Origin: SAR202 cluster bacterium AC-647-P02_OGT_505m | Lineage (GTDB): Bacteria > Chloroflexota > Dehalococcoidia > Lucifugimonadales > UBA826 | Direction: 5' to 3' | Assembly: GCA_009391195.1 (NCBI GenBank) | Contig: VEXB01000004.1 | Span: 1-64,000, forward strand | DNA length: 64,000 nucleotides | Shown here: one piece after another, positions 1-64,000 of the stretch | Numbering within the stretch: position 1 is the stretch's first letter | How the letters are laid out: each line of letters opens with the position of its first letter | The notes under the pieces: generated by a model | Database searches by the model: none | What the model saw: only the letters and a program-made list of their open reading frames with translations | What the model was told of the DNA's origin: nothing | Translations under genes and position numbers: made by a program

Positions 1-190
1 ACAAATATTGGAGAACGAGTATGATGACTGTGTATCGATGCACATTTTGGGTAATCTTGCAGGGCTAGTGGTGCTGATATAAAGTATTTTGGTCAGAGTT
101 ATTTGTTTACCATTCGGTTGACTAGGTGCTAGAGACTAGAAAAGAATCGGATCGGTTTAGCGAAGTCCGCGAGGAATTTTACGTAGTTTT

Positions 191-1246
191 ATGATAAGTG
201 GCGTTTTAGAACGATACAAAGATTTTCTCCCAGTTAATTCGAATACTCCTCTTATTTCGATTGGTGAAGGAGACACTCCACTCGTAAAGTCCTCTCATCT
301 TGGAAACAAAATAGGTTGTAGATCTCTCTTCTTCAAACTAGAGGGTTGTAATCCAACAGGATCATTCAAAGATAGAGGGATGGTCGTTGCGGTAGCGAAA
401 GCTATCGAAAAGGGATTTGACAGTATTGCTTGTGCTTCCACAGGTAACACAAGTGCCTCGGCGGCTGCCTATGGGGCACATTGCGGACTCAGAACCACTT
501 TGATAGTTCCAAAAGGCAATGTAGCTAGAGGCAAATTAGCCCAGGCTGTGGCATATGGTGCACATATAGCGATGGTAGACGGTAGCTTTGACGATGCTCT
601 GGAGATAGTGCAGGAGTTATGTGACAAGCATTCAATTGAATTGGTAAATTCAATTAATCCTAACCGTATAGAAGGACAGAAGACAGCAGCTTTTGAAATA
701 ATTGACGACCTGGGTGACGCACCAGATGCTCTATTCATTCCTGTCGGTAACGCTGGAAATATCACAGCTTATTGGAAGGGGTTCAAAGAGTTCTTTGACA
801 TAGGCAGAAGCAGCATTCTTCCAGTTTTAAACGGATATCAGGCTTTAGGCGCGGCTCCTATAGTAAATGGGGCCCCTGTTGCAGATCCTAAAACGGTTGC
901 TTCGGCTATTAGGATAGGTAATCCCGCCAGTTGGCAAAGCGCTGTCCGAGCACGCGACGAATCAAACGGTGTTATAGCGGCTGTTTCTGATGAGGAAATA
1001 CTGTCAGCATATAGATTGGTTGCCGAATATGAAGGAATATTTTGTGAGCCTGCATCAGCGGCCTCTATTGCAGGACTTCTCAAGCAGGTGGAGGATGGAG
1101 CAGACTACTCTGAAAAGATCATTGTCTGTGTTTTAACAGGAAATGGACTCAAGGATCCAGACGTTGCGAATGAAATTGTTCCAGCATCATTAGGAGAGTA
1201 TAAGGCTGAACTCGGGTCTGTCGAGCAGGCTTTAACCAAATCATGA
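191..1246 (+). CDS. thrC: Threonine synthase
   Basis: This 351-residue PLP enzyme should convert O-phosphohomoserine to threonine, the last step of threonine synthesis, in the cytoplasm. The lysine-containing PLP motif GCNPTGSFKDRG sits near residues 55-66, followed by the serine/threonine-rich ASTGNTSASAAAYG loop and, further on, a phosphate-binding VGNAGN segment. The length matches the short thrC class rather than the 430-residue E. coli type. The ATG is preceded by a GAGGA stretch at an unusually long distance, so the start is only moderately secure. The stop overlaps the folE start by 4 nt, so it is the first gene of a thrC-folE-acyltransferase operon. I see no leader peptide or riboswitch in the 190 nt before it. 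Confidence 0.93.
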   Translation: MISGVLERYKDFLPVNSNTPLISIGEGDTPLVKSSHLGNKIGCRSLFFKLEGCNPTGSFKDRGMVVAVAKAIEKGFDSIACASTGNTSASAAAYGAHCGLRTTLIVPKGNVARGKLAQAVAYGAHIAMVDGSFDDALEIVQELCDKHSIELVNSINPNRIEGQKTAAFEIIDDLGDAPDALFIPVGNAGNITAYWKGFKEFFDIGRSSILPVLNGYQALGAAPIVNGAPVADPKTVASAIRIGNPASWQSAVRARDESNGVIAAVSDEEILSAYRLVAEYEGIFCEPASAASIAGLLKQVEDGADYSEKIIVCVLTGNGLKDPDVANEIVPASLGEYKAELGSVEQALTKS

Positions 1247-1845
1247 AGTGTTCTGGATTCCAGCAGGATCCGGCAAATAACTTACCTTTGCAGTCGATTA
1301 TATCGGCAGTAAAAAATATGTTGATCGCTGTAGGAGAGAACCCTGAAAGAGAGGGCTTAAAAAATACCCCTAAGAGAGTTGGAGAATTTTATTTAGATTT
1401 TTTTTCTGGATTAAATGAGGATCCCATATTTGAGCTTAAGACTGATTTTGATGAGGACCACTACGAACCAGTTATAATCACAAACATCGAATTCTTCTCT
1501 ATTTGTGAACATCATTTGCTTCCTTTCGTCGGTTATGCTCATTTGGGCTACATACCCAATGGCAAGGTTGTAGGGGTAAGTAAGCTTGTCAGGGTTCTTG
1601 ATATTTTTTCCAGAAGACCTCAGATTCAAGAGAGGCTTGCTGACCAAGTGGTCGACACTATACATAAAGAGCTTGGGTCGAATGCGACTTATCTATTTCT
1701 CTCAGCTGAGCATATGTGTATGACCTTGAGAGGGGTAAGAAAATCGGGCAGCCATATTGTCACTTCAACTGAAAGAGGAGATAAGGTTGGTTTAGAGTTA
1801 ATCAAATCTGGGATTTCAATAGACGCGTTGAAAGGATCCGAATGA
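1243..1845 (+). CDS. folE: GTP cyclohydrolase I
   Basis: The product should convert GTP to 7,8-dihydroneopterin triphosphate, the entry step of tetrahydrofolate synthesis. The zinc and catalytic signatures are complete: SICEHHLLPFVGYAHLGYIP at about residues 85-105 and SAEHMCMTLRGV at about residues 150-162 supply the Cys, His and Cys ligands. At 200 residues the protein is of usual length. Both ends overlap the neighbours by 4 nt (ATGA), which points to translational coupling with thrC and the following acyltransferase gene. Two later folate genes, folP and folK, lie about 18 kb away on the same strand, so the folate pathway is scattered. Confidence 0.96.
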   Translation: MKCSGFQQDPANNLPLQSIISAVKNMLIAVGENPEREGLKNTPKRVGEFYLDFFSGLNEDPIFELKTDFDEDHYEPVIITNIEFFSICEHHLLPFVGYAHLGYIPNGKVVGVSKLVRVLDIFSRRPQIQERLADQVVDTIHKELGSNATYLFLSAEHMCMTLRGVRKSGSHIVTSTERGDKVGLELIKSGISIDALKGSE

Positions 1846-2819
1846 CTGAATTTTTTGGACAGGAACATCAACAAACTGTAAAGACATGGGAAACTATCCT
1901 CACGAAGTGTTCGATGGACACGATTTTTATGACACCTGTGTGGCAATCCACATGGTGGAAAAGATTTTCCCCAGGTGGAGATTTGTTTATTGAGGTAGTT
2001 AGTGATGGTGACTTGGATCTGGGGGTTATACCACTGCAGATCACCCAAGGAGTAGCAAGCTTTATTGGTGATTCCGATTTATACGATTATATGGATTTTC
2101 CGGTTGTTTCAGGTAAGGAAGATTTATTTTTTTCGAAAGCCCTAGAAAAGATTAATACTTTGGATTGGCACACTCTTAAACTGGAATCAATTTTTGAAGA
2201 TTCTCCAACTCTAGCATTTATACCTGACGTCGCTAGGAAACTAGGTATGGAAATTGAAATTAATGAGTCTGATAAAACTCCGCTTGTTTCATTGCCCGTC
2301 ACTTGGGAAGATTACCTACTCCAGCTACGTAAAAAAGATAGGCATGAGTTACGCCGGAAGTTTCGTCGACTCAACGCGAACGGTGATAATAATCAAGTCG
2401 AAGTCAGTGTGAATGCTGAAAATGTTGACTCCGTTATGGAAGAGTTTTTTGATCTTATGGCTCTGAGTGGGGAGAATAAAAGTATTTTTCTTGACGCAGG
2501 CAATAGGGGGTTTTTCAAGGACATAGCCACTGCTCTCTCCCTTCAAGGCCAATTTAGATTATTTTTTTTGGAAATAGAGGGAACTAAAGTGGCGACATGT
2601 ATATGCTTCGATTATGGTGATAAATTCCTTCTTTACAACAGTGGATATGACCCCGAGTTTTCGACTTTAAGTGTAGGCTTACTGAATAAAGCAAACACAA
2701 TTGCGACTGCTATAGAACTCTCTAAGAAGCAGTATAATTTCCTTAAAGGTACGGAAAGATATAAGTATCATCTGGGTGCTCAAGAGACCTCTGTATTTGA
2801 CATAAATATTGGTAAGTGA
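1842..2819 (+). CDS. BioF2/CelD-type GNAT acyltransferase-like protein
   Basis: This 325-residue protein resembles the CelD/BioF2 (GNAT-like, FemAB-related) family. The middle carries a basic RHELRRKFRRL stretch (about residues 168-178), and the last third has the typical YNSGYDPEF...GLLNKANTIATAIE run with a YNFLKGTERYKYHLG ending, which is characteristic of these acyl or aminoacyl transferases. The donor and acceptor cannot be read from sequence. The start codon overlaps the folE stop (ATGA), and a MshA-like glycosyltransferase follows after about 100 nt, so an envelope- or glycoconjugate-related role is possible. No signal peptide is visible. Confidence 0.72.
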   Translation: MTEFFGQEHQQTVKTWETILTKCSMDTIFMTPVWQSTWWKRFSPGGDLFIEVVSDGDLDLGVIPLQITQGVASFIGDSDLYDYMDFPVVSGKEDLFFSKALEKINTLDWHTLKLESIFEDSPTLAFIPDVARKLGMEIEINESDKTPLVSLPVTWEDYLLQLRKKDRHELRRKFRRLNANGDNNQVEVSVNAENVDSVMEEFFDLMALSGENKSIFLDAGNRGFFKDIATALSLQGQFRLFFLEIEGTKVATCICFDYGDKFLLYNSGYDPEFSTLSVGLLNKANTIATAIELSKKQYNFLKGTERYKYHLGAQETSVFDINIGK

Positions 2820-2924
2820 ATTCCCCTATTTGGTACAATGTTAGGTGGCATAATTTGCAATGTTTCAGATCAGTCAGGAATAATCTTCACTTATATAGAC
2901 TGTAGGTGGCTGTAAAAGGATCCT

Positions 2925-4142
2925 ATGCGTTTAGCTCTAATTAGCTTTCATGGTTGCCCGGTAGCCCGTTTGGGTGAGAAAGATACAGGTGGCATGAATG
3001 TTTACGTTTTGAATCTTGCTAATGAATTAGGCAACTTGGGTCATCAGGTAGACGTTTTTACGAGATACCATGATGCTAAGGATCCCCAGATTGTAGAGTT
3101 GGGATCAAACGTAAGAGTGATCCATTTGAGTGGAGGACCATTATCAGAGACAAAGGAAGACTTGTCTCTCCATACTTCCAGTTTTGCAGCCGATTTGCAC
3201 GAGTTCATATCTAGGGAATCAATTAACTATGATCTTGTTCACAGTCATTACTGGTTGTCAGGGAAAATAGCTTCTGAAATTTCTCGAATTTGCAGGATTC
3301 CACACGTATCTACTTTTCACACTCTAGCCAAAACAAAGTTAAGGGCGCGGGCTGGTGAGAAAGAGACTTTCTACAGGGCTAATGTAGAGACAGAAATAAT
3401 GCGGTCTGCTAACACCGTATTAGTACTGACAGATAAAGAAAGGGAAGACATTAGAGAACTTTACAATGTTCCCTCAGAAAGGATTACAGTTATACCCGCG
3501 GGAGTTGATACAGGTCGATTTAATGCTGAAGACAAGGTAACTTCTCGCAAACGTCTTCACATTCCGGACAAAGAAACCATTCTTTTTGTAGGGCGTATTG
3601 AACCTATCAAAGGCCTCGATATACTTATTGATGCTTTAAAGACCCTATCAAATTCCAGAGACCTGCAACTAATAATTGTTGGAGGCAACCTGTCAGGGGA
3701 CAAGGAGCTAATTGCCTTACGAAAACAGGCCGAACATCTTGGAATATCAGAGATGATCGATTTTAGAGGTTCTGTCGAACAATCAGAACTTAAATACTAT
3801 TACTCAGCTGCAGATGTGTTTGTGCTCCCGTCTCATTATGAGAGCTTTGGGTTGGTAGCATTGGAAGCAATGGCTTGTGGGACCCCAGTCGTAGCTTCTC
3901 GTGTAGGGGGTATCCCATCTTTTTTGGATGATGGTGATACAGGTTACTTGATCCCTTGGAGATGCCCGGAACCATTCGCAGACAAGATAGAAATTCTTCT
4001 TGAAAATCCAGATCTAAGGGCATATATGGGAAAATCAGCTGGACTGAAGGCTTATCAGATGAACTGGTCTGGTATTGCGAGTAGAATGGCCACTTTATAT
4101 GGTACTGTCATTGAAGAATATGACTTAAGACAAGCCGTCTGA
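2925..4142 (+). CDS. GT4 glycosyltransferase, MshA-like
   Basis: This 405-residue GT-B retaining glycosyltransferase has a sugar-nucleotide binding C-half with [14 protein letters not shown] near residue 223 and the E-x7-E motif ESFGLVALE near residue 305. Its N-half has the [11 protein letters not shown] segment and VHSHYWLSG, both close to the consensus I recall for mycothiol D-inositol-3-phosphate glycosyltransferase MshA and sucrose-phosphate synthases. The [11 protein letters not shown] region after HSHYWLSG also follows the MshA pattern. A GGATCC element just before the ATG serves as a short Shine-Dalgarno site. MshD-like and MshB-like genes lie next to it. Substrate identity is an inference; a general UDP-sugar glycosyltransferase is the alternative. 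Confidence 0.82.
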
Positions 4143-4163
4143 TTTGGTTCCTTGCAATTTAAG

Positions 4164-5117
4164 CTAACTGTTATGTGATGTGAGTTCATACCACTCGGTT
4201 TCAGATACCAATTGGAAACCAAGGCTGCTATAGAGTTTCCTAGCTGGAATATTTTCAGAATCAACCTCTAGTTCGATCGCGCCAACATTTTTTCCTATCA
4301 GGTGGTACATTCCTGCGGTCACAACTGCTCTGCCAAGTCTCTGTCCTCTGAACTCTGGGGCCACTCCAGTCATTGAAACCCAACCAGTTGACTCAGACCC
4401 ATTGGAGGCAAATAGAGTCCAGTTGTATCCAGCCAATTTGTTATTTTGTCTAATTACCAAAATACCTTCTTCCCCACTTCTTTCCATGGAGATTCTCTTT
4501 GAAATTTCTTCTTCAGTATTTGGGGAAAATCCCCAATGTTTTCCAAAGGCTTCGTTTTGGAGCTTGGTAAATTCTGATAATTCGATTTTTGGGTCCAGGG
4601 GAGCGATAGAGAATTCTTCTGGCAGACTATATTCAGGGAAGTTTAATTTGTCAGGAGTATCGCATCTCAAATTCATGTATTCTTTGACTTTGACCCATCC
4701 ATGACGATCGAGAGTGCTGCCCCATTCAGGATCAGATTTAGCAATTTGAACATGCATAAATTTTAGATTTCGCGTCTCTTGGTATATGCGCGCAAGTTGT
4801 TCAAAGTTGGTAGTGATTGCTCTTCGCTTAGCGTGTGGTTTTATTGTTTGTATCGCAACAATTCTGTCGATGGACGGTTCACAGATGAAATGCATGAATC
4901 CATTGATGGATTTATCATCTGTTTCATCCATTGAGATAAAACAATCGTTAGTCGGGTTGCCCTTTGGCATAGAGTGCCAGTCTCTGAATAGGGATTCACT
5001 GACTTCCTTCTCCGTTCCCATTGATTCGGAAGCTTCATTCAAATATTTGACAACTTTAGCTGTGTCATCCCAGTTAAACTGTCTTATTGACTTAGCGTGG
5101 TACAAATATTGCCTCAT
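4164..5117 (-). CDS. Double-GNAT acetyltransferase, MshD-like
   Basis: The 317-residue product has the length and layout of two-domain GNAT proteins. The C-terminal domain is intact, with the acetyl-CoA pyrophosphate loop VAPEFRGQRLGRAVV near residues 250-265 and the closing ELEVDSENIPARKLYSSLGF motif. The N-terminal GNAT domain looks degenerate, as in mycothiol synthase MshD, which joins acetyl groups to Cys-GlcN-Ins. It lies convergently between an MshA-like glycosyltransferase and an MshB-like deacetylase gene, which is the main reason to suspect a thiol role. ATG at 5117 was preferred to the upstream GTG at 5123; neither has a strong ribosome site. Confidence 0.75.
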   Translation of the reverse strand: MRQYLYHAKSIRQFNWDDTAKVVKYLNEASESMGTEKEVSESLFRDWHSMPKGNPTNDCFISMDETDDKSINGFMHFICEPSIDRIVAIQTIKPHAKRRAITTNFEQLARIYQETRNLKFMHVQIAKSDPEWGSTLDRHGWVKVKEYMNLRCDTPDKLNFPEYSLPEEFSIAPLDPKIELSEFTKLQNEAFGKHWGFSPNTEEEISKRISMERSGEEGILVIRQNNKLAGYNWTLFASNGSESTGWVSMTGVAPEFRGQRLGRAVVTAGMYHLIGKNVGAIELEVDSENIPARKLYSSLGFQLVSETEWYELTSHNS

Positions 5118-5499
5118 AAACACTTTTCGAATTGGAAAAACATAAATATATCAAAGTTAATTTATTGATGTTCCGATTCGCTATATTTGAAGAATTAACC
5201 TTCTCGCATTTGTTAGTAAATTCAGTTTTATTATTTATAAAAATCAAATCTCTTAAAGACCTTACTGTGATTCATACGGCACGATGATATCCCAATATTT
5301 AATTTCCAGCCAAAATGAAGCTATTTGTTACAGGCTGTACTAAGCTTGACTATGTGGATAACTATATTGAAACTCTTCAGCCTGGAGAGAATAATTCAGT
5401 TATATTTGTTTTAACATTTCATGGGAAAAACACAGAAAAATTTTGTTACAACATAGACAAGTTTAAGACCTCCCTTATTCGGGAGTAGAGGTACCGAAA
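5118..5499. other. Intergenic region between divergent MshD-like and PIG-L genes
   Basis: This AT-rich stretch of about 380 nt separates divergent genes and so should hold promoters for both. No consensus promoter or operator stands out. It contains one uninterrupted 57-codon ATG reading frame (listed separately) and a short CTCCC-N6-GGGAG hairpin a few nucleotides before the PIG-L start. Confidence 0.4.
5315..5488 (+). CDS. Possible 57-residue small protein
   Basis: An ATG frame of 57 codons, below the ORF-track cut-off, runs without interruption and ends 11 nt before the PIG-L deacetylase start. The predicted peptide begins MKLFVTGCTKLDYVD and contains two cysteines. I do not recognise it. 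There is no convincing Shine-Dalgarno site before its ATG, and in such AT-rich DNA a chance frame of this length is quite possible, so this is listed only as a candidate upstream or leader ORF. Confidence 0.22.
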   Translation: MKLFVTGCTKLDYVDNYIETLQPGENNSVIFVLTFHGKNTEKFCYNIDKFKTSLIRE

Positions 5500-6219
5500 A
5501 TGGAAAATAACAACTCTTTCCCGGTCCCAGGAAGAGCCTTAGTAATAACCCCACATCCCGATGATTCTGAATTAGGCTGTGGAGGCACGGTAGCGAAATG
5601 GATAAAACAAGGTACTGAAGTTGTTTATGTGCTTTGTACTAACGGAGACAAGGGCTCTTCTGATCCTGATATGACTTCTCATAAACTGGCGGAGTTAAGG
5701 AAAATAGAGCAACAGAAAGCGGCAGAAATTTTGGGTGTCGCGGAAGTGGTAAGGCTTGATTATGAAGATGGCTCACTAGAAGATACACCGTTATTCAGAG
5801 GTCAAATAGTGGAAGCGATTAGAAGATTTAGACCTGATGTAGCACTTTTCACAGACCCTTTAAGAACGGAATTTTATCTACACAGGGATCATAGAATTGC
5901 AGGAACTGTTACCCTCGATGCTCTCTTCCCATATGCCCGAGATCGGCTTCATTATCCCGATCACGAATCCGAAGGGTTACTACCACATAAAACCCCTGAT
6001 GCCTTAATGTGGGGGAGCGAGTCTCCCGATACCTTCATCAATATAACTGGGTCGATTGATAAGAAAATAGAAGCACTGGTTGCCCATAAGACACAGATTC
6101 CGAGCTGTGAAGAAAGTGATGAATTGGCCAACTTAGTTAAGGTCACCGCTGCTAGGGTTGGTAGCCGGTGTGATTATAAATATGCGGAAGGCTTTCGGAG
6201 AATCTCATTTAGCCTATGA
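5500..6219 (+). CDS. PIG-L/LmbE-family N-acetylglucosaminyl deacetylase (MshB/BshB-like)
   Basis: This 239-residue zinc hydrolase carries the family signature PHPDDSELGCGG near residues 18-29, giving the His-Asp-Asp metal and base residues, and HRDHR near residue 129, giving the third zinc ligand. Relatives remove N-acetyl groups from GlcNAc conjugates, including GlcNAc-inositol (MshB) and GlcNAc-malate (BshB), as well as glycolipids and antibiotics. The gene overlaps the PHP phosphatase start by 4 nt (ATGA), so the two are probably co-translated. With the MshA-like and MshD-like genes next door, a low-molecular-weight thiol pathway is a reasonable inference, not a demonstration. Confidence 0.85.
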   Translation: MENNNSFPVPGRALVITPHPDDSELGCGGTVAKWIKQGTEVVYVLCTNGDKGSSDPDMTSHKLAELRKIEQQKAAEILGVAEVVRLDYEDGSLEDTPLFRGQIVEAIRRFRPDVALFTDPLRTEFYLHRDHRIAGTVTLDALFPYARDRLHYPDHESEGLLPHKTPDALMWGSESPDTFINITGSIDKKIEALVAHKTQIPSCEESDELANLVKVTAARVGSRCDYKYAEGFRRISFSL

Positions 6220-6977
6220 ACTTTCCCTTATTTGACCTGCATAATCATCTTCTTCCACTAATTGATGATGGTCCTAATAGTATGGATGAGACAATTAAGA
6301 TTGTTGAATTGTCTGAAATGCAAGGTGTCCGAACCATAATAGCTACTCCGCACAAAAAGGACGTAAATGAGCTGCATTCAATTGAATTTGTCAGAGGCCT
6401 TCTCAAAAAAGTAAATCAAATTTGTAAATCGAGAGGTTATTCGATTAGTTTGAAATTGGGAATGGAGAACCATTTGGATTCAAGGTTGCTAGATGATATC
6501 AAAGCTGGCAAGGCTTTACCGATGGGAGATAGTAAATATATTTTGCTGGAGATGCCCTATGATAGAAAATCAAATTTAGTTGAGGATGTTTTGGGTCAAA
6601 TCCAGAAAATCGGATTGATTCCTATAATAGCTCATCCTGAAAGAATGGAATTGTTCCAGTACGACCCAGCTCTATTGTTTAATCTGGTAGACGAAGGGAT
6701 GTTAACCCAGATAACTGCGAGCAGCGTATATGGAAAATTTGGCGACGAGGTTCAAAGATTTACGAAGCAGATTTTGCGTTGTAATTTGGGGCATATACTC
6801 GCCTCGGACGCACATATGTCTACAGGTCCCAGGCCTCCGGATCTATTGAAAGGGTATTTTGAGGTTTCTAAAATAGTTGGGAGAGATGCTGCAAAGGATA
6901 TGGTAAGTACACTTCCAGGGGCTATATTAGAGAATAACGCGCTGGATATAAAACCACCAATATTGATAAAAGATTGA
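6216..6977 (+). CDS. PHP-domain phosphatase, CpsB/YwqE-like
   Basis: This 253-residue protein has the full polymerase-and-histidinol-phosphatase metal set: DLHNHLLPLIDDGP at residues 6-19, ATPHKK near 44, GMEN near 87, AHPER near 140 and ASDAHMSTGPRP near 194. This pattern matches the CpsB/CapC/YwqE branch, known as manganese-dependent tyrosine-protein phosphatases acting on polysaccharide-export kinases. No capsule kinase or polysaccharide genes are in the window. Instead it is translationally coupled to a sugar deacetylase, so a small phosphosugar substrate should be considered. Confidence 0.82.
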   Translation: MNFPLFDLHNHLLPLIDDGPNSMDETIKIVELSEMQGVRTIIATPHKKDVNELHSIEFVRGLLKKVNQICKSRGYSISLKLGMENHLDSRLLDDIKAGKALPMGDSKYILLEMPYDRKSNLVEDVLGQIQKIGLIPIIAHPERMELFQYDPALLFNLVDEGMLTQITASSVYGKFGDEVQRFTKQILRCNLGHILASDAHMSTGPRPPDLLKGYFEVSKIVGRDAAKDMVSTLPGAILENNALDIKPPILIKD

Positions 6978-6991
6978 TTTGCAAAAAAGCG

Positions 6992-7621
6992 CTATCTGAG
7001 ATGTCTACGAACAATATCCCAAACCTTTTCACTTATAGATTCGCTTGTTTGATTTGCATTAATTACTGTCCAAAGATTCTGGTCATTCTCAGAAATTTTT
7101 AGATATCCATCTCTAACTTTCTTGTGAAAGTCGATATTTTCTAGTTCCCACCTGTCTAAAGTACCTTTTTGTTTCCTTTGGAAAGAGTCTTCGGGATTAA
7201 TATCCAGTAGAAATGCAATGTCTGGATTAAGATCATCAGTTGCCAACATATTTACATAATCAATATGTTGGATATCTATACCTCGTCCGAATCCCTGATA
7301 TGCAAGAGTAGAGTAGGTGTATCTATCCAGGACTACGACATGATCATTGGCCAAAGCGGGAATTATTTTATTTTTGACAAGGGCTCTTCGTGAAGCCGAA
7401 AGAAGAAATAATTCTGAATAGCCGTCGAGATCACTGCTAGTCTGAAGCCATTCTCTTATTTTTTCACCGGTTTCAGTATCACCTGGCTCTCTGAGGTGGA
7501 GACAATTTATTCCTTCTCTATCGAGCTGACGTGTGAGGAGATGGGATTGCGTGCTCTTTCCGCTGCCCTCTACTCCCTCAAAAACTATAAAGAGACCTCT
7601 GTTGCCTACAGATTTAGTCAT
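6992..7621 (-). CDS. tmk: Thymidylate kinase
   Basis: The 209-residue product should phosphorylate dTMP to dTDP. It shows the P-loop FEGVEGSGKSTQ at about residues 14-25, the DRY motif in VVLDRYTYSTLAYQG near residue 95, and the LID-like RKQKGTLDRWE near residue 150. Length is typical for bacterial Tmk. The ATG overlaps the stop of the upstream SpoIIIAA-like ATPase gene by 4 nt, so it is the last gene of that minus-strand operon. It converges on the PHP phosphatase with only 14 nt between stops. Confidence 0.96.
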   Translation of the reverse strand: MTKSVGNRGLFIVFEGVEGSGKSTQSHLLTRQLDREGINCLHLREPGDTETGEKIREWLQTSSDLDGYSELFLLSASRRALVKNKIIPALANDHVVVLDRYTYSTLAYQGFGRGIDIQHIDYVNMLATDDLNPDIAFLLDINPEDSFQRKQKGTLDRWELENIDFHKKVRDGYLKISENDQNLWTVINANQTSESISEKVWDIVRRHLR

Positions 7622-9204
7622 GCTTCGGAAATTACAACTCGCCGACGAGGTTCACTTCCAACACTAGATGACTCAAGCCCAAATTGGGTGGCGACTTGAT
7701 GTTGGAGTCTACGGATGTGGGAATTCTGGGGCCTTAATTCAATATCTGATTCCCCTTTACCAACTCTGAGGGCGGCTTTCTCTGCCTCAAGGACAGCCAA
7801 GGAACGGTCCGCATCAGAGACTGATCTTCCCTCGCTTTCCCTAACTATGGCCCTAACGAATTGTTCAATCTGATTAACTGTATTTCTGCGAAGAACAAAA
7901 ACAGGTTTCCCCATCCTTTCTGCTGTTTTTAACGCTTGTGTGCCTCTTCGATGATAATTTTTTGTCGTGACAACAAGATCAGCGATTTTCATGTCCCCCA
8001 CCAGCGTTAATGGGGCATTTAGAGTTTTTATAATTTGATCTATTCTGCCTCTGTTTACCCCGTATGGGAGAACACTGGTAATTTTGACGGATTCAGAAAA
8101 GAATTTAGCCGGGGATTCCTGATGGCCATTTCCGTTGCTATTGTCAGAAGTGCTGAGAGTCTTCATATTATTCGTTTCAACCGACTTTTGGCTTACAATA
8201 GCTCCTTCTTCATTTAGGGATCTTACTTCGGATGAGATTGATTGCTTTCGAAGCATCCTATCTACAGTACTTGCGACGTCATCGTGCACATTGACTATGT
8301 CCCACCCTTGTATCTCGACGAGTATGTCAAAAGTAGGTGGTGCATTTCGCTCTAATACAGTTTTCTGCGACCGACGTCTTCGAGCCTCTATATCTCCGAG
8401 GGTGACAGTATGGATTCCTCCCACTAGGTCAGATAATGTGGGGTTCATAATAAGATTCTCTAATTGGTTCCCATGTGCTGTTGCAACAAGCTGCACTCCT
8501 CGTTCAGCAATAGTTCTCGCTGCATTCGCTTCTCTTTCCGTACCGATTTCATCGATGACTATAACTTCCGGCATGTGGTTTTCAACCGCCTCAATCATTA
8601 CGCCATGTTGTTCGGTAGGGGAGGGGACTTGCATTCGTCTTGCTCTTCCAATTGCCCTATGAGGAATATCTCCATCTCCAGCTATTTCATTGGATGTATC
8701 AACGACTATAACCCTTTTCCCAGCATCATCTGCCAAAACTCTTGCGACTTCTCTCAACATCGTGGTTTTTCCGACACCCGGTTTTCCTAGTAGGAGAACA
8801 CTTTTTCCTGATGTAACCAAATCTTCTATAATCCGGATGGTTCCATATACGGCTCTCCCCACTCTGAAGGTAATACCTACAACCTTTCCACTGCGGTTCC
8901 TTATTGCAGAAATTCGGTGAAGAGTTCGCTCTATGCCAGCTCGATTGTCTAATCCGAACATACCTACTTTAGCGACAGAGAAATCTAGATCTGATTGATC
9001 TACTTCTGCGATGTCAATGAGTTCATTGATACCAAGGAAGCGGGCTTCAGGAGGACGGCCGAGGTCGAGCACCACCTCTAGTAGCTCTTCGAGGTTCGCA
9101 TGAGCCAGAAGCTTATTTCTGATTCGGTCAGGAATAACCTCTATCAATAGCTGTAAGTCGGTATCTTTTTCCTGAGTAAATATGGGACTGTTACCTACTT
9201 CCAC
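7618..9204 (-). CDS. SpoIIIAA/Ycf45-like AAA ATPase with C-terminal R3H domain
   Basis: This 528-residue protein combines a secretion-type ATPase core, with Walker A LLLGKPGVGKTT near residue 140 and Walker B EVIVIDEIGTE near residue 215, with a C-terminal R3H single-stranded nucleic-acid binding domain (ELRPQNSHIRRLQHQVA near residue 495). A low-complexity linker around residues 325-365 joins the halves. This architecture matches cyanobacterial Ycf45 and the R3H nucleic-acid binding proteins of non-sporulating bacteria, whose job is unknown. The start is GTG at 9204. The stop overlaps tmk by 4 nt, and pdxT lies just upstream. Confidence 0.85.
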   Translation of the reverse strand: MEVGNSPIFTQEKDTDLQLLIEVIPDRIRNKLLAHANLEELLEVVLDLGRPPEARFLGINELIDIAEVDQSDLDFSVAKVGMFGLDNRAGIERTLHRISAIRNRSGKVVGITFRVGRAVYGTIRIIEDLVTSGKSVLLLGKPGVGKTTMLREVARVLADDAGKRVIVVDTSNEIAGDGDIPHRAIGRARRMQVPSPTEQHGVMIEAVENHMPEVIVIDEIGTEREANAARTIAERGVQLVATAHGNQLENLIMNPTLSDLVGGIHTVTLGDIEARRRRSQKTVLERNAPPTFDILVEIQGWDIVNVHDDVASTVDRMLRKQSISSEVRSLNEEGAIVSQKSVETNNMKTLSTSDNSNGNGHQESPAKFFSESVKITSVLPYGVNRGRIDQIIKTLNAPLTLVGDMKIADLVVTTKNYHRRGTQALKTAERMGKPVFVLRRNTVNQIEQFVRAIVRESEGRSVSDADRSLAVLEAEKAALRVGKGESDIELRPQNSHIRRLQHQVATQFGLESSSVGSEPRRRVVISEA

Positions 9205-9230
9205 AGTAACTTCTTTTGTCCCTCCCTATA

Positions 9231-9806
9231 CTATGAACTTGATAATCTACAGAACAATTCGTGTAGACGTGTATCGTCGGTCAATTCTGGATGGAAGGAT
9301 GTTGCCATCAGTTTGCCTTGCTTTACTGCTACAGGTTTACCGTCTTCCACCTCAGCTATTATTTCAACTTCAGGACCTACATTAGTAACGACTGGGGCAC
9401 GGATAAAAATTGCGTGAATTGGATCTCCTTCGATCGATGATACCTGTATGTCAGTTTCGAAACTGTCAACTTGCCTGCCGAAGGCATTGCGGGAAACCTC
9501 TATATTCATGAGTCCGAGAGGTTCTGGGCGCCTGTCCAGCAACTTTCTAGCAATAACAATCATTCCTGCGCAGGTACCCCAAACAGCCATCCCTTCACTT
9601 GACCTACGTTTGATGGCGTCTCTAAACCCATATATGTCCATTAACTGGACAATAGTCGTGCTTTCCCCTCCCGGTATGATCAATCCATCAAGACCCTCGA
9701 GCTGGTCAGGTAGTCTAACCTCTGACCAGTCAATTGAAATCGCGTCAAGCATTTTGCCGTGCTCTAGAAAATCGCCTTGGATAGCCAAGACTCCAATCTT
9801 CGGCAA
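9231..9806 (-). CDS. pdxT: Pyridoxal 5'-phosphate synthase glutaminase subunit
   Basis: The 191-residue class I glutaminase supplies ammonia to PdxS for PLP synthesis. It has the oxyanion segment IIPGGESTTI near residues 45-55, the nucleophile motif GTCAGMIVIA near residue 77 and the His-Glu of TSFHPELTDD near residue 170. The start is TTG, placed by a GAGG site in the end of pdxS about 9 nt upstream; the pdxS stop lies 1 nt before it. The PdxS-PdxT order and spacing match the deoxyxylulose-5-phosphate-independent vitamin B6 route. Confidence 0.95.
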   Translation of the reverse strand: MPKIGVLAIQGDFLEHGKMLDAISIDWSEVRLPDQLEGLDGLIIPGGESTTIVQLMDIYGFRDAIKRRSSEGMAVWGTCAGMIVIARKLLDRRPEPLGLMNIEVSRNAFGRQVDSFETDIQVSSIEGDPIHAIFIRAPVVTNVGPEVEIIAEVEDGKPVAVKQGKLMATSFHPELTDDTRLHELFCRLSSS

Positions 9807-9807
9807 A

Positions 9808-10707
9808 CTAGCAGCCTCTTGTTGCTAGCTGTTCAGACTCGGGCATGGTGCGAATATCTAGTCCAGGCATTGCATCTCCTAGTCCTTTTGAAACCTCCGC
9901 TAGCATGTGGGGATCGTTGAAATGTGTGGTGGCTTTCACAATGGCATCGGCCATTATGTCAGGACGTTCAGACTTAAATATTCCTGAGCCAACGAATACT
10001 CCATCAACACCTATCTGCATCATCAAGGCAGCATCCGCAGGTGTTGAAATTCCTCCTGCAGCAAAGTTTACGACTGGAAGCTCGCCACTTTCATGTATGC
10101 CTTTTACTAATTCGTAAGGCGCCTTTAAATCCCTTGCTGTAGCCATTAACTCATCCGCTTCCATGCTTTTAATGTGATTTATTTGGCCGAGTACTTTCCT
10201 AGCATGTCTTACTGCTTCAACGATGTTTCCGGAACCGGCCTCTCCTTTAGTCCTTATCATCGCGGCCCCTTCACCTATTCTCCGTAGGGCTTCTCCGAGG
10301 TCTCTGGCTCCACATACAAAAGGAACTTTAAAGTCATCTTTACTTATGTGGTTGTTTTCGTCTGCAGGGGTTAACACCTCTGACTCGTCAACGTAGTCAA
10401 CTCCTAATGCTTCAAGTACCTGGGCCTCTACAAAATGTCCTATTCGTGCCTTGGCCATGACGGGTATCGTGACTGCCTCAATGATCTCGGCAATCATTTT
10501 AGGGTCTGACATTCTCGCGACACCACCCATCTTTCTTATGTCAGAGGGCACTCTCTCCAATGCCATTACGGCCACTGCTCCCGCGTCTTCCGCGATTTTT
10601 GCTTGGTCGGGAGTGACAACGTCCATAATGACCCCCCCTTTTAGCATCTGTGCTAAGCCGGACTTTACTGTCCATGTACCTGTATCTGGTTTAGTTTCTA
10701 TAGCCAT
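9808..10707 (-). CDS. pdxS: Pyridoxal 5'-phosphate synthase lyase subunit
   Basis: The 299-residue (beta/alpha)8 subunit builds PLP from ribose 5-phosphate, glyceraldehyde 3-phosphate and ammonia. Signature segments include [35 protein letters not shown] and the glycine-rich [18 protein letters not shown] and VGSGIFKS phosphate sites. The track ORF begins at 10722, but those first codons are the ribosome site itself: GGAGG lies 6 nt before the ATG at 10707, which gives MAIETK and is the better start. The enzyme is unusually conserved, so confidence is high. It forms an operon with pdxT. Confidence 0.97.
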
Positions 10708-10817
10708 GTGGTTCCTCCGCATCAGAATTTATCTGGGAATGTACTTTCGAAATTATACCTGTTTATATGTCAGTCCCTCAATCAAGGACAGCTTTGGGCA
10801 AATATTAGGTGAGTCTG

Positions 10818-11843
10818 TTAATGAAATCCTTTTGCTGCAACGTACCTTGCCATGTCGATGGTTCTCAAACTATATCCCCATTCATTATCGTACCAGCCAA
10901 CAACTTTCACCATGTTGGTTCCCAGAGTGATGGTTGAAAGGCCATCAATAACGCAACTGAATTTATTCTTTCTATAGTCGGAGCTTACTAGAGGTTCAAG
11001 AGTAAAGTCTAAAATTCCATTGAGACTCCCCTCTGATGCATTTATATATGCTTGGTTAATGACGTCTGGGGTTATGCTGGATTCAAGTGTAGCGACTACG
11101 TCAGTTACAGAAACGGTTGCAGTGGGGACCCTGAAAGCCATTCCATGGACTTTACCCTCAAGGGCTGGAATGACCTGCCCAACTGCCTTAGCAGCTCCGG
11201 TAGTAGTCGGGATTATATTGGTACCTGCCGCTCTTGCTCTTCTCATATCCTTATGTCGTTTGTCTAAAACTTGCTGATCGTTTGTATAGGAATGAATCGT
11301 GGTCATCATACCGCTGATAATGCCGAATTGATCTTCAAGGACTTTCATTAGAGGTGCAACACAGTTGGTGGTACAAGATGCGTTAGAGAGTATGGAATGA
11401 GATACGGGATCATAATCTGACTCGTTGACCCCCATCACCACGGTAACATCCTCTCCTTTGGCTGGTGCTGAAATTATTACCTTTTTTGCACCAGCATCAA
11501 TATGTTGCCTGGCCTTTTCGGCATCTGTAAATTTCCCAGTGCACTCCAATACTATGTCCACGTCCAATCTGTCCCATGGAATATCTATAGGGTTTGGGCT
11601 TGACACACAGTTGATTTCCATCTCATCAACAACAAATTTATCGCTAAAAGAGGAGACGGTTCCGTCATATACTCCGTAGGTACTGTCGTACTTAAACATA
11701 TGGGCATTGGTTTCTGGATCTGCAAAACTATTTACCGCAACTACCTCCAAATCTGGGTAATTACCGTCAGCAATTCCTCGCAGGATGAGTCTACCTATTC
11801 TTCCAAATCCATTAATTCCTAGACGCGTCTTGCTACTTGTCAT
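10818..11843 (-). CDS. gap: Glyceraldehyde-3-phosphate dehydrogenase, type I
   Basis: The 341-residue NAD(P)-dependent glycolytic enzyme has the Rossmann start GINGFGRIGRLILRG, the catalytic cysteine in SNASCTTNCVAP near residue 155, the HSYTNDQQVLD segment, and the closing WYDNEWGYSLR. Length is standard. It lies 49 nt downstream of enolase on the same strand, so two lower-glycolysis genes are probably co-transcribed. A purine-rich AAAGGAAAG stretch precedes the ATG at a rather long spacing. Confidence 0.97.
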   Translation of the reverse strand: MTSSKTRLGINGFGRIGRLILRGIADGNYPDLEVVAVNSFADPETNAHMFKYDSTYGVYDGTVSSFSDKFVVDEMEINCVSSPNPIDIPWDRLDVDIVLECTGKFTDAEKARQHIDAGAKKVIISAPAKGEDVTVVMGVNESDYDPVSHSILSNASCTTNCVAPLMKVLEDQFGIISGMMTTIHSYTNDQQVLDKRHKDMRRARAAGTNIIPTTTGAAKAVGQVIPALEGKVHGMAFRVPTATVSVTDVVATLESSITPDVINQAYINASEGSLNGILDFTLEPLVSSDYRKNKFSCVIDGLSTITLGTNMVKVVGWYDNEWGYSLRTIDMARYVAAKGFH

Positions 11844-11892
11844 TATTTTTGTCTACTTTCCTTTTAGTTCCTTTGATAAAAACATTGGAGGT

Positions 11893-13185
11893 TCAACCTA
11901 AGTATTTCTTGTAAATGTCTATGCCGGCATATATTGCTTCACTTCCGAGTTCTTCTTCAATTCTGAGCAACTGATTGTACTTTGCAGTTCTTTCACCTCT
12001 TGCAGGTGCCCCGGTTTTGATTTGCCCGACATTCGTACCCACAGAGAGGTCTGCTATCACGGAATCCTCAGTTTCTCCTGATCTGTGACTCATCACCATA
12101 CCCCATCCGGCTGATCTAGCAATTTCGATGGCCGTCAGTGTCTCACTTAGTGTTCCTATTTGATTCGGCTTTACAAGTACAGCGTTACCACACTTTTGTT
12201 TTACACCTTTAGAAATGCGTCTCGGATTCGTTGTTAATAAGTCGTCTCCAACTAGTTGTACAGAGGAACCTATAGAGGCAGTCATTTCCCGCCAATCATC
12301 CCATTCGTCCTCTGAAAGACCATCCTCTATGCTGACAATGGGATATTGATTTACCCAACTTTTGTATATATTAGACAATTCTTTTCCTGTGACGGTCCTG
12401 TTTTCACGTTGAAGTGAGTAATTGGAAGTTTCCTCGTCGAAGAGTTCCGCAGCGGCTGTGTCCAATGCTATAAAAAATTGTTTACCAGGTTCGTAGTTTG
12501 CTTTCTCTATTGCGTCCATTATTAAATCTATAGCGGCTTGGTTTGAGGGAAGAGAAGGTGCAAATCCACCTTCGTCTCCAACAGTTGTTTGCATTCGGTT
12601 TTTTTTCAATATGTCCAGCAGTGAGTAGTAGACTTCGCAACCAGCTCTCATTGCTTCAGTAAAACTTTCAAATCCTGCGGGCACCACCATGAATTCTTGA
12701 ACGTCGGTAGAATTTTCTGCGTGGCGCCCTCCGTTAATGATGTTCAACATAGGAACTGGGAGAATATATTTTCCCGTATTATTGATGTGTTGATAAAGAG
12801 GAGTTTTACTACTCAGAGCCGCAGCTTTGGCAGTGGCAAGGGATACTGCGAGAGTGGAGTTGGCTCCTACATTACTTTTATTTTCTGTACCGTCAATTTC
12901 CACAATTTTTTTATCTATTTCTTCTTGACTCGAGGCATCCATCCCTTTAACTGCTGGAAATATCAAGGAATTTATGTTTTCAACAGCTGAAAGCACGCCC
13001 TTACCCCTAAACCGGGTTGGGTCTCCGTCTCTAAGTTCATGGGCTTCATATATTCCCGTACTTGCTCCAGATGGGGCAGCTGATCTACCAACTGATCCAT
13101 CTGACAATCTTACGTCAGCTTCGACCGTTGGGTTACCTCTTGAATCCAAAATTTCCCTGGCCCTTATCTCTTGTATGTATGTCAT
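11893..13185 (-). CDS. eno: Enolase
   Basis: The 430-residue product should interconvert 2-phosphoglycerate and phosphoenolpyruvate with magnesium. Clear family segments are AREILDSRGNPTVEADV at the N-terminus, SGASTGIYEAHELRDGD, the metal-binding ALDTAAAE, SIEDGLSEDEWDDW and LVGDDLLTTNP regions, the active-site lysine in VLVKPNQIGT near residue 340, and MSHRSGETEDS. The start overlaps the stop of the upstream LOG-like gene by 4 nt (ATGA), indicating coupling. Confidence 0.98.
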   Translation of the reverse strand: MTYIQEIRAREILDSRGNPTVEADVRLSDGSVGRSAAPSGASTGIYEAHELRDGDPTRFRGKGVLSAVENINSLIFPAVKGMDASSQEEIDKKIVEIDGTENKSNVGANSTLAVSLATAKAAALSSKTPLYQHINNTGKYILPVPMLNIINGGRHAENSTDVQEFMVVPAGFESFTEAMRAGCEVYYSLLDILKKNRMQTTVGDEGGFAPSLPSNQAAIDLIMDAIEKANYEPGKQFFIALDTAAAELFDEETSNYSLQRENRTVTGKELSNIYKSWVNQYPIVSIEDGLSEDEWDDWREMTASIGSSVQLVGDDLLTTNPRRISKGVKQKCGNAVLVKPNQIGTLSETLTAIEIARSAGWGMVMSHRSGETEDSVIADLSVGTNVGQIKTGAPARGERTAKYNQLLRIEEELGSEAIYAGIDIYKKYLG

Positions 13186-13673
13186 CGATTCTCACATTTA
13201 TTTAGTCTTTTGTTAGCTAGTAGTAATGCCGTTTCCACTGCCTGTGATGGAGTGTTACACAAATGTAGGGAATTATCTTCACTACCTTCTCTATTAAAAC
13301 TCCAAGTGTTCAGGCCAACAACTGGGATTTCATCTGATAGAGCATGACCGATCTCTGAAAGTGTGCCATAGGCGCCTCCAATTGCTATGACGGCGAGGCC
13401 CGATCTCACTACTATTAAATTTCGGGCATGTCCTAGGCCTGTACATATTGGGGTATCTATCCAGGGGTTAGCTTCATCTGTATTGAGTCCAGGTAAAATT
13501 CCGATTGTACTTCCACCTGCATTACTGGCACCTTTGCATACCGCTTCCATAACACCTCCCATACCTCCGCAAACCACGGTTGCACCTGATTCTGCAAGTA
13601 GTTTTCCGACTTCCTCGGCTAGTGAGTAATTCTTGTGCGACGCGTTGCTTTCACCGATGATTGATATGAGCAA
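13182..13673 (-). CDS. TIGR00725/LOG-like Rossmann-fold protein
   Basis: This 163-residue protein has the glycine-rich nucleotide-binding pattern of the TIGR00725 family: IIGESNASHKNY at the start, ATVVCGGMGGVMEAVCKGA near residues 33-51, GILPGLNTDEANPWID near 58-73 and AIGGAYGTLSEIGHAL near residue 97. The GGxGTxxE-type motif is shared with LOG phosphoribohydrolases and molybdenum cofactor carrier proteins. The exact substrate is unknown. It is translationally coupled to enolase. Confidence 0.75.
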   Translation of the reverse strand: MLISIIGESNASHKNYSLAEEVGKLLAESGATVVCGGMGGVMEAVCKGASNAGGSTIGILPGLNTDEANPWIDTPICTGLGHARNLIVVRSGLAVIAIGGAYGTLSEIGHALSDEIPVVGLNTWSFNREGSEDNSLHLCNTPSQAVETALLLANKRLNKCENR

Positions 13674-13796
13674 TTTTAACCAGAACTTTGGAAATTAAAT
13701 CGGACGAGATTATAAGATTGTAAATATTGCAAAACTGAGTACACCGGCGAATCAAAGGCTTGGTATTTCAGTGGATTATATACAGGGTGTAAATAT

Positions 13797-14621
13797 ATGG
13801 AAACTATACTAATCACTGGAGCTTCTTCAGGTATCGGCCGACTTTCAGCGATTCATCTTGCAGAGAAAGGTCATCAGGTAGTTATAGCTGCTAGAAATAT
13901 GGATCGATTAGAAGAGACGGTGCATCAGGTGCCTAGCGTGGCTCACAACATTCATCCCTATATGATGGACGTAAGTGATTCTAATAGCGTCAATAACACG
14001 GCGAATCTGATATTAGAAGACTGGGGGCATATTGATGTTCTTGTGAATAATGCGGGTTATGGATTGAGAGGACCCTTGGAATTATTGGAGGCACAAGAAA
14101 TTCAGGAACAGTTTCAGACAAACGTTTTTGGGTTGATGGAATTAACAAGGTTATTTATTCCGGAAATGAGAAAACGCTGTAGAGGTAAAATCATCAATAT
14201 CAGTTCAGTTGTAGGTAGAATGCCCCTCCCATTCAATGGGGCTTATTCAGCAAGCAAATTTGCTCTTGAAGGGTTGTCTGAGAACCTGCGATTAGAGCTT
14301 GCCCCTTTCGGTATATCCGTATCAATAATAGAACCAGGTTATTTTGATACTGCCTTTGTTACCAATCAAACAAAAGGTATTCATTCAGAGGAGACTGAGT
14401 CTCCTTATAAGTCTTATCAGGATAAGTATCTACATCGGCAAAATACTTTTGGCCGGCCGGCCAAAGCAAACAAAGTTGCCGTTACTATTGGTAACGTGAT
14501 TGCATCTAAATCACCCAAATTGAGATATTTGGTTGGGGTCGATGCCCATTATGCAATGTTTTTAAAAGCTATTATCCCAGACCGGTTATTCAACTATATT
14601 CTAGGGAAAATATTGATGTAG
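13797..14621 (+). CDS. Short-chain dehydrogenase/reductase
   Basis: This 274-residue classical SDR shows the cofactor loop TGASSGIGRLSA at residues 7-18, the NNAGYG motif near residue 86, catalytic Ser in INISSVVGRMP near residue 137 and YSASKFALEG near residue 154. The AARNMDRLEE segment with an Arg after the second strand suggests NADP(H) preference. The substrate cannot be told. It stands alone on the plus strand and converges on mdh across a perfect inverted repeat. Confidence 0.85.
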   Translation: METILITGASSGIGRLSAIHLAEKGHQVVIAARNMDRLEETVHQVPSVAHNIHPYMMDVSDSNSVNNTANLILEDWGHIDVLVNNAGYGLRGPLELLEAQEIQEQFQTNVFGLMELTRLFIPEMRKRCRGKIINISSVVGRMPLPFNGAYSASKFALEGLSENLRLELAPFGISVSIIEPGYFDTAFVTNQTKGIHSEETESPYKSYQDKYLHRQNTFGRPAKANKVAVTIGNVIASKSPKLRYLVGVDAHYAMFLKAIIPDRLFNYILGKILM

Positions 14622-14622
14622 G

Positions 14623-14660
14623 AGAATGTAAGGACGTTGGAGATATAGTCCTTACATTCT
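14623..14660. terminator. Perfect 13-bp inverted repeat between convergent SDR and mdh
   Basis: AGAATGTAAGGAC and its exact reverse complement flank a 12-nt loop in the 46-nt gap between two convergent genes. A bidirectional terminator is the simplest reading, though neither side has a clear T-run. Confidence 0.6.
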
Positions 14661-14667
14661 ACTAAGA

Positions 14668-15600
14668 CTATTCAGCCTGAGCCATAACATCTATTAGTTC
14701 TTGAACAGCTTCTGCGGATCGTTTCAATTCACTATGCTCTTCTTCGTTGAGTTTAAGCTCCACAATTTCCTCGGCTCCACCAGATCCTAGTTTCACGGGA
14801 ACTCCGACATATAAATTGTTTATTCCGTAATGGCCTTGCAGATACGCTGTACATGGGAGTATTTCTTTTTTATCAAAAAGTATTGCTTCCACCATCTGTA
14901 CAATTGATGCGGAGGGCGCATAGTATGCGCTACCGGTTTTGAGCAAGTTGACTATTTCTGCACCTCCATCACGTGCTCTTTGTACTATCTCTTCGAGTCT
15001 TTCAGGCTCAATTAATTGACTAACCGGAGTTCCTGCTACGTTGGTACTCTCTACTACTGGCACCATAGTGTCTCCGTGGCCACCTAGGACGTAAGCAGAG
15101 ACAGAATCCACAGACACGTTAAGTTCTTGTGCAAGAAAACTTCTATACCGGGCGGTGTCCAATATTCCTGCCATGCCTACAACCCTTTCAGAAGGGAACC
15201 CACTGACTTTGAGTGCCTGCTGCGCCATTGCGTCCAGAGGATTAGTAACTATGACGTGAACGCTATCGGGAGAATACTTAGAGGTCTCCGAAACGACGCT
15301 TGATACAATTTTCTGATTGGTTAGAAGTAAATCATCCCTACTCATTCCCGGTTTTCTTGCTATCCCTGATGTTACTACTACGACATCCGAATCAGCAGTT
15401 TCTTCGTATGTATTCGTCCCCAATATTTGAGCATCGGAACCTAGAATTGGGCCTGATTCAAGCATGTCGAGAGCTTTTCCCTGAGGCAATCCATCCACTA
15501 TGTCAACTAACACAACATCTGCATAGCCGCGATCAAAAATTCTTTGGGCTGCTGTCGCTCCCACATTCCCAGCACCAACAATTGTTACCTTGCTTCTCAT
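14668..15600 (-). CDS. mdh: Malate dehydrogenase
   Basis: The 310-residue NAD-dependent enzyme of the LDH-like MDH class has [16 protein letters not shown] at residues 4-19, an Asp ending the second strand ([16 protein letters not shown]) that favours NAD, the substrate arginines in [12 protein letters not shown] near residue 82, and the catalytic histidine in [11 protein letters not shown] near residue 175. It interconverts malate and oxaloacetate. The pyruvate-type carboxyltransferase gene lies 120 nt upstream on the same strand, which suggests that oxaloacetate made there is passed to this enzyme. Confidence 0.95.
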
Positions 15601-15721
15601 ATTTCCCCTTTCCTTGGATTAACTTATTACTGAAACGTTGTTATTCAATAACTATCAATAACATACACTAGCGGATAGGTAAGAGTGAATACTGGGAATG
15701 CATGATTACTGATTAGAGCTG

Positions 15722-17578
15722 CTAGGACAGAACAATTAGTACATCACCCTTTACAACAGTTGCACCTTCTGTGACCTGCAGTTTCTGGACGGTGCCTGTG
15801 GCGGGTGACGGTAGAGTATTTTCCATTTTCATCGCTTCAAGAATTGCGACAGGTTCTCCAACTTTAACTTCGTCCCCTTCCTCAACTAAATACCTCAACA
15901 AAATTCCGGGCATGGGGGACACAAGAGATTCTCCATTGTTTGTAACTGAATCTTTAGAACTTGGCTCCTTGAAATCTGGTGCAATTTTCTCCTGGTTAAT
16001 TCCTTCCGACTGATTAACCATAGGGACTATTTGACCAGGGGGCACATCTGCTGGATCAACTTCAACTTTGAAATATTCATTTTCTACAAAAACATTAAAA
16101 GTTTTTGTCAATTGACTTTTTGGAGGGTATTGATCTCTAGGTTGGGGAATTATGGCTACAGGTTCAGAATCAAATCCGGGTTTCATTTCTTCAGGCATCT
16201 GGTCGAGTCCGTGTTTGATCCTGAGGAATTTTAAACCAGTGGTTGGGTAGAGGGCATATATTAATACATCATCTATATTATCTGTGATGTCAGCAATCTC
16301 CGACTTTGCTTTTTCCATTTCAGGGTCTAATAGGTTTGCGGGGCGCTCATGAATAACAGGGCTCCCTTTCTTATAATCCTTCAGAACCGTTTTAGCTATT
16401 TCAGGATCAATAACTGAAGGAGGCCTACCATACATTCCGTAAACATATTCTTTGACCTGTCCAGAGATCATCTCGTACTTTCCGAATAGTACATTGCTAA
16501 CGGACTGAGAGCCGATCATTTGGCTCATTGGAGTTACTAATGGCGGATATCCAAGGTCTTTTCTTGTTCTGGGGATTTCTTCCAGAACTTCATCCAATTT
16601 GTCTATGGCGTCTGCTTCCCTAAGCTGTGACAGTAAATTGCTAGCCATCCCACCGGGTATCTGGTGGCTTAGGACCTTTGCATCGATAACAGCTGCCTTT
16701 GGGCTTTCCAAATGGTGTCGGTACTTCGGAAGGATCGATTCGAGTTGATCTCCCAATTGAAGAAGTTGTTCTAAGTCCAGCTTAGGGTCATATGGAGTGC
16801 CGCTGAGGGTAACAACCAGAGGTTCGACTGCAGGTTGAGAGGTACGTAAGGCCAAGGGAGCAAGAGATGTATCAACCACGTCTATACCAGCTTCTATAGC
16901 CTTTAAGACACTCATTGACGCCATTCCGCTCGTATAGTGTGAGTGTAACTGAAGCGGTACGGAGATTTTGCTTTTGAGGCCCTTTACAAGATTATAGGCA
17001 TCATATGGCGCTAGTAGTCCTGCCATATCTTTGATGCATATACTGTCGGCTCCCATGGATTCAAACAACTCAGCTTTGGAAAGATAGTAGTCCAAGCTGT
17101 AGATAGGGCCACCCATTTTTCCGGATTCAGTGACTGAGTAGCAAAGGGTCATCTGAAGATGTTTTCCAGTCTTCTTAACAGACTCAGCAGCTTTGCTGAG
17201 ATTCCATTCGTCATTCAAAGCATCAAACACCCTGAAAACGTCAATGCCATTTTCTGATGATCTCTCCACGAACTCTTGGACCACATCGTCAGCGTAAGTT
17301 CTGTAACCGACTAAAGATTGGCCTCTTAGAAGCATGGAAAGTGGTGTGTTGGGCATCAACTCTTTGAATTTTCTGAGGCGATCCCAGGGATCTTCGCCAA
17401 GAAAACGAGTTGCTGTGTCAAAAGTTGCCCCTCCCCAAACCTCCATGGAATGAAAGCCTATTTGGTCCATCGCAGCGGCCATTGGCTCCATATCTTCCAT
17501 TCTTAGTCGGGTGGCAAGCAAGCTTTGATGTCCGTCTCTGAAAGTAGTGTCTGTTATTTTTATGGGGCTTTGAGTCAT
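15722..17578 (-). CDS. Pyruvate/oxaloacetate carboxyltransferase (5S/PycB/OadA-type) fused to a biotinyl domain
   Basis: This 618-residue protein starts with the carboxyltransferase TIM barrel: DTTFRDGHQSLLATRLR near residues 10-26, the metal-site LHSHYTSGMASM near residue 213 and a CIKDMAGLL segment near residue 180. After a linker comes a C-terminal biotinyl domain with VAILEAMKMENTLPSPATG near residue 585, whose lysine carries biotin. There is no biotin carboxylase domain. Such proteins are pyruvate carboxylase subunit B, oxaloacetate decarboxylase alpha, or the 5S plus 1.3S parts of transcarboxylase. The adjacent 12S-type carboxyltransferase and small subunit make transcarboxylase a serious option. 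Confidence 0.9.
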   Translation of the reverse strand: MTQSPIKITDTTFRDGHQSLLATRLRMEDMEPMAAAMDQIGFHSMEVWGGATFDTATRFLGEDPWDRLRKFKELMPNTPLSMLLRGQSLVGYRTYADDVVQEFVERSSENGIDVFRVFDALNDEWNLSKAAESVKKTGKHLQMTLCYSVTESGKMGGPIYSLDYYLSKAELFESMGADSICIKDMAGLLAPYDAYNLVKGLKSKISVPLQLHSHYTSGMASMSVLKAIEAGIDVVDTSLAPLALRTSQPAVEPLVVTLSGTPYDPKLDLEQLLQLGDQLESILPKYRHHLESPKAAVIDAKVLSHQIPGGMASNLLSQLREADAIDKLDEVLEEIPRTRKDLGYPPLVTPMSQMIGSQSVSNVLFGKYEMISGQVKEYVYGMYGRPPSVIDPEIAKTVLKDYKKGSPVIHERPANLLDPEMEKAKSEIADITDNIDDVLIYALYPTTGLKFLRIKHGLDQMPEEMKPGFDSEPVAIIPQPRDQYPPKSQLTKTFNVFVENEYFKVEVDPADVPPGQIVPMVNQSEGINQEKIAPDFKEPSSKDSVTNNGESLVSPMPGILLRYLVEEGDEVKVGEPVAILEAMKMENTLPSPATGTVQKLQVTEGATVVKGDVLIVLS

Positions 17579-17590
17579 TTCATGATCCAG

Positions 17591-17824
17591 TTAAAAGTTA
17601 TATGTTGATGTCCTGTTCCAGCCCATCGACTTTCTTGTGTATGCCAGAGGTAAAGACCCCTTTAGGGATACTTTCCAAGGGGGGAGAGAAAGAGAAGTTT
17701 TAAATTGTGGTTTGGTTTCGTCGCCCAGGTATGCATTTACGGCAGCGACTATGGCGGCGATTTGAGCTTGTTTTGGTTTGCGATCTGAGCTTCGTGTAGA
17801 CGGTGGTGTTCTTGAATGTCTCAA
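17591..17824 (-). CDS. Small carboxylase epsilon/gamma-like subunit
   Basis: This 77-residue ORF starts with TTG overlapping the stop of the upstream carboxyltransferase gene and ends 12 nt before the next carboxyltransferase. Residues 20-33 ([14 protein letters not shown]) form the alanine-rich helix seen in small epsilon or OadG-type C-terminal subunits of acyl-CoA carboxylases and decarboxylases, followed by a PPWKVS tryptophan segment also typical of them. No membrane helix is present, which argues against a sodium-pumping gamma subunit. The family match is by motif only. Confidence 0.6.
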
Positions 17825-19383
17825 AGAGGTATGCTCCCGTGCTTTTTGGGGGGTAGAGTTTCTCTTTTGTTTTCTAACATCTGTAGAGCTCTTATTATTT
17901 TTCTCCTAGTTTTGGAAGGCTCTATAACGTCATCGATGTATCCTCTACTAGCAGCGATATATGGATTCATGAGGCTATTCTCATATTCATTGACTAATTC
18001 TTTTCGTTTTTCCTCAGCATCTTCGGAATCCTTGAGAATGGACCTGTGGATAATGTTAACTGCACCCTCCGCACCCATTACTGCTACCTGCCCCGTTGGC
18101 CATGAGTAATTCACGTCACCTCGCAGACTTTTGCTACTCATTACGATGTATGCGCCTCCGTATGCTTTACGGGTGAGAACGCTTATCTTCGGCACGGTAG
18201 CTTCCGCATAAGCAAATATTAATTTTGCACCGTGTCTTATTATTCCGCCATGTTCTTGGGATGTGCCAGGTAGGAATCCTGGCACATCTATAAAGGTTAT
18301 GATTGGTATGTTAAAAGCGTCACAAAATCTGACAAAGCGTGCGGCTTTTACGGAAGCATCTATATCCAAAACTCCGGCAAATTGATTCGGCTGCTGAGCC
18401 ACTATTCCAACAGTGTTTCCATTCATTCTTGAAAACCCTACAAGAACGTTTCCTGCAAAATTCTGATGAACTTGCATAAAGTTTTTTGAGTCCACCACGG
18501 CTTCAATTACATCTAGCATGTTGTAAGGGTGGTTGGAATTATCTGGAATAATGGTATTAAGTGACTCATCATCCCTTTCAGGATCGTCTGTGGAGACTAT
18601 GGGAAGGGGGTTTTCCATGTTGTTTTGAGGTAGGAAACTAAGAAGTTCCCTTACTCGTAAGATGCAATTGTTTTCATTGTCATCCAGAAAATGGGCAACT
18701 CCACTTTTCGCTGTATGAGCTTCCGCTCCTCCGAGTTGTTCGTGAGAGACTTCTTCACCAGTAACCGACTTTATGACATCAGGGCCAGTTATATACATCT
18801 GGCCTACGCCTTTTACCATAAATATGAAATCTGTTAGGGCAGGGGAGTAGGTTGCGCCACCAGCCGCAGGACCGAGCATGACTGATATTTGAGGAATGAC
18901 CCCTGAAGCTAGTACGTTTCGGTTGAATATGTCGCCGTACCCCGCGAGGCTGTCAATTCCTTCCTGGATTCGTGCTCCCCCTGAGTCGATAAGACCTACG
19001 ATGGGTGCCCCGTTTTCCATGGCCATATCCATGACTTTACATATCTTATTGGCAACTACTTCAGAGAGGGAGCCCCCAAAAACCGTGAAATCTTGAGAGT
19101 ATACGAATGTAAGTCTTCCGTTTACCTTACCGTACCCGGTGACAACAGCGTCACCAAGGTATTGTTGCTTGTCGAGACCGAAATTCGTGGAGCGATGGAT
19201 TACAAAAGGATCAAGCTCTTCGAAGGACCCTGGGTCAAGGAGAAGATCTAAGCGTTCTCTTGCCGTAAGCTTTCCGCGGCTGTGTTGTGCTTCAATCCTT
19301 CGAGTCCCTCCTCCTTGAAGGCTTTTTTCTCGGAGTTGCAACAGTTCATCTCTTTTCTGTTCAGTTGGTCCTTGAGATGTCAT
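17821..19383 (-). CDS. Acyl-CoA carboxyltransferase (propionyl/methylmalonyl-CoA type, 12S-like)
   Basis: The 520-residue protein belongs to the AccD5/PccB/MmdA/12S family. It has [19 protein letters not shown] near residues 40-58, the crotonase-like [17 protein letters not shown] near residue 123, [13 protein letters not shown], and in the second half [22 protein letters not shown] near residue 385 and [10 protein letters not shown] near residue 425. The track ORF begins 27 codons earlier, but GGAGA at a proper distance before the ATG at 19383 gives [12 protein letters not shown], the usual family start. Biotin and biotin carboxylase must come from elsewhere; the next gene but one carries a biotinyl domain. 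Confidence 0.92.
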
Positions 19384-19516
19384 TAAAATTCTCCAAAATT
19401 TTGCGTCACATCCCATCAAAAATATCAGATAATAGGGAAGTGTTACAAGGAATCTATATCCCATGTGGCATGAGTTTAAAGAAGTCGTTAAGTATGTGTG
19501 ACAGGGAGAATCTATT

Positions 19517-20326
19517 TTGTTGTGGGGTGATAAAACCTATGTCATGGGTATATTGAATACAACTCCGGACTCTTTTTCTGGTGATGGCACAGGATTAGAT
19601 GTACGTCACGCGGTGGAAAAAGGTATTGAATTTGTAAAAGAGGGGGCGGATATTCTTGACGTCGGAGGTATGTCTACGAGGCCGTCGTCTATGTACGGAA
19701 CTGTCGATGTGGTATCTGAGGAAGAGGAAATATGTAGGATACTTCCTGTTGTAAGGTTGCTAGTATCCGAAGTTGATGTGCCCATTAGTATCGATACTTA
19801 CAGATCATCGGTAGCTACTGTAGCTCTCTCAGAAGGGGCGACAATCGTTAATGATATATGGGGATTAAAGAAGGATCCTTCTATGTCTTCTCTCGTCGCA
19901 GAATCTGGTGCATATATTGTACTGATGCACAACACAGGTGATCCTAGGTATGAAGACGTTGTATCTGACGTGATATCCGACCTAGAGGGTACTGTTGCAA
20001 AGGCGATTAAGTGTGGAGTAGATCCTACTAAGATCATTATTGACCCAGGAATAGGATTTGCAAAGAATTCCGAGCAGAACCTGGAGATCATTAGGCGGCT
20101 AGGTGAATTTAAACGATTGGGTTACCCGATTCTAATTGGAACCTCCAGAAAATCTACTATCGGGACAGTTTTAGACCTTCCTGTAGATCAGAGACTTGAG
20201 GGGACCGCAGCAACTGTAGCCTTGTCGATAGCAAATGGAGCTGATGTTATACGTGTTCATGATGTTAAAGAAATGTCACGGGTTGCTACTATGGCGGATG
20301 CGGTTGTGAGAGGTTGGAGTCACTAA
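19517..20326 (+). CDS. folP: Dihydropteroate synthase
   Basis: The 269-residue enzyme condenses the pterin pyrophosphate with p-aminobenzoate. Signature segments are [16 protein letters not shown] at residues 9-24, [15 protein letters not shown] near residue 45, the [13 protein letters not shown] motif near residue 177, and [10 protein letters not shown] near residue 210. The start is TTG, placed by AGGGAGA about 9 nt upstream; no in-frame ATG lies earlier in the gene. The gene is followed by folK with a 5-nt gap to its probable ATG, so they form a folate pair. Confidence 0.94.
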
Positions 20327-20331
20327 CTGTC

Positions 20332-20823
20332 ATGGGTCTAAATGGAGATGTATATATTGGTCTGGGTTCTAATATTGGAGACCCTGTTAAAAATTTGAAA
20401 TCGGCTATCTCAGCTATTGCAGAAATATCAGATTTTCTGGTTCCTTCGAGCGTTTACGTGTCCTCGGCTGCTGGATTTACAAGTCAGCCCAATTTTTTTA
20501 ATGCGGCCTGCAAAATTGGCACTACTTTAAGTCCATTCGAGTTGTTGCATTCTCTTTTATTGATTGAAAATCAGTTGGGGCGAAGCAGGGCATTTGTAAA
20601 TTCCCCTCGTCTAATAGACTTAGATATTCTTCTATGGGGTGATCTGAGACTAGAAGCACCACATCTTAGAATTCCTCATCCACGTCTTCACGAACGTGGC
20701 TTTGCTCTTGCTCCTTTACTGGAAATTGACTCTTCGTTGGTACATCCATATTCCCATATTGAATTGAGGGATTTTTATGAACGGCTACCAGCGGCTGAAA
20801 AACCTTTGGCGCTAATAGTATGA
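20332..20823 (+). CDS. folK: 6-hydroxymethyl-7,8-dihydropterin pyrophosphokinase
   Basis: This 163-residue HPPK transfers pyrophosphate from ATP to hydroxymethyl-dihydropterin, making the substrate for FolP just upstream. It has VYIGLGSNIGDPVKNL at the N-terminus, FFNAACKIGT, and the catalytic block RLIDLDILLWG followed by LRIPHPRLHERGFALAPLLEI. The track places the start at a TTG inside folP (20314); the ATG at 20332, with GGAG 11 nt before it and just after the folP stop, is more likely. No folB gene is nearby. Confidence 0.93.
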   Translation: MGLNGDVYIGLGSNIGDPVKNLKSAISAIAEISDFLVPSSVYVSSAAGFTSQPNFFNAACKIGTTLSPFELLHSLLLIENQLGRSRAFVNSPRLIDLDILLWGDLRLEAPHLRIPHPRLHERGFALAPLLEIDSSLVHPYSHIELRDFYERLPAAEKPLALIV

Positions 20824-20839
20824 GAGTTGTCGACTATCC

Positions 20840-21025
20840 CTACGCGCCTCCCGAGTCGGGACTAAGAAAATTTGGGATTCCATCCTTTACAGGGAAAAAG
20901 AGACCGCACGTGTCGCATATTAGTCGTCCATTAACTATTTCTGCTGCACCTTCTTCATCGGATTCAATTCTTAGATCTCCCTTACAGTCGGGGCAAGCCA
21001 ATATTTCTAAAATTTCCTTATTCAT
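20840..21025 (-). CDS. Trm112/YcaR-type small zinc-ribbon protein
   Basis: The 61-residue protein has two CxxC knuckles, ILACPDCKGDL and LICDTCGLFFPV, followed by KDGIPNFL, the hallmark of the bacterial Trm112/UPF0434 family. These proteins activate or accompany methyltransferases, but the bacterial role is poorly defined. The start MNKEIL at 21025 was chosen over the track start at 21049 because the family begins there and a GGATGG site precedes it. It is the last gene of a minus-strand run with CopD-like and TlpA-like genes. Confidence 0.85.
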   Translation of the reverse strand: MNKEILEILACPDCKGDLRIESDEEGAAEIVNGRLICDTCGLFFPVKDGIPNFLSPDSGGA

Positions 21026-21057
21026 CGCCTTATAACCATCCGGTTTCATTCACTTCA

Positions 21058-21561
21058 TTATCCAACAGTAACTTCATACATAGACCGCAGCACGCTTGAA
21101 AGTAGATAAACTATTAAACCTAAAACGATAACCAGGTTATAACCAGCTAGTAGTCGCAATATGTTTCGCTTAGGGTTTCTGGGAAAATTTTGGATTGATC
21201 TGTAATTCCATGCTGTGTGCCTTTTGGCCCTTATTAGATAAAACATGACAGTGACCAGTGATAGCTTAATTCCAAGTACTATTAGATAGTTCACCCCTAA
21301 TGTCCCCGGAGTTAGTCGCTCAAATGTCATCACAGCCCCAGTTGCTAGCAAGACGAACAGACATGTGTCTACTAATGTTCGGAACTCTGCGGATACATTT
21401 TTGTTGATTCTAGAGTCACTGACACCATTTTTTTTCACAGCGGGTCTCAGTACTACAAGCCAGAATATGCCTCCCCCAATCCAGGCGGAAGCAGATACAA
21501 AATGTGCCCATCTCACCGCTATATGAAACCACGATGCCAAGTCCAAATTAAGGTTTCTCAA
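21058..21561 (-). CDS. CopD-like integral membrane protein
   Basis: This 167-residue protein has about four hydrophobic segments (near residues 20-37, 68-85, 95-113 and 137-157). The first contains HIAVRWAHFVSASAWIGGG, typical of the copper export/CopD-like membrane family, where the histidine is conserved. Copper specificity is not proven by sequence. It overlaps the TlpA-like gene by 14 nt, so the two are co-expressed; a thiol redox lipoprotein next to a metal membrane protein fits metal handling or cytochrome maturation. Confidence 0.65.
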   Translation of the reverse strand: MRNLNLDLASWFHIAVRWAHFVSASAWIGGGIFWLVVLRPAVKKNGVSDSRINKNVSAEFRTLVDTCLFVLLATGAVMTFERLTPGTLGVNYLIVLGIKLSLVTVMFYLIRAKRHTAWNYRSIQNFPRNPKRNILRLLAGYNLVIVLGLIVYLLSSVLRSMYEVTVG

Positions 21562-22084
21562 TCTTTAGTAGAGTATCTATAATTTTCCTCAATTGTTCTG
21601 CTTTTATTTCTCCCTGCCAACTCTTGTATATGTTTCTTTCTGAGTCAATGAATACTGTGGTTGGGAATCCAGTTACACCATAGTCAACCGCTATGGAACC
21701 GTCATTGTCAGGGCCCACAGCGTAGCTTATAGCTGACTCCGTTACAAAATCACTTCCATCAGACACAGAATCTAGCCCAATCAGTTGAATACCGACTATG
21801 TCCACTTTATCTCTGTATAGTCGATAAACCGAATCTATGTCTGGCATTTCTTTGACACAGGGCGGACATGAAGGGAACCAAAAGTTTAGGATCAGTGGTT
21901 TCTTAGAGTTGTCGTCGAGGTTAAATGTAGTCCCTTCTTTGTAAAATTTGGTTTCGTATGTGGTGATTGAAAAATAGGGAGCTTTTGGATTTACAAGTTG
22001 AGACTGGCAAGCAACACAGAGGAAAAAAAGAGTGGTTGCAAGTAGCAAACCATATGTATGGAAGTAATTAAAAATACGCATCAT
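21548..22084 (-). CDS. TlpA-like thiol-disulfide lipoprotein
   Basis: The 178-residue product has a hydrophobic leader ending in a lipobox-like FLCVAC near residues 20-26, so it is probably lipid-anchored outside the membrane. The thioredoxin-like domain carries the redox motif WFPSCPPCVKEMP near residues 69-81 and the cis-proline loop GVTGFPTTVFID near residue 137. This is the TlpA/ResA/peroxiredoxin-like pattern used for cysteine reduction in cytochrome c or copper-site assembly. It heads the run of TlpA-like, CopD-like and Trm112-like genes. Confidence 0.85.
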   Translation of the reverse strand: MMRIFNYFHTYGLLLATTLFFLCVACQSQLVNPKAPYFSITTYETKFYKEGTTFNLDDNSKKPLILNFWFPSCPPCVKEMPDIDSVYRLYRDKVDIVGIQLIGLDSVSDGSDFVTESAISYAVGPDNDGSIAVDYGVTGFPTTVFIDSERNIYKSWQGEIKAEQLRKIIDTLLKIEKP

Positions 22085-22107
22085 TGAATAAGTATTAGGC
22101 CCCGTGG

Positions 22108-23352
22108 TTAGAGCGTATTTGATTGGGAGTGTTCGGATATTAATAATTTACCCTTATTAAGTAGGATTTCTCTTTTTTCACCCGTAACCCCTCTTTCTGT
22201 TAGGTAGGTTTCTAAAGCTTCTAAGGGTTCTATTTTTTCGGAAAAATTCTTTCCCAAACGATTTCTTGACTCGCTTATCAAGTTTTTTCTAATAGTTGCG
22301 ACAAGGTGACTTTCTTCTAGAGAAGTTCTTATTAATCTTTCATCGATCTCTTGGTATTTTGACGCTGGTGTGTCGATCAAAACCTGAACTATGGCTTCGC
22401 GTACATCGTAATTAGTAATTTCATTAATAACGGTTTGTGTAGGGTTTGAGTCGCTATCGGTTATGGTTGATTTTATAGTTAAGAACTTTCTGGCGTTAAC
22501 CTCTACGAATTTATATGACTGTTCTCTTTTGCCGGGTGATTCACTTGGATCTAAATCTATTACACAGAATCCCTTTGTGTCTTTTTCCTCTCCAAAATCA
22601 ATCCTTTGTAGACTTCCAGGATACACAACGCGAGGGGTAATATTTAGTTCCTGATGTCTGTGTATGTGTCCCAACGCTACGTAGTCAAATTGTGGCAGTG
22701 CTATGGAGCTTTTCAGAAGTAAGTAATCTTTTCCCAACATCATTGATATCTCTGAACTGGTTTTGGCGGAATCTACAGAGAGGTGGCCTGCTAAAACGGC
22801 CGGTATCGATGGGTCCAAGGCTTCTGCATTACTCTGAATTGCCTGGGTCAGAAGAGTTTCTATCGATTCATTTAATTTGGAGGGGTCGTTTTCCCCGATT
22901 CCCAGTGATGACATGAATTGTCCCTTTCTTATCCAGGGAACTGACACGATCTGTAGAGGTCCGCTTCGCGTTTCTACCAAGTGTGTTTTAAGGGTATCTC
23001 CAGTGTGAACATTTCCCACCCCCAAGGTTGGAAATATATCGAGCGCAGTGGCCGGACCAGGAATATTAGGAGCATCGTGATTGCCAGCTAAAAGAAACAC
23101 CTGGATATCATTAGTGGCTAGTCGTGATATACGGGCAGCAAATTCTCTTTGATGTGTCTGGCTAGGGTTGCGACTTTTGTACGCGTCACCACAGAATAGA
23201 ACTATGTCAGCCTGATGAGAAATAGAATAGTCGACAACTTCATCCAAGGTGTTCAAAAAATCTTGGAGCCGACTTGATGTTTTCGTTACTGGATCGGGAC
23301 GACCATAATTTTCGACCCCAATATGTACATCGGCTGTGTGTACGATTAGCAT
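22108..23352 (-). CDS. SbcD/Mre11-like DNA repair exonuclease
   Basis: The 414-residue calcineurin-like phosphoesterase has all nuclease motifs: HTADVHIGVENYG at residues 5-17, VLFCGDAYKSRNP near 52-64, LLAGNHDAPN near 90-99, VLAGHLSV near 187 and VALGHIHRHQ near 226. A capping domain follows. SbcD works with the SbcC ATPase in end processing, but no SbcC gene is in this window. The start is 15 nt after the glyS stop, so the two form a transcription unit. Confidence 0.88.
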   Translation of the reverse strand: MLIVHTADVHIGVENYGRPDPVTKTSSRLQDFLNTLDEVVDYSISHQADIVLFCGDAYKSRNPSQTHQREFAARISRLATNDIQVFLLAGNHDAPNIPGPATALDIFPTLGVGNVHTGDTLKTHLVETRSGPLQIVSVPWIRKGQFMSSLGIGENDPSKLNESIETLLTQAIQSNAEALDPSIPAVLAGHLSVDSAKTSSEISMMLGKDYLLLKSSIALPQFDYVALGHIHRHQELNITPRVVYPGSLQRIDFGEEKDTKGFCVIDLDPSESPGKREQSYKFVEVNARKFLTIKSTITDSDSNPTQTVINEITNYDVREAIVQVLIDTPASKYQEIDERLIRTSLEESHLVATIRKNLISESRNRLGKNFSEKIEPLEALETYLTERGVTGEKREILLNKGKLLISEHSQSNTL

Positions 23353-23367
23353 CTACTCGTATTCTCC

Positions 23368-24711
23368 TCAGTTGCCAATCAATAGACTAGAAATCTCCCC
23401 TGCCAAGTTTGCAATCGAGACTCTCTTTTGATTCATAGAGTCTCGTTCTCTGATTGTGACACAATCATCATCTAATGAATCAAAGTCAACGGTCACACAT
23501 AACGGGGTACCAATCTCATCCTGTCTTCGGTATCTGCGTCCAATACTTTGAGCATCGTCAAATTGGACATTTCCTCCAATTAGGCGGCTTTTTCGAATAT
23601 TGTCGTAAACCGACTTAGCGAGTGGAACAAGTTTTTCATTTCGGCTCAAGGGCAAAACGGCGACTTTTATCGGTGCAATGGAGGGATCCAATTTAAGTAG
23701 TACTCTGGTTTCCGTTTTACCGGATGCTGCAGTTGTCTCTTCTTCAGTATAGGCATCGACCAAAAGGGTCATAACAGCTCTATCTACTCCGAGCGAAGGC
23801 TCTATGACGTAGGGTATTACATGTTGGCCAGAGGCTTCATCAAAATATGTCAATTTTTCTCCGCTCATTGTCATATGAGCTTTAAGATCAAAATCTGTTC
23901 TATTGGCTATCCCTTGGATTTCTCCCCATCCCCACGGGAATTTATACTCAATATCGTATGTTGCTTTAGCGTAATGTGAGAGTTCTTCATCTTCATGTTT
24001 TCTTAATCTGAGATTTTCAGGTGTAACCCCAATATCGGTATACCAGTTCATGCAATCCTGCATCCATTGTTCATGAACTGGTTCATCTTCTCCCGGCATG
24101 ACGAAGTATTCAATCTCCATCATTTCAAATTCTCTTGTTCTGAAGATAAAATTTCCGGTGGTTATCTCATTCCGAAATGACTTGCCTATTTGGGCCACAC
24201 CAAAGGGTAATTTCTTCCTTGTAGAAGTGAGAATATTGCTAAAATTTACGAAAATCCCCTGAGCTGTTTCGGGTCTGAAATAGACTATCGCGGCTTCTTC
24301 TTCAACTGGCCCCATGTGGGTCTTGAACATCATGTGAAAAAGCCTTGGATCTGATAATTCTCCACCACATTCGGGGCATGTTACTGAGTCAATATGATCT
24401 TCTCTGAACCTTTTGTTGCATTGCAAACATTCAACTAAAGGATCTGTGAAGTTTTCTAGGTGGCCACTGGCTCGCCAGGCGTCAGGATGCATGAGTATGG
24501 CAGCGTCTAGGCCGACAACGTCATCTCGTTCCCAGACCATGGCTTTCCACCACGAGTCTTTCACGTTCCTTTTAAGTTCTGCTCCAAGAGGACCATAATC
24601 CCAGGTACTTGCCAAGCCACCATAAATCTCACTGCTCTGAAAAATAAAGCCCCTCCTTTTACAGAGAGATGTCAGTTTTTCTATATCAATGGCAGAGGTG
24701 CTGTCGGACAT
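23368..24711 (-). CDS. glyS: Glycyl-tRNA synthetase, class IIc (alpha2)
   Basis: This 447-residue single-chain enzyme is of the dimeric type found in Chloroflexota, Actinobacteria, archaea and eukaryotes rather than the alpha2beta2 type. It begins LTSLCKRRGFIFQSSEIYGG, has a zinc-binding CLQCNKRFREDHIDSVTCPECGG near residues 95-117, class II motif 2 with FRNEITTGNFIFRTREFEMME near residue 177, motif 3 VIEPSLGVDRAVM near residue 305, and the anticodon-binding end VCVTVDFDSL. The symbol is sometimes written glyQS. Confidence 0.96.
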   Translation of the reverse strand: MSDSTSAIDIEKLTSLCKRRGFIFQSSEIYGGLASTWDYGPLGAELKRNVKDSWWKAMVWERDDVVGLDAAILMHPDAWRASGHLENFTDPLVECLQCNKRFREDHIDSVTCPECGGELSDPRLFHMMFKTHMGPVEEEAAIVYFRPETAQGIFVNFSNILTSTRKKLPFGVAQIGKSFRNEITTGNFIFRTREFEMMEIEYFVMPGEDEPVHEQWMQDCMNWYTDIGVTPENLRLRKHEDEELSHYAKATYDIEYKFPWGWGEIQGIANRTDFDLKAHMTMSGEKLTYFDEASGQHVIPYVIEPSLGVDRAVMTLLVDAYTEEETTAASGKTETRVLLKLDPSIAPIKVAVLPLSRNEKLVPLAKSVYDNIRKSRLIGGNVQFDDAQSIGRRYRRQDEIGTPLCVTVDFDSLDDDCVTIRERDSMNQKRVSIANLAGEISSLLIGN

Positions 24712-24875
24712 ATTGGACTCCGTGTAAGTGGCTGAGATACAAAAATTGTATCAGATTCCTAGCTATATACAGGCTTGCTATTATCTTCTACTAGAGGTTG
24801 TGTTGAGAGGGTTTTAAAGTAGAATCAACGACGGCATTTTGAGTAGGTATGAACATACAAAAGGGAGTATGAATT

Positions 24876-25562
24876 ATGAAAATTATTTTAGCGGGGATTG
24901 AGTATGTAGGTACAACGACGTTGGCTAATCTGCTCTCGGACTGGAAAAAAGAGACTATGGGGGATCCATTTTATATGGACCTCATACACGACCATTCCAA
25001 ACTTCCGCATACGTCAGGACATCCTGATGACACAACGCTTGAAGAGCAGGAGCAGGTTTTAGCTCTCTCGCCAAAGCTAAAAGAGATGTACCACCGATAT
25101 GGAATGTATTATCACATTCACCATTATGCTCAGGAGGATGATCTCACTGTAGGGTTCCATATAGAGGAATCAATTTATGCTCGACGTTACTTCCACTATG
25201 GACTACCTGGTGATCAATTTGATAGGGAAAAAGTGTTTGACCAAGTTGAGAATCGGATAAAGCAAATCACTTCCGATCCGATAATTATTGTTCATATGAC
25301 AGCTGCCCCCGAAATAATTTCAGAGCGAATGAAAGAGCTATCAAATCATCCGGCACATTCGAATAGCCCTTTGACTCAGGCTGATATTCCCGAAGTTCTT
25401 TCTGAATACGAAAGATTGGTTGAGAAATCTTCAATCGGACCTGTTATTAAAGTTGACACATCAAATGAAAATCCAAATCAAACATTAAATAGAGTTACCT
25501 CATTACTTGAGCAATATTTCACGGAGAGTGACAGGGATAGAATAGCTGCTTTTAAAGTCTGA
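24876..25562 (+). CDS. P-loop kinase-like protein of unknown function
   Basis: The 228-residue product starts MKIILAGIEYVGTTTLANLL, which looks like a Walker A loop in which the usual GKS/T is replaced by GTTT. A mid-protein IIVHMTAAPEIISERMKEL segment resembles the Asp/Arg region of nucleoside or shikimate-type kinases, and the end (IKVDTSNENPNQTLNRV) matches the tail of many kinases. The lysine of the P-loop is absent, so catalysis is uncertain. It has its own spacer upstream and a strong hairpin downstream, suggesting a single-gene unit. Confidence 0.5.
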   Translation: MKIILAGIEYVGTTTLANLLSDWKKETMGDPFYMDLIHDHSKLPHTSGHPDDTTLEEQEQVLALSPKLKEMYHRYGMYYHIHHYAQEDDLTVGFHIEESIYARRYFHYGLPGDQFDREKVFDQVENRIKQITSDPIIIVHMTAAPEIISERMKELSNHPAHSNSPLTQADIPEVLSEYERLVEKSSIGPVIKVDTSNENPNQTLNRVTSLLEQYFTESDRDRIAAFKV

Positions 25563-25589
25563 AAAATCGGTGGACACTTATGGAAATTA

Positions 25590-25621
25590 GAAGGCAATCA
25601 AATTCATATTTGATTGCCTTC
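25590..25621. terminator. 14-bp perfect hairpin between convergent genes
   Basis: GAAGGCAATCAAAT pairs exactly with ATTTGATTGCCTTC across a 4-nt loop. It lies between the kinase-like gene and the convergent nitroreductase gene and probably stops transcription from both sides. Confidence 0.75.
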
Positions 25622-25639
25622 GCATGTCAGTGACGATAA

Positions 25640-26293
25640 TTATCTTTCGTTGACGTTTCCCCAGGAATCCCAATAAGTTACTTCCTCTACCGCCTGTCTT
25701 TTTGGCTGTGACCATTTACCCTTATCTGGATAACCTAGTGGTATCAGAGCCATCGTGGTGGCATCATCAGGTATACCGAGTAGATTCTTTACATCTTCTT
25801 CATGCCCCGCATACAGTGTAGTCAAAGTGGACCCAATGCCATATGCCCTTGCAGCCAGCATTAAATTTTGAACTGCACCATAAATTGAGGAACCTGTTCT
25901 AGGATTCCTCGAATCACTCGTATTACGAAGCGTCCCAATAATCCAGATAGGTGCGTCTTGTATGTGATTCGCCAGATATTCAGCGCTCAAATAATTCCTC
26001 GGGCCTAAAGTGTCTGAAGAATCGGATCGATCCATTATGGCCTGACGACGCTTTCCATAAGCGAGATGCCAACCTTCTCGATACCATTCAGATATCTGAT
26101 TTTTCTTCTCCTGATCCTTTAATATTATCCAGTTCCATCCTTGGCTATTTCCGCCCGAAGGAGCTCTGATAGCGGCATCTAAAAGTTCCCAAATTATCTC
26201 GTTCGGGATCTCCTTTTTGGAAAGATATCTCCGTGCTGGAGTCGAGTGCAGTGCCTCAAAGACATTAAGTGAGGCAATAGTTTGATCAACCAT
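25640..26293 (-). CDS. Nitroreductase-family flavoprotein
   Basis: This 217-residue FMN-dependent reductase shows the family pattern: STPARRYLSKKEIPNE near residue 16, RAPSGGNSQGWNWIIL near residue 43 as the FMN phosphate site, AVQNLMLAARAYGIGSTLTTL near residue 140, and a closing ALIPLGYPDKGKW. Relatives reduce nitro groups, quinones or dehalogenate aromatics; substrate cannot be called. It sits 40 nt downstream of an LLM-type monooxygenase on the same strand, so both may act on the same compound class. Confidence 0.88.
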   Translation of the reverse strand: MVDQTIASLNVFEALHSTPARRYLSKKEIPNEIIWELLDAAIRAPSGGNSQGWNWIILKDQEKKNQISEWYREGWHLAYGKRRQAIMDRSDSSDTLGPRNYLSAEYLANHIQDAPIWIIGTLRNTSDSRNPRTGSSIYGAVQNLMLAARAYGIGSTLTTLYAGHEEDVKNLLGIPDDATTMALIPLGYPDKGKWSQPKRQAVEEVTYWDSWGNVNER

Positions 26294-26334
26294 ATGTATA
26301 GTCCTCTATAAGTTATGTGGGTTTAATCGGGTTT

Positions 26335-27384
26335 TCAGAGAGATAATCTTGGCTTTACCTTTGTGCAGAATAGTCGTAATGATTCCTCTACTATAGATTC
26401 TGGTAGGTCTTCGCCCGCATTGAATTCCGCTGCGATACTGTCTAGGCCAAGTTCTTCAATCATTCTACTTAGTTGATCTGCAACTTTCTCTGGGTCTCCA
26501 ACCGCAACTTTTTCCCCCTGAATAGTTTCCCAGCGAATTTCTGCAAGCCGACTACTCCTCTCAGATCTTTCCGTTCCTGAATCCGCGGTTTCTTTTCCCA
26601 CGGATGACCCAAGTTGTGAGCCTAATCGATGAAATTGCTTCATGAAACTGGTTTCAGAATTTTCTAACGCTTTTTTTGTGGACTCTGCCACATGAACTGG
26701 TACCCGTAATGACACGCTTCCATTGCTATGTCCATTTCTGGCTAATGCTTCACGATAAGTTTTTACCTGAGCTGATACATCGGCAAGAGTTAGGCCTCTA
26801 ACTCCAACGAAAATGGGCATGCCCATTTCACCTAGTAGAGGAAACGTTTCGGAGGTTGTGGCAGCCACTCTCATCGGGGGATGCGGCTTTTGAAATGGCT
26901 TCGGCGTAAGGCAAACATCTTCATATTGGTGAAATTTGCCGGAATATGAAAACCTATCTTTCGTGAAGGCCTCCTGAATTATTTCGAGAGATTCAAAGAA
27001 TCTTTCTCTGCTCTCTCCGTAAGAAATGTTGTAACCCTCGTATGCTCCAGGCAACCCACTCCTACCGATTCCGAATTGAAATCTTCCTTCACTTAGATGG
27101 TCCAGAGTAGCCACTTCCTCCGCTATTCTAAGGGGATTACCAAGTGGGAGTACCTGTACGGCAGTACCAATATTGATCCTCTCTGTTTTACCAGAAATGG
27201 CGGCAGCTACTATTAGTGGGGCGGACAAAACGGATCTTGAAGGATTGAAGTGGCTTTCGGCTAACCAAACCGTATCCAGACCAAGCTTTTCTGCTATATC
27301 TATGTGATTAAATGCTTCCTGAAAGTCGGCATTTTGACTGCGACCCTCTCTTGCATGGAATTCCATAAAGGAACCGAATTCCAT
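26335..27384 (-). CDS. Luciferase-like (LLM) flavin-dependent oxidoreductase
   Basis: The 349-residue TIM-barrel protein has the bacterial luciferase/alkanal monooxygenase pattern: LDTVWLAESHFNPSR near residue 36, INIGTAVQVLPLGNPLRIAEEVATLD near residue 72, GRFQFGIGRSGLPGAYEG near residue 101 and CLTPKPFQKPHPPMRVA near residue 156. Such enzymes use reduced FMN and oxygen to open rings, desulfonate or oxidise recalcitrant substrates. A second member is at 31.3 kb. The neighbouring nitroreductase gene could serve as flavin reductase, which is inference. Confidence 0.88.
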   Translation of the reverse strand: MEFGSFMEFHAREGRSQNADFQEAFNHIDIAEKLGLDTVWLAESHFNPSRSVLSAPLIVAAAISGKTERINIGTAVQVLPLGNPLRIAEEVATLDHLSEGRFQFGIGRSGLPGAYEGYNISYGESRERFFESLEIIQEAFTKDRFSYSGKFHQYEDVCLTPKPFQKPHPPMRVAATTSETFPLLGEMGMPIFVGVRGLTLADVSAQVKTYREALARNGHSNGSVSLRVPVHVAESTKKALENSETSFMKQFHRLGSQLGSSVGKETADSGTERSERSSRLAEIRWETIQGEKVAVGDPEKVADQLSRMIEELGLDSIAAEFNAGEDLPESIVEESLRLFCTKVKPRLSL

Positions 27385-27629
27385 AATTCCCCCTTAGTTA
27401 CTTTGTCGTGTAGTGCAAGAGAATAGGTTGCGTGCTCATTGACGTCAAGATCACAAGGCAAATTTGATCAAAGTCAGAGGTTCAACCGACAAGGGAATGG
27501 GCATTACTTTACAAAGTTGGGACAGGGCTGTTAATTCAGTGACTCTTCACTTTTAGTGCTAAAATTTTCCCTTACGATGCCTGTATTAGACTAAGTACCA
27601 AATAGAAATATCAGCAGGAGTATGAGGGG

Positions 27630-28823
27630 ATGCCAAGACTAGAAGCGTTGAGCGAGGCACAGAGGAAAATGTTGTTGAATTGGCCTTGCCCAGACAACGA
27701 CGACACCCCTTGGACTACTATGGGGAAGCCACTTTCAGAATCTAAAGTGGCGATGGTGACGACTTCCGGGATTCACCTAAGAAAGGATGCTCCTTTCAGG
27801 AGTTTGAAGGGTGGGGATACGTCGTATCGAATTATTCCCCGAGATTCTGACCCAGCCGATATTATTCAAAGTCATACTAGCATTGGATTCGATAGAACCA
27901 CCTCGTACAGGGATATCAACATATCTTTTCCTGTGGATCGACTGGAAGAATTAGTACAAAGTGGTTACATAGGAGAATTATCTAATAATTATTATTCTTA
28001 TATGGGCGCGATTAACGATGTGACGGGTCTCATGGAAGACTCTGGCCCAGAAGTTGCGACTAAATTATTATCTGAGGAGGTTGATGTAGTTCTACTTGTG
28101 CCTACTTGACCGGCCTGCTCAAACGCCGTGAGCGTGCTTGCTAGGGTTTATGAGGATATGGGGCTCGTAACAACTGGACTTGTTTTAATTGAAGAGCATG
28201 CAAAGAGGGTTAAGCCTCCTCGCATGCTGTCAGTTCCTTTTAATTTTGGGAATACTTTAGGAAGGCCGAATGATCCTGAATTCCAGCACGAGATTTTAAG
28301 GACAACTTTTGATTTATTGGATAGACAAGAGGGACCGGTACTGGAGAGTTTTTCCCCCGATATTGCGCCTGAATTATTTTCCCAGGGGTCTGGGGTAGCT
28401 AGAGAGGAATCCCCTGTAGTTTCTGATCCTGGTCAAGAGGTTGACTTAAGGAGACCTTTTTATGAGCGATGGGTTCAACAAAACCATGGGAGAACGGCAG
28501 TTGGTGTGAGTACAATCTCTCAAACAGATTTCAAATTGGTGATTAAGTTCCTAGAAGATTTTACGGAGAATGAGGAGTCTGATACTCCTATCCGTCCCAA
28601 TCAATTTAGCGTCGCCCACTTTATAAGATATTGCGTCGATGACCTTAAGGCATATTACTTTGAGTCGAAAATGTCTGAAGACCCAGAATTGTCCATCACT
28701 CAATTGCATGAGTGGCTTTGGGCTGAGACAGCATTGGGATCTTTAATTATGAGATTAGCCGAGAGAATGAGATCCGATGACAATAACGAGGTAAAAGCCG
28801 TAGCCTTTGGCATAGCTAGATAG
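27630..28823 (+). CDS. GrdB-family selenoprotein with in-frame TGA (selenocysteine) in a UxxC motif
   Basis: The track gives two ORFs (27630-28109 and 28128-28823), but both are in the same frame and separated by a single TGA at 28107-28109. Reading that codon as selenocysteine yields a continuous 397-residue protein with the motif VVLLVPT-U-PAC-SNAV; Sec is residue 160. The surroundings match the GRDB family (selenoprotein B of glycine/betaine/sarcosine/proline reductases and uncharacterised relatives), where I recall CPxC at this place in cysteine homologues. GGAG lies 9 nt before the ATG. The N-half has KPLSESKVAMVTTSGIHL and DINISFPVDRLEELV. The redox substrate is unknown. No grdA, grdC, selA, selB or tRNA-Sec gene is in the window. 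Confidence 0.85.
28107..28109 (+). other. TGA codon read as selenocysteine
   Basis: The TGA is followed by C, a poor termination context in bacteria, and lies exactly where the family's first redox cysteine is expected. The frame stays open for 237 codons after it. A sequencing or evolutionary TGC-to-TGA change is the alternative. Confidence 0.8.
28112..28137 (+). promoter_or_regulatory. Candidate bacterial SECIS hairpin
   Basis: Starting 3 nt after the TGA, GGCCT-GCTCA and TGAGC-GTGC can fold with loop AACGCCG. The inner five pairs are perfect, followed by a T-G pair, one C-T mismatch, then C-G and G-C. Bacterial SECIS elements lie directly downstream of the UGA inside the coding region, as here, although this loop is somewhat nearer the UGA than in fdhF. 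Confidence 0.5.
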
Positions 28824-28885
28824 TGTGTAAGCTTGCCGACAGCCGGTTGCCCAAACGTTCTCCATCTATTGCCTAGTTAAAAGAG

Positions 28886-28924
28886 CAAAAACTCCATGTT
28901 TAATTGTTAAACATGGAGTTTTTG
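28886..28924. terminator. 18-bp perfect bidirectional terminator hairpin
   Basis: CAAAAACTCCATGTTTAA pairs exactly with TTAAACATGGAGTTTTTG across a 3-nt loop. The A-run and T-run at the base make it an intrinsic terminator in both directions, fitting its place between the convergent selenoprotein and NHL genes. Confidence 0.88.
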
Positions 28925-28932
28925 ATAGGTGG

Positions 28933-29895
28933 CTAAATTCTTGCGAATTTTTGTAATCCTTTTGTGGTTCCTACCTCTGATATGTAGATATCTCCCTGGG
29001 TGTCTATCCAGATACCGTGCGGGAAACCTCTAAAGTTTCCAGCGTCTTCGCCTCGGCTTCCCCAGCGTCCAACAACCTCTCCTTCCAAGGTAGTTATTAA
29101 AACAGAACCTACTCCCTCCGCAATGTGCATCATTTCGTCGTCGTCTATAACAGCGTCATTAGGACCTCTAACATCTAGCCACTGATTTATAAAATTGCCA
29201 TCAGCATCAAAAATTTGGCATCGATTATTTTCTCGATCCATAATGTAAACGTTGTTATTTGAATCCACAGTTACATCATGAGGTAGATTAAATTCTCCTG
29301 GTCCCGTTCCGGGATTTCCAGTTGCATTTGGGTTGTCTTCCTTCTTATACAGATTCCAGGCTTCCTGGTTAAATACTGGTTCCCCTTCTCCCCATGAGCA
29401 TATGAGGTCACCATTATTGGTAAATTTGTGAACTCTGTTTTGCCAGTATCCGTCTGAGACAAATATTTCACCGCTAGCTGACTGAACGGCGCGTGTAGGG
29501 GACCTGAAAGGCTCTCCCTGTGGTCCGAGTTCGTCCTTAACACCTATTGACATCAACAATTCTCCGTCAGAGTTAAAGCGTGTCACGGTGTGATTCCCCG
29601 AGTCGGCATGGAATATTTCGTCCTCAGGACTAATCCATAATCCATGAGGTGTAGCAAAGTATTCTTCACCCCATTGGGTTAGGAAGGTCCCATCTTTGTC
29701 AAAGACAAGAATGACTCCAGCATTTGGGTTGTCTCCTTCAGTCGTGTATAGCCCTGCATAGGATGTACGAACAGCGACGTAAACATTTCCATTTGACGTG
29801 GTTGCTATATCGGATGCAACTCCGTCAATAGGCCACTGACCCCAGCCTTCGACAAGTTCGTATTGATAGTCACCGGTTCCAAATGTGTTTGCCAT
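28933..29895 (-). CDS. NHL-repeat beta-propeller protein
   Basis: The 320-residue product is built of NHL-type blades such as GVILVFDKDGTFLTQWG, HGLWISPEDEIFHADSGNHTVTRFNSDGELL, LPHDVTVDSNNNVYIMDRENNRCQIFDADG and GFPHGIWIDTQGDIYISE. It resembles the peptidyl-alpha-hydroxyglycine amidating lyase-like group, but no particular reaction can be assigned. No signal peptide is seen. The start at 29895 was preferred to 29922 because GGAG lies just upstream (GGAGATATACAT-ATG). A second NHL protein of similar plan lies at 33.9 kb. Confidence 0.82.
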   Translation of the reverse strand: MANTFGTGDYQYELVEGWGQWPIDGVASDIATTSNGNVYVAVRTSYAGLYTTEGDNPNAGVILVFDKDGTFLTQWGEEYFATPHGLWISPEDEIFHADSGNHTVTRFNSDGELLMSIGVKDELGPQGEPFRSPTRAVQSASGEIFVSDGYWQNRVHKFTNNGDLICSWGEGEPVFNQEAWNLYKKEDNPNATGNPGTGPGEFNLPHDVTVDSNNNVYIMDRENNRCQIFDADGNFINQWLDVRGPNDAVIDDDEMMHIAEGVGSVLITTLEGEVVGRWGSRGEDAGNFRGFPHGIWIDTQGDIYISEVGTTKGLQKFARI

Positions 29896-29931
29896 ATGTA
29901 TATCTCCATTTATATTGTGCATTCATTTCAG

Positions 29932-31158
29932 TTATAAAATAACGCCTTCGTCTTGCAGTGATGAGATGTCGTCCCATGAATAATCTAGACGTTCAATCAA
30001 TATTTCCTCAGTATTTTCCCCTAGGGAAGGGGCCATTTTTTGTGTGTCTACTGGTGTTTTATCAAACGTTAGAGGTAGCTGGTGCCACATCGACTCGCCA
30101 ATTACTGGGTGATCGAAAGGAACTAAGTATTTGTTTTCTATAACCTGAGGATCATTGGGTAGATCCAATGTTGCTTGGACCCTCTCCCAAATGAGGTCTG
30201 AGTTTCTAAGAATAGTTTCCCATTCAGCAAAGGTCTTTTCTTCAAAAATTGCATCAAGGGTCGCTATCACAATGTGTTTGTTGTCCTGGCGTGCATCAGA
30301 TGTAGAAAAGTTCAAGTCTGACTTCAATTCAGGTCTGTCCAACACGTCACAAAAAATAGGCCAGTATCGTTCTCCTTGGCTCATGGAAAAAGCTATCCAC
30401 TTCGCATCTTTTGTTTTATAGGTGTTCCATAACGGATTATTCATGTTGCTTCTGTGTTGTCTTTTAAGTTCTTTTCCTTCAAGGAGTCCTATTCCATCCC
30501 TCATCATTCCCAGCCACATCATGCTGCCAAGATGGGAAGTTTCTACTTTCTGCCCCATATTGGTTCGCTCTTTATATACAAGGCCGGCCAGTATCCCATG
30601 GCTGAGCATAATGCCTGCAATTTGATCGGCGACACCATGTAGGTTATAAGGCGTTTCATCTTCGGGTCCGCCCCACCAGAGTGATCCTGACCTGGCTTCC
30701 CCTGTTAAAGCAAAGGCTGGCTTATTGGAATCATTTCCGCTGGGGCCATATCCTGTTGCGGACCCATATATAAGCTGAGGGTTGATCTCCTTAAGTTTTT
30801 CCCATCCAAGTCCTAGTCTTTCCGCTACCCCTTGTCTAAAGTTCTGTACGAATACGTCTGATTGTTTTACGAGATCCTGGACAATCTCTTTTCCCTTCTC
30901 ATGTTTTAGGTTGATAGCCATTCCCAATTTTTGACGGTTTAAAACCTCAAAATAATTTGATGACAGTCCTTCGTATGCATCACTTCCCACTCCACTAACT
31001 TGCCCAAACTGTCTTCCATGATCCCCGTCAAGGGATTCTATTTTTATAACTTCCGCGCCCAGGTCTGCGAGCATCATCGTTGAAACCGGGCCGAACTGCC
31101 ACATGGTCCAGTCGAGAACTTTAATTCCGCTCAGAGGTCCCTGCTGATTTTTTTGCAT
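29932..31158 (-). CDS. CaiB/BaiF-family (class III) CoA-transferase
   Basis: The 408-residue protein begins with the class III CoA-transferase hallmark GIKVLDWTMWQFGPVSTMMLADLGAEVIKIE, followed by NRQKLGMAINLKHEKGKEIV and the region SDVFVQNFRQGVAERLGLGW near residue 105. The catalytic aspartate of the family falls in the NLHGVADQIAGIMLSHGI area near residue 185. It would move CoA between carboxylic acids to activate a substrate. TTG 31164 is a possible alternative start. It is in the same catabolic cluster as LLM oxidoreductase and acyl-CoA dehydrogenase genes. Confidence 0.9.
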   Translation of the reverse strand: MQKNQQGPLSGIKVLDWTMWQFGPVSTMMLADLGAEVIKIESLDGDHGRQFGQVSGVGSDAYEGLSSNYFEVLNRQKLGMAINLKHEKGKEIVQDLVKQSDVFVQNFRQGVAERLGLGWEKLKEINPQLIYGSATGYGPSGNDSNKPAFALTGEARSGSLWWGGPEDETPYNLHGVADQIAGIMLSHGILAGLVYKERTNMGQKVETSHLGSMMWLGMMRDGIGLLEGKELKRQHRSNMNNPLWNTYKTKDAKWIAFSMSQGERYWPIFCDVLDRPELKSDLNFSTSDARQDNKHIVIATLDAIFEEKTFAEWETILRNSDLIWERVQATLDLPNDPQVIENKYLVPFDHPVIGESMWHQLPLTFDKTPVDTQKMAPSLGENTEEILIERLDYSWDDISSLQDEGVIL

Positions 31159-31284
31159 GGTCAAATATTCCTTCTATATACCGGTGAATAAACTCCGGAA
31201 ATAGAGCCCCATAAAGTCAGGGCCTAACTCTTTCGGAAATGCGTATATTATGAAATCGATTAAAAAGGAATACTATAAAAGGTG

Positions 31285-32388
31285 TCATCCAGTGAGATCA
31301 TTCAATCTCGGCATTACCTTTTCAGCGAGAAGTCTCATAGAGGTTTCGTAATTTTCGCTATCCTCTGAATGATCAAACGTGAGCCAGAGCAGATGTCCAA
31401 ACCCTCCAACTGCTGAGTATAGGTTGCGGATTTTCTCCGTTACGGTGTCTGGTGACCCAACTATCCATAAATTGTCCAGCATATACTCAATGGTGACATC
31501 TTCGTTAGGCATAGATTCGTCATGTTTCATATATTCAACGAAAGGATAAGCTCCGAAAGAAAACAGTGGATGTAGATATTCTCTCCAGGCCCTTCCAAGC
31601 ATGCCATTTAAAGCGCCTTCTCTAGCTTCTTCATCAGTTTCGGCCACCCATATGTCTCTTACAATTCTCCATTCACTTCTGGAAGGTGGGGTTCTGCCCT
31701 TAGATTTAGCCCCCTCCTCAACAGCATCCCAGTGACTTGCAACGTATACCTCGTTTAGGCCCAAGCTCATGGGGATATAACCTCTTTCCCCAACAAGTTT
31801 TAGGGTGTCGGAGCCGGGGCTTGCTCCAGCAACTCCTATTGGCGGGTGAGGTTTCTGGAACGGGGTTATATGCGTCCTCAGGTTGGCGAATGCATAGTCT
31901 TCTGGGTCTGGTATATTGACCTGCCAAAATTTGCCTTCATATTTAAATGGACCATCCACGTGCTCCCATAGGTTCAGGATGATATCCAGAGACTCTCTGG
32001 TTCGCTCCCTATGCTCACCATTTTCCATATCTATCCCGAATAATTCATGGTCAGATTGTAGGCCTCCCGAACCTATTCCAAACATATATCGTCCTTGGGC
32101 TAGATGATCTAGATAGGCGACTCTCGATGCCAACTCTACTGGATGATGAAAGGGAAGTAGATGGGCACCAGTTCCAAGCTTTATGTTTTTGGTCTGCATT
32201 AATGCTTGCGCGATAAGGATGTCCGGGGATGGTACTGGTTCCCAAGGCGCAGTAAAGTGTTCCCCTATCCATGCTTCCTCAAGCGCATAATTATCTGCAA
32301 GCTTGAGGCAATGAAGGTCCCAGTTTTGGGCGTCTATCGGGGCCCTCTCAGGGGGATGTGACGGCATCAGAAAAAGTCCTAGTTTCAT
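31285..32388 (-). CDS. Luciferase-like (LLM) flavin-dependent oxidoreductase
   Basis: This 367-residue LLM protein has MKLGLFLMPSHPPER at the start, LEEAWIGEHFTAPWEPVPSPDILIAQAL, LGTGAHLLPFHHPVELASRVAYLDHLAQGRYMFGIGSGG near residue 75 and HITPFQKPHPPIGVAGASPGS near residue 168. The pattern is close to the limonene/alkanal and pyrimidine-type group A flavin monooxygenases. The start was moved to 32388 because GGTGGAG lies 4 nt before that ATG. It differs clearly from the LLM gene at 26.3 kb, so the two are not a recent duplication. Confidence 0.9.
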   Translation of the reverse strand: MKLGLFLMPSHPPERAPIDAQNWDLHCLKLADNYALEEAWIGEHFTAPWEPVPSPDILIAQALMQTKNIKLGTGAHLLPFHHPVELASRVAYLDHLAQGRYMFGIGSGGLQSDHELFGIDMENGEHRERTRESLDIILNLWEHVDGPFKYEGKFWQVNIPDPEDYAFANLRTHITPFQKPHPPIGVAGASPGSDTLKLVGERGYIPMSLGLNEVYVASHWDAVEEGAKSKGRTPPSRSEWRIVRDIWVAETDEEAREGALNGMLGRAWREYLHPLFSFGAYPFVEYMKHDESMPNEDVTIEYMLDNLWIVGSPDTVTEKIRNLYSAVGGFGHLLWLTFDHSEDSENYETSMRLLAEKVMPRLNDLTG

Positions 32389-32455
32389 ATTACTCCACCT
32401 CACTCGTGATGTTTTTGCATGTCGTCACGCTTTTCAAAGTTGAACCTTGTTGGGA

Positions 32456-33601
32456 TTAATTTTTTAAAAGGTTTCTTGCGATTACCATTCGTTGTATTTC
32501 GGATGTACCTTCATATATCTCTGTTACTCGGGCATCTCTAAAATATCTCTCGACAGGTATTGGGGAAAAATATCCAGCTCCGCCATGGATTTGCAAAGCA
32601 GTGTGGGCTGCCTTCATTGCCGTTGTCGATGCAAAAAGTTTCGCCATGGAGGCTTCGGTATGGTAGGAAAGCCCTGCATCCTTTAGGGACGCAGAATGCA
32701 TTACCAGCTGGCGAGCCGCTTCCGTGTCAGTTGCAATATCAGCGATCATATTTTGTATAGCCTGCTTGTCTGACAGGGGCCCGCCAAATGCTGATCTATT
32801 TTTCGCATAATCAACTGCGGCCTCCAACGATGCTTGGGCTATTCCCACGCTTTGAGCTGCTATTGAAATTCTGCTGGCATTTAGTACTTCCATTGTCTGT
32901 CTAAAGCCAAGATTATCTTCATTGATCAGATTGGTGGACGGCACGTGGCAGTTATTGAAAACTACTTCACCAACGGTTGACGCCCTGATTCCCATTTTTC
33001 CCTGAAGTTTGTTAACGGTTTTTCCATCAGAGTCACCGTCGACGATGATGGCATCAATTCCCTTGTATCCTAGGTTTCTATCGTGCGTTGCCAAGGTTAC
33101 AATCACGCCTGCATCTGGTGAGTTACTTATATATGTTTTGGTTCCGTTTAGGACCAGGTGGCCATTGGCTGGAACAGCAGTAGTTTGAATTGCGGCAGCG
33201 TCGCTTCCTGCTCCTGGCTCTGTCAGTGCAAAGGCGCCTATTTTCTTTCCGGAAACAAGATCGGGTACATATTTGTTTTTTTGGGACTCGTTACCATAGT
33301 GACTTATGAAATGTGTACAGAGAGTTAAGTGAACTATGTAAATTAGGGAAGTTGCAGCGCACCCTCGAGCTATTTCCTCGGAGACTATGGCAACTTGTTT
33401 GGTGGTACCGCCAGCACCACCATATTCTTCGTTTACCATCAGCCCTAAAAGTCCTAAGTCAGCGATATCTCTAAAATTGTCATGAGGAAATTCTTCTAAC
33501 TCATCGTGTTTGGCGGCTCTAGGTGCGAGAACCTGATCTGAAAATTCTCTTACAGTGTTCCTAAGTAATAGTTCTTCTTCGGACAGAAGACTCGTAGTCA
33601 T
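32456..33601 (-). CDS. Acyl-CoA dehydrogenase
   Basis: The 381-residue flavoprotein should oxidise an acyl-CoA to the enoyl-CoA. Family signatures are FALTEPGAGSDAAAIQTTA near residue 124 and KTYISNSPDAGV near 155 for FAD and substrate binding, AQSVGIAQASLEAAVDYAKNRSAFGGPLSDKQAIQ near residue 237, ALQIHGGAGYFSPIPVERYFRDARVTEIYEGTSEIQ near residue 336 with the catalytic glutamate in YEGTSE. GGAG 7 nt before the ATG at 33601 decides the start. Chain-length specificity is not evident. Confidence 0.94.
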   Translation of the reverse strand: MTTSLLSEEELLLRNTVREFSDQVLAPRAAKHDELEEFPHDNFRDIADLGLLGLMVNEEYGGAGGTTKQVAIVSEEIARGCAATSLIYIVHLTLCTHFISHYGNESQKNKYVPDLVSGKKIGAFALTEPGAGSDAAAIQTTAVPANGHLVLNGTKTYISNSPDAGVIVTLATHDRNLGYKGIDAIIVDGDSDGKTVNKLQGKMGIRASTVGEVVFNNCHVPSTNLINEDNLGFRQTMEVLNASRISIAAQSVGIAQASLEAAVDYAKNRSAFGGPLSDKQAIQNMIADIATDTEAARQLVMHSASLKDAGLSYHTEASMAKLFASTTAMKAAHTALQIHGGAGYFSPIPVERYFRDARVTEIYEGTSEIQRMVIARNLLKN

Positions 33602-33934
33602 ACTTTCTCCACTCCCTTCCAAAATGTTTGTGAATCAGAAGTCTGTGTGCACCGTATTACATGTTTCCGAGCAGATGAATCTCACCTTTCAGGTCTGTAG
33701 TTGTCCCTTGACGTTAAACTTATCCCAAGCAATTTGACGCACCCTCATAAGTATGGCCAATAGTACGCATATTTCTTTTGTAATGCCACTCAGTTAAATG
33801 GGTAATATTGCATTACACTGGGAATCACGTAATTGCCCGTATAGAAATCACTATATAGCTTTTGACTTCCTTAAAATGGAATAATAAGCCTGATATACAA
33901 GTATTTTTTGTTGATTTGATGGAGGATATTTCAC
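33602..33934. other. Divergent promoter region with an 8-bp inverted repeat
   Basis: This 333-nt gap separates the acyl-CoA dehydrogenase (minus) and NHL (plus) genes. TGTAATGC at 33779-33786 and GCATTACA at 33810-33817 form an exact inverted repeat with a 23-nt spacer, a possible operator. A TTGACT at 33862-33867 could be a -35 box, but no good -10 box sits at the right distance. I see no gene here. Confidence 0.35.
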
Positions 33935-34837
33935 ATGGTTAGGGTTGGATCTGACGAAAGATCATTTACAGTAGATTCCAATTGGGAAAAATTACCATCT
34001 GGTTGGGAAGCGCCTATGGCGGCGGTGGCGGTGGATTCGAGAGATAGGGTTTATGGTTTTAACAGAGGCCCCAATAAGGTGATCATTTTTGACAAGGAAG
34101 GCAATTACTTGGATCACTGGAAGGATTCTGATTTTATATTTCCTCATGCTATATACGCAGATCATGCAGACAACATATGGATAGTTGACAGAGATGCTGG
34201 GCAGGTTCTGAAATACACGCCAGAGGGTGAACTGTTGCTGTCCATTGGTGAAAAGGGTTACCGATCCGATACTGGTGCCGATAACTCAGTGTTCACTTCC
34301 GACGGTTTCAAAGATGTAACTCATGCTGGGGAACCATTCAATTTGCCCGCCGGGGTGGCAGTAGCACCATCAGGAGACGTGTTTGTCGCCGATGGATATG
34401 CTAATTGTCGAGTACATCGGTTTGATTCCCAGGGGAACCATATTTTGTCGTGGGGAGAGCCTGGCAATGGAGAGGGACAGTTTATGTTGCCGCATGGCGT
34501 TTCTATAGCTTCTGATGGAACGGTCTTAGTATCAGACCGAGAAAACGATAGGATACAAGCCTTTGATCAAACAGGAAATTTTTTGTCTGAATGGGCTACA
34601 GACCTTATTGGTCCAGCTTTGGTATGGCAGGATTCAGTTGGGCAAGGATTTGTTCCTGAACATAATGGGGGTAATTTTAGTGTTTTGTCGTCTGAAGGGG
34701 GTCGAATCGCTCGTTGGGGGGACGAACAATATATTTCTTGCCATGGAGCTGCAGGGGATTCTGAAGGCGGGATCTACTTTGTCCAACCGGTTACAGGCCT
34801 GATCGGTCGCCATATAGTGAAATATATTCCTGAGTAG
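33935..34837 (+). CDS. NHL-repeat beta-propeller protein (paralogue)
   Basis: This 300-residue protein has at least five NHL blades, for example MAAVAVDSRDRVYGFNRGPNKVIIFDKEGNYLDHW, AIYADHADNIWIVDRDAGQVLKYTPEGELL, PAGVAVAPSGDVFVADGYANCRVHRFDSQG and LPHGVSIASDGTVLVSDRENDRIQAFDQTG. The plan is the same as the NHL protein at 28.9 kb, including the VFVADGY and DRENxRxQ blade, so they are paralogues. GGAGGA precedes the ATG. A cytoplasmic location is suggested by the absence of a signal peptide. The reaction, if any, is unknown. Confidence 0.82.
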   Translation: MVRVGSDERSFTVDSNWEKLPSGWEAPMAAVAVDSRDRVYGFNRGPNKVIIFDKEGNYLDHWKDSDFIFPHAIYADHADNIWIVDRDAGQVLKYTPEGELLLSIGEKGYRSDTGADNSVFTSDGFKDVTHAGEPFNLPAGVAVAPSGDVFVADGYANCRVHRFDSQGNHILSWGEPGNGEGQFMLPHGVSIASDGTVLVSDRENDRIQAFDQTGNFLSEWATDLIGPALVWQDSVGQGFVPEHNGGNFSVLSSEGGRIARWGDEQYISCHGAAGDSEGGIYFVQPVTGLIGRHIVKYIPE

Positions 34838-34954
34838 ATCGTTTAAGTATAGTTGCTTCTCAGGTTTCACGACCAAATTTAATATGGCATGTAAGCCTTT
34901 TAGATGCCAAGAAAATCTTCACTCAATGATTGGTATCGTTTTGGAGGCCGTGCT

Positions 34955-36331
34955 ATGAAATATTTGATTAGAGATTCGACTATTATTACGGGAAATTTAA
35001 ACCGATTGATTCTGTATAAATCAGCGATGCTCACACAGAACGGAATTATTCAAGATATCGGTGAAACTGGCTTGCTTGAGGAAAAATATCCTTCTGCAAC
35101 TAGAATCGAAGGGGCAGGGAAAGTGATTTTCCCCGGCCTGATCAATTGCCATACACATCTTTTGGCCACAGCTGATAAAGGGATTTTAGAAGATTTTGGC
35201 TTTCCCACAACTTTAAAATTTCCAACAACAGGTCGCGGGTTGCTGGATCAAGATGAACGTAATGTGTTTGCGAGGCTAGCCTGTATAGAGGCAATTAAAA
35301 GCGGCACTACTACCTTGCTCGAGATATCAGATGATATTTCAGAATATGCTCAAACTTTGGATTCGACAGGCTTGCGCGTTTTTCTCGGCGAGAACATGAA
35401 TGATATCGATGATTCAAAGTTGCAAGAAGGGTTATATGAATATTCATCTCATAAGCGTGACATGGCCATAGGGAAAGCAACCGACTTAATCAATGACTGG
35501 CATGGGAAATCAAACGGCAGAGTCAAGGGTTTTGTTGCTCCTCATGCTCCAGAGACCGTTTCCCCAGAGCTTTTGAGGGCTTCAAGAGATTTGGCAGAGA
35601 AATATGAACTCGGATATACGATTCATTTATCTCAGAGTTACAAGGAGATTGAAACTATTAAACGTATAAGAGGAGTTTTGCCAACTCATTACCTTTTTGC
35701 AAACGAATTTCTTAGTAATCGTCTGGTTGCTGCTCACTGCAGGTACGTGAATAGCTCTGAAATAGCGTTGCTGGGCCAAAAAAACGCTGGTATATCTCAT
35801 AATTCAGCTATAGGGGCCCGCAGAGGGGCTGCGGCACCTGTGGCTGAGCTATTATCGTCTGGGTGTTCACTTGGTATGGGGTCCGACAACATGGCGGAAG
35901 ATATGGTGGAGGTGATGAGAGCTGCTCTTTTTCATGAAAGGGTTCGGAGAAATGACGAAATGAATCCTCAACCTGAGGATGTACTGGAGTGGGGGACGAT
36001 GGGAGGCGCGAGAACACTAGGAATCGCTGATGAATTGGGATCACTTGAAATAGGGAAGAAGGCCGATCTATTTATGATGGATTTCAGAAAAGCTCATCTG
36101 ATACCAAGTCTCCGAATTGTTTCATCGTTTATTCATAATGGGATTTCTTCAGATGTAACAGATGTCATGGTTGATGGGGAATGGGTTATGCAAAATTCTT
36201 CCATTGAAAACATCGATGAAACTAAGGTCATTGAACAGGCTGAAGAAATAGGACACCGAGTTTGGAACCAGTTGGTTAAAGAACACCCCAATGTGCCATT
36301 CCCAATTAATTTACCACCTGGACCGTTATAA
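34955..36331 (+). CDS. Amidohydrolase of the MTA/SAH deaminase (TrzA/AtzA) type
   Basis: The 458-residue metal hydrolase has the dinuclear-site pattern GLINCHTHLL near residue 60, VKGFVAPHAPETVSPEL near 188, YTIHLSQS near 220, VAAHCRYV near 260 and LGMGSDNMAEDMVEVM near 307, with a C-terminal composite domain LEIGKKADLFMMDF. This is the subfamily of methylthioadenosine/adenosylhomocysteine deaminase, guanine deaminase and chlorohydrolases; the exact substrate is open. The start at 34955 follows GGAGG by 7 nt, while the track start at 34904 has no site. An FAD oxidase gene follows closely. Confidence 0.85.
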   Translation: MKYLIRDSTIITGNLNRLILYKSAMLTQNGIIQDIGETGLLEEKYPSATRIEGAGKVIFPGLINCHTHLLATADKGILEDFGFPTTLKFPTTGRGLLDQDERNVFARLACIEAIKSGTTTLLEISDDISEYAQTLDSTGLRVFLGENMNDIDDSKLQEGLYEYSSHKRDMAIGKATDLINDWHGKSNGRVKGFVAPHAPETVSPELLRASRDLAEKYELGYTIHLSQSYKEIETIKRIRGVLPTHYLFANEFLSNRLVAAHCRYVNSSEIALLGQKNAGISHNSAIGARRGAAAPVAELLSSGCSLGMGSDNMAEDMVEVMRAALFHERVRRNDEMNPQPEDVLEWGTMGGARTLGIADELGSLEIGKKADLFMMDFRKAHLIPSLRIVSSFIHNGISSDVTDVMVDGEWVMQNSSIENIDETKVIEQAEEIGHRVWNQLVKEHPNVPFPINLPPGPL

Positions 36332-36370
36332 CCTAGGACAGGATCAATAGTCGTTTTATTGGAAGATCAA

Positions 36371-37759
36371 ATGACCATATTAAATGATGTGCAATCGCAA
36401 CTAAATCATACCCCCGTTGCAAGAATCGAAAGACCTTCTTCTCCAACAGAAGTTAGAGCATTGTTGAATGCGGCGAGGTCTGCTGGAGAATCAATTTGTC
36501 CCGCAGGAGCGCTTCATTCCATGGGTGGTCAGCAGTTTCTTACTAATGGTGTTTCACTAAGTTCTGAAAACTTGAATGCCATAGGACCATTGGATGAGAA
36601 ATCTAAAATAGTCACAGTTCAATCTGGCGCCAGATGGCCCGAATTAGTTCGCTGGTTGGGTAGTGAGCAGTACAGAAGCTCTCGACCTTTATCTATCATT
36701 CAGAAGCAAACTGGCGCTGATGATCTAAGCTTGGGTGGGGCGTTGTCTTCGAATATTCACAGTCGAGTACTTGGTCGAAAGCCAATCGTTGAAGATATAG
36801 AGTCTTTTTACATTACCACTTCAGATGGGGCTAGGATGAAGTGTAGTAGGGAAGAGAACATTGATCTGTTCCAATGTGCCATTGGTGGATATGGCCTCTT
36901 TGGGTTTGTTGATTCTATAAATCTTAAATTGACGAAAAGACAACTACTCAAGAGAAAGGTCACAGAAAACTCCCTGGACGAGGTAATTCCTATTCTAGAA
37001 GATTATGCCGAGCAAGGTGCCAGCTATGGAGACTTTCAATATATGACGGACGAGACATCTCAGGACTTTTTGTCTAAGGGAATCCTTTCCGTATATATTC
37101 CAACTTGCAAGGAATCCGAATGTCCAAAGCAGCGTAATGAATTAACCATTGATGACTGGAAGAAACTATTCGTACTAGCTCACACGAACAAAAAGACGGC
37201 CTATAACGAATATTTAAATCATTATCTGAAAACTAACGGACAGTGTTATTGGTCGGATGATCACCAGTTCAGTCCATATTTACCTGAAGCTGGTACTTTA
37301 TTGAGCGAAAAATTAGGGTGGCCTATACCTCGCTCGCTTGTAATAACCGAGCTGTATGTACCCAGATCAAAATTCGTTGATTTTATGAGAAGTGCCAAAA
37401 CAGTACTTGAAAAAACAGAAGCGAATCTTGTCTACGGGACCGTTAGATTAATTGAAGAGGAGAATGAGACGTTCCTCAGGTGGGCTTCACAGGATTTCGC
37501 GTGTGTAATATTCAATTTGTTGGTGGAACATTCCTCTGAGGGAAAGCGTAAGGCAGCGCAACAGTTTCAGATGTTGATTGACTGTGCATTGAATGAGGGA
37601 GGGTCCTTTTATCTGACTTATCACAGATGGGCTCGAAGAGACCAAGTAGAAACTGCTTACCCACAATTTAGGGCATTTTTGGAGAAAAAATCACGCTGGG
37701 ATCCAACCGACTTATTTAACAGTGACTGGTACACGCACTATTCCGAGCTGTTTACGTAA
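36371..37759 (+). CDS. FAD-linked oxidase (GlcD/aldonolactone oxidase type)
   Basis: The 462-residue flavoprotein has a VAO/PCMH-type FAD domain: PSSPTEVRALLNAARSAGESICPAGALHSMGGQQF near residues 22-56, IVTVQSGARWPELVRWL near residue 78 and LGGALSSNIHSRVLGRKPIVEDI near residue 120. The HS of GALHSMGG suggests covalent flavin attachment, which is inference. The closing SRWDPTDLFNSDW segment is typical of the family. ATG 36371 with GGAAG upstream was preferred to TTG 36359. It probably shares a transcript with the amidohydrolase. Confidence 0.85.
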   Translation: MTILNDVQSQLNHTPVARIERPSSPTEVRALLNAARSAGESICPAGALHSMGGQQFLTNGVSLSSENLNAIGPLDEKSKIVTVQSGARWPELVRWLGSEQYRSSRPLSIIQKQTGADDLSLGGALSSNIHSRVLGRKPIVEDIESFYITTSDGARMKCSREENIDLFQCAIGGYGLFGFVDSINLKLTKRQLLKRKVTENSLDEVIPILEDYAEQGASYGDFQYMTDETSQDFLSKGILSVYIPTCKESECPKQRNELTIDDWKKLFVLAHTNKKTAYNEYLNHYLKTNGQCYWSDDHQFSPYLPEAGTLLSEKLGWPIPRSLVITELYVPRSKFVDFMRSAKTVLEKTEANLVYGTVRLIEEENETFLRWASQDFACVIFNLLVEHSSEGKRKAAQQFQMLIDCALNEGGSFYLTYHRWARRDQVETAYPQFRAFLEKKSRWDPTDLFNSDWYTHYSELFT

Positions 37760-37833
37760 TATGGAGGGCTATTTTAAAAGACCCCCAGAGGCGTTAAAAG
37801 TAATGCCACCGGGGACCTCCATGTTTAATTTGG

Positions 37834-38463
37834 CTATGGACGTTTGGAGTAGGTAATTCTTCCCAAAGAATGAACACCAGGTCTTTCTATCAGGCTTTGT
37901 TGTTCTGACAGTCGGTTGTCTGAAATTATATTGTCGTGAAGTTCTTGCATTAGAGCAAAACTTTCTGTTATATGAGTAATTCGTACACTGGTTATTTGCC
38001 CTCCAACCGGTGTGCTAATGTTATATGCAAAGTTGAGGTCCACATCAGACATCCAGTCAGACATTAAGTCAATAAAAGCTTGTAACTTTCCCATCTTTGG
38101 CTGGAAGAACCGTCTCATGATGTACTTGGGATCGAACTCTTTTAAGGCATCGATGTTGGTGGCCCTAACTCTTGATAGAGACATGTTTTCCTGTCTCGAT
38201 AATCCAGAAAGTTCACTTCTTTCCTTTAGGGCGGCCATATTGTTTCCGAATATGGCGTCCATAAGGGCGTCTACTTCGTTTGCATCAGGTAGCGGAACTA
38301 CGGCGGTGACTTTCGTGGACTCCAGATGAGCATTGGGAGGAGAGATAGTGACGCTGACCAGTCCAGGGACCCCTAGAGACTCCATGGATTTTTGTACCCC
38401 TTCAATAACTTCTGCTTCTTTCCCTGGATTTGGTGTGCGATAAGTGTTTAGAAAGTAGGACAT
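37834..38463 (-). CDS. Two-domain protein of unknown function (possible dimeric alpha-beta barrel)
   Basis: I do not recognise this 209-residue protein by name. It appears to consist of two similar halves: MSYFLNTYRTPNPGKEAEVIEGVQKSM and, about 115 residues later, YIMRRFFQPKMGKLQAFIDLMSDWM, each followed by strands and a helix near a run of small residues. This is what a fused pair of ferredoxin-like (ABM-type) domains looks like. GGAGGTCATA-ATG fixes the start at 38463. It is alone between a plus-strand oxidase and metF. Confidence 0.45.
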   Translation of the reverse strand: MSYFLNTYRTPNPGKEAEVIEGVQKSMESLGVPGLVSVTISPPNAHLESTKVTAVVPLPDANEVDALMDAIFGNNMAALKERSELSGLSRQENMSLSRVRATNIDALKEFDPKYIMRRFFQPKMGKLQAFIDLMSDWMSDVDLNFAYNISTPVGGQITSVRITHITESFALMQELHDNIISDNRLSEQQSLIERPGVHSLGRITYSKRP

Positions 38464-38581
38464 TATGACCTCCATATAACTGAAATTAATTGATTTGGGC
38501 CATATTACGATAAAAGGTAATAGATAGTAACCAACAATAGGATTTTGGTGTAACTATGGGATTATCGGAATGGAAATGCTA

Positions 38582-39505
38582 TTAAAGTCTGTTAGTCTTG
38601 GACAATCCGCTGTCTTCTACGAGCTCCTTTACTGCTTCTTCCCACCTGTAGGCCATGATATGAACACCTGCAACCCCTTGAATAGATTTGAGGTCATCTA
38701 TTGCCTCTTTAGAAATCTCCAAGCCAATTTGGGCTTGTTCTTTTTCAGGATAATGGTCCATGCGTTCAATAATCCGGTCAGGAATGGAAACTCCGGCAAT
38801 ATTATCTCTGAGCCATTTCGCCATCTTTGAGGATTTCAATGGGCCGAGACCTACCAACACAGGGGGTGGGTTTCCGTCGCTAAGTTCAACTAATTTTTCT
38901 GAGAAACGCTTCATTACTCCTATGTCAAAACAAAATTGTGTTTGGAAGAAAGATGCTCCAGCCTTCCATTTTTTGATAGTTCTGTGAGGCCTATAGCTGT
39001 GAGGAGGCGCAAATGGGTTCGCTGCAGCCCCAAGAAATAATCTCGGGTTAGGGGTGATTTTTCTCCCGCTCATGAAACTGCCAGTCTTGTCCATGTTATT
39101 TAACGCAGCCAGCATGCTTATGGAATCTAGATCGAAGACCGGTTTGGCATCGGGGTGATCCCCGGCTGTCACTCCATCTCCAGTAATACAAAAAATATTA
39201 CGAATACCCAAAGAATGAGCCCCCAACACATCCCCTTGTATAGCTATTCGATTTCGATCTCTGGCCGAGATCTGCATGACAGGTTCAATATCGTTATCTA
39301 AGAGAATATATGCTGCTGCGAGGCTTGAGAAGTGAGGAATGGCACTGGTTGCATCAGTCACATTTAAAGCGTCGCAATAGGGTGATAGTTTTAAAGCTGT
39401 TTCTACTAATTCATCTTTTTCTGAAGAATCGGGTAGCGTAAGTTCTGCTGTTACTGCAAAAGAGCCGGAATCCAGGGTTCTATGAAGTTGAGAAATCATA
39501 TTCAT
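38582..39505 (-). CDS. Methylenetetrahydrofolate reductase (MetF-like)
   Basis: The 307-residue TIM-barrel flavoprotein has the MTHFR pattern: SFAVTAELTLPDSSEKDELVETA at the N-terminus, CDALNVTDATSAIPHFSSLAAA near residue 44, PVMQISARDRNRIAIQGDVLGAHSLGIRNIFCITGD near residue 75-110 and AGASFFQTQFCFD near residue 182. The product is 5-methyl-THF or, running in reverse, methylene-THF. It follows the zinc/iron-sulfur MTHFR C-terminal-type protein by 6 nt, so the pair forms an operon reminiscent of metV-metF. Confidence 0.88.
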   Translation of the reverse strand: MNMISQLHRTLDSGSFAVTAELTLPDSSEKDELVETALKLSPYCDALNVTDATSAIPHFSSLAAAYILLDNDIEPVMQISARDRNRIAIQGDVLGAHSLGIRNIFCITGDGVTAGDHPDAKPVFDLDSISMLAALNNMDKTGSFMSGRKITPNPRLFLGAAANPFAPPHSYRPHRTIKKWKAGASFFQTQFCFDIGVMKRFSEKLVELSDGNPPPVLVGLGPLKSSKMAKWLRDNIAGVSIPDRIIERMDHYPEKEQAQIGLEISKEAIDDLKSIQGVAGVHIMAYRWEEAVKELVEDSGLSKTNRL

Positions 39506-39511
39506 AAGTTA

Positions 39512-40051
39512 TCAACGTGATTGATTAATCCAGGCGGAGCTGCCTTTAAGCCGACGATCCAGCGGTTTTTGAATGATTTCTATTTCATGTGAAAAAACAC
39601 GCATTTTATTGGAGTTTTCCCAGGCAGTAACCCATACGCATGTCATTTTGGGGTCAAGCTCACATGAACCATCAGTTCTGACTCCTCCACAAGGTCCGTT
39701 TCGTATTTCCTTTGGACAGCCCATGGGGCAAGACATTCCCGTTTCATGGAGGATACATTGACCACACATTTGGCAGCCGAAGATAGGCTTTTTGGTTACC
39801 CATTCAAACTTAACAAATAGCAGTCTGATGACCCTGTTGTCACCGTATTTTTCAGCTATCCCACCCAAAACCTTGGAGGAGACTAGATAAAGTACTTCGA
39901 GTAGTTTGACCAATTTGACGCTCTCAGACTCTGAAAAACAATATACTCTGATCTGTTCCAATATTCTCGCATAAAATGAATTTGTGAAATGAAGTTCTTT
40001 TATACAGAGGAAAATATGTGTAGATTTAGGGAGTATTGTTGCGAGTACCAA
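39512..40051 (-). CDS. MetV-like (MTHFR C-terminal family) cysteine-rich protein
   Basis: The C-terminal half of this 179-residue ORF is the cysteine-rich MTHFR_C/MetV-type domain: IFGCQMCGQCILHETGMSCPMGCPKEIRNGPCGGV near residues 91-124, then CELDPKMTCVWVTAWE. Eight or more cysteines could bind zinc or iron-sulfur clusters. The first about 30 residues are poorly supported, since no good ribosome site was found for the track start, and the true start may be internal. In acetogens MetV partners MetF for methylene-THF reduction; here the next gene is MetF-like. Confidence 0.8.
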   Translation of the reverse strand: MVLATILPKSTHIFLCIKELHFTNSFYARILEQIRVYCFSESESVKLVKLLEVLYLVSSKVLGGIAEKYGDNRVIRLLFVKFEWVTKKPIFGCQMCGQCILHETGMSCPMGCPKEIRNGPCGGVRTDGSCELDPKMTCVWVTAWENSNKMRVFSHEIEIIQKPLDRRLKGSSAWINQSR

Positions 40052-40140
40052 AAGGTTGATATGTTTTAAGATCAGTAGAGAGCGAATTTGTATCAGGATT
40101 TTTCTGATGCCCTCAATATAAATGTTGGAGGAGGCGTAGT

Positions 40141-42417
40141 ATGGCTAGCAAAACCGATTCAGTGAGCAAGGATTACACAGTAATAGGAACGAGGCCGGTT
40201 AGACATGATGGTGTCGATAAAGTGACAGGCCATGCCTTGTACGGTGCCGATTTTTCGCTGGCCGGGCAGCTATATGGAAAAGTTTTAAGAAGTCCTTACG
40301 CTCATGCGAAAATCCTTTCGATAGATTTATCAAATGTATTGAAGCATCCCGAAACTAAAGCGATAGTTACATTCGAAGATTTTGCGGATTCTCCACGCCC
40401 TGCGCGAGCTTATGCTCAGGGAGCGCCGGTAACAGAAAATATTCTTGCTAGAGATAAAGTTTTTTATAAGGGGCATCCGGTAGTTGCCATTGCTGCGACA
40501 TCCCCACATGTTGCAGAGCAATTATTGGGTTTAATCGATGTTGAATATGAGGTTCTACCTGCAGTTTTTAGCCCACAGGATGCTATAAGTCCGGAGGCTC
40601 CAGTATTACACGACCACTGGGCAAATGAATCAATGCCCGAGGGTACAGAGGGAATGGGAGCCAATGTTGCCGCCCATGAGATATACCAGCAAGGAAATGT
40701 CGAAAAGGGTTTTGAAAGTTCTGCACATGTAGTTGAAAGAGAATTCAATACCAAGTCTGTGCATCAAGGTTACATAGAGCCCCAAAACGCCACCGCTTAT
40801 TGGACACCCGAAGGAAGATTAACTTTGTGGTGCAGTAGCCAAGGGCACTTTTCAGTGCGTGATAATACGGCGGAAATTCTTGGGATTCCAATTTCAGATG
40901 TCAAGGTGGTTCCTATGGAAATAGGGGGTGGGTTTGGTGGAAAAATACCTCCTTACCTTGAGCCCCTAGTAGCTGTACTATCTAAGAAAAGTGGCCTACC
41001 GGTGAAGATGTATATGGATCGGACTGAGGTCATACAGGCTACAGGTCCTACGTCAGGTAGCCATGTAAAGGTAAAAATCGGAGTAAGCAGTAACGGTAAT
41101 ATTGAGGCCGCCACGGCCAGTTTCATATTTGAATCGGGAGCCTATCCGGGAGCGCCCTTATCCGGAGCTGCAGCCGCAGTTTTTGCGCCGTATGCTATCG
41201 ATAATGTCCGTATTGATGGGTTTGATGTGGTTGATAACAAGCCTAAAACGCAGGCATACAGAGCTCCAGGTGCGCCTATCGTTGCCTTTGCTGTTGAATC
41301 GGTTTTAGATGATGTAGCTTCTGATTTGAATATGGATCCGATGGATCTGAGGATTCTTAACTCAGCACATGAAGGTCAAAGAAGAGCAGATGGTGTAATC
41401 AATTTACGTATCGGTGCTGAAGAAACTATGACAGCTGTCAAGAATCATCCACATTACAGTTCACCGCTGGGTGAAGCATCACGAGGAAAAAAAAGGGGGC
41501 GCGGTGTCGGAATGGGTTTCTGCCGGAATAATACTGGCATGGCTTGTGCGATAGCGAATGTCTTACCGGATGGAAAGGTCAGTCTCATAGAGGGGTCTGT
41601 GGACATCGGCGGAAGTAGAACGGCAATTGCGCAGCAATTTGCTGAAGTTTTGGGAATCGATGTCGGTGAAGTTCATCCATACGTTGGTGATACTGATGCC
41701 GTTGGATATACCTCTGTTACTGGTGGTAGTGGCGTAGCTTTTAAAAGTGGTTGGGCCGCTTACACTGCCGCCATGGACGTGAAAACTCAAATGATCGAAC
41801 GTGCAGCCCTGTTATGGGATTGTTCAATTGACCAAGTCGATTATGAAAATGGGAGAGTGTTTCACATTTCTGATCCAGAATTATCATTGAGTTTCAAGGA
41901 AGTAGCAGGGAATATGCCTGAAACAGGAGGCCCAATAGTAGGCAGCGCGAACATGAATCCAGGGGGATCTGGAGGATCATATTCAGCCAACATCATCGAT
42001 GTAGAAGTAGATATGGAGACTGGGAAGATTGATATCTTGAGGGTAACAGCTTTCCAAGATGCTGGGACTGCAATTCATCCCGATTACGTGGAAGGTCAGA
42101 TGCAAGGGGGAACAGTTCAGGGGATAGGATGGGCACTTAACGAAGAATATTTTATGGGTTCCGATGGGGCTATATTAAATACGAGTTTGTTAGATTACCG
42201 CATGCCGACTAGCTTGGATCTACCTATGATTGATCCGGTAATAGTGGAAGTGCCTAATCCCGGCCATCCTTTTGGTGTTAGAGGTGTCGGTGAGGCAAAT
42301 CTTTCTGCTCCTTTAGCTGCGGTTTCTAATGCTGCTTTTAGAGCTACAGGGATCAGAATATTAGACTTACCGATGAGCCCGGATTCTGTTCATTCTGCGA
42401 TTGATAAAACCTCTTGA
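40141..42417 (+). CDS. Molybdenum hydroxylase large subunit (xanthine dehydrogenase family)
   Basis: The 758-residue protein holds the two molybdopterin domains of the xanthine dehydrogenase/aldehyde oxidase family: VTGHALYGADFSLAGQLYGKVLRSPYAHAKI near residues 28-58, MEIGGGFGGKIPPYLEPL near residue 260, QAYRAPGAPIVAFAVESVLDDVA near residue 378, and VRGVGEANLSAPLAAVSNA with the active-site glutamate near residue 717. The CO-dehydrogenase AYRCSFR motif is absent. The iron-sulfur and FAD subunits that normally sit beside it are not in the window. GGAGGAGG lies just before the ATG. Confidence 0.92.
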   Translation: MASKTDSVSKDYTVIGTRPVRHDGVDKVTGHALYGADFSLAGQLYGKVLRSPYAHAKILSIDLSNVLKHPETKAIVTFEDFADSPRPARAYAQGAPVTENILARDKVFYKGHPVVAIAATSPHVAEQLLGLIDVEYEVLPAVFSPQDAISPEAPVLHDHWANESMPEGTEGMGANVAAHEIYQQGNVEKGFESSAHVVEREFNTKSVHQGYIEPQNATAYWTPEGRLTLWCSSQGHFSVRDNTAEILGIPISDVKVVPMEIGGGFGGKIPPYLEPLVAVLSKKSGLPVKMYMDRTEVIQATGPTSGSHVKVKIGVSSNGNIEAATASFIFESGAYPGAPLSGAAAAVFAPYAIDNVRIDGFDVVDNKPKTQAYRAPGAPIVAFAVESVLDDVASDLNMDPMDLRILNSAHEGQRRADGVINLRIGAEETMTAVKNHPHYSSPLGEASRGKKRGRGVGMGFCRNNTGMACAIANVLPDGKVSLIEGSVDIGGSRTAIAQQFAEVLGIDVGEVHPYVGDTDAVGYTSVTGGSGVAFKSGWAAYTAAMDVKTQMIERAALLWDCSIDQVDYENGRVFHISDPELSLSFKEVAGNMPETGGPIVGSANMNPGGSGGSYSANIIDVEVDMETGKIDILRVTAFQDAGTAIHPDYVEGQMQGGTVQGIGWALNEEYFMGSDGAILNTSLLDYRMPTSLDLPMIDPVIVEVPNPGHPFGVRGVGEANLSAPLAAVSNAAFRATGIRILDLPMSPDSVHSAIDKTS

Positions 42418-42483
42418 TTGGGGAGAGATAACTTCAGGGTTAAACTTAGTTAAATCCGGCGGGGTGGTAGGACGTTCCAAAAT

Positions 42484-44025
42484 CTAGGAAATTTCGGGAA
42501 TGTCACCTACCACTTTTACCCTGATTCGTATTGCGTTACTGGGCAAGTAGGTGAGAGGGATCTCTTCCACGTCGACCACCATCACTGTTTTCGGGTTTGC
42601 TCCTGCTGAGATGGCTCTTTTTTTAGCTTCTTCCGTAGCCGCGGATAAGGCTTCTTCTCTACTTATTTCAGCTAGGGAATATACGCTCTCTGACTGTCCT
42701 CCAACCTGAGCTATTGCCGCCCCTATCGCGTTGGCTATTTCTCCATTTTCAGGACGTAAAACTTCGGATGCACCTGCTAAATCATCCCCGATAAGAAAAT
42801 GTCCTCCTCCCACTAAAATAACCGGTATATCATCCGCATTAAATTTAAGTCGGTCAATGACGTCTTCGGTCATTACATTCATCATATTAAGGCTGCTTTT
42901 AATGTCCTCTTCGGATATTTCAGATAGAAGAGTTTTATTGCCTATATTTACTAGTCCAGCAGCGGCGGCCATATCGGTAGCCGTCCTAATTGATCCACCA
43001 AACAGAAGGCTTTGCTGTGTTAGTTGTAGGCCAACACTTTCTGGACCTATTGTAATTGGCGAGGTATTAACTACGCTTCCTCCTCCTAGGGCGATTGATA
43101 ACACATCCGGCATCCTGAAATTTGTCCTTATTCCTCCTATTTCGACGGCAATAGATGATTCTCTTGGAAATCCATTTCGTAAGATCCCCACATCAGTTGA
43201 GGTACCGCCAACATCGGCTACTATCGCGTTTTGAATACCCGTTAAAAAAGCAGCTCCTCTCATACTATTCGTAGGTCCCGAGGAGATGGAATAAACAGGA
43301 TATTTCGTAGCAAAGTCAGCGTCCATAAGTGTTCCATCATTTTGAGTCAGGAATAGTGCCGAGCCAAGATTTAGTTCCTCCACAGCCTTTTTAAAAGCTC
43401 CAACGACCGAGTCTGATGTGGTGGAGAGACAAGCATTTAAAATAGTGGCATTTTCCCTCTCTAGGACACCTACACGGCCAATTTCATGTGACATAGAAAT
43501 CTTGATATGAGGTGTTTCTTCTTGAATGATTTGAGCAGCAATCTGTTCTTGGGTTGGGTCTACAGAAGAAAAAATCCCACTGATTGATATCGCTTCTACC
43601 CCCTTGTTTGCCATATCGTCAGCAGCTCTTCTTATCTGGCCTTTGTCTATCGTCGAAATTTCCCGCCCGTCGAATTCAAATCCACCGTCAACCAGATAGG
43701 TATAGCCTTTTATGGACTCTTTCATCTCTTTAGGCCAGTCCACCATTGGAGGGAGCATTTGGGTTGCTGGTAGGCACAGACGAAGGGCGGCAGTTGTGGC
43801 TAGTCCATTTTTTTGAAGCAAAGCGTTGGTAAAGTGCGTCGTTCCTATCATCACGGCATCCACGCCCAAATTTTTTTCTTCCGAGGGTAGTATTGCATGT
43901 AAGGAATTTTTTACCCCGTTGGTAATATCTTCGGTGGTAGTAGTTTTAGATTTTCTTACTATCTGTGTTCCATCTATCAATACGGAATCAGTGTTAGTTC
44001 CACCTACGTCAATTCCAATGCGCAT
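42484..44025 (-). CDS. Hydantoinase A/oxoprolinase-family ATPase (HyuA-like)
   Basis: The 513-residue protein has the actin-like ATPase fold of HyuA/OplAH: IGIDVGGTNTDSVLIDG at residues 3-19, MIGTTHFTNALLQKNG near residue 59, ISSGPTNSMRGAAFLTG near residue 247, VADVGGTSTDVGILRNG near residue 269, and IALGGGSVVNT near residue 311. It is shorter than the 690-residue full-length HyuA, as in DUF917-linked members. The expected HyuB partner is missing, and DUF917 follows upstream with an 80-nt gap. Substrate may be a hydantoin or a lactam. Confidence 0.87.
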   Translation of the reverse strand: MRIGIDVGGTNTDSVLIDGTQIVRKSKTTTTEDITNGVKNSLHAILPSEEKNLGVDAVMIGTTHFTNALLQKNGLATTAALRLCLPATQMLPPMVDWPKEMKESIKGYTYLVDGGFEFDGREISTIDKGQIRRAADDMANKGVEAISISGIFSSVDPTQEQIAAQIIQEETPHIKISMSHEIGRVGVLERENATILNACLSTTSDSVVGAFKKAVEELNLGSALFLTQNDGTLMDADFATKYPVYSISSGPTNSMRGAAFLTGIQNAIVADVGGTSTDVGILRNGFPRESSIAVEIGGIRTNFRMPDVLSIALGGGSVVNTSPITIGPESVGLQLTQQSLLFGGSIRTATDMAAAAGLVNIGNKTLLSEISEEDIKSSLNMMNVMTEDVIDRLKFNADDIPVILVGGGHFLIGDDLAGASEVLRPENGEIANAIGAAIAQVGGQSESVYSLAEISREEALSAATEEAKKRAISAGANPKTVMVVDVEEIPLTYLPSNAIRIRVKVVGDIPEIS

Positions 44026-44105
44026 TCGACAACTCCAATTTAGAGTAAATACTTTGGATAAAAATGATTAATGCTTATATATCTGAAGATTTATGGTGGT
44101 CATTT

Positions 44106-45179
44106 TTAAGTTAGAACGAGTGGAGTGTAATCTACTTCATACCCGAAACATGAGGGCCCTACCACCTGGAGTCCCTCTTTCGTTGTCCAGAGATCGGGTG
44201 AAGGAAACCCTATGACAGTAATCCGGAAGCCGTATCGGAGTAATTCCGTAGTAATTGGTTCTCCTCTTTCACTGTCTACGATGGAAATTAAATCTGGGAC
44301 AACACAGACAACTTCATTTTCAATCCTGGCTATTAGATTTTCGTTTTGAAATTCGATTGTCATTACAGTTCCAGCAAAGTCGCCAGAGCCATCCACGGTA
44401 ACTTCACCCCTTGCAAATCCCTGCGTGGTTTTTCTCTGTAAACCAGATATCTTGCCTTCGTATAGCACCTTTCCTGGATTAACTTTCAGCATCGCATTTA
44501 TAGGATCGCTTTTTGTTTTGTTGGCGCTTCGCACGGACTCTCCAAGCTTCTTACTGAGCGTCAGACTGTCTTTTACGGCAGTGTCGCGGACTTGAGTGGC
44601 AGTCATTGGAGCGAGGGCATAACAAGCGACACTCCCCATCTGTATCGTTATTGACCTTGCAATACGTTCAACCCATTTACTGGTGATTGCCTTAGGAATT
44701 ATTGCTACATTTCCCTTCTCATCCGCTATTGCCATCGGGGCATATGGCACCCCATAAACAAAAAAGGTTTTCATCTGGAACTCTGGGAATGCGCGGCCCA
44801 TGCCGTCAGCATCCACAACAGGTAAACCGGATATGGCCGCTGGGATTAGAGGTTCAAGGGAATTACTGCCACCTATTTCATTGGATATTAGGGCCGTAGC
44901 TTTTACATTGAGGTGATTTTCTAAAGCTACCAAAGCGTCGTAGGACTGTTTTCCGCGAACCTTTTCAATACCAACGGTTGGAGCTCCTATTCCTCCCACA
45001 CAAACAATTTTGTCGGTGTCTTGGAGGTCGTCTGCAGACAATACTGTTACAGGTCCATACTGTCGTATTGTTTCTCTAGCTCTTAACATTCCTATATACG
45101 GATTTCCACCTCCACCTGTTCCTAGTATTCCTGCACCTATGGAAATGGATAGTAGGTCTTCTTCAGTTACTTGCCACAT
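44106..45179 (-). CDS. DUF917-family protein
   Basis: The 357-residue protein starts MWQVTEEDLLSISIGAGILGTGGGGNPYIG, the hallmark of DUF917, and goes on with KIVCVGGIGAPTVGIEK, EIGGSNSLEPLIPAAISGLPVVDADGMGRAFPE near residue 105 and a closing segment of beta-rich sequence. One DUF917 member is known as S-methyl thiohydantoin desulfurase, working beside hydantoinase-type proteins. It lies upstream of the HyuA-like gene on the same strand, as these families often do. Confidence 0.88.
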   Translation of the reverse strand: MWQVTEEDLLSISIGAGILGTGGGGNPYIGMLRARETIRQYGPVTVLSADDLQDTDKIVCVGGIGAPTVGIEKVRGKQSYDALVALENHLNVKATALISNEIGGSNSLEPLIPAAISGLPVVDADGMGRAFPEFQMKTFFVYGVPYAPMAIADEKGNVAIIPKAITSKWVERIARSITIQMGSVACYALAPMTATQVRDTAVKDSLTLSKKLGESVRSANKTKSDPINAMLKVNPGKVLYEGKISGLQRKTTQGFARGEVTVDGSGDFAGTVMTIEFQNENLIARIENEVVCVVPDLISIVDSERGEPITTELLRYGFRITVIGFPSPDLWTTKEGLQVVGPSCFGYEVDYTPLVLT

Positions 45180-45274
45180 ACATTCACCTGATTAATATTA
45201 AAAGTAAGAGAGAGCATACAGTCTTGTTTATTTTCGTGCCTGAGTAAATTTTTATTTATGGCACTTTATATTTA

Positions 45275-45985
45275 TTGTCGTATATCATTTCGATTATTAA
45301 ATTGTTGAATGGAGGATTAAATTCTTCTATAGCATCACTCGACACTTCTGTGCCTTTTAATCCAATGGAAAGGTATAAGAACGATTTTCGATGTATCTCT
45401 GCTGATTTGAGGAATGCGGATTTAGGGCAGTCTAGAGGCCCATTAGAGATTGACCGGCCTTGGGACGCCTATTCAGATGATCAGCTTGGTTTAATGGACC
45501 ATCTCGGAATTCGGGAATTTTTGGTTATGGGCTTCTGTATAGGAGGTCCCATGATCCATAACTTGCTTAAGCTAGCCGAGGACCGTGTCGTTGCAGCTGC
45601 GATGATGCAGCCCAGCGGATTTAGCCCGGAATATCCAAATATCTTCTACGAAAATAACACTGAACGCTGGGCTCCTCAGCTATGTGAAAAACGTTCAGAC
45701 ATTACTATGGCTCAAGTCCACGATTTTTTGACGAACATGTACACCGACCGTGCCGATTTTGTTTTCACAGTCTCACGCGATTTTGTGAGGTCCCTTCAGA
45801 CACCTCTACTAATAGCGCCCGATAATGTGCCGGCCCATCCGTATGAAGCCGCTATGGAAGTTGCTGAAATTGCGCCTAATTCAGAAACAACCATTTTCCC
45901 GTGGAAGGATTCTCAAGAGAATATTGATCGAGTTGTAGATCATGCTCGTCGATTTCTTAAGTTGCACGAACCAACAGTGGAATAG
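45275..45985 (+). CDS. Alpha/beta-hydrolase, apparently short at the N-terminus
   Basis: The reading frame matches the central and C-terminal parts of an alpha/beta hydrolase: LNGGLNSSIASLDTSVPFNPMERY holds the oxyanion-side loop, LVMGFCIGGPMIHNLL is the nucleophile elbow with cysteine in place of serine, and VDHARRFLK near the end is a candidate His region. The first about 25 residues typical of the family (the first two strands) are not found in any frame upstream, and only a TTG at 45275 could start it. It may be a 5'-truncated gene. The D of LLIAPDNVPAHP is a possible acid residue. Confidence 0.55.
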   Translation: MSYIISIIKLLNGGLNSSIASLDTSVPFNPMERYKNDFRCISADLRNADLGQSRGPLEIDRPWDAYSDDQLGLMDHLGIREFLVMGFCIGGPMIHNLLKLAEDRVVAAAMMQPSGFSPEYPNIFYENNTERWAPQLCEKRSDITMAQVHDFLTNMYTDRADFVFTVSRDFVRSLQTPLLIAPDNVPAHPYEAAMEVAEIAPNSETTIFPWKDSQENIDRVVDHARRFLKLHEPTVE

Positions 45986-46014
45986 GTACTTAGGATCTTG
46001 TTCAGGGGTAAAAA

Positions 46015-46091
46015 TGGAGGCGACGGGCGGATTCGAACCGCCGAATAGAGGTTTTGCAGACCTCCGCCTTAGACCGCTTGGCTACGTCGCC
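46015..46091 (-). tRNA. tRNA-Cys(GCA)
   Basis: The reverse strand folds as a full cloverleaf: acceptor GGCGACG/CGTCGCC, anticodon loop CTGCAAA (GCA), T-arm GGCGGTTCGAATCCGCC, discriminator T and encoded CCA (the 3 nt at 46015-46017). Confidence 0.97.
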
Positions 46092-46107
46092 TAATTAATC
46101 GCTGAAG

Positions 46108-46195
46108 TGGTGCCGAGGAGGAGACTCGAACTCCTACAGCCTGTACGGCCACAGCGCCCTCAACGCTGCGTGTCTACCAATTCCACCACCTCGGC
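46108..46195 (-). tRNA. tRNA-Leu(GAG)
   Basis: A class II tRNA on the reverse strand with acceptor GCCGAGG/CCTCGGC, anticodon loop TTGAGGG (GAG), a long variable arm, T-loop TTCGAGT and encoded CCA (46108-46110). It lies 16 nt from tRNA-Cys, so the two form a small array, with tRNA-Leu transcribed first. Confidence 0.96.
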
Positions 46196-46288
46196 AGTAT
46201 GACAACCCTTTCGAGCGTCAACTTCTCGTGGCAGGTAATTATATGCTGGCATTTATTAGCTGTCCATATAGTACGTTCAATACAGAAT

Positions 46289-47473
46289 TTACTGGTGAGC
46301 TCTGTTTCCATAGGGGAAATCAGGGACAATTTGGTTTCCCGTTGTAAATCTATCCTTCTTGAACATATTCAGGTATTCATTATCAGGCCCGTTACCACTT
46401 ACAAAGCTTGATACGATATGGCCTATGACAGGGGACAACTTGAACCCGTGGCCGCTAAAGCCGGCGACATTGTAGAGATTTTTAATAGTTGACGATTTGT
46501 CGACTATTGGATTGCCATCAGGGGTCATGTCATACAAGGATCCATACCCGCCACGACAAATAGCATTTCGGAATTCAGGGAACCTTCGGTTAATCCTAGA
46601 CCAGTAACGCTGAATGAAAATATGATCAGCATTTAACCCGAAGTTGTTAGGATCTGTGATTTCCATCATATCTTCCGGAGCCTCTCCTCCTATTAAGGTG
46701 TTTGGGCTACCGTCACTTCGGTAATAGGCACCACAGGTGTGGTCTATCACAATAGTTTCTAAGTTTTTTAGGGATGGGGGTCTTCTCATGTGAACCATCT
46801 GAACCCTTATAGGTTCAATTGGTAGTTCTTCGCCGAGTGGGTTAAGCAAAATATTTGCCCAAGGTCCAGTGACGTTGATCACAACATCGGCATCAAATGT
46901 TCCATTGTTTGTGGAAACTCCAACGACTCTGTTTCCCCGTGTTCTTATGCTAGTAACTTCGCAATCTGTATGGATTTCCGCCCCATATTTTATGGCCTCT
47001 GAGGCAAATGAGTAGGTAGTAGCTACGGGATCTGCATAACCGGCTTCTGGTTCGAATAATGCCGTTTCTATGTCATCTAAAACGGCATCAGGAATCATTT
47101 CAGCCACGTTTTTAGCATCCAAAGTCTCGATTGGTACGCCCTCCGCACGATTCATTTTTGCATTATTGCGAGCGGAGCCAGCGTCATTCTCACCAAAAAG
47201 GAGTATTCGGCCGGTTTTACGGAAATTTATATCGTACCCATGTTCTTTGGGCCATTCCTCAAAAAACTTTCGGGCTTGCGATGACATTCGTACCAATTCG
47301 GGTGTTAAGTAATGCTCGCGGATCATTGCGCCGGAACGGCCAGTGGCTCCCGTCGCAAGTCCTTTCTTCTCTAGTACTGCAACACTACCTATGCCCATTT
47401 TGGCCAAATGCATAGCTATACTGGTTCCATTGACCCCGCCGCCGATGATGAGGAAGTCGTAAGCACTATTCAT
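46289..47473 (-). CDS. FAD-dependent amine/sarcosine oxidase-like protein (DAO family)
   Basis: The 394-residue flavoprotein starts with the Rossmann FAD loop YDFLIIGGGVNGTSIAMHLAK, then VLEKKGLATGATGRSGAMIREHY near residue 33-55, typical of the sarcosine oxidase beta/glycine oxidase family. ADVVINVTGPWAN near residue 195 and the closing MTPDGNPIVDKSS...YNVAGFSGHGFKLSPVIG support it. It would oxidise a secondary or primary amino acid or a betaine derivative. A SDR gene follows upstream on the same strand with a 45-nt gap. Confidence 0.87.
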   Translation of the reverse strand: MNSAYDFLIIGGGVNGTSIAMHLAKMGIGSVAVLEKKGLATGATGRSGAMIREHYLTPELVRMSSQARKFFEEWPKEHGYDINFRKTGRILLFGENDAGSARNNAKMNRAEGVPIETLDAKNVAEMIPDAVLDDIETALFEPEAGYADPVATTYSFASEAIKYGAEIHTDCEVTSIRTRGNRVVGVSTNNGTFDADVVINVTGPWANILLNPLGEELPIEPIRVQMVHMRRPPSLKNLETIVIDHTCGAYYRSDGSPNTLIGGEAPEDMMEITDPNNFGLNADHIFIQRYWSRINRRFPEFRNAICRGGYGSLYDMTPDGNPIVDKSSTIKNLYNVAGFSGHGFKLSPVIGHIVSSFVSGNGPDNEYLNMFKKDRFTTGNQIVPDFPYGNRAHQ

Positions 47474-47518
47474 ATACTTTTCCTAAAATTAAAAATTGTA
47501 GATCAAGACGGACTGCGA

Positions 47519-48322
47519 CTATATCTTAGCTGCTACCCCACCATCTATATTTATGATCTCAGAAGTTATGAAGCTTGAATCTTCACATGCTAAAAATAAA
47601 ACTAGGTTTGCCACATCAGTTGGGTACCCCGGCCCAGGAATTATCTGGGCCATGTTGAACATGTCTTCGAAAACATGGTGCCCTCCGTCGGCATCGTCGA
47701 TTGTTCCACGAGTGGCTCCTGGAGTCATTATCTGGCCAGGTCTTATGCAGTTCACTCTGATATTGTGTTTTCCTCCAACTCCGGCCATATATCTGGTGAG
47801 AGCATCGACTCCTGCTTTCGCAGCGTAATATGATGGGGCGGTGGCTCCAAATTCATCTAACATTTTGGGGCTAAAGCCGCGCTGAGCGGCTAATGAAGAC
47901 ATGTTTATAACAGTCCCTCCTCCTGATTTAATCAGGTGGGGCCATACTGCCCTAGAAACGTAGAATGTGCCGTTCAGGTTGTCGTTAATTACACTGTTCC
48001 ACTCCTCAGTGGTTGAGTTGGGGAAATCTCCACCTCCACCGTGACCAGCATTGTTGAAGAGAACATGTACTGAGCCGTATATTGCCGACGCCTTTTCGAT
48101 CGCTTGATTTACAGAATCAGGTTCTCCAACATCGCATTGCACAAATGTGCATTCTCCGCCCTCAGCACGGACAGACTCTTGAACTTTTAGCCCTTCAACT
48201 TCTCTCCTAGCTAAGATCAATACTTTTGATCCCTCTTTGGCAAAAAGATGTGCTGTTGAAGCACCTATTCCACTGTTGCCCCCCGTTATTATCGACACTT
48301 TGTTGGTTAGTTTCCCTGACAT
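47519..48322 (-). CDS. Short-chain dehydrogenase/reductase
   Basis: The 267-residue SDR has the cofactor loop IITGGNSGIGASTAHLF near residue 10, NNAGHG near residue 90, the catalytic serine in INMSSLAAQRGF near residue 142 and YYAAKAGVDALTRYMAG near residue 165, ending with SSFITSEIINIDGGVAAKI. The track ORF starts 24 codons earlier at 48394, but AGGAG sits just before the ATG at 48322, giving MSGKLTNKVS, the usual SDR start. Substrate is unknown. Confidence 0.88.
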   Translation of the reverse strand: MSGKLTNKVSIITGGNSGIGASTAHLFAKEGSKVLILARREVEGLKVQESVRAEGGECTFVQCDVGEPDSVNQAIEKASAIYGSVHVLFNNAGHGGGGDFPNSTTEEWNSVINDNLNGTFYVSRAVWPHLIKSGGGTVINMSSLAAQRGFSPKMLDEFGATAPSYYAAKAGVDALTRYMAGVGGKHNIRVNCIRPGQIMTPGATRGTIDDADGGHHVFEDMFNMAQIIPGPGYPTDVANLVLFLACEDSSFITSEIINIDGGVAAKI

Positions 48323-48564
48323 AATGGCTCCTAATTTCTTTTCAGAAAATCGATTTTGTGGATTCAGCATACAACGAAACAGCTGGACTTTCACTTATGT
48401 GGATCTGGCAACTAATTCTATGAAAACAATTCTTGTTTGATACAGCGTTTTTGTGTAACCACCGTGAAGGAAATTTCTGGTCCAACTGATTTAAACAAAT
48501 AGACTTGTGGAGAGATCGTATACTGAGGCTAAGGGATACGAAACAATCTGGAGGGACGAAATTT

Positions 48565-49290
48565 ATGAGTGATCTAGACCCGATATCTGAAGAAACTTTG
48601 CGCATACTCAAAAACATTCCTACGCAAACACTGATTGATGGACTGTGGGTAAAAGGCTGGCCTTCGACATATGTTGAAGGTGCCATACCCTTGAGATTAG
48701 GCCAATCTATGGCTGGAAGGGCTGTGACTTTGAGATTTGTGCCTCATAGGCCAGATTTGGCTGGAGATAAACCGAAGGGAGAAAATTCTGCTGAGTATGT
48801 GGCGATTGAGCTTTGTGGCCCTAACGAGGTTTTGGTGATCGACGCATTGGGATGGAAGTACAGCTCTATCGGTGGAGATATAAAGTTTATGCGCCTTATG
48901 CAGAGGAAAGTAGGGGGCCTTGTAACAGATGGAGGGGTACGCGATAGTGTTGTGTTAAAAGAATACGGATTTCCAGTGTTTTCAGCCAGCACAACTGCAA
49001 AGCAAGGGCCAGCGGATTTCTGGCCTTGGCAGGTTAATGACGCAATTCAATGCGGGGGAGTACTCGTACGACCGGGAGATGCGATCGTAGGAGATGACGA
49101 TGGTGTCGTAGTTGTGCCCAAGTCCGAGATCGAAGATGTTATACGGATTGCTCACCAGAGAGAAGAAGTGGAAGAAGTAATCAAGCAACAATTAGAAATT
49201 GAGGAGTGTTCGCCAGGAAAATATTATCCATTCAATGATAAGACCTGGAAACTATATGAGGAGAAGACAGGAAAGAAACCTTTGGTATGA
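48565..49290 (+). CDS. RraA-family aldolase/demethylmenaquinone-methyltransferase-like protein
   Basis: The 241-residue product matches the RraA/HMG-aldolase family: PTQTLIDGLWVKGWP near residue 19, AVTLRFVPHRPD near 55, VLVIDALGWKYSSIGGDI near 87, GGLVTDGGVRDSVVLKEYGFPVF near residue 119 with the metal/substrate GGxRD signature, and DDDGVVVVPKSEIEDV near 178. Members cleave 4-hydroxy-4-methyl-2-oxoglutarate or decarboxylate oxaloacetate; a role as RNase E regulator is limited to enterobacterial RraA. GGAGG 10 nt before ATG 48565 sets the start. Confidence 0.88.
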   Translation: MSDLDPISEETLRILKNIPTQTLIDGLWVKGWPSTYVEGAIPLRLGQSMAGRAVTLRFVPHRPDLAGDKPKGENSAEYVAIELCGPNEVLVIDALGWKYSSIGGDIKFMRLMQRKVGGLVTDGGVRDSVVLKEYGFPVFSASTTAKQGPADFWPWQVNDAIQCGGVLVRPGDAIVGDDDGVVVVPKSEIEDVIRIAHQREEVEEVIKQQLEIEECSPGKYYPFNDKTWKLYEEKTGKKPLV

Positions 49291-49324
49291 AAATTTCTTG
49301 ACACAATGTAGAGCATTTCCTAAC

Positions 49325-49585
49325 CTTTAATGGAAAATAAGCTGAGAAGGAGAAGAGTAGGCTTCAACCGTGGTTAAGCGAACCCTGTATGGTGTGAGAG
49401 GGTACCTTAGGAAAGCCGAATATCGCTCTGGAGCATCGGACTGAAAATATTTTGAGTAGGATTCGACGGTGTACCCGCCGTTATTGGGAGAACCTTTAAG
49501 AGCCTCTTTATTGAGAGGAACAAGGGTGGTACCGCGGACTGTAAAAAGGCCCGTCCCTTGCGTTAGGGACGGGCCTTTTTACGTT
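49325..49585 (+). promoter_or_regulatory. Isoleucine T-box riboswitch leader of ileS
   Basis: The conserved T-box sequence AGGGTGGTACCGCG is at 49523-49536. The stem I region carries GAGAAGGAGAAGAGTAGG, and the specifier loop GAATATCGC has the codon ATC (49422-49424), matching isoleucine and the ileS gene downstream. A CCTCT...GAGAGG stem III precedes the T-box. Uncharged tRNA-Ile would stabilise an antiterminator and permit ileS transcription. The limits of the leader are approximate. Confidence 0.95.
49543..49580 (+). terminator. T-box regulated intrinsic terminator
   Basis: AAAAAGGCCCGTCCCT pairs exactly with AGGGACGGGCCTTTTT across a 6-nt loop, followed by the T-run contained in the arm. 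It is the default stop of the ileS T-box, in competition with the antiterminator. Confidence 0.93.
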
Positions 49586-49612
49586 TAATATTTGTCGAAG
49601 TGGGAGTTATTA

Positions 49613-52600
49613 ATGTTCAAATCGGTTGATGCCAAGGTGGACTTTCCGGAGATGGAGAGGGGAATACTCCGGTGGTGGGAAGAAAATAATATTTCCGAAA
49701 AGTATATGGCGCGCAATGAAAAGTCTGATAAGCGTTACTCCTTTATAGATGGCCCGATAACTGCTAATAATCCGATGGGCGTTCACCATGCTTGGGGAAG
49801 AGGTTACAAAGACCTATTCACACGTTTCAGAACCATGCAGGGATATCAGCAGCGGTATCAGAATGGTTTCGATGGACAAGGTCTGTGGATAGAGGTTGAG
49901 GTTGAGAAAGAGCTCGGATTCGGCTCAAAAACCGACATCGAAGAGTATGGAGTGGACAAATTTGTCACTCTTTGCAAAGAGAGAGTACAAAGATTTTCCG
50001 ATGTGATTACAAGCCAGTCAATTCGTTTAGGTTATTGGATGGACTGGGACAATTCCTACCACACTATGTCAGACGAAAACAATTACACAATCTGGCATTT
50101 TTTGAAGGTATGTAATGACAAAGGATTGATTTATGAAGGTACAGACGTTATGCCTTGGTGCCCAAGATGTAGCACTGGTCTGTCTGAGCATGAAATTGTC
50201 ACGGAAGGTTACGTCGAGATAGTACATCCAGGTTTGTTTGTTAGGTTTCCCTTAGTTAATGATGGCCAGAGCAGTCATGCGCAAGAGTCCATTTTGATTT
50301 GGACTACTACACCTTGGACATTGAGTTCAAATGTAGCAGCTGCTGTGAATCCTGATATGGATTATGTAAAAGTGTCCCAAAGGGATGAATTCATATTCGT
50401 TGCGAAAGGGCAAATATCGTCAATTAAAGGTGATTACAGCATCGTCGAGGAACTGAAGGGAACTTCACTTGTGGGGAGAACTTATTCTGGACCCTTTGAT
50501 GAGCTACCAGCTCAGGAAGGGGTTGTTCACAGAATTGTTGCATGGGATGAGGTGTCGGAGGGAGAAGGCACAGGAATTGTGCATATCGCTCCAGGAGCTG
50601 GTAAGGAGGACTTTGCATTAGGGAAAGAAGAAAACCTTGTGCCTATTGCACCTCTTGACGACCTGGGGAATTTTGTCGACGGCTTTGACTGGTTAACCGG
50701 ACTAAATGTCTATGATGTAAATGACCGAATTTATGAAAGCCTTAAGTCCAAGAATGTTTTTTATAACCTTGAAAGGTATCCCCATCGCTATCCTCACTGC
50801 TGGCGCTGTAGCTCTGAGCTCGTGTTTCGGCTAGTTGATGAATGGTTTATAAGTATGGATCCTTTGAGAGAATCCCTGGCACGGGTTACCCAGAACATAA
50901 ACTGGGTCCCTGAATTCGGTATGAAAAGAGAGTTAGACTGGCTAAGAAACATGGATGATTGGATGATTTCCAAGAAGAGATACTATGGCTTGGCTCTTCC
51001 TATATACAAATGTGAATGTGGTCATTTCGAAGTCATGGGTAGTGAGGATGAACTTAAGGAACGAGCTATAGAAGGCTGGGATGACTTCGAAGGCAATTCT
51101 CCCCATCGACCTTGGATTGACTCTGTAAAAATATCGTGCGAGTCATGTGGAGCAAAGACCGAAAGGATTATCGATGTTGGTAACCCGTGGCTAGATGCGG
51201 GAATCGTATCTTTCTCTACCTTGCAATACAGACATGATAAAGACTATTGGAAAAAGTGGTTTCCTGCAGATTGGATCTCTGAGAGTTTTCCCGGGCAGTA
51301 TCGTAACTGGTTCTATTCATTGCTAGTTATGAGTACCGTTTTAGCCGATTCAGAGCCATGTGAAAACATATTCAGCTACGCCCTCATGAGAGATGAAAGC
51401 GGCGAGGAGATGCACAAGAGCAAGGGAAATGCGATCTGGTTCGAAGATGCTGCTGAGAAGATGGGAGTTGACGCCATGCGATGGCAGTTTGCCCGGCAAA
51501 ATCCAGCTTCAAATCTTAATTTTGGATTCGATACAACGGACGAAATCCGAAGACAATTTCTTATCCCTTTATGGAATGTATATTCCTTTTTCACTACCTA
51601 CGCAAATATTGATCAATTTGACCCATCCATAGAATTTCCAGATGCTAAGGAAAGAACAGAACTTGATAGATGGATTTTGAGTGAAGTCAACTCTTTGATC
51701 GCTACCGTGACCGAGGGTTTGGAATCATTTCAACCAGAAAGGATTACTAGAGAAGTTGAGTTGTTTTCTGAGTATTTGTCCAACTGGTATGTGCGACGGA
51801 GTAGAAGAAGATTCTGGAAAGAAGGTTTACTCAATAACAGCGCAGTAGGCTCGGACCAGGATAAATTATCGGCATACGCGACTCTCTACGAAGTTCTTCT
51901 AACCCTTACTAAATTATTAGCGCCTGTAATGCCTTTTGTTACGGAATCTATTTATCAGAATTTGACGGGCGGGCAGGCTTGGTCAAAGGAAAGCGTACAT
52001 TTAGAGGATTATCCAATTTCGGATGAATCACTTGTAGATTCAGATCTGTCGGACAGGACCCGACTAGCTATGAGACTATCCAGTATGGGTAGATCTGCTC
52101 GCAGCAAAGCAGGAATAAAGGTTAGGCAACCGCTTGAGAGTCTCTTTGTTCACACTCGTACCCCATCTGAATCGCAGATGTTGACGATGGTTGAGGACCA
52201 AATACTTGATGAACTGAATGTTAAAAAAATAGTTTCAGTCGCTGATGCCTCAGATATTGTAAGTTTTCGGATTCAACCAAACTTGCCAGTATTGGGTCCA
52301 AAATACGGGAGAAAAATTGGCGAGATTCGCACTCTGCTTGAAGAGGCTGATCCTGAGATTATAAGAAAATCAGTTGAATCAGGCACACCTGTTCGTATAG
52401 GTGAATTTTCTTTAGATCCTTCAGACATTCTTATCACAGCCACTGAGCTTGATGGCGTATCTTCTACCACCGATAGCGGCTATGCAGTGGGGATATCATC
52501 GGAGGTGTCGGAAGAGCTAGAGAAAGAAGGTCTAGCTAGAGAATTTGTACACATGATACAAAATATGAGGAAGTCTGCTGGCTTTGAGATATCGGATCGC

Positions 52601-52780
52601 ATACTACTAAACGTTTCAGGGTCAGATCATGTCTTAACTGTACTCAAGGAATACTCTGAATATGTTTCCCAGGAAACTCTAGCTGATAATCTTGACCAAG
52701 ATTTAATTGAGACCGAATCATTTAATGAAGATCACGATATTGGTGGAGAGCATGTGACAATCTCAATTAAGAGGAGTTGA
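49613..52780 (+). CDS. ileS: Isoleucyl-tRNA synthetase
   Basis: This 1055-residue class I synthetase has the HIGH-type motif GVHHAWGRG near residues 57-65, the editing domain with TTTPWTLSSNVAAAVNPD near residue 230, EWFISMDP and the KMSKS-type motif MHKSKGNAIW near residue 600. Zinc-binding-like cysteines occur in CECGHFEVM and CESCGAKTE. The track start (49592, TTG) is replaced by ATG 49613, with GGGAG 6 nt upstream. The length and sequence match the eukaryote-like IleS class found in many bacteria. Regulation is by the T-box immediately upstream. Confidence 0.96.
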   Translation: MFKSVDAKVDFPEMERGILRWWEENNISEKYMARNEKSDKRYSFIDGPITANNPMGVHHAWGRGYKDLFTRFRTMQGYQQRYQNGFDGQGLWIEVEVEKELGFGSKTDIEEYGVDKFVTLCKERVQRFSDVITSQSIRLGYWMDWDNSYHTMSDENNYTIWHFLKVCNDKGLIYEGTDVMPWCPRCSTGLSEHEIVTEGYVEIVHPGLFVRFPLVNDGQSSHAQESILIWTTTPWTLSSNVAAAVNPDMDYVKVSQRDEFIFVAKGQISSIKGDYSIVEELKGTSLVGRTYSGPFDELPAQEGVVHRIVAWDEVSEGEGTGIVHIAPGAGKEDFALGKEENLVPIAPLDDLGNFVDGFDWLTGLNVYDVNDRIYESLKSKNVFYNLERYPHRYPHCWRCSSELVFRLVDEWFISMDPLRESLARVTQNINWVPEFGMKRELDWLRNMDDWMISKKRYYGLALPIYKCECGHFEVMGSEDELKERAIEGWDDFEGNSPHRPWIDSVKISCESCGAKTERIIDVGNPWLDAGIVSFSTLQYRHDKDYWKKWFPADWISESFPGQYRNWFYSLLVMSTVLADSEPCENIFSYALMRDESGEEMHKSKGNAIWFEDAAEKMGVDAMRWQFARQNPASNLNFGFDTTDEIRRQFLIPLWNVYSFFTTYANIDQFDPSIEFPDAKERTELDRWILSEVNSLIATVTEGLESFQPERITREVELFSEYLSNWYVRRSRRRFWKEGLLNNSAVGSDQDKLSAYATLYEVLLTLTKLLAPVMPFVTESIYQNLTGGQAWSKESVHLEDYPISDESLVDSDLSDRTRLAMRLSSMGRSARSKAGIKVRQPLESLFVHTRTPSESQMLTMVEDQILDELNVKKIVSVADASDIVSFRIQPNLPVLGPKYGRKIGEIRTLLEEADPEIIRKSVESGTPVRIGEFSLDPSDILITATELDGVSSTTDSGYAVGISSEVSEELEKEGLAREFVHMIQNMRKSAGFEISDRILLNVSGSDHVLTVLKEYSEYVSQETLADNLDQDLIETESFNEDHDIGGEHVTISIKRS

Positions 52781-52807
52781 GCATTACTATTGGGATGACA
52801 AATTAGA

Positions 52808-54403
52808 TCATCCTTCGTAGGTGACTTTTCCTCCTACTACTGTTCTGATGATGGGAATGTCCTTGATCTCTAACTCATCGGTTTGCGTGGGGTCTTTTGC
52901 CAACACGACGAAATCGGCTAGCTTACCTGGTTCAATCGAGCCTTTATCATTCTCTTCAAAAGAGGCGTAGGCTCCGTTTAAGGTATAGATTTTGAGTGCA
53001 TCGGAGACGGAAATTTTCTGACTTCCCCCCCATACTTGTCCGTTTATGTCTGTTCGAGTAACACAACTTTGTATTCCCAATAACGGCTCGAATGGACCAG
53101 GTGGGTAATCTGTAGCCCCAGTGCTAATCACCCCATAATCCATAAATGATTTTTGAGCGAACATCCATTCCAACCTGTCATTTCCGTAATACTTCATTTT
53201 TTCACCATGGTAATAAACGTAGGTGCAAAATGGGGTGGCTAATGTGCCGGTTTTACGCATACGTTGGAGAAGTTGAGGATTAACAAGGGTGCAGTGTTCG
53301 ATACGATGCCTCGGATTATTTCTTGGGTGTCTTTTAAGGGCTTTTTCATAGGCTGAGAGAACCATATCTATCGCCGTATCACCATTGGCATGTATGCAGA
53401 CCTGAAATCCGGACTTATGTATTTCTGCAACCGCTTCTTCCATCTCTTCCTTATCCATTGCCTGTATCCCAGAATGATTATCTTCAGAGTTGCAATATGA
53501 ACCAGATATATGCGCTGTGCGGGCCGCGATCGCTCCGTCGGCCACCATTTTTATTCCACCTATTTTCAAACGATTGTTGCCAAATCCACTTCTTATGCCA
53601 GAGCTCTTTAGATTATGGAAGTGTTCCCGTTTCATCAACGTATACACTCTTAGAGTCAACTCGTCCCTGTCTAGGCTCTCCTGATAGACGGATAATTCAT
53701 CCGCTGACACTGCGGCATCGTGAACACTGGTTAAACCTGACTCAGACAGCATTTGTCCTATAAGCTTTAGTCCAGAACGACGGTCGTTTGTCGTTACAGT
53801 GGGAAGTATTTTCATAACAGGCTCGACAGCTCTTTCATATATGACACCATTTAAACGCCCAGAAGCAGAATCCCGACCCAATCTTCCCCCAGGAGGGTCA
53901 ACAGACTCCTCGGTATAGCCTGTTAGTTCTAGAGCTTTGCTATTAAGAAAATATACGTGTCCTGCCCGGTGTGTTACGAAAACAGGAAGTTCTTTCGATA
54001 CGAGATCTAAATCTTTTCTGGTCAAAAATCTATTTTCGACGGTCTTTGTATCGTCAAATTTAAATCCTTGAATCCATCCATACGATTTTGTTTCTTCGAC
54101 CCTTGCTCTCAATATTTTTACAATGTCTTTAATAGATCTCTGGTCGCAGTCAGCTGCCATCACATGCATCGTTCCGCTGCTTAAAACGTGTATGTGTGCA
54201 TCGATAAACCCTGGGATGACTGTCATACCTTCAAGATCGATAATTTTTGTGGTGCTGGTTGACAGCATTTCCATATCACTATCTGTACCTATGGAAATAA
54301 AACGCCCATTCTTGACCGCGAAACTTTCCGCTATGGGATTTTGCTTATCAACTGTGATGATGTTCGCATTTTTTACGATGAGATCGGCTACGTGGTCACT
54401 CAT
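52808..54403 (-). CDS. YtcJ-like amidohydrolase
   Basis: The 531-residue enzyme belongs to the amidohydrolase-3 branch with GMTVIPGFIDAHIHVLSSG near residues 56-74 as first metal site, a long insertion, VCIHANGDTAIDMVL near residue 339, RIEHCTLVNPQLL near residue 366, and STGATDYPPGPFEPLLGI near residue 428. The C-terminal LADFVVLAKDP segment closes the composite barrel domain. Substrates in this family are mostly undefined. It lies between ileS and lysS, converging on ileS with a gap of 27 nt. Confidence 0.87.
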   Translation of the reverse strand: MSDHVADLIVKNANIITVDKQNPIAESFAVKNGRFISIGTDSDMEMLSTSTTKIIDLEGMTVIPGFIDAHIHVLSSGTMHVMAADCDQRSIKDIVKILRARVEETKSYGWIQGFKFDDTKTVENRFLTRKDLDLVSKELPVFVTHRAGHVYFLNSKALELTGYTEESVDPPGGRLGRDSASGRLNGVIYERAVEPVMKILPTVTTNDRRSGLKLIGQMLSESGLTSVHDAAVSADELSVYQESLDRDELTLRVYTLMKREHFHNLKSSGIRSGFGNNRLKIGGIKMVADGAIAARTAHISGSYCNSEDNHSGIQAMDKEEMEEAVAEIHKSGFQVCIHANGDTAIDMVLSAYEKALKRHPRNNPRHRIEHCTLVNPQLLQRMRKTGTLATPFCTYVYYHGEKMKYYGNDRLEWMFAQKSFMDYGVISTGATDYPPGPFEPLLGIQSCVTRTDINGQVWGGSQKISVSDALKIYTLNGAYASFEENDKGSIEPGKLADFVVLAKDPTQTDELEIKDIPIIRTVVGGKVTYEG

Positions 54404-54463
54404 TAAGTTCCCATTTGAAGTGTCTGCTTAAACTAGGGATTTTTATTGCCATAAAATCTGATT

Positions 54464-55933
54464 CTAATTGCGCAATTGAGGAAAAAGTATTACTTCTCTG
54501 ATTGACACATTGTCTGTGAGTATCATTGCCAGTCTATCGATTCCAATACCCAATCCACCGGTGGGTGGCATGCCATGCTCGATGGCTATAAGAAAATCTT
54601 CATCCAGTCGATCCATATCTTCCCCTTGGAACTCCTGGTGGAGACGTTCCTGTTCCTCAAATCTTTGACGTTGATCAATAGGATCATTCAACTCAGAAAA
54701 GGCATTACATATTTCCATTCCGTGAACGAATCCCTCAAATCTTTCTACTATTCTGGGATCCTTGGACGATTTCTTTGCTAGAGGCGACATTGCCAATGGG
54801 TAGTCGACCAAAAAGCATGGCTCTCTCAATGATGGCTCTACTTTTTCTGATATGAGTTTGTCTAATAGGCCTCCCCAGCTGACTTGCTGGTCTATATCAA
54901 TTCCAATATCTTTCATTGCAGCGCCTAGAGAGTTCACCGTTTCACATTCGAAAAAATCTATACCGCTTGTTGTTAATATTTTTTGATGAAGGTTGATTCT
55001 CGGCCAAGGAGGGGTGAAGTCCAGTTCTTCGTCTCCAAACTTAACTTTTGCTGAACCGGTTATCTCTTTAGCACAGTGTGAAACCATATTTTCCACCATT
55101 GCCATAACATCGTTGTAGTCAGCAAAAGCCTCGTAACTCTCCATCGTGGTGAATTCTGGGTTATGTTGTTGATCTATTCCTTCGTTCCTAAATACACGCC
55201 CTATTTCATATACTTTTTCAAATCCACCTACTATAAGTCTTTTCAGATGTAGTTCAGTAGCAATTCTCAGGTATAAATCCCTGTTCAGGGATTTATGATG
55301 GGTGGAAAATGGTGTTGCCATTCCTCCTGCGGCTATGGGAACAAGCATAGGAGTTTCTACTTCGATAAATCCCATATCATCCATAAAACGCCTTATGGAT
55401 GATACCAACTTGCTTCTGGATTTGGCAGACTTCATAGCTGTTTCGCTTGCGATTAAATCCAGATATCTTTGCCTGTATCTTGTTTCAGTATCTGTAAGTC
55501 CATGCCACTTTTCAGGGAGGGGGCGTAAGGCTTTACAAATGATATGCAATTTCGATGCTTGTGCAGATATTTGGTCCGTTCGCGTTCGAAACATTGTTCC
55601 ATTGACACCGATCCAGTCCCCGATATCCAGCTGTTCCAAGATTTCGTATTCTTCTCCCATCTGGTTCTGACGGAGGAGGATTTGAATGGTTCCATCACCA
55701 TCTGAAATATCGAGAAAGGTAGCTTTTCCCATACCTCGTCTTGCGATAACACGCCCAGCCAATGAGACTTTGATTTCTTCAGGTGCTTCGGCCGAATTTT
55801 CGAATTCAGATATAGCTTCGGCGCTCGTATGGGTTCTATGGAATCTGGCTGGATATGGATCTATCCCCATATCGCGGAGTTTTTTTACCTTTTCAAGGCG
55901 CACCCTGAAAAATTCGCTTTCAGATTGGCTCAA
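54464..55933 (-). CDS. lysS: Lysyl-tRNA synthetase, class II
   Basis: The 489-residue enzyme has an N-terminal OB domain (VSLAGRVIARRGMGKATFLDISDGDG), then class II motif 1, motif 2 in YEIGRVFRNEGIDQQHNPEFTTME near residue 242-265 and motif 3 in TGGLGIGIDRLAMILTDNVSIREVILFPQLR at the very end. Length and domain order are typical. The start codon is ATG, and the gene stands alone on the minus strand. Confidence 0.97.
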   Translation of the reverse strand: MSQSESEFFRVRLEKVKKLRDMGIDPYPARFHRTHTSAEAISEFENSAEAPEEIKVSLAGRVIARRGMGKATFLDISDGDGTIQILLRQNQMGEEYEILEQLDIGDWIGVNGTMFRTRTDQISAQASKLHIICKALRPLPEKWHGLTDTETRYRQRYLDLIASETAMKSAKSRSKLVSSIRRFMDDMGFIEVETPMLVPIAAGGMATPFSTHHKSLNRDLYLRIATELHLKRLIVGGFEKVYEIGRVFRNEGIDQQHNPEFTTMESYEAFADYNDVMAMVENMVSHCAKEITGSAKVKFGDEELDFTPPWPRINLHQKILTTSGIDFFECETVNSLGAAMKDIGIDIDQQVSWGGLLDKLISEKVEPSLREPCFLVDYPLAMSPLAKKSSKDPRIVERFEGFVHGMEICNAFSELNDPIDQRQRFEEQERLHQEFQGEDMDRLDEDFLIAIEHGMPPTGGLGIGIDRLAMILTDNVSIREVILFPQLRN

Positions 55934-56254
55934 CTTATCCCCCGTGTCTGTACAGGCCTATTGGTATAAGAACCTGATATTGAGAATGGAACCCCTTGGT
56001 AGGGTCGGAATATAGACTTCATTTTTATCCTAACGATTGCCCAAGGTAGCATGTGAAATATCTTATATTCGACTTGGAACCTTGTAAAACGGGATTAATG
56101 CACATCGATCACTTCTGTTCAATTCACGGTGATGATTCTGGTATTACGTTTGGACTACTTTAATATTGCTCCGAAAAGTGACCAAAATCTTCTTTGACTG
56201 GCTTGATCTTGTTGTTAGTATCGCTATGAAGGATTGCTTAATCCTATCTGATGG
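55934..56254. other. Intergenic region between divergent lysS and rsmD
   Basis: These 321 nt should carry promoters for both lysS and the rsmD-coaD run. A TTGACT lies about 60 nt before rsmD, followed at 17 nt by a weak AGTATC, so a promoter is possible but not certain. I see no RNA gene, repeat or supported ORF; the overlapping 66-codon track frame is in a different phase from rsmD. Confidence 0.35.
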
Positions 56255-56833
56255 GTGGTTGATTATTCAGTTTTGGCTATTCGAGTTACGGGTGGAATTC
56301 ATAGGGGTAGACAAATTGGGTCGCCGAAAGGTGGACCGGGAATTAGACCAACTACTGACAGGGTAAAGCTAGCTATATTCTCCATATTGGGGACTGAAGC
56401 TGTCCAAGGAAAAAAAGTGCTGGATCTATTTGCCTGTACAGGGGCTCTGGGCATAGAAGCGATAAGCAGGGGAGCGCAAAGTGCGTATTTTGTCGAAAGG
56501 GCGCAAAGGAACTGCATTTTGATTAAAAATAACCTTCAGAAATTAGGTATCAGTGACATTGGAAGAGTGGAAAAATCTGATTGCCTAAAGTTTCTTGAGA
56601 GAGGGAAAGGAAATTTTGAGTTAGTTTTTCTGGATCCGCCCTTTGATGAAACTAATTGGGATAAGTTATTGAATTCCGTTGGACGTGAAAGATTCATTGC
56701 TCAGGGTGGTGTTGTGGTCGCAGAACATAAGGCGTCCACTGCTTTAGGCCAGTCATATGGTGCAATTAATAGGTTTTCGGAGAGACGATACGGAGATTCA
56801 AAGGTTTCTTTTTACGAGGTTGCAAGTGTCTAA
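56255..56833 (+). CDS. rsmD: 16S rRNA (guanine966-N2)-methyltransferase
   Basis: The 192-residue SAM-dependent methyltransferase has the RsmD pattern: RVTGGIHRGRQIGSPKGGPGIRPTTDRVKLAIFSIL near residue 10, VLDLFACTGALGIEAISRGAQSAYFVER near residue 55 for SAM binding and the catalytic-type LVFLDPPFDETNW near residue 125. The GTG start at 56255 is the track choice; TTG at 56273 would give the common family start and is also possible. The gene overlaps coaD by 8 nt. The RsmD-CoaD pair is widespread. Confidence 0.93.
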   Translation: MVDYSVLAIRVTGGIHRGRQIGSPKGGPGIRPTTDRVKLAIFSILGTEAVQGKKVLDLFACTGALGIEAISRGAQSAYFVERAQRNCILIKNNLQKLGISDIGRVEKSDCLKFLERGKGNFELVFLDPPFDETNWDKLLNSVGRERFIAQGGVVVAEHKASTALGQSYGAINRFSERRYGDSKVSFYEVASV

Positions 56834-57302
56834 AGCTTTCTATCCAGGTAGTTTCGATCCAGCTCATAATGGTCACATAGACGTTGCTACGAGGGCTTCA
56901 AAACTTTTTGACGAAGTTATTGTAGGCGTATATGACGCTCCACCTAAAACATTGATGTTTGATACCGATGAAAGAGTTGAATTATTTGAAGAGGCTTTAG
57001 ATGGGATTGGTAATGTGGTGGTGACTCCATTTACTGGATTGGCCCCGGCCGTGGCCAAAGAGGTGGGAGCGGACGTAATTCTCAGAGGCTTGAGAGCAGC
57101 CTACGATTTCGAGCAAGAATTTGAAATGTCGCTTATGTGGAGAAATCTTTCTCCGGATGTAGACGTCATTTGCATGATGAGCGCCTTGGAACACCAATTC
57201 ATCTACTCAAGCAGGATCAAAGAAGTAGCACGATTAGGTGGGCGAATAGATAACCTTGTACCAAAGCATATAAACGCTGCGATTTTAGAGCGGCTCGATT
57301 AG
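56826..57302 (+). CDS. coaD: Phosphopantetheine adenylyltransferase
   Basis: The 158-residue product makes dephospho-CoA from 4'-phosphopantetheine and ATP. It has AFYPGSFDPAHNGHIDVATRAS at the N-terminus with the nucleotidyl-transferase HxGH-type motif, VILRGLRAAYDFEQEFEMSLMWR near residue 87, and IYSSRIKEVARLGG near residue 127. The track ORF has 23 extra codons inside rsmD; GTG at 56826, preceded by GAGGT at 5 nt, gives the normal family length. Confidence 0.95.
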   Translation: MSKAFYPGSFDPAHNGHIDVATRASKLFDEVIVGVYDAPPKTLMFDTDERVELFEEALDGIGNVVVTPFTGLAPAVAKEVGADVILRGLRAAYDFEQEFEMSLMWRNLSPDVDVICMMSALEHQFIYSSRIKEVARLGGRIDNLVPKHINAAILERLD

Positions 57303-57338
57303 ACATATTTGATGCATAGCCATGGGAGGGCAGTTTCG

Positions 57339-57920
57339 ATGGACACAAAACAGATTTTGAGCGAATTAGAGTCCCTGAGAAATTCAGGAACCAAAGTTCC
57401 AGGATTTAGGGGCAAGGTTATGATCGAGTCAGATAAGCTCGCTCAACTCGCTTTAGCGATTGAGTCTGGTATGCCTGCTGACATAGAGGAAGCTCAGGCG
57501 ATTATTATGCAGAGAGACAGCATAATAAGCCAGGCTAATCTTGAGGCAAAAAGAGTGAAGGAAGAAGCGGAAAATGCTGCTGACACTCTTAGAAGCACTG
57601 CCACGGAAACGCATGACCTTAAGGTTGCTGATTCCGAAATAATGAAAGAAGCTAGCAGTAGAGGAGATGTAATCACTAACAGCGCTGCCACTGAAGCTCA
57701 GAGCATAATCCAAGACTCTCAGCGGAAGGCGTATGCGATCATAAATGAAGCTGAGAATTCAGCATCTTTTCAGAGAGAAGGAGCCGATAGGTATTCACGT
57801 GAAGTCCTCTCAGGACTTGAAGAAAAGCTAGCAGATGTTCTTGGCCAGGTGAGAAGAGGGATTGATACCCTTCAGTCAGATAAAGCTACATCTTCAAACG
57901 GAAGTAAGGTATCAGTTTAA
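57339..57920 (+). CDS. Coiled-coil protein of unknown function, DivIVA/ATPase-b-like
   Basis: This 193-residue protein is largely helical. An N-terminal segment with PGFRGKVMIESDKLAQLALAIESGMPADIEEAQAII is followed by a long charged heptad-rich stretch (residues about 60-165) of the kind seen in DivIVA-like and ATP-synthase b-like proteins. A short glycine/serine-rich tail ends the protein. GGGAGGG upstream supports ATG 57339 over the track start. It lies 36 nt after coaD and before a strong terminator, so it is probably the last gene of rsmD-coaD. Function is unknown. Confidence 0.55.
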   Translation: MDTKQILSELESLRNSGTKVPGFRGKVMIESDKLAQLALAIESGMPADIEEAQAIIMQRDSIISQANLEAKRVKEEAENAADTLRSTATETHDLKVADSEIMKEASSRGDVITNSAATEAQSIIQDSQRKAYAIINEAENSASFQREGADRYSREVLSGLEEKLADVLGQVRRGIDTLQSDKATSSNGSKVSV

Positions 57921-57931
57921 GGCTTAGCATA

Positions 57932-57964
57932 AGAGGATTCCGGTCTGTTCGATTGGAATCCTCT
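57932..57964. terminator. 10-bp hairpin after the coaD operon
   Basis: AGAGGATTCC pairs perfectly with GGAATCCTCT across a 13-nt loop, followed by AGGTTTT. It lies between the coiled-coil gene and the convergent D-glutamate cyclase gene. Confidence 0.7.
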
Positions 57965-57984
57965 AGGTTTTGGTATCTGGTAGA

Positions 57985-58848
57985 TCAAGACGTTAGGGCA
58001 CCGTTAACCAGTTTGTGAAGGGTTTCCAATAGTGCCGCGTTTTCTGCTAAATCGAATCCGTCAACTTTATAAATTTGTTCCCCGGAAAAACCGTCCACAG
58101 CTCCCAGATCGACCATATCAGAGATCCTTTGGGTGTCTTCGTCGATTGTAGGGAGAATGTTTTTTCCGGCGGATACTGACAGTGCAGCGAGTAATCCGTA
58201 CCCACCCCAATTGGAGACGCTGGCAATTATCAATTCAGTAACTTTGGAAACAGCTGGATAGGAAACCAGTGTTTCAGATTTTTCTACCCCGTCTCTGACG
58301 TTCCCTAGTCCAATTTCGTTTCCGCCATCACCAATCCCAATAGTTTTCGAATGCATATCAAACATGAGGTCAACTTTCGCTGTCTGATCACTTATGTCGA
58401 GGTCCCGCATGTTTCGATATAAGCCATCAGCTGCAGCAGCACAGCGTTCGATTGATATCAGTACAGAAGGATTCTCAGCGCTTAATATTTCCTCTGCGTA
58501 TTGGACGCTTTTAGTAAGGGTAGTTATTGGAAAATCTATAACATCAGTACTTTCGGCAACATAAGGGCGTAACAGCATGCTGGAGTATTCATCGGCCACA
58601 TATTTAACCTTGTATCCAAGCTGTTCTAATCCAACTCCAATGGCAATTGCACCTGGTGGACCATCAGTTTCAGCCGCTCCTGCGCTTAGAATGTAAAATC
58701 CAGTGGTGATCAAAATCGTCCCGGTATTGTCGAGAACTAGCTCTGCAGCTCTGGCGCAGGAGTCTGGGGGAACTAGATCCCGTAGTTCTGATATACCTCT
58801 TTGATCGTTTGACAGTATGATGTCTTCAATCGTCAAGTTTGCATCCAT
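57985..58848 (-). CDS. DUF4392 (D-glutamate cyclase C-terminal-like) protein
   Basis: The 287-residue protein begins with a short helix and then shows the DUF4392 glycine-rich pattern: TGFYILSAGAAETDGPPGAIAIGVGLEQLGYKV near residue 51, ISIERCAAAADGLYRNMRDLDIS near residue 132 and IGIGDGGNEIGLGNVRDGV near residue 171. This domain forms the C-terminal half of the vertebrate mitochondrial D-glutamate cyclase DGLUCY, whose N-terminal half is DUF1445. The gene for a DUF1445 protein is directly upstream, with no gap between stop and start, so the two are probably co-translated and may form one enzyme. Confidence 0.82.
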   Translation of the reverse strand: MDANLTIEDIILSNDQRGISELRDLVPPDSCARAAELVLDNTGTILITTGFYILSAGAAETDGPPGAIAIGVGLEQLGYKVKYVADEYSSMLLRPYVAESTDVIDFPITTLTKSVQYAEEILSAENPSVLISIERCAAAADGLYRNMRDLDISDQTAKVDLMFDMHSKTIGIGDGGNEIGLGNVRDGVEKSETLVSYPAVSKVTELIIASVSNWGGYGLLAALSVSAGKNILPTIDEDTQRISDMVDLGAVDGFSGEQIYKVDGFDLAENAALLETLHKLVNGALTS

Positions 58849-59646
58849 TTATAACACCGAATATTCTTCATCTTTTTTATCAGTAATGAACATGTAACCC
58901 GGAGCATGGGTGATCATTATTTCTGGCTTTGAGCTCATTGCTACACTTTGAGGTGTCACGCCACATGCCCAAAACACAGGGACTTCGCCCTCATTTATTT
59001 CAGTTGAATCGCCGAAGTCTGGCTTTGAAATGTCCGAAATTCCAATCGCTTCCGGTGATCCTACATGTATGGGAGACCCATGAACGCTGGGAAATCTTGA
59101 CGTCACCTGAACAGCTCTAACAACTTTTTCCTGGGGTATTGACCTCATTGAAACCACCATGGGGCCAGAGAATTCTCCTGCAGAAGCGGTTTCTATATTT
59201 GTAATGTACATGGAAACGTTCGTCCCTTTCTCAAAATGAGGGAGTCTTATTCCATTGTTTTGTAGCGCAGCCTCAAAGGAAAAGCTACATCCGAGCATAA
59301 AGGTTACAAAATCTTTTTCCCAAATGTTTTCTAACGATTTGATTTCTTCTTCTAGGACACCATTTTTATAAACGCGGTATAGCGGGACATCATTTCTGAC
59401 GTCACTGCCTGGCGCCGTGAGTTTGGCTTCTATTTCTCCCGGCTCGAGTACTTCAATTAGCGGACATGGTTTTGGATTGCGTTGACAAAAAAGAAGGAAA
59501 TCGAAAGCGTTTTTGCGGGGAAGAATGGCAAGGTTTGCCTGGACAAACCCTGGTGCCAATCCCGATGTTGGCCTTGTTAGCTCATTGTTTCGAAAGGAAT
59601 TACGAAGTTCGGCAGGTGAATTAATTAGGTCTATTTCTTTAAGCAT
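58849..59646 (-). CDS. DUF1445 (D-glutamate cyclase/hydro-lyase-like) protein
   Basis: The 265-residue product matches the DUF1445/YcsI family: SPAELRNSFRNNELTRPTSGLAPGFVQANLAILPRKNAFDFLLFCQRNPKPCPLIEVLEPG at the N-terminus, DVRNDVPLYRVYKNG near residue 83, FVTFMLGCSFSFEAAL near 112, SMRSIPQEKVVRAVQVTSRFPSVHGSPIHVGSP near residue 165-198 and WACGVTPQSVAMSSKP near residue 226. The corresponding half of DGLUCY binds the metal and catalyses D-glutamate to 5-oxo-D-proline. It lies directly upstream of the DUF4392 gene. Confidence 0.86.
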   Translation of the reverse strand: MLKEIDLINSPAELRNSFRNNELTRPTSGLAPGFVQANLAILPRKNAFDFLLFCQRNPKPCPLIEVLEPGEIEAKLTAPGSDVRNDVPLYRVYKNGVLEEEIKSLENIWEKDFVTFMLGCSFSFEAALQNNGIRLPHFEKGTNVSMYITNIETASAGEFSGPMVVSMRSIPQEKVVRAVQVTSRFPSVHGSPIHVGSPEAIGISDISKPDFGDSTEINEGEVPVFWACGVTPQSVAMSSKPEIMITHAPGYMFITDKKDEEYSVL

Positions 59647-59826
59647 AATCTGTTTCCCCCCGGAATCTCTTGGTTTCAGGCCTCATATGGTGATTCTAAG
59701 CTATTATTACTATATTCACTTCCAACGCTATTCTACCCCCAAGCATTAACTTTTGTCTGAGCTCTTAATCTCCTCTTTATCCCGTTGAAGCATTATTTGA
59801 CGCTATGCTATTCTTTTCATTCAGGT

Positions 59827-59903
<77 letters not shown>

Positions 59904-60291
59904 ATCCTAGTCTTTGGGTGTGACTTTTACAGGGTTTCATCCTTTATTTGGACTGACTTAAAACTTTTATGAGTTACTCAAATTTGACCGAGTGCCTAAA
60001 TTTGGATATATTTAGGCACTCGGGAGCGGTCAAAATACCCGAAATAGGGAGATAACTTCAAACAATCGAATAGTAGGCTGATTGCCTACTGCTGAGCAAC
60101 GGATTCAGGTTCTTTTAAACCTCATGAGTCATTGCCTAATAAGCATCCCAGGGGTTCACTCACTCATTCCAACACGTAGAAGTTAATTTCTGGTGCCAGC
60201 GATCTTGGTCCGTAATGGCAAACATGCCTAAGGTTTGACCACGGAAAGCCCGCACCAACAGGTCTGTACATTTAGCTAAGGAGAAGTATAT
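59904..60291 (+). other. Structured non-coding region between tRNA-Pro and the betaine transporter
   Basis: This 388-nt stretch has no gene. It holds a 13-bp hairpin (CCGAGTGCCTAAA at 59988-60000 with TTTAGGCACTCGG at 60011-60023), a perfect 7-bp hairpin (AGTAGGC-TGATT-GCCTACT, 60072-60090) and a shorter AGGTT/AACCT stem nearby. The last 25 nt carry AAGGAGAA before the ProX start. It could be a 5' leader of the transporter operon or a tRNA terminator followed by a promoter region. Confidence 0.45.
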
Positions 60292-61548
60292 ATGTTAGGG
60301 AGTTTAATTCGCGGTAGGACTTTGACAGTGTCAGTTGTTCTATTGGTTGCAGCATTTGTTATGTTTTCAATCGCTTGTGGGGAGACGGTGAGGGAGGTTG
60401 AGGTAATTAAAGTTGTTGAAAAAGAAGTTCCAGTGGAAGTCGTTAAGGAAGTAGTGGTTGATAAGATCGTTCCAGTGGAAGTCATTAAGGAAGTCGCCAT
60501 CGATAAGATCGTCGAGGTGGAGGTTCCTGTTGAAGTAGTAAAAATCAAAAAAGAAATTATGAAGGTAGAGGTTGAAGTACCTGTGCCTGAAGGTCCAAAA
60601 AGAGAAATAGTCTTTGGTGGACTTAACTGGGACAGTGCGCTGGTCCAGAATGGTATTGCCAGGTATATAGTCGAGCATGGCTACGGTCATGAGACTTCAC
60701 AGATCGAAGGAGCCACCGTTCCACTATTCCAGGGTTTGAGGAAAGGTGATATAGACATCACGATGGAGATCTGGCTCCCCAACCAAAACGTAGTTTGGAA
60801 TGAAGCTGTGAAGGCAGGGGAAGTGATCCCTGTAGGTAAGAGCCTTGAGGATAACTGGCAGAGTACATTTCTTATTCCTGCCTACGTCCAAGAAGCCAAT
60901 CCAGATTTAGATTCTGTAGAGGACCTTAAAGAAGAAAAATACAAGGCATTATTTGCAGAACCAGATAGCAGTGGAAAAGCTGTGCTATGGGGCTGTATCG
61001 CTGGATGGGCGTGTAGGGGAGTCCAGGAAGGAACTGACGCTGGTCCGGGACAAATATCAGCATATGGCTTAACTGACCATGTTGAACTTAGAGATCCGGG
61101 AACCTCTGGCGCGCTGGGAGCCGCTATTGAAGGTGCGTTTAAGAAAGAGGAAGCTATTCTTTTCTACTACTGGGGACCAACGAAGCTCATGCTTGACCTA
61201 GAGTATCCTGTGAAGGTTGTTGACTTAGAGCAGCCCGATCCAAGCACCTGTGCTGGTAATGACCCTGTACACGGTTGTGCTTTCCCTCCAGCGGAAATCA
61301 TGATCGCTATGAATACAGATTTAGTTCATGAAGCCCCCTATCTAATCAAGTTTTTCAACAACTGGGATTGGTCAGCCGGAAATCAGTTAGTCGCTGACGC
61401 CTGGTACGGTGACAATAATGGGGATTACGGCAGTTCTGAAGAGGCTTTTGAGGCAACAGCTGTCTGGTTCCTAAGTAATAATGATTCATGGCAGAGCTGG
61501 GTACCTGAAGATGTACGCGATAGTGTATTAGCGGCTTTGGCCAAATAA
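60292..61548 (+). CDS. Glycine betaine/proline-type ABC transporter substrate-binding lipoprotein (ProX/OpuAC-like)
   Basis: This 418-residue protein has a lipoprotein-type leader (TVSVVLLVAAFVMFSIACGE), a linker of repeated EV-rich units such as VPVEVVKEVVVDKIVPVEV (residues about 30-98), and a PBP-fold domain from about residue 100 containing GGLNWDSALVQNGIARYIVE, a repeated pattern of tryptophans (MEIWLPNQNVVWNE, WGCIAGWACRG, YWGPTKLM) and ELRDPGTSGALGAA. Ligand is probably a quaternary amine such as glycine betaine, inferred from the family and the following ProV and ProW genes. Confidence 0.87.
   Translation: MLGSLIRGRTLTVSVVLLVAAFVMFSIACGETVREVEVIKVVEKEVPVEVVKEVVVDKIVPVEVIKEVAIDKIVEVEVPVEVVKIKKEIMKVEVEVPVPEGPKREIVFGGLNWDSALVQNGIARYIVEHGYGHETSQIEGATVPLFQGLRKGDIDITMEIWLPNQNVVWNEAVKAGEVIPVGKSLEDNWQSTFLIPAYVQEANPDLDSVEDLKEEKYKALFAEPDSSGKAVLWGCIAGWACRGVQEGTDAGPGQISAYGLTDHVELRDPGTSGALGAAIEGAFKKEEAILFYYWGPTKLMLDLEYPVKVVDLEQPDPSTCAGNDPVHGCAFPPAEIMIAMNTDLVHEAPYLIKFFNNWDWSAGNQLVADAWYGDNNGDYGSSEEAFEATAVWFLSNNDSWQSWVPEDVRDSVLAALAK
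60391..60588 (+). repeat. EV-rich short tandem repeats in the ProX linker
   Basis: Direct repeats of units like GTTCCAGTGGAAGTC and AAGGAAGTAGTGGTTGAT code the linker of the lipoprotein. The blocks beginning GATAAGATCGTTCCAGTGGA recur imperfectly. Such valine/glutamate linkers are common in Chloroflexota binding proteins and may span the cell envelope. Confidence 0.65.
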
Positions 61549-61598
61549 GGGTTTCAGTTAGTTAGAAATATTGATTTTGCTAACTGGAGTGCAAAAAG

Positions 61599-61624
61599 GG
61601 GACCGCTCTGTTCAGGGCGGTCCC
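61599..61624 (+). terminator. Intrinsic terminator-like hairpin between ProX and ProV
   Basis: GGGACCGC pairs with GCGGTCCC across a 10-nt loop and is followed by TCTTTT; an A-run precedes it. It could reduce transcription from the binding-protein gene into the transporter genes, so that ProX is made in excess. Confidence 0.72.
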
Positions 61625-61650
61625 TCTTTTGTGTGGGATTACTGTGACTT

Positions 61651-62844
61651 ATGACTGTAGAACCTGAACAAATTAGCCACCAGATTGTGGTGGACCGTCT
61701 TTGGAAAGTGTTTGGAAATAACCCTTCCAGTGCCTTGGAAGCTGAAAATGCGGGAAAGTCGCGAGCAGAGATTCAATCTGAATTTGACCAAGTTGTTGCC
61801 CTTAGAGATGTTTCCTTCCATGTGGAGAAAGGGGAAACATTCGTCGTTATGGGACTGTCGGGTAGCGGAAAATCTACGCTGGTAAGATGCCTGAGCCGTT
61901 TAATCGAGACTACTTCTGGGCACATATATGTTGACCTGGAAGATGTTACCTCACTGGACGACAAATCACTTAGGGAATTTAGGCGTAGTAAGGTGTCCAT
62001 GGTATTTCAGAACTTCGGGCTTCTTCCACATCGAAACGTCATGGACAATGCCTGCTATGGACTGGAAATCAAAGGCTTGTCCAGAACCGAACGTTATGAA
62101 AGAGCCCAAAGGATGCTGGATTTAGTCGGATTGAATGGCTGGGAAACTTCTAAAGTAAGCCAACTGAGTGGTGGTATGCAGCAACGAGTTGGATTGGCAA
62201 GGGCTTTGGCAGTGGAACCAGAGATTCTACTTCTGGATGAGCCATTCAGTGGGCTGGACCCATTGATAAGACGCCAGATGAGGTCTGAACTTGCAGTGTT
62301 GCAAAAAGAGATACAAAAGACGATGGTTTTTATCACGCATGATTTGGATGAGGCTGTCACTGTGGGGGACAGGATAGCTATTATGCGAGATGGTGAGATA
62401 ATCCAGATGGGAACGCCTGAGGAAATAATTCTGAACCCGGTAGACGACTTCGTCGCCGAATTCACCGAGGATGTTTCCAAGGACAGGGTCCTTAATGCCT
62501 CGTCCATTTCAGTCACTCCGGACCTAATTTGGTCCTATTCTCACGATTTGAATAGCTTAAAGAACAAGATGGATGAGGTTAAAGCTGGGCATATAGCCTT
62601 TGTGAATGAATCAGGAGCCTCGTTGGGTGTCTTGACGGGAAGTGACGTGGAACATATTGCATCCATGGAAGAATTAGACCGTATGCTGGGAGAATCAACC
62701 GATACGATGATGTATTCCAGCAATGTTAAACCTGCAATTTCAAAATTGGCCAACTCATCAACACCTATCCCTGTCGTGGATTCTGATAATAATCTTCTTG
62801 GCGTAATAACCCAGGCCTCCATTTTGAATGCTCTATCTGAGTAG
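61651..62844 (+). CDS. Glycine betaine ABC transporter ATP-binding protein (ProV/OpuAA-like)
   Basis: The 397-residue ATPase has Walker A VMGLSGSGKSTLVRCLSRL near residues 68-86, the Q-loop VFQNFGLLPHRNV near 117, the signature LSGGMQQRVGLARALA near residue 171, Walker B ILLLDEPFSGLDP near residue 191 and the H-loop FITHDLDEAV. The C-terminal 100 residues contain the two short CBS-like segments typical of betaine transporters (GASLGVLTGSD and NNLLGVITQAS), which sense ionic strength or nucleotide. It probably forms one transporter with the ProX and ProW genes. Confidence 0.9.
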   Translation: MTVEPEQISHQIVVDRLWKVFGNNPSSALEAENAGKSRAEIQSEFDQVVALRDVSFHVEKGETFVVMGLSGSGKSTLVRCLSRLIETTSGHIYVDLEDVTSLDDKSLREFRRSKVSMVFQNFGLLPHRNVMDNACYGLEIKGLSRTERYERAQRMLDLVGLNGWETSKVSQLSGGMQQRVGLARALAVEPEILLLDEPFSGLDPLIRRQMRSELAVLQKEIQKTMVFITHDLDEAVTVGDRIAIMRDGEIIQMGTPEEIILNPVDDFVAEFTEDVSKDRVLNASSISVTPDLIWSYSHDLNSLKNKMDEVKAGHIAFVNESGASLGVLTGSDVEHIASMEELDRMLGESTDTMMYSSNVKPAISKLANSSTPIPVVDSDNNLLGVITQASILNALSE

Positions 62845-62885
62845 GAAAACCCTAATTAAAATAAATTGTTGGAGCGCCAAACCCC

Positions 62886-63902
62886 ATGTCAGCACCAGAT
62901 AGAGAGATATCAGCACCAGATAGAGAGATAATAAATTCAGAGAAGGGTGCATCTCCCCGAATCAATCAAAGCTTGAAGAAATTTTATTTCCCGTTTGTAG
63001 TGATATTGGGCGCAATTGTTTTGTCATTGATGATCCATGGGTCAGGGTTTGAACTAGCTTTGGATTTCCCTGTTGACGTTAGCAATGAAATGGAGGGGGC
63101 GCTAGATGATTCGGTCGATTGGATCGTAATTACCTTTGGCGACTTTTTTGATGCTATTAGCGATTCTATCAAGGTGGTACTGGGAAAACTTAGAGATCTA
63201 CTGATCTGGATTCCATGGCCGATAATGATGTCTCTTGTTTTTATAATTGGTTGGAAAGTTGCTTCTTTAAAAATTGCGATAATGTCAGTTGTAGGCATGA
63301 CTATCCTAGCCTTAGTCAATTTATGGGAACCCACCATGGTGACAGTCGCGATAATGATAGTTGCTGTTTTCTTATCTATAGTTATTGGTGTGCCTGTAGG
63401 GGTATTGGCAGCTAGAAGTGATTCTGTTGATACCGGGATACGTCCAGTTTTAGATACTATGCAAACCATGCCGAGCTTTGTTTATCTTGTCCCTGGAATT
63501 ATGCTTTTTGGTCTGGGAAACGTCGCCGCTATATTTGCTACAGTGCTATACGCTCTACCTCCGTGTATACGACTCACCAATTTAGGGATCAGACAGGTGG
63601 ATCCTTCTGTAGTAGAGGCTGGAACATCTTTTGGTTCGAGTAATATGCAATTGCTTTTCAAAATACAAATACCAATGGCGATTCCCACCATCATGGCTGG
63701 AATAAATCAAACCGTTATGATGGCGTTAGCCATGTCCACGATTGCTGCAATGGTTGGCGCGGGAGGCCTGGGTATTGAGGTATTGAGGGCAATGGGGCAA
63801 TTAAGAGAAGGAGAAGCGATAATTGCTGGGTGTGCGATTGTTATACTGGCCATCATAATTGATAGAATTTCGCAGGGTTATATAGAAAATAGAACCCAGT
63901 AA
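62886..63902 (+). CDS. Glycine betaine ABC transporter permease (ProW/OpuAB-like)
   Basis: The 338-residue membrane protein has an N-terminal hydrophilic tail with two identical SAPDREI units, a first hydrophobic segment near residues 36-55, several more in the second half, and the permease signature region EAGTSFGSSNMQLLFKIQIPMAIPTIMAGINQTVMMALAM near residues 240-279. The ILAARSDSVDTG-type loop (GVLAARSDSVDTGIRPVLD) is also characteristic of ProW. It lies 41 nt after the ProV gene. Confidence 0.9.
   Translation: MSAPDREISAPDREIINSEKGASPRINQSLKKFYFPFVVILGAIVLSLMIHGSGFELALDFPVDVSNEMEGALDDSVDWIVITFGDFFDAISDSIKVVLGKLRDLLIWIPWPIMMSLVFIIGWKVASLKIAIMSVVGMTILALVNLWEPTMVTVAIMIVAVFLSIVIGVPVGVLAARSDSVDTGIRPVLDTMQTMPSFVYLVPGIMLFGLGNVAAIFATVLYALPPCIRLTNLGIRQVDPSVVEAGTSFGSSNMQLLFKIQIPMAIPTIMAGINQTVMMALAMSTIAAMVGAGGLGIEVLRAMGQLREGEAIIAGCAIVILAIIIDRISQGYIENRTQ
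62889..62930 (+). repeat. 21-bp perfect tandem duplication in the permease gene
   Basis: Two identical adjacent 21-nt units (62889-62909 and 62910-62930), each encoding SAPDREI, occupy codons 2-15 of the permease gene. The duplication keeps the frame and is absent from the family, so it is probably a recent slippage event. Confidence 0.9.
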
Positions 63903-64000
63903 GAACTGCAGCCAGTTATATCGACTTAGTTATTAACAGTTCATATATTGACGGTTTGGAAAACTAAGGCGAATTTTGGCACCACAAGAATTCCCAACTA

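Follow-up and report, generated by a model that had tools for sequence, protein, structure and literature searches.

Does this locus of a marine Chloroflexota bacterium encode the core of a mycothiol-type pathway, and which enzyme would then attach the cysteine? The window, a stretch of 64,000 nucleotides, comprises positions 1-64,000 of the forward strand of contig VEXB01000004.1 (assembly GCA_009391195.1) from SAR202 cluster bacterium AC-647-P02_OGT_505m (GTDB lineage Bacteria; Chloroflexota; Dehalococcoidia; Lucifugimonadales; UBA826), whose genome is 55.7% complete. A published survey found mshA-D in Actinobacteria only (PMC6282198), and one paper reports an unidentified thiol in Chloroflexus aurantiacus (PMC6336425). 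The original prediction described a glycosyltransferase, a GNAT and a PIG-L deacetylase side by side at 2925-6219 as three of the four mycothiol enzyme types. All three open reading frames were found there, and the first two proved nearest to MshA and MshD, but the deacetylase did not prove to be of MshB type.

The glycosyltransferase, a GT4 protein of 405 residues (2925-4142, plus strand), contains the GGMNVYV and HSHYWLSG motifs and had MshA (TIGR03449) as its best curated family, with 344 bits against 162 for the next best and a curated threshold of at least 462.5. Among PDB entries, Corynebacterium glutamicum MshA ranked first (273 bits) and sucrose-phosphate synthase second (206 bits); the scores were 129 bits against BshA and 82 bits against a GlcNAc-phosphatidylglycerol synthase profile. 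As it also clustered with MshA, separately from the sucrose-phosphate synthases, in a tree (UFBoot 80), score and tree ruled out a sucrose-phosphate synthase and upheld the MshA type despite the unreached threshold. Residues K77, Y109, T133 and R151 correspond to K78, Y110, T134 and R154 of MshA, which we take from the MshA structure to contact the acceptor phosphate, and equivalents of the presumed donor residues R231, K236, E316 and E324 are all present. The K78 equivalent occurred in 20 of 26 relatives, and the other acceptor and donor residues were nearly invariant. R105 and R178 of TeSPS provided a comparison point for the acceptor-phosphate residues.

The two-domain GNAT (319 residues, 4164-5123, minus strand) had MshD (TIGR03448) as its best curated family, MshD as the best solved PDB match of its family profile (1.7e-25), and a structure model that aligned with MshD at a TM of 0.71-0.73, all of which support an MshD-like protein. 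Against this stand its 80 bits, where the curated threshold is at least 163, and the catalytic base E234 of MshD, which is replaced and not conserved in the family, whereas Y294 is conserved. Many modules lack the gene, among them the ones in complete Dehalococcoidia genomes. The PIG-L protein (239 residues, 5500-6219, plus strand; PF02585, 2e-32), whose HPDD...HRDH motifs were invariant in 29 orthologues, scored 108.7 bits with BshB1, 68 with BshB2, 55 with Mca and 48.7 with MshB, and its nearest solved structures were diacetylchitobiose deacetylases from archaea, BshB coming closer than MshB. Two relatives (G034 and G141) lack the PIG-L gene of the cluster and have other PIG-L paralogues. 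Overlapping the PIG-L gene by 4 bp is a gene for a PHP-type phosphoesterase of the CpsB/CapC family (253 residues, 6216-6977, plus strand; PF19567, 2.8e-51), which adjoins PIG-L in many loci of the order and is seldom found by the module elsewhere.

The acceptor of MshA is made by Ino1, and we found an Ino1 elsewhere in the same genome (G000:C24:15482-16561), 55% identical to the TIGR03450 type. With a limit of E<=1e-3, actinobacterial-type Ino1 was detected in 144 of the order's 147 genomes; weak hits were in the minority, and most genomes with such hits had the PF07994 type. TIGR03450-type Ino1 also lies beside the module in two Bacillota loci (L166 and L200). A PF07994 search had given no hit for the window's family (0 of 15), which at face value would exclude inositol as acceptor; we rejected this absence because the same search missed the C. 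glutamicum control and the actinobacterial-type query found Ino1.

In Actinobacteria, the cysteine is added by MshC, a ligase derived from CysS. The original prediction noted its absence from the window, and at the TIGR03447 cut-off MshC was found in 0 of 147 genomes of the order and 0 of 201 of the phylum, the absence in the order holding for 78 good genomes, beyond the incomplete one of the window. The search for a second CysS-like gene gave a divided answer: there was no MshC in the window's order, but short CysS-like genes that cluster with the MshC of Actinobacteria (UFBoot 100) are present in many Chloroflexota outside its class, Chloroflexus aurantiacus probably among them, although their scores too lie below the TIGR03447 cut-off. 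BshC (TIGR03998) was likewise detected in 0 of 147 genomes of the order, with positive controls in Bacillus, Thermus and Deinobacterium, which rules out the bacillithiol pathway.

Directly upstream of the glycosyltransferase lies a gene (1842-2819, plus strand) that the original prediction overlooked and that makes the set coherent. Its product of 325 residues matches PF13480 above the cut-off (6e-24) and Pfam FemAB_like below it. The AlphaFold model (pLDDT 94.9) has the double-GNAT fold of FemX, which was its top PDB fold match (E 1e-13, TM 0.67), followed by Sbb17 and Sba18, aminoacyl-tRNA-dependent peptide synthases with streptothrisamine as substrate, and then by MprF; two of the close fold matches thus use an amino-sugar substrate. 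At the sequence level, no FemX-type chain of the PDB was matched up to E 5, and the role of the protein is for this reason read from fold and gene context. Its orthologues share an invariant K308 within a Y-K-x-x-L-G motif, a candidate for the C-terminal catalytic lysine (K305 of FemXWv, K329 of DhpH-C), and the acetyl-CoA motif [RQ]xxGx[GA] occurs in 4 of 30 family members versus 26 of 30 in the MshD-like family. We propose that this FemX-like protein is an aminoacyl-tRNA-dependent transferase standing in for MshC, so that the missing MshC would not leave the pathway without a candidate ligase.

The distribution of the two gene types is consistent with such a replacement. Among 141 Chloroflexota genomes with the glycosyltransferase, 139 carry a FemX-like gene, a second CysS-like gene or both, with 44 having only the former, 82 only the latter and only 10 both. 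The two types are nearly mutually exclusive, with the significance exaggerated by the Fisher P-values, since families are not independent as samples. Two families hold both types, in separate genomes.

We consider it probable, with some reserve, that the window encodes the central part of a pathway to a mycothiol-type cysteine-glucosamine thiol, with the FemX-like transferase in place of MshC. Ino1 would supply myo-inositol phosphate, to which the MshA-like enzyme would add GlcNAc; a phosphatase, possibly the PHP protein, would remove the phosphate, and PIG-L would deacetylate the GlcNAc intermediate to a free sugar amine. Onto this amine, the FemX-like protein would move an amino acid from an aminoacyl-tRNA, cysteine being the likeliest one, and in lineages that carry the MshD-like GNAT, this enzyme would acetylate the amino acid, yielding a cysteinyl-glucosaminyl-inositol thiol that may be mycothiol itself or a near relative. 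From the genes present and their arrangement, their conservation across phyla, the predicted fold, the glycosyltransferase residues, Ino1, the near mutual exclusion and an order that has neither MshC nor BshC, all of them computational findings, we infer each catalytic activity, cysteine as the amino acid and the thiol as the product. The earlier suggestion of a related but different cysteine-sugar thiol outside Actinobacteria has thereby gained support from the glycosyltransferase tree, Ino1, the match of the GNAT to MshD and a candidate ligase in the operon, with its thiol product still conjectural.

The same enzymes might alternatively make an aminoacylated glucosaminyl-inositol or glucosaminyl-lipid that is no thiol, with Gly, Ala, Ser or Lys as the residue transferred by the FemX-like protein and a membrane or surface constituent as the outcome. 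The lipid-aminoacylating MprF enzymes among its fold relatives, the mostly Ala, Gly and Leu donors of known FemX-type enzymes, the 82 bits with the GlcNAc-phosphatidylglycerol synthase profile, the many modules without an MshD-like gene, and the occurrence of PF13480 and CpsB/CapC families in polysaccharide clusters as well all point this way. We nevertheless regard it as unlikely, given that the FemX-like gene nearly excludes the gene of an MshC-like enzyme, which uses cysteine as donor, on the same glycosyltransferase background, that the glycosyltransferase has MshA-like residues, and that no flippase, polymerase or exporter gene recurs beside the module in the loci compared across phyla.

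The gene arrangement is not due to chance, because it recurs throughout a whole order and across phyla. In judgeable loci, the FemX-like gene adjoins the glycosyltransferase gene in 49 of 52 Chloroflexota, 15 of 16 Desulfobacterota-like and 5 of 5 Bacillota cases, and both occur together with PIG-L in 28/41, 9/11 and 3/3, respectively. The order FemX-like, glycosyltransferase, MshD-like on the opposite strand, PIG-L was seen in 17 loci (including L200 in Bacillota and L162 in Desulfobacteraceae), the module is also found in complete Dehalococcoidia genomes, and a glyoxalase-II-like hydrolase gene lies beside PIG-L in 19 loci of three phyla. One may still suppose that the genes adjoin one another for historical reasons only, encoding an MshA/SPS-type glycosyltransferase, a deacetylase of chitobiose type and generic GNATs whose roles in sugar metabolism are unrelated, and that the annotations over-reach: curated cut-offs were not reached, a diacetylchitobiose deacetylase is the best solved PIG-L match, and the housekeeping genes thrC, folE, pdxS and tmk are conserved neighbours in the order as well. 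Among these, folE (GTP cyclohydrolase I; 1243-1845, plus strand) shares 4 bp with the FemX-like gene in the window and is probably not linked to the module functionally. This explanation appears improbable, as loci in Dehalococcoidales, Desulfobacterota-like bacteria and Bacillota retain the FemX-like, glycosyltransferase and PIG-L genes in the absence of these housekeeping neighbours, and as the median gap between the first two is 21.5 bp, with overlaps in L121 and L130. That a fusion of CysS with a GT2 domain, counted by hand in 67 of 147 genomes of the order, is the missing ligase, with some other role for the FemX-like gene, is hardly credible, since this second CysS-like gene retains a full-length CysS, branches outside the MshC group, does not occur in the genus of the window (G000, G101) and is not associated with the glycosyltransferase (63/134 genomes with versus 4/13 without it, by hand count).

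Returning to the pathway with a FemX-like ligase, a wider claim seems to us evenly poised, namely that Dehalococcoidia, Desulfobacterota-like bacteria and Bacillota anaerobes make a mycothiol-class thiol with a FemX-fold enzyme adding cysteine from Cys-tRNA to glucosaminyl-inositol, and that a true MshC does this in other Chloroflexota, Chloroflexus probably among them. If so, mycothiol-type thiols are spread over several phyla, ligase replacement happened repeatedly, a redox buffer is reached by a tRNA-dependent route, and a widespread uncharacterised branch of PF13480 gains a function. Our search of the openly accessible literature found no description of the module, nor of MshC in Chloroflexota. 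As the conserved cluster provides a candidate for each step and occurs in complete Dehalococcoidia genomes too, the identity of the thiol is directly testable, and the cluster may explain which protective thiol these bacteria make.

Compared with known systems, the predicted double-GNAT fold links the window's protein to FemX/FemABX and to Sbb17, Sba18 and Orf11, the last a Gly-tRNA-dependent enzyme acting on streptothrisamine (PMC12945691), but it differs from the solved members in having no detectable sequence similarity to them and in the fixed partnership of its gene with an MshA-like glycosyltransferase and PIG-L. The short MshC-like paralogues of Chloroflexota occur with the same glycosyltransferase family, yet they are nearly exclusive of the FemX-like gene and were not found in the window's order. 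The bacillithiol pathway (BshA, BshB, BshC) similarly combines a GT4 enzyme, a PIG-L deacetylase and a cysteine-adding step, and BshB1 is the nearest curated thiol deacetylase to the window's PIG-L; it differs in BshC, lacking from all 147 genomes of the order, and in a glycosyltransferase that here resembles MshA far more in score than BshA. From the mycothiol pathway (Ino1, MshA, phosphatase, MshB, MshC, MshD), the window departs by its host phylum, by an order without MshC and with a FemX-fold protein instead, by a BshB1/Dac-type deacetylase, and by unreached MshA and MshD thresholds and the unconserved E234. With this pathway it shares Ino1, an MshA-like glycosyltransferase with donor and acceptor residues, PIG-L and an MshD-like tandem GNAT, and the same order of reactions would be possible for its genes.

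We confirmed the three open reading frames of the original prediction, namely a GT4 glycosyltransferase (GT; 2925-4142, + strand, 405 aa), a tandem GNAT (MshD-like; 4164-5123, - strand, 319 aa), and a PIG-L deacetylase (5500-6219, + strand, 239 aa), and found them flanked by a PF13480 protein (FemX-like; 1842-2819) upstream of the predicted interval and a PHP phosphoesterase (6216-6977) that overlaps PIG-L by 4 bp. The MshA-type and two-domain MshD-type assignments stand, as these were the top curated families for the GT (344 bits) and the GNAT (80 bits), although both scores fall below the cut-offs of 462.5 and 163; the closest solved relative of the GT was C. glutamicum MshA (273 bits), followed by sucrose-phosphate synthase (SPS; 206 bits). 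Labeling the deacetylase as MshB type was wrong, since it scored 109 bits to the bacillithiol enzyme BshB1 versus 49 bits to MshB, and diacetylchitobiose deacetylases were also closer. A second PIG-L paralogue, 50% identical, lies elsewhere in the same genome (G000:C3:26639-27301, - strand), with similar paralogues in other family members that lack the cluster PIG-L. Of the MshD catalytic residues, the MshD-like family keeps Y294 but not the base E234, so the final reaction may involve a different acceptor or mechanism.

The cysteine ligase MshC, which the original prediction had already noted as absent from the window, exceeded the cut-off in 0/147 genomes of the order and 0/201 of the phylum, and BshC was found in 0/147 order genomes. 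In 67 of the 147, the normal CysS is accompanied by a second, full-length CysS that carries a family-2 glycosyltransferase fused at its C-terminus (e.g., L051:3472-5655, - strand; L053:4033-6627, + strand); this fusion shows no association with the GT or the module and was rejected as the ligase. Other Chloroflexota classes carry short CysS-like genes of ~390-420 aa (13 sampled, two with longer predicted N-termini; e.g., G263:C1:1022022-1023215, equivalent to L252:5523-6719), which score 377-408 bits to MshC, usually occur beside a full-length CysS, and form one group with actinobacterial MshC (UFBoot 100). In a small tree, actinobacterial MshC was nested among these genes of non-Dehalococcoidia Chloroflexota.

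Among the 201 sampled phylum genomes, 141 carried the GT (E<=1e-60), and 139 of these had a FemX-like gene or a second or top-scoring MshC-like CysS gene. FemX-like alone occurred in 44, a second CysS-like gene alone in 82, both in 10, and neither in 5, three of which had a high-scoring MshC-like gene as their sole match. The Fisher P of 4e-21 is too small, as related genomes are not independent; at the family level, 26 families were CysS-like only and 17 FemX only, while f60 and f67 hold both types in separate genomes. In the GT tree, FemX-linked and other Chloroflexota GTs were partly interleaved, grouping with MshA apart from SPS at moderate support. Such a distribution would be expected were the FemX-like protein to do the job of MshC. 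The near exclusion between the FemX-like gene and a cysteine ligase also makes the main rival explanation, in which the product would be a non-thiol aminoacyl-glucosamine compound, less likely.

The predicted fold of the FemX-like protein is consistent with aminoacyl transfer. Its high-confidence model (pLDDT 94.9) ranked FemX enzymes best in the PDB, followed by Sbb17 and Sba18 and then MprF, while a PDB sequence search gave no sequence-level match to solved FemX chains. Sbb17 and Sba18 are aminoacyl-tRNA-dependent peptide synthases with structures that also include the amino-sugar compound streptothrisamine, the substrate of Orf11, which is described in a review as a Gly-tRNA-dependent enzyme of the same fold (PMC12945691). 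The acetyl-CoA motif [RQ]xxGx[GA] occurred in 4/30 PF13480 orthologues versus 26/30 MshD-like ones, as expected if the FemX-like protein does not use acetyl-CoA.

The neighborhood thrC-folE-PF13480-GT-(MshD-like, opposite strand)-PIG-L-PHP is kept across the order, at times in two separate blocks, and complete 1.4-1.9 Mb Dehalococcoidia genomes, including G194, show a tight FemX-like, GT, PIG-L operon. Nearby, a SpoIIIAA-like ATPase carrying an R3H domain at its C-terminus (7618-9204, - strand) adjoins tmk, pdxT, and pdxS, an arrangement conserved in the order. Scanning a species-genome collection with the FemX-like family, we kept 80 of 555 confirmed loci, from Chloroflexota, Desulfobacterota-like records, Bacillota, and one Poribacteria record (labels from submitters' record titles). 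The GT adjoined the FemX-like gene at 49/52, 15/16, and 5/5 judgeable loci of the first three groups, and FemX, GT, and PIG-L co-occurred at 28/41, 9/11, and 3/3; this conservation across phyla makes coincidental neighborhood unlikely. The order FemX+ GT+ MshD- PIG-L+ was seen at 17 loci, and the closest named relatives of the window's genes were SAR202-type Chloroflexi (L202, L176, L177). Four loci (L147, L149, L153, L151) had FemX-like and MshD-like genes, three also PIG-L, with no GT nearby; there, the GT may be dispensable or encoded at another site. Two recurrent neighbors fit a thiol pathway: a glyoxalase-II-like MBL-fold hydrolase beside PIG-L (19 loci, three phyla; e.g., L200:5941-6708, - strand), as expected of a thiol-ester hydrolase, and, in Bacillota, an inositol-phosphate synthase of the TIGR03450 type.

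The GT acceptor is probably phosphorylated, judging from retained acceptor-phosphate residues: the GT keeps equivalents of K78, Y110, T134, and R154, whose role we take from the MshA structure. K78 and R154 align with R105 and R178 of SPS (chain numbering offset by 3), which bind the acceptor phosphate (PMC7264703). The apparent absence of Ino1 from the window's family was a false negative, as PF07994 as searched misses actinobacterial-type inositol-phosphate synthases, including the C. glutamicum control, making absence calls from it unsafe. Searched with an actinobacterial-type query, the window's genome proved to encode Ino1 (C24:15482-16561, 55% identity), as did nearly the whole order, genomes with only weak matches largely carrying the PF07994 type.

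In the pathway that we propose, the GT would join the Ino1 product and UDP-GlcNAc into GlcNAc-Ins-P, with PHP as the candidate for its dephosphorylation, mainly in the window's order; PIG-L would deacetylate, the FemX-like protein would transfer an aminoacyl group, most likely cysteine, from tRNA, and the MshD-like protein, where present, would N-acetylate. We found no description of this module in the literature searched. One survey reported mshA-D only in Actinobacteria (PMC6282198), and another paper names C. aurantiacus as one of the organisms that contain an unidentified thiol (PMC6336425). The comparative evidence for the predicted mycothiol-like set outside Actinobacteria is good, with a thiol as the putative product.

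Follow-up and report, generated by a model that had tools for sequence, protein, structure and literature searches.

Identification of a metV–metF gene pair

The window analysed here is a stretch of 64,000 nucleotides from the SAR202 cluster bacterium AC-647-P02_OGT_505m (contig VEXB01000004.1), and it carries on its minus strand two neighbouring genes, with metV upstream of metF:

39512..39913, minus strand: metV-like gene, short form, 133 aa, TTG start (PF12225, 84–85 bits)
39506..39511, minus strand: metV–metF intergenic gap, 6 nt (from the sequence)
38582..39505, minus strand: methylenetetrahydrofolate reductase gene assigned to the metF2 type, 307 aa (PF02219, 95 bits; tree position; active-site columns)

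An initial annotation had read a MetV-MetF-like pair from the sequence, and profile matches bear this out. The upstream protein matches PF12225, the MetV/MTHFR C-terminal domain, at 84–85 bits (cut-off 23) and contains all three of the cysteine motifs noted at the time (CQMCGQC, CPMGCPK and NGPCGG), and the downstream protein matches PF02219 at 95 bits over residues 7–300, covering nearly the whole model. The metV stop ends at 39512 and the metF ATG lies at 39505; the 6-nt gap between the genes suggests that they would share a transcript and be translationally coupled. The metV frame had been drawn up to a TTG at 40051 (179 aa), which proved over-long. In a genome of the same genus (G001), no start codon comes between the upstream stop and the TTG that corresponds to 39913, the DNA upstream of TTG 39913 differs between the window and this congener by an indel, and MetV homologues start at about the same place; metV was therefore taken to encode 133 aa and to span 39512–39913. 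Downstream of metF, a 213-aa ORF (37834–38475, minus strand) that gave no Pfam match lies in a region that appears conserved in the congener.

MetV and MetF are linked across phyla

The window genome (G000; 1.37 Mb in 57 contigs) is 55.7% complete, which weakens any absence from it, and the congener G001 (87% complete) was used as a second look. Distribution was assessed in samples of 60 genomes of the SAR202 order, 16 genomes of the window's family and 201 genomes of the phylum Chloroflexota, and by a MetV profile search over 84,980 species genomes, in which tblastn confirmed at least 580 coding stretches.

PF12225 was present in 15 of the 60 SAR202-order genomes, and in 14 of these 15 the gene is adjoined by a PF02219 gene, the exception (G055) being at a contig end. 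When neighbours were recorded by tblastn, across phyla, for the best 80 of the at least 580 MetV loci, MetF was adjacent to MetV in 74. Adjacency at these two frequencies shows that the pairing is not due to chance. The two proteins are also found fused, as MetV-MetF in some Chloroflexota (L214, L215) and as MetF-MetV in other Chloroflexota (L216) and in Acinetobacter (L022). The adjacency and the fusions in either order argue strongly that MetV and MetF act together, and the window pair very probably constitutes a two-subunit methylenetetrahydrofolate reductase. Within the window's family the distribution of PF12225 is patchy (9/16 genomes), and it was detected in 57 of the 201 genomes of the phylum. 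One Anaerolineae locus (L202) holds three MetV-MetF pairs in ~7 kb.

The MetV cysteines and the predicted cofactor

The window MetV has eight cysteines (C47, C50, C53, C62, C66, C75, C84 and C92, numbered from TTG 39913), and all eight align with cysteines in the C-terminal domain of Acetoanaerobium noterae MetV; an alignment with MetV was what the initial annotation had wished to see checked. Seven of the eight are invariant among 36 short MetVs and C47 is replaced by serine in one of these (L164); C47, C50, C62 and C66 formed part of the search patterns, so the unbiased count covers C53, C75, C84 and C92 only. The MetV of Clostridium ljungdahlii shares the NGPCGG domain, and the MetVF heterodimer of that species holds 7.4 Fe, has two [4Fe-4S] clusters predicted for it and makes no use of NAD(P)H (PMC8515935; PMC8760232). 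Because it is homologous to this MetV, the window MetV probably binds iron–sulfur clusters as well.

It could be argued instead that MetV is a structural zinc-binding subunit of an ordinary NAD(P)H-dependent MTHFR, with no electron relay. Structural data leave room for such a reading: no PF12225 homologue was found in the PDB by profile search, a single-sequence search returned only repeat-protein artefacts, and the cysteine region of MetV was modelled by AlphaFold with too little confidence for a judgement (pLDDT mostly <50). However, the iron content and cofactor preference of the C. ljungdahlii enzyme (PMC8515935), the invariance of seven cysteines in 36 homologues and the presence of all eight in the acetogen protein make a zinc-binding role highly improbable. 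The cofactor and the electron partner of the MetV domain are open to direct test.

The window MetF belongs to a MetV-linked clade

A tree of 90 MetFs resolved into four clean groups, namely MetV-linked MetFs (SH-aLRT 93), MetV-less SAR202 MetFs (98), the E. coli type (100) and a divergent lipA-linked type (99). The window MetF falls inside the MetV-linked group together with its family (99). This group, for which SH-aLRT values of 93–94 provide moderate support, leaves out the E. coli-type and FolD-linked MetFs, and its members, tied to short MetVs, span Chloroflexota, Proteobacteria, Actinomycetota and Acidobacteriota. The window protein retains Glu21, Asp110 and Gln190 at the MTHFR catalytic Glu/Asp/Gln columns and scores 52.9 bits against TIGR00676 (cut-off 293.7). 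An ordinary stand-alone MetF of the E. coli type was rejected as a candidate, the tree placing that type on a separate branch with a support of 100.

Several other MTHFR-related genes were encountered in SAR202 genomes. In other SAR202 families, MetV-less MetF genes lie between or beside folD and acpS (L035, L036, L038, L039, L042, L044 and L046), and these MetFs are the nearest relatives of acetogen MetF within the tree set. In all genomes of the window's family that were examined, a divergent MTHFR-like protein of ~290 aa is encoded between lipA and a zinc-ribbon/EtfB gene pair (L104:1880-2740 on G001:C55, L105, L106, L107, L110 and L073, with a more distant version in L108); its catalytic Glu column is occupied by Asp, and it could serve these cells as their biosynthetic MTHFR. 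In SAR202, beside metF genes that belong to two different MetF subfamilies, lies a gene for a 416–418-aa double 4Fe-4S protein (L050:2385-3635 and L056:7992-9248) that, by eye, resembles reductive-dehalogenase/QueG-type proteins.

The pair differs from acetogen MetVF

The features that define the type II MetVF of acetogens include FMN on MetF, two [4Fe-4S] clusters on MetV and ferredoxin rather than NAD(P)H as the donor. The window pair is like this type, as found in C. ljungdahlii and A. noterae (L212), in its gene order, its C-terminal PF12225 domain and its eight aligned cysteines, and the window MetF is 39% identical to that of Acetoanaerobium, all of which would be in keeping with a MetVF of the Wood–Ljungdahl pathway. 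However, Acetoanaerobium MetV is 225 aa long (full-length proteins are ~210–225 aa) and has an N-terminal half with further cysteines, whereas the 133-aa window MetV lacks this cysteine-rich half. Acetogen MetF, when added to the tree, fell outside the MetV-linked group that holds the window MetF (SH-aLRT 94 in this tree), a placement that is unsure because it concerns a long branch and a single acetogen, Acetoanaerobium. Moreover, the Acetoanaerobium ORFs form an array that by eye resembles a Wood–Ljungdahl operon (CODH-, CooC-, Fhs- and FchA-like, MetV, MetF, Lpd-like), whereas there are no Wood–Ljungdahl genes near the window pair and no CODH/ACS genes within the window. Elsewhere in the Chloroflexota, PF12225 matches of ~111–131 bits come from frames of ~216–300 aa that encode long, acetogen-like MetVs, and those of ~88–100 bits come from short or long (fused) frames; at 84–85 bits the window MetV belongs with the second set and apart from the first. 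With no N-terminal MetV half and a MetF of another clade, the acetogen type was rejected and has next to no probability of being correct. Thus, the original remark that metV precedes metF as in acetogens holds for the gene order and the C-terminal domain but not for the type.

Short MetVs encoded directly upstream of MetFs of the same clade are found in aerobic bacteria, including Sinorhizobium meliloti (pSymB), Paracoccus aminovorans (plasmid IV) and Azoarcus sp. KH32C, with ~50–60% identity to the window protein in the MetV domain and 46–48% in MetF. As judged from sequence, the window pair is of this corrinoid-linked short-MetV/MetF2 type and not of the acetogen type, because the N-terminal MetV half is missing, the MetF clade is separate and corrinoid methyltransferase genes are frequent neighbours. 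MetV-MetF2 is a common and widespread bacterial enzyme type for the passage of methyl groups between vitamin B12 proteins and folate, of which the window pair is a real but ordinary case.

Corrinoid methyl-transfer genes accompany MetV-MetF in relatives

Among the best 80 of the at least 580 MetV loci, the neighbours included MtgC (38/80), RACo (32/80), MtgD (30/80), DUF1638 (22/80) and MttB (14/80). In the aerobic bacteria named above the pair sits in an MtgC-DUF1638-MetV-MetF-MtgD-RACo cluster, often with MttB, and proteobacterial clusters are annotated with MttB/MtgB, a corrinoid protein, DUF1638, a methyl-THF:cobalamin methyltransferase and an ASKHA (RACo) protein. One Azoarcus cluster is flanked by glycine betaine transporter genes, and on one Paracoccaceae plasmid MetV-MetF lies beside folD and glyA instead. 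Corrinoid methyltransferase genes also adjoin the pair in the SAR202 relatives G016, G026, G038 and G055. In two of these, G026 and G038, MtgC and RACo flank the pair inside a corrinoid operon that further encodes a PF13769-like protein, BHMT/MtgE, a ~224-aa protein, one or more MtaA/CmuA-like proteins and a pterin methyltransferase; nearly the same gene set is present in an Acidobacteriota MAG.

In contrast, the window pair stands alone, with no C1 gene in operon with it in the window, and the hub genes are on other contigs. A corrinoid operon without MetVF, conserved in SAR202, lies on contig C2 of the window genome, and an MtgD-like gene (47% identical) lies on contig C1:

G000 contig C2 (L114:4923-10854): operon encoding a PF13769 protein, a BHMT-like protein, a 224-aa protein, an MtaA/CmuA-like methyltransferase, a corrinoid protein and RACo

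The methyltransferase of this operon passes the NCBIfam MtaA/CmuA cut-off (256 versus 235 bits), and among PDB entries it comes closest to methylcobalamin:CoM methyltransferase; the 224-aa protein had no Pfam or NCBIfam match. Most components of a corrinoid methyl hub are thus present in the window genome, which has MtgC, MtgD-like, MtgE/BHMT-like and RACo activator proteins in addition to the MtaA/CmuA-like methyltransferase, together with FolD; the MtgC, MtgD, MtgE and activator assignments are by family and homology, with scores below the NCBIfam equivalog cut-offs. MttB (PF06253), the glycine betaine demethylase, was found in neither G000 (56% complete) nor G001 (87%), and the same holds for MetE, for long MetH and for a GcvT fusion of the DMGDH/sarcosine-oxidase type, the GCV_T matches in these genomes being limited to a GcvT-size protein and a second, weaker one. 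Formate-THF ligase was not found in G000 and is present in G001 and relatives. Hence, the C1 genes that the initial annotation had suggested looking for are present in part. FolD was recovered from the window genome, as were the MtgC/D/E-like proteins and RACo, but MttB and formate-THF ligase were not.

Direction of the reaction and origin of the methyl groups

In the model that we favour, MetF2 would bind flavin and folate and interconvert 5-methyl-THF and 5,10-methylene-THF, and the small MetV would relay electrons through iron–sulfur clusters between the flavin and a carrier, so that the enzyme would not be tied to NAD(P)H. The SAR202 MetVF would then join a corrinoid methyl-transfer hub encoded elsewhere, with the MtaA/CmuA-like methyltransferase, MtgC, the MtgD-like pterin methyltransferase, the MtgE/BHMT-like homocysteine methyltransferase and RACo as its members, to the pool of folate-bound C1 units (FolD, formate-THF ligase). 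Methyl groups supplied by the hub would pass from methyl-THF through methylene-THF to formate, and we lean slightly towards this oxidative direction being the main one.

Precedents for MetF paralogues with such a role come from two systems. In the MtgBCDE glycine betaine system of Ruegeria pomeroyi, MetF2 (SPO1862) is a MetF paralogue whose gene neighbours a corrinoid/pterin methyltransferase system used for both demethylation and methionine synthesis (PMC12478193). It is the most induced protein on betaine, choline and carnitine and the proposed oxidiser of methyl-THF; a MetV partner is not named in that study (PMC12478193). The system differs from G000 and G001 in that MtgB/MttB was not found in these genomes, and an MtaA/CmuA-like protein is present in the hub operon instead. 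In chloromethane degradation by Methylobacterium, MetF2, which in strain CM4 has 25% identity to E. coli MetF, is essential for methyl-THF oxidation and works with a methyltransferase of the MtaA/CmuA family (PMC4949252, PMC3621897); metF2 is essential for growth on chloromethane, and the chromosomal metF is no substitute (PMC4949252). Here CmuA is fused, whereas G000 has separate MtaA-like and corrinoid proteins. No MetV was seen on the Methylobacterium plasmid at the threshold used, and because the CM4 chloromethane plasmid is absent among the plasmid MetV matches, it is a precedent for MetF2 without a shown MetV.

The same genes could serve methionine synthesis, with MetVF working as a reductase that supplies methyl-THF to a split corrinoid methionine synthase (MtgD, MtgC, MtgE, RACo) and without any catabolism. 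Such a role is possible because the split synthase is encoded: in the window genome BHMT/MtgE, MtgC and RACo share one operon, an MtgD homologue is present, and neither long MetH nor MetE accompanies them. Moreover, in G026 and G038 the pair shares its operon with MtgE, MetVF is the only MTHFR found in G038, and the fused MetF-PF12225 protein of Acinetobacter is encoded near a methionine synthase gene. On the other hand, the 7 of 16 family genomes that lack MetVF still have the split synthase genes, the divergent MTHFR-like protein occurs in the family genomes examined, also in those without MetVF, and the nearest relatives with a studied function, the MetF2 proteins, have a catabolic role and occur together with another MetF (PMC12478193). 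An accessory role fits the distribution, because the pair is patchy in a family in which the split synthase genes are near-universal. We therefore regard a purely biosynthetic MetVF as a serious possibility, but not the favoured one.

With regard to the methyl source, G000 encodes no methyl donor enzyme whose substrate is known. The oxidation of methyl-THF, proposed at the outset in connection with the demethylation of methylated osmolytes, agrees with the corrinoid clusters of the aerobic homologues and with the MetF2 precedents, but the MttB and GcvT-fusion genes for the osmolyte steps were not found in G000 or G001. Nor could the pair be connected to the sarcosine-oxidase-like and betaine-transport genes with which it had been thought to fit, since these (DAO and ProXVW) lie 6–22 kb away and share no operon with it. 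The osmolyte-demethylation idea is thus only partly supported for the window genome, and glycine betaine itself is an unlikely methyl source there. Literature searches returned nothing on SAR202 and folate methyltransferases, and transporter transcripts only on SAR202 and glycine betaine. Elsewhere in the window's family MttB is present in G009 and G012, and in G012 (contig C2, L112) the gene for an MttB homologue comes immediately after that for a GcvT-containing oxidoreductase, the two likely forming a betaine catabolic pair that is not present in G000.

A more specific and tentative proposal is that the SAR202 MetVF is the oxidative exit of the hub, in which the MtaA/CmuA-like methyltransferase, and not MttB, would demethylate a marine methyl compound, the methyl group passing either to methionine (through MtgE) or to formate with a gain of energy (through MtgD and MetVF). 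The MetV domain is most familiar from acetogens, which are anaerobes, but the at least 580 coding stretches show that it also occurs widely in a short form. The pair puts the abundant, mostly uncultured SAR202 Chloroflexota in the company of aerobic bacteria able to link B12-bound methyl groups to folate. The finding points to a methyl donor behind the conserved SAR202 corrinoid operon.
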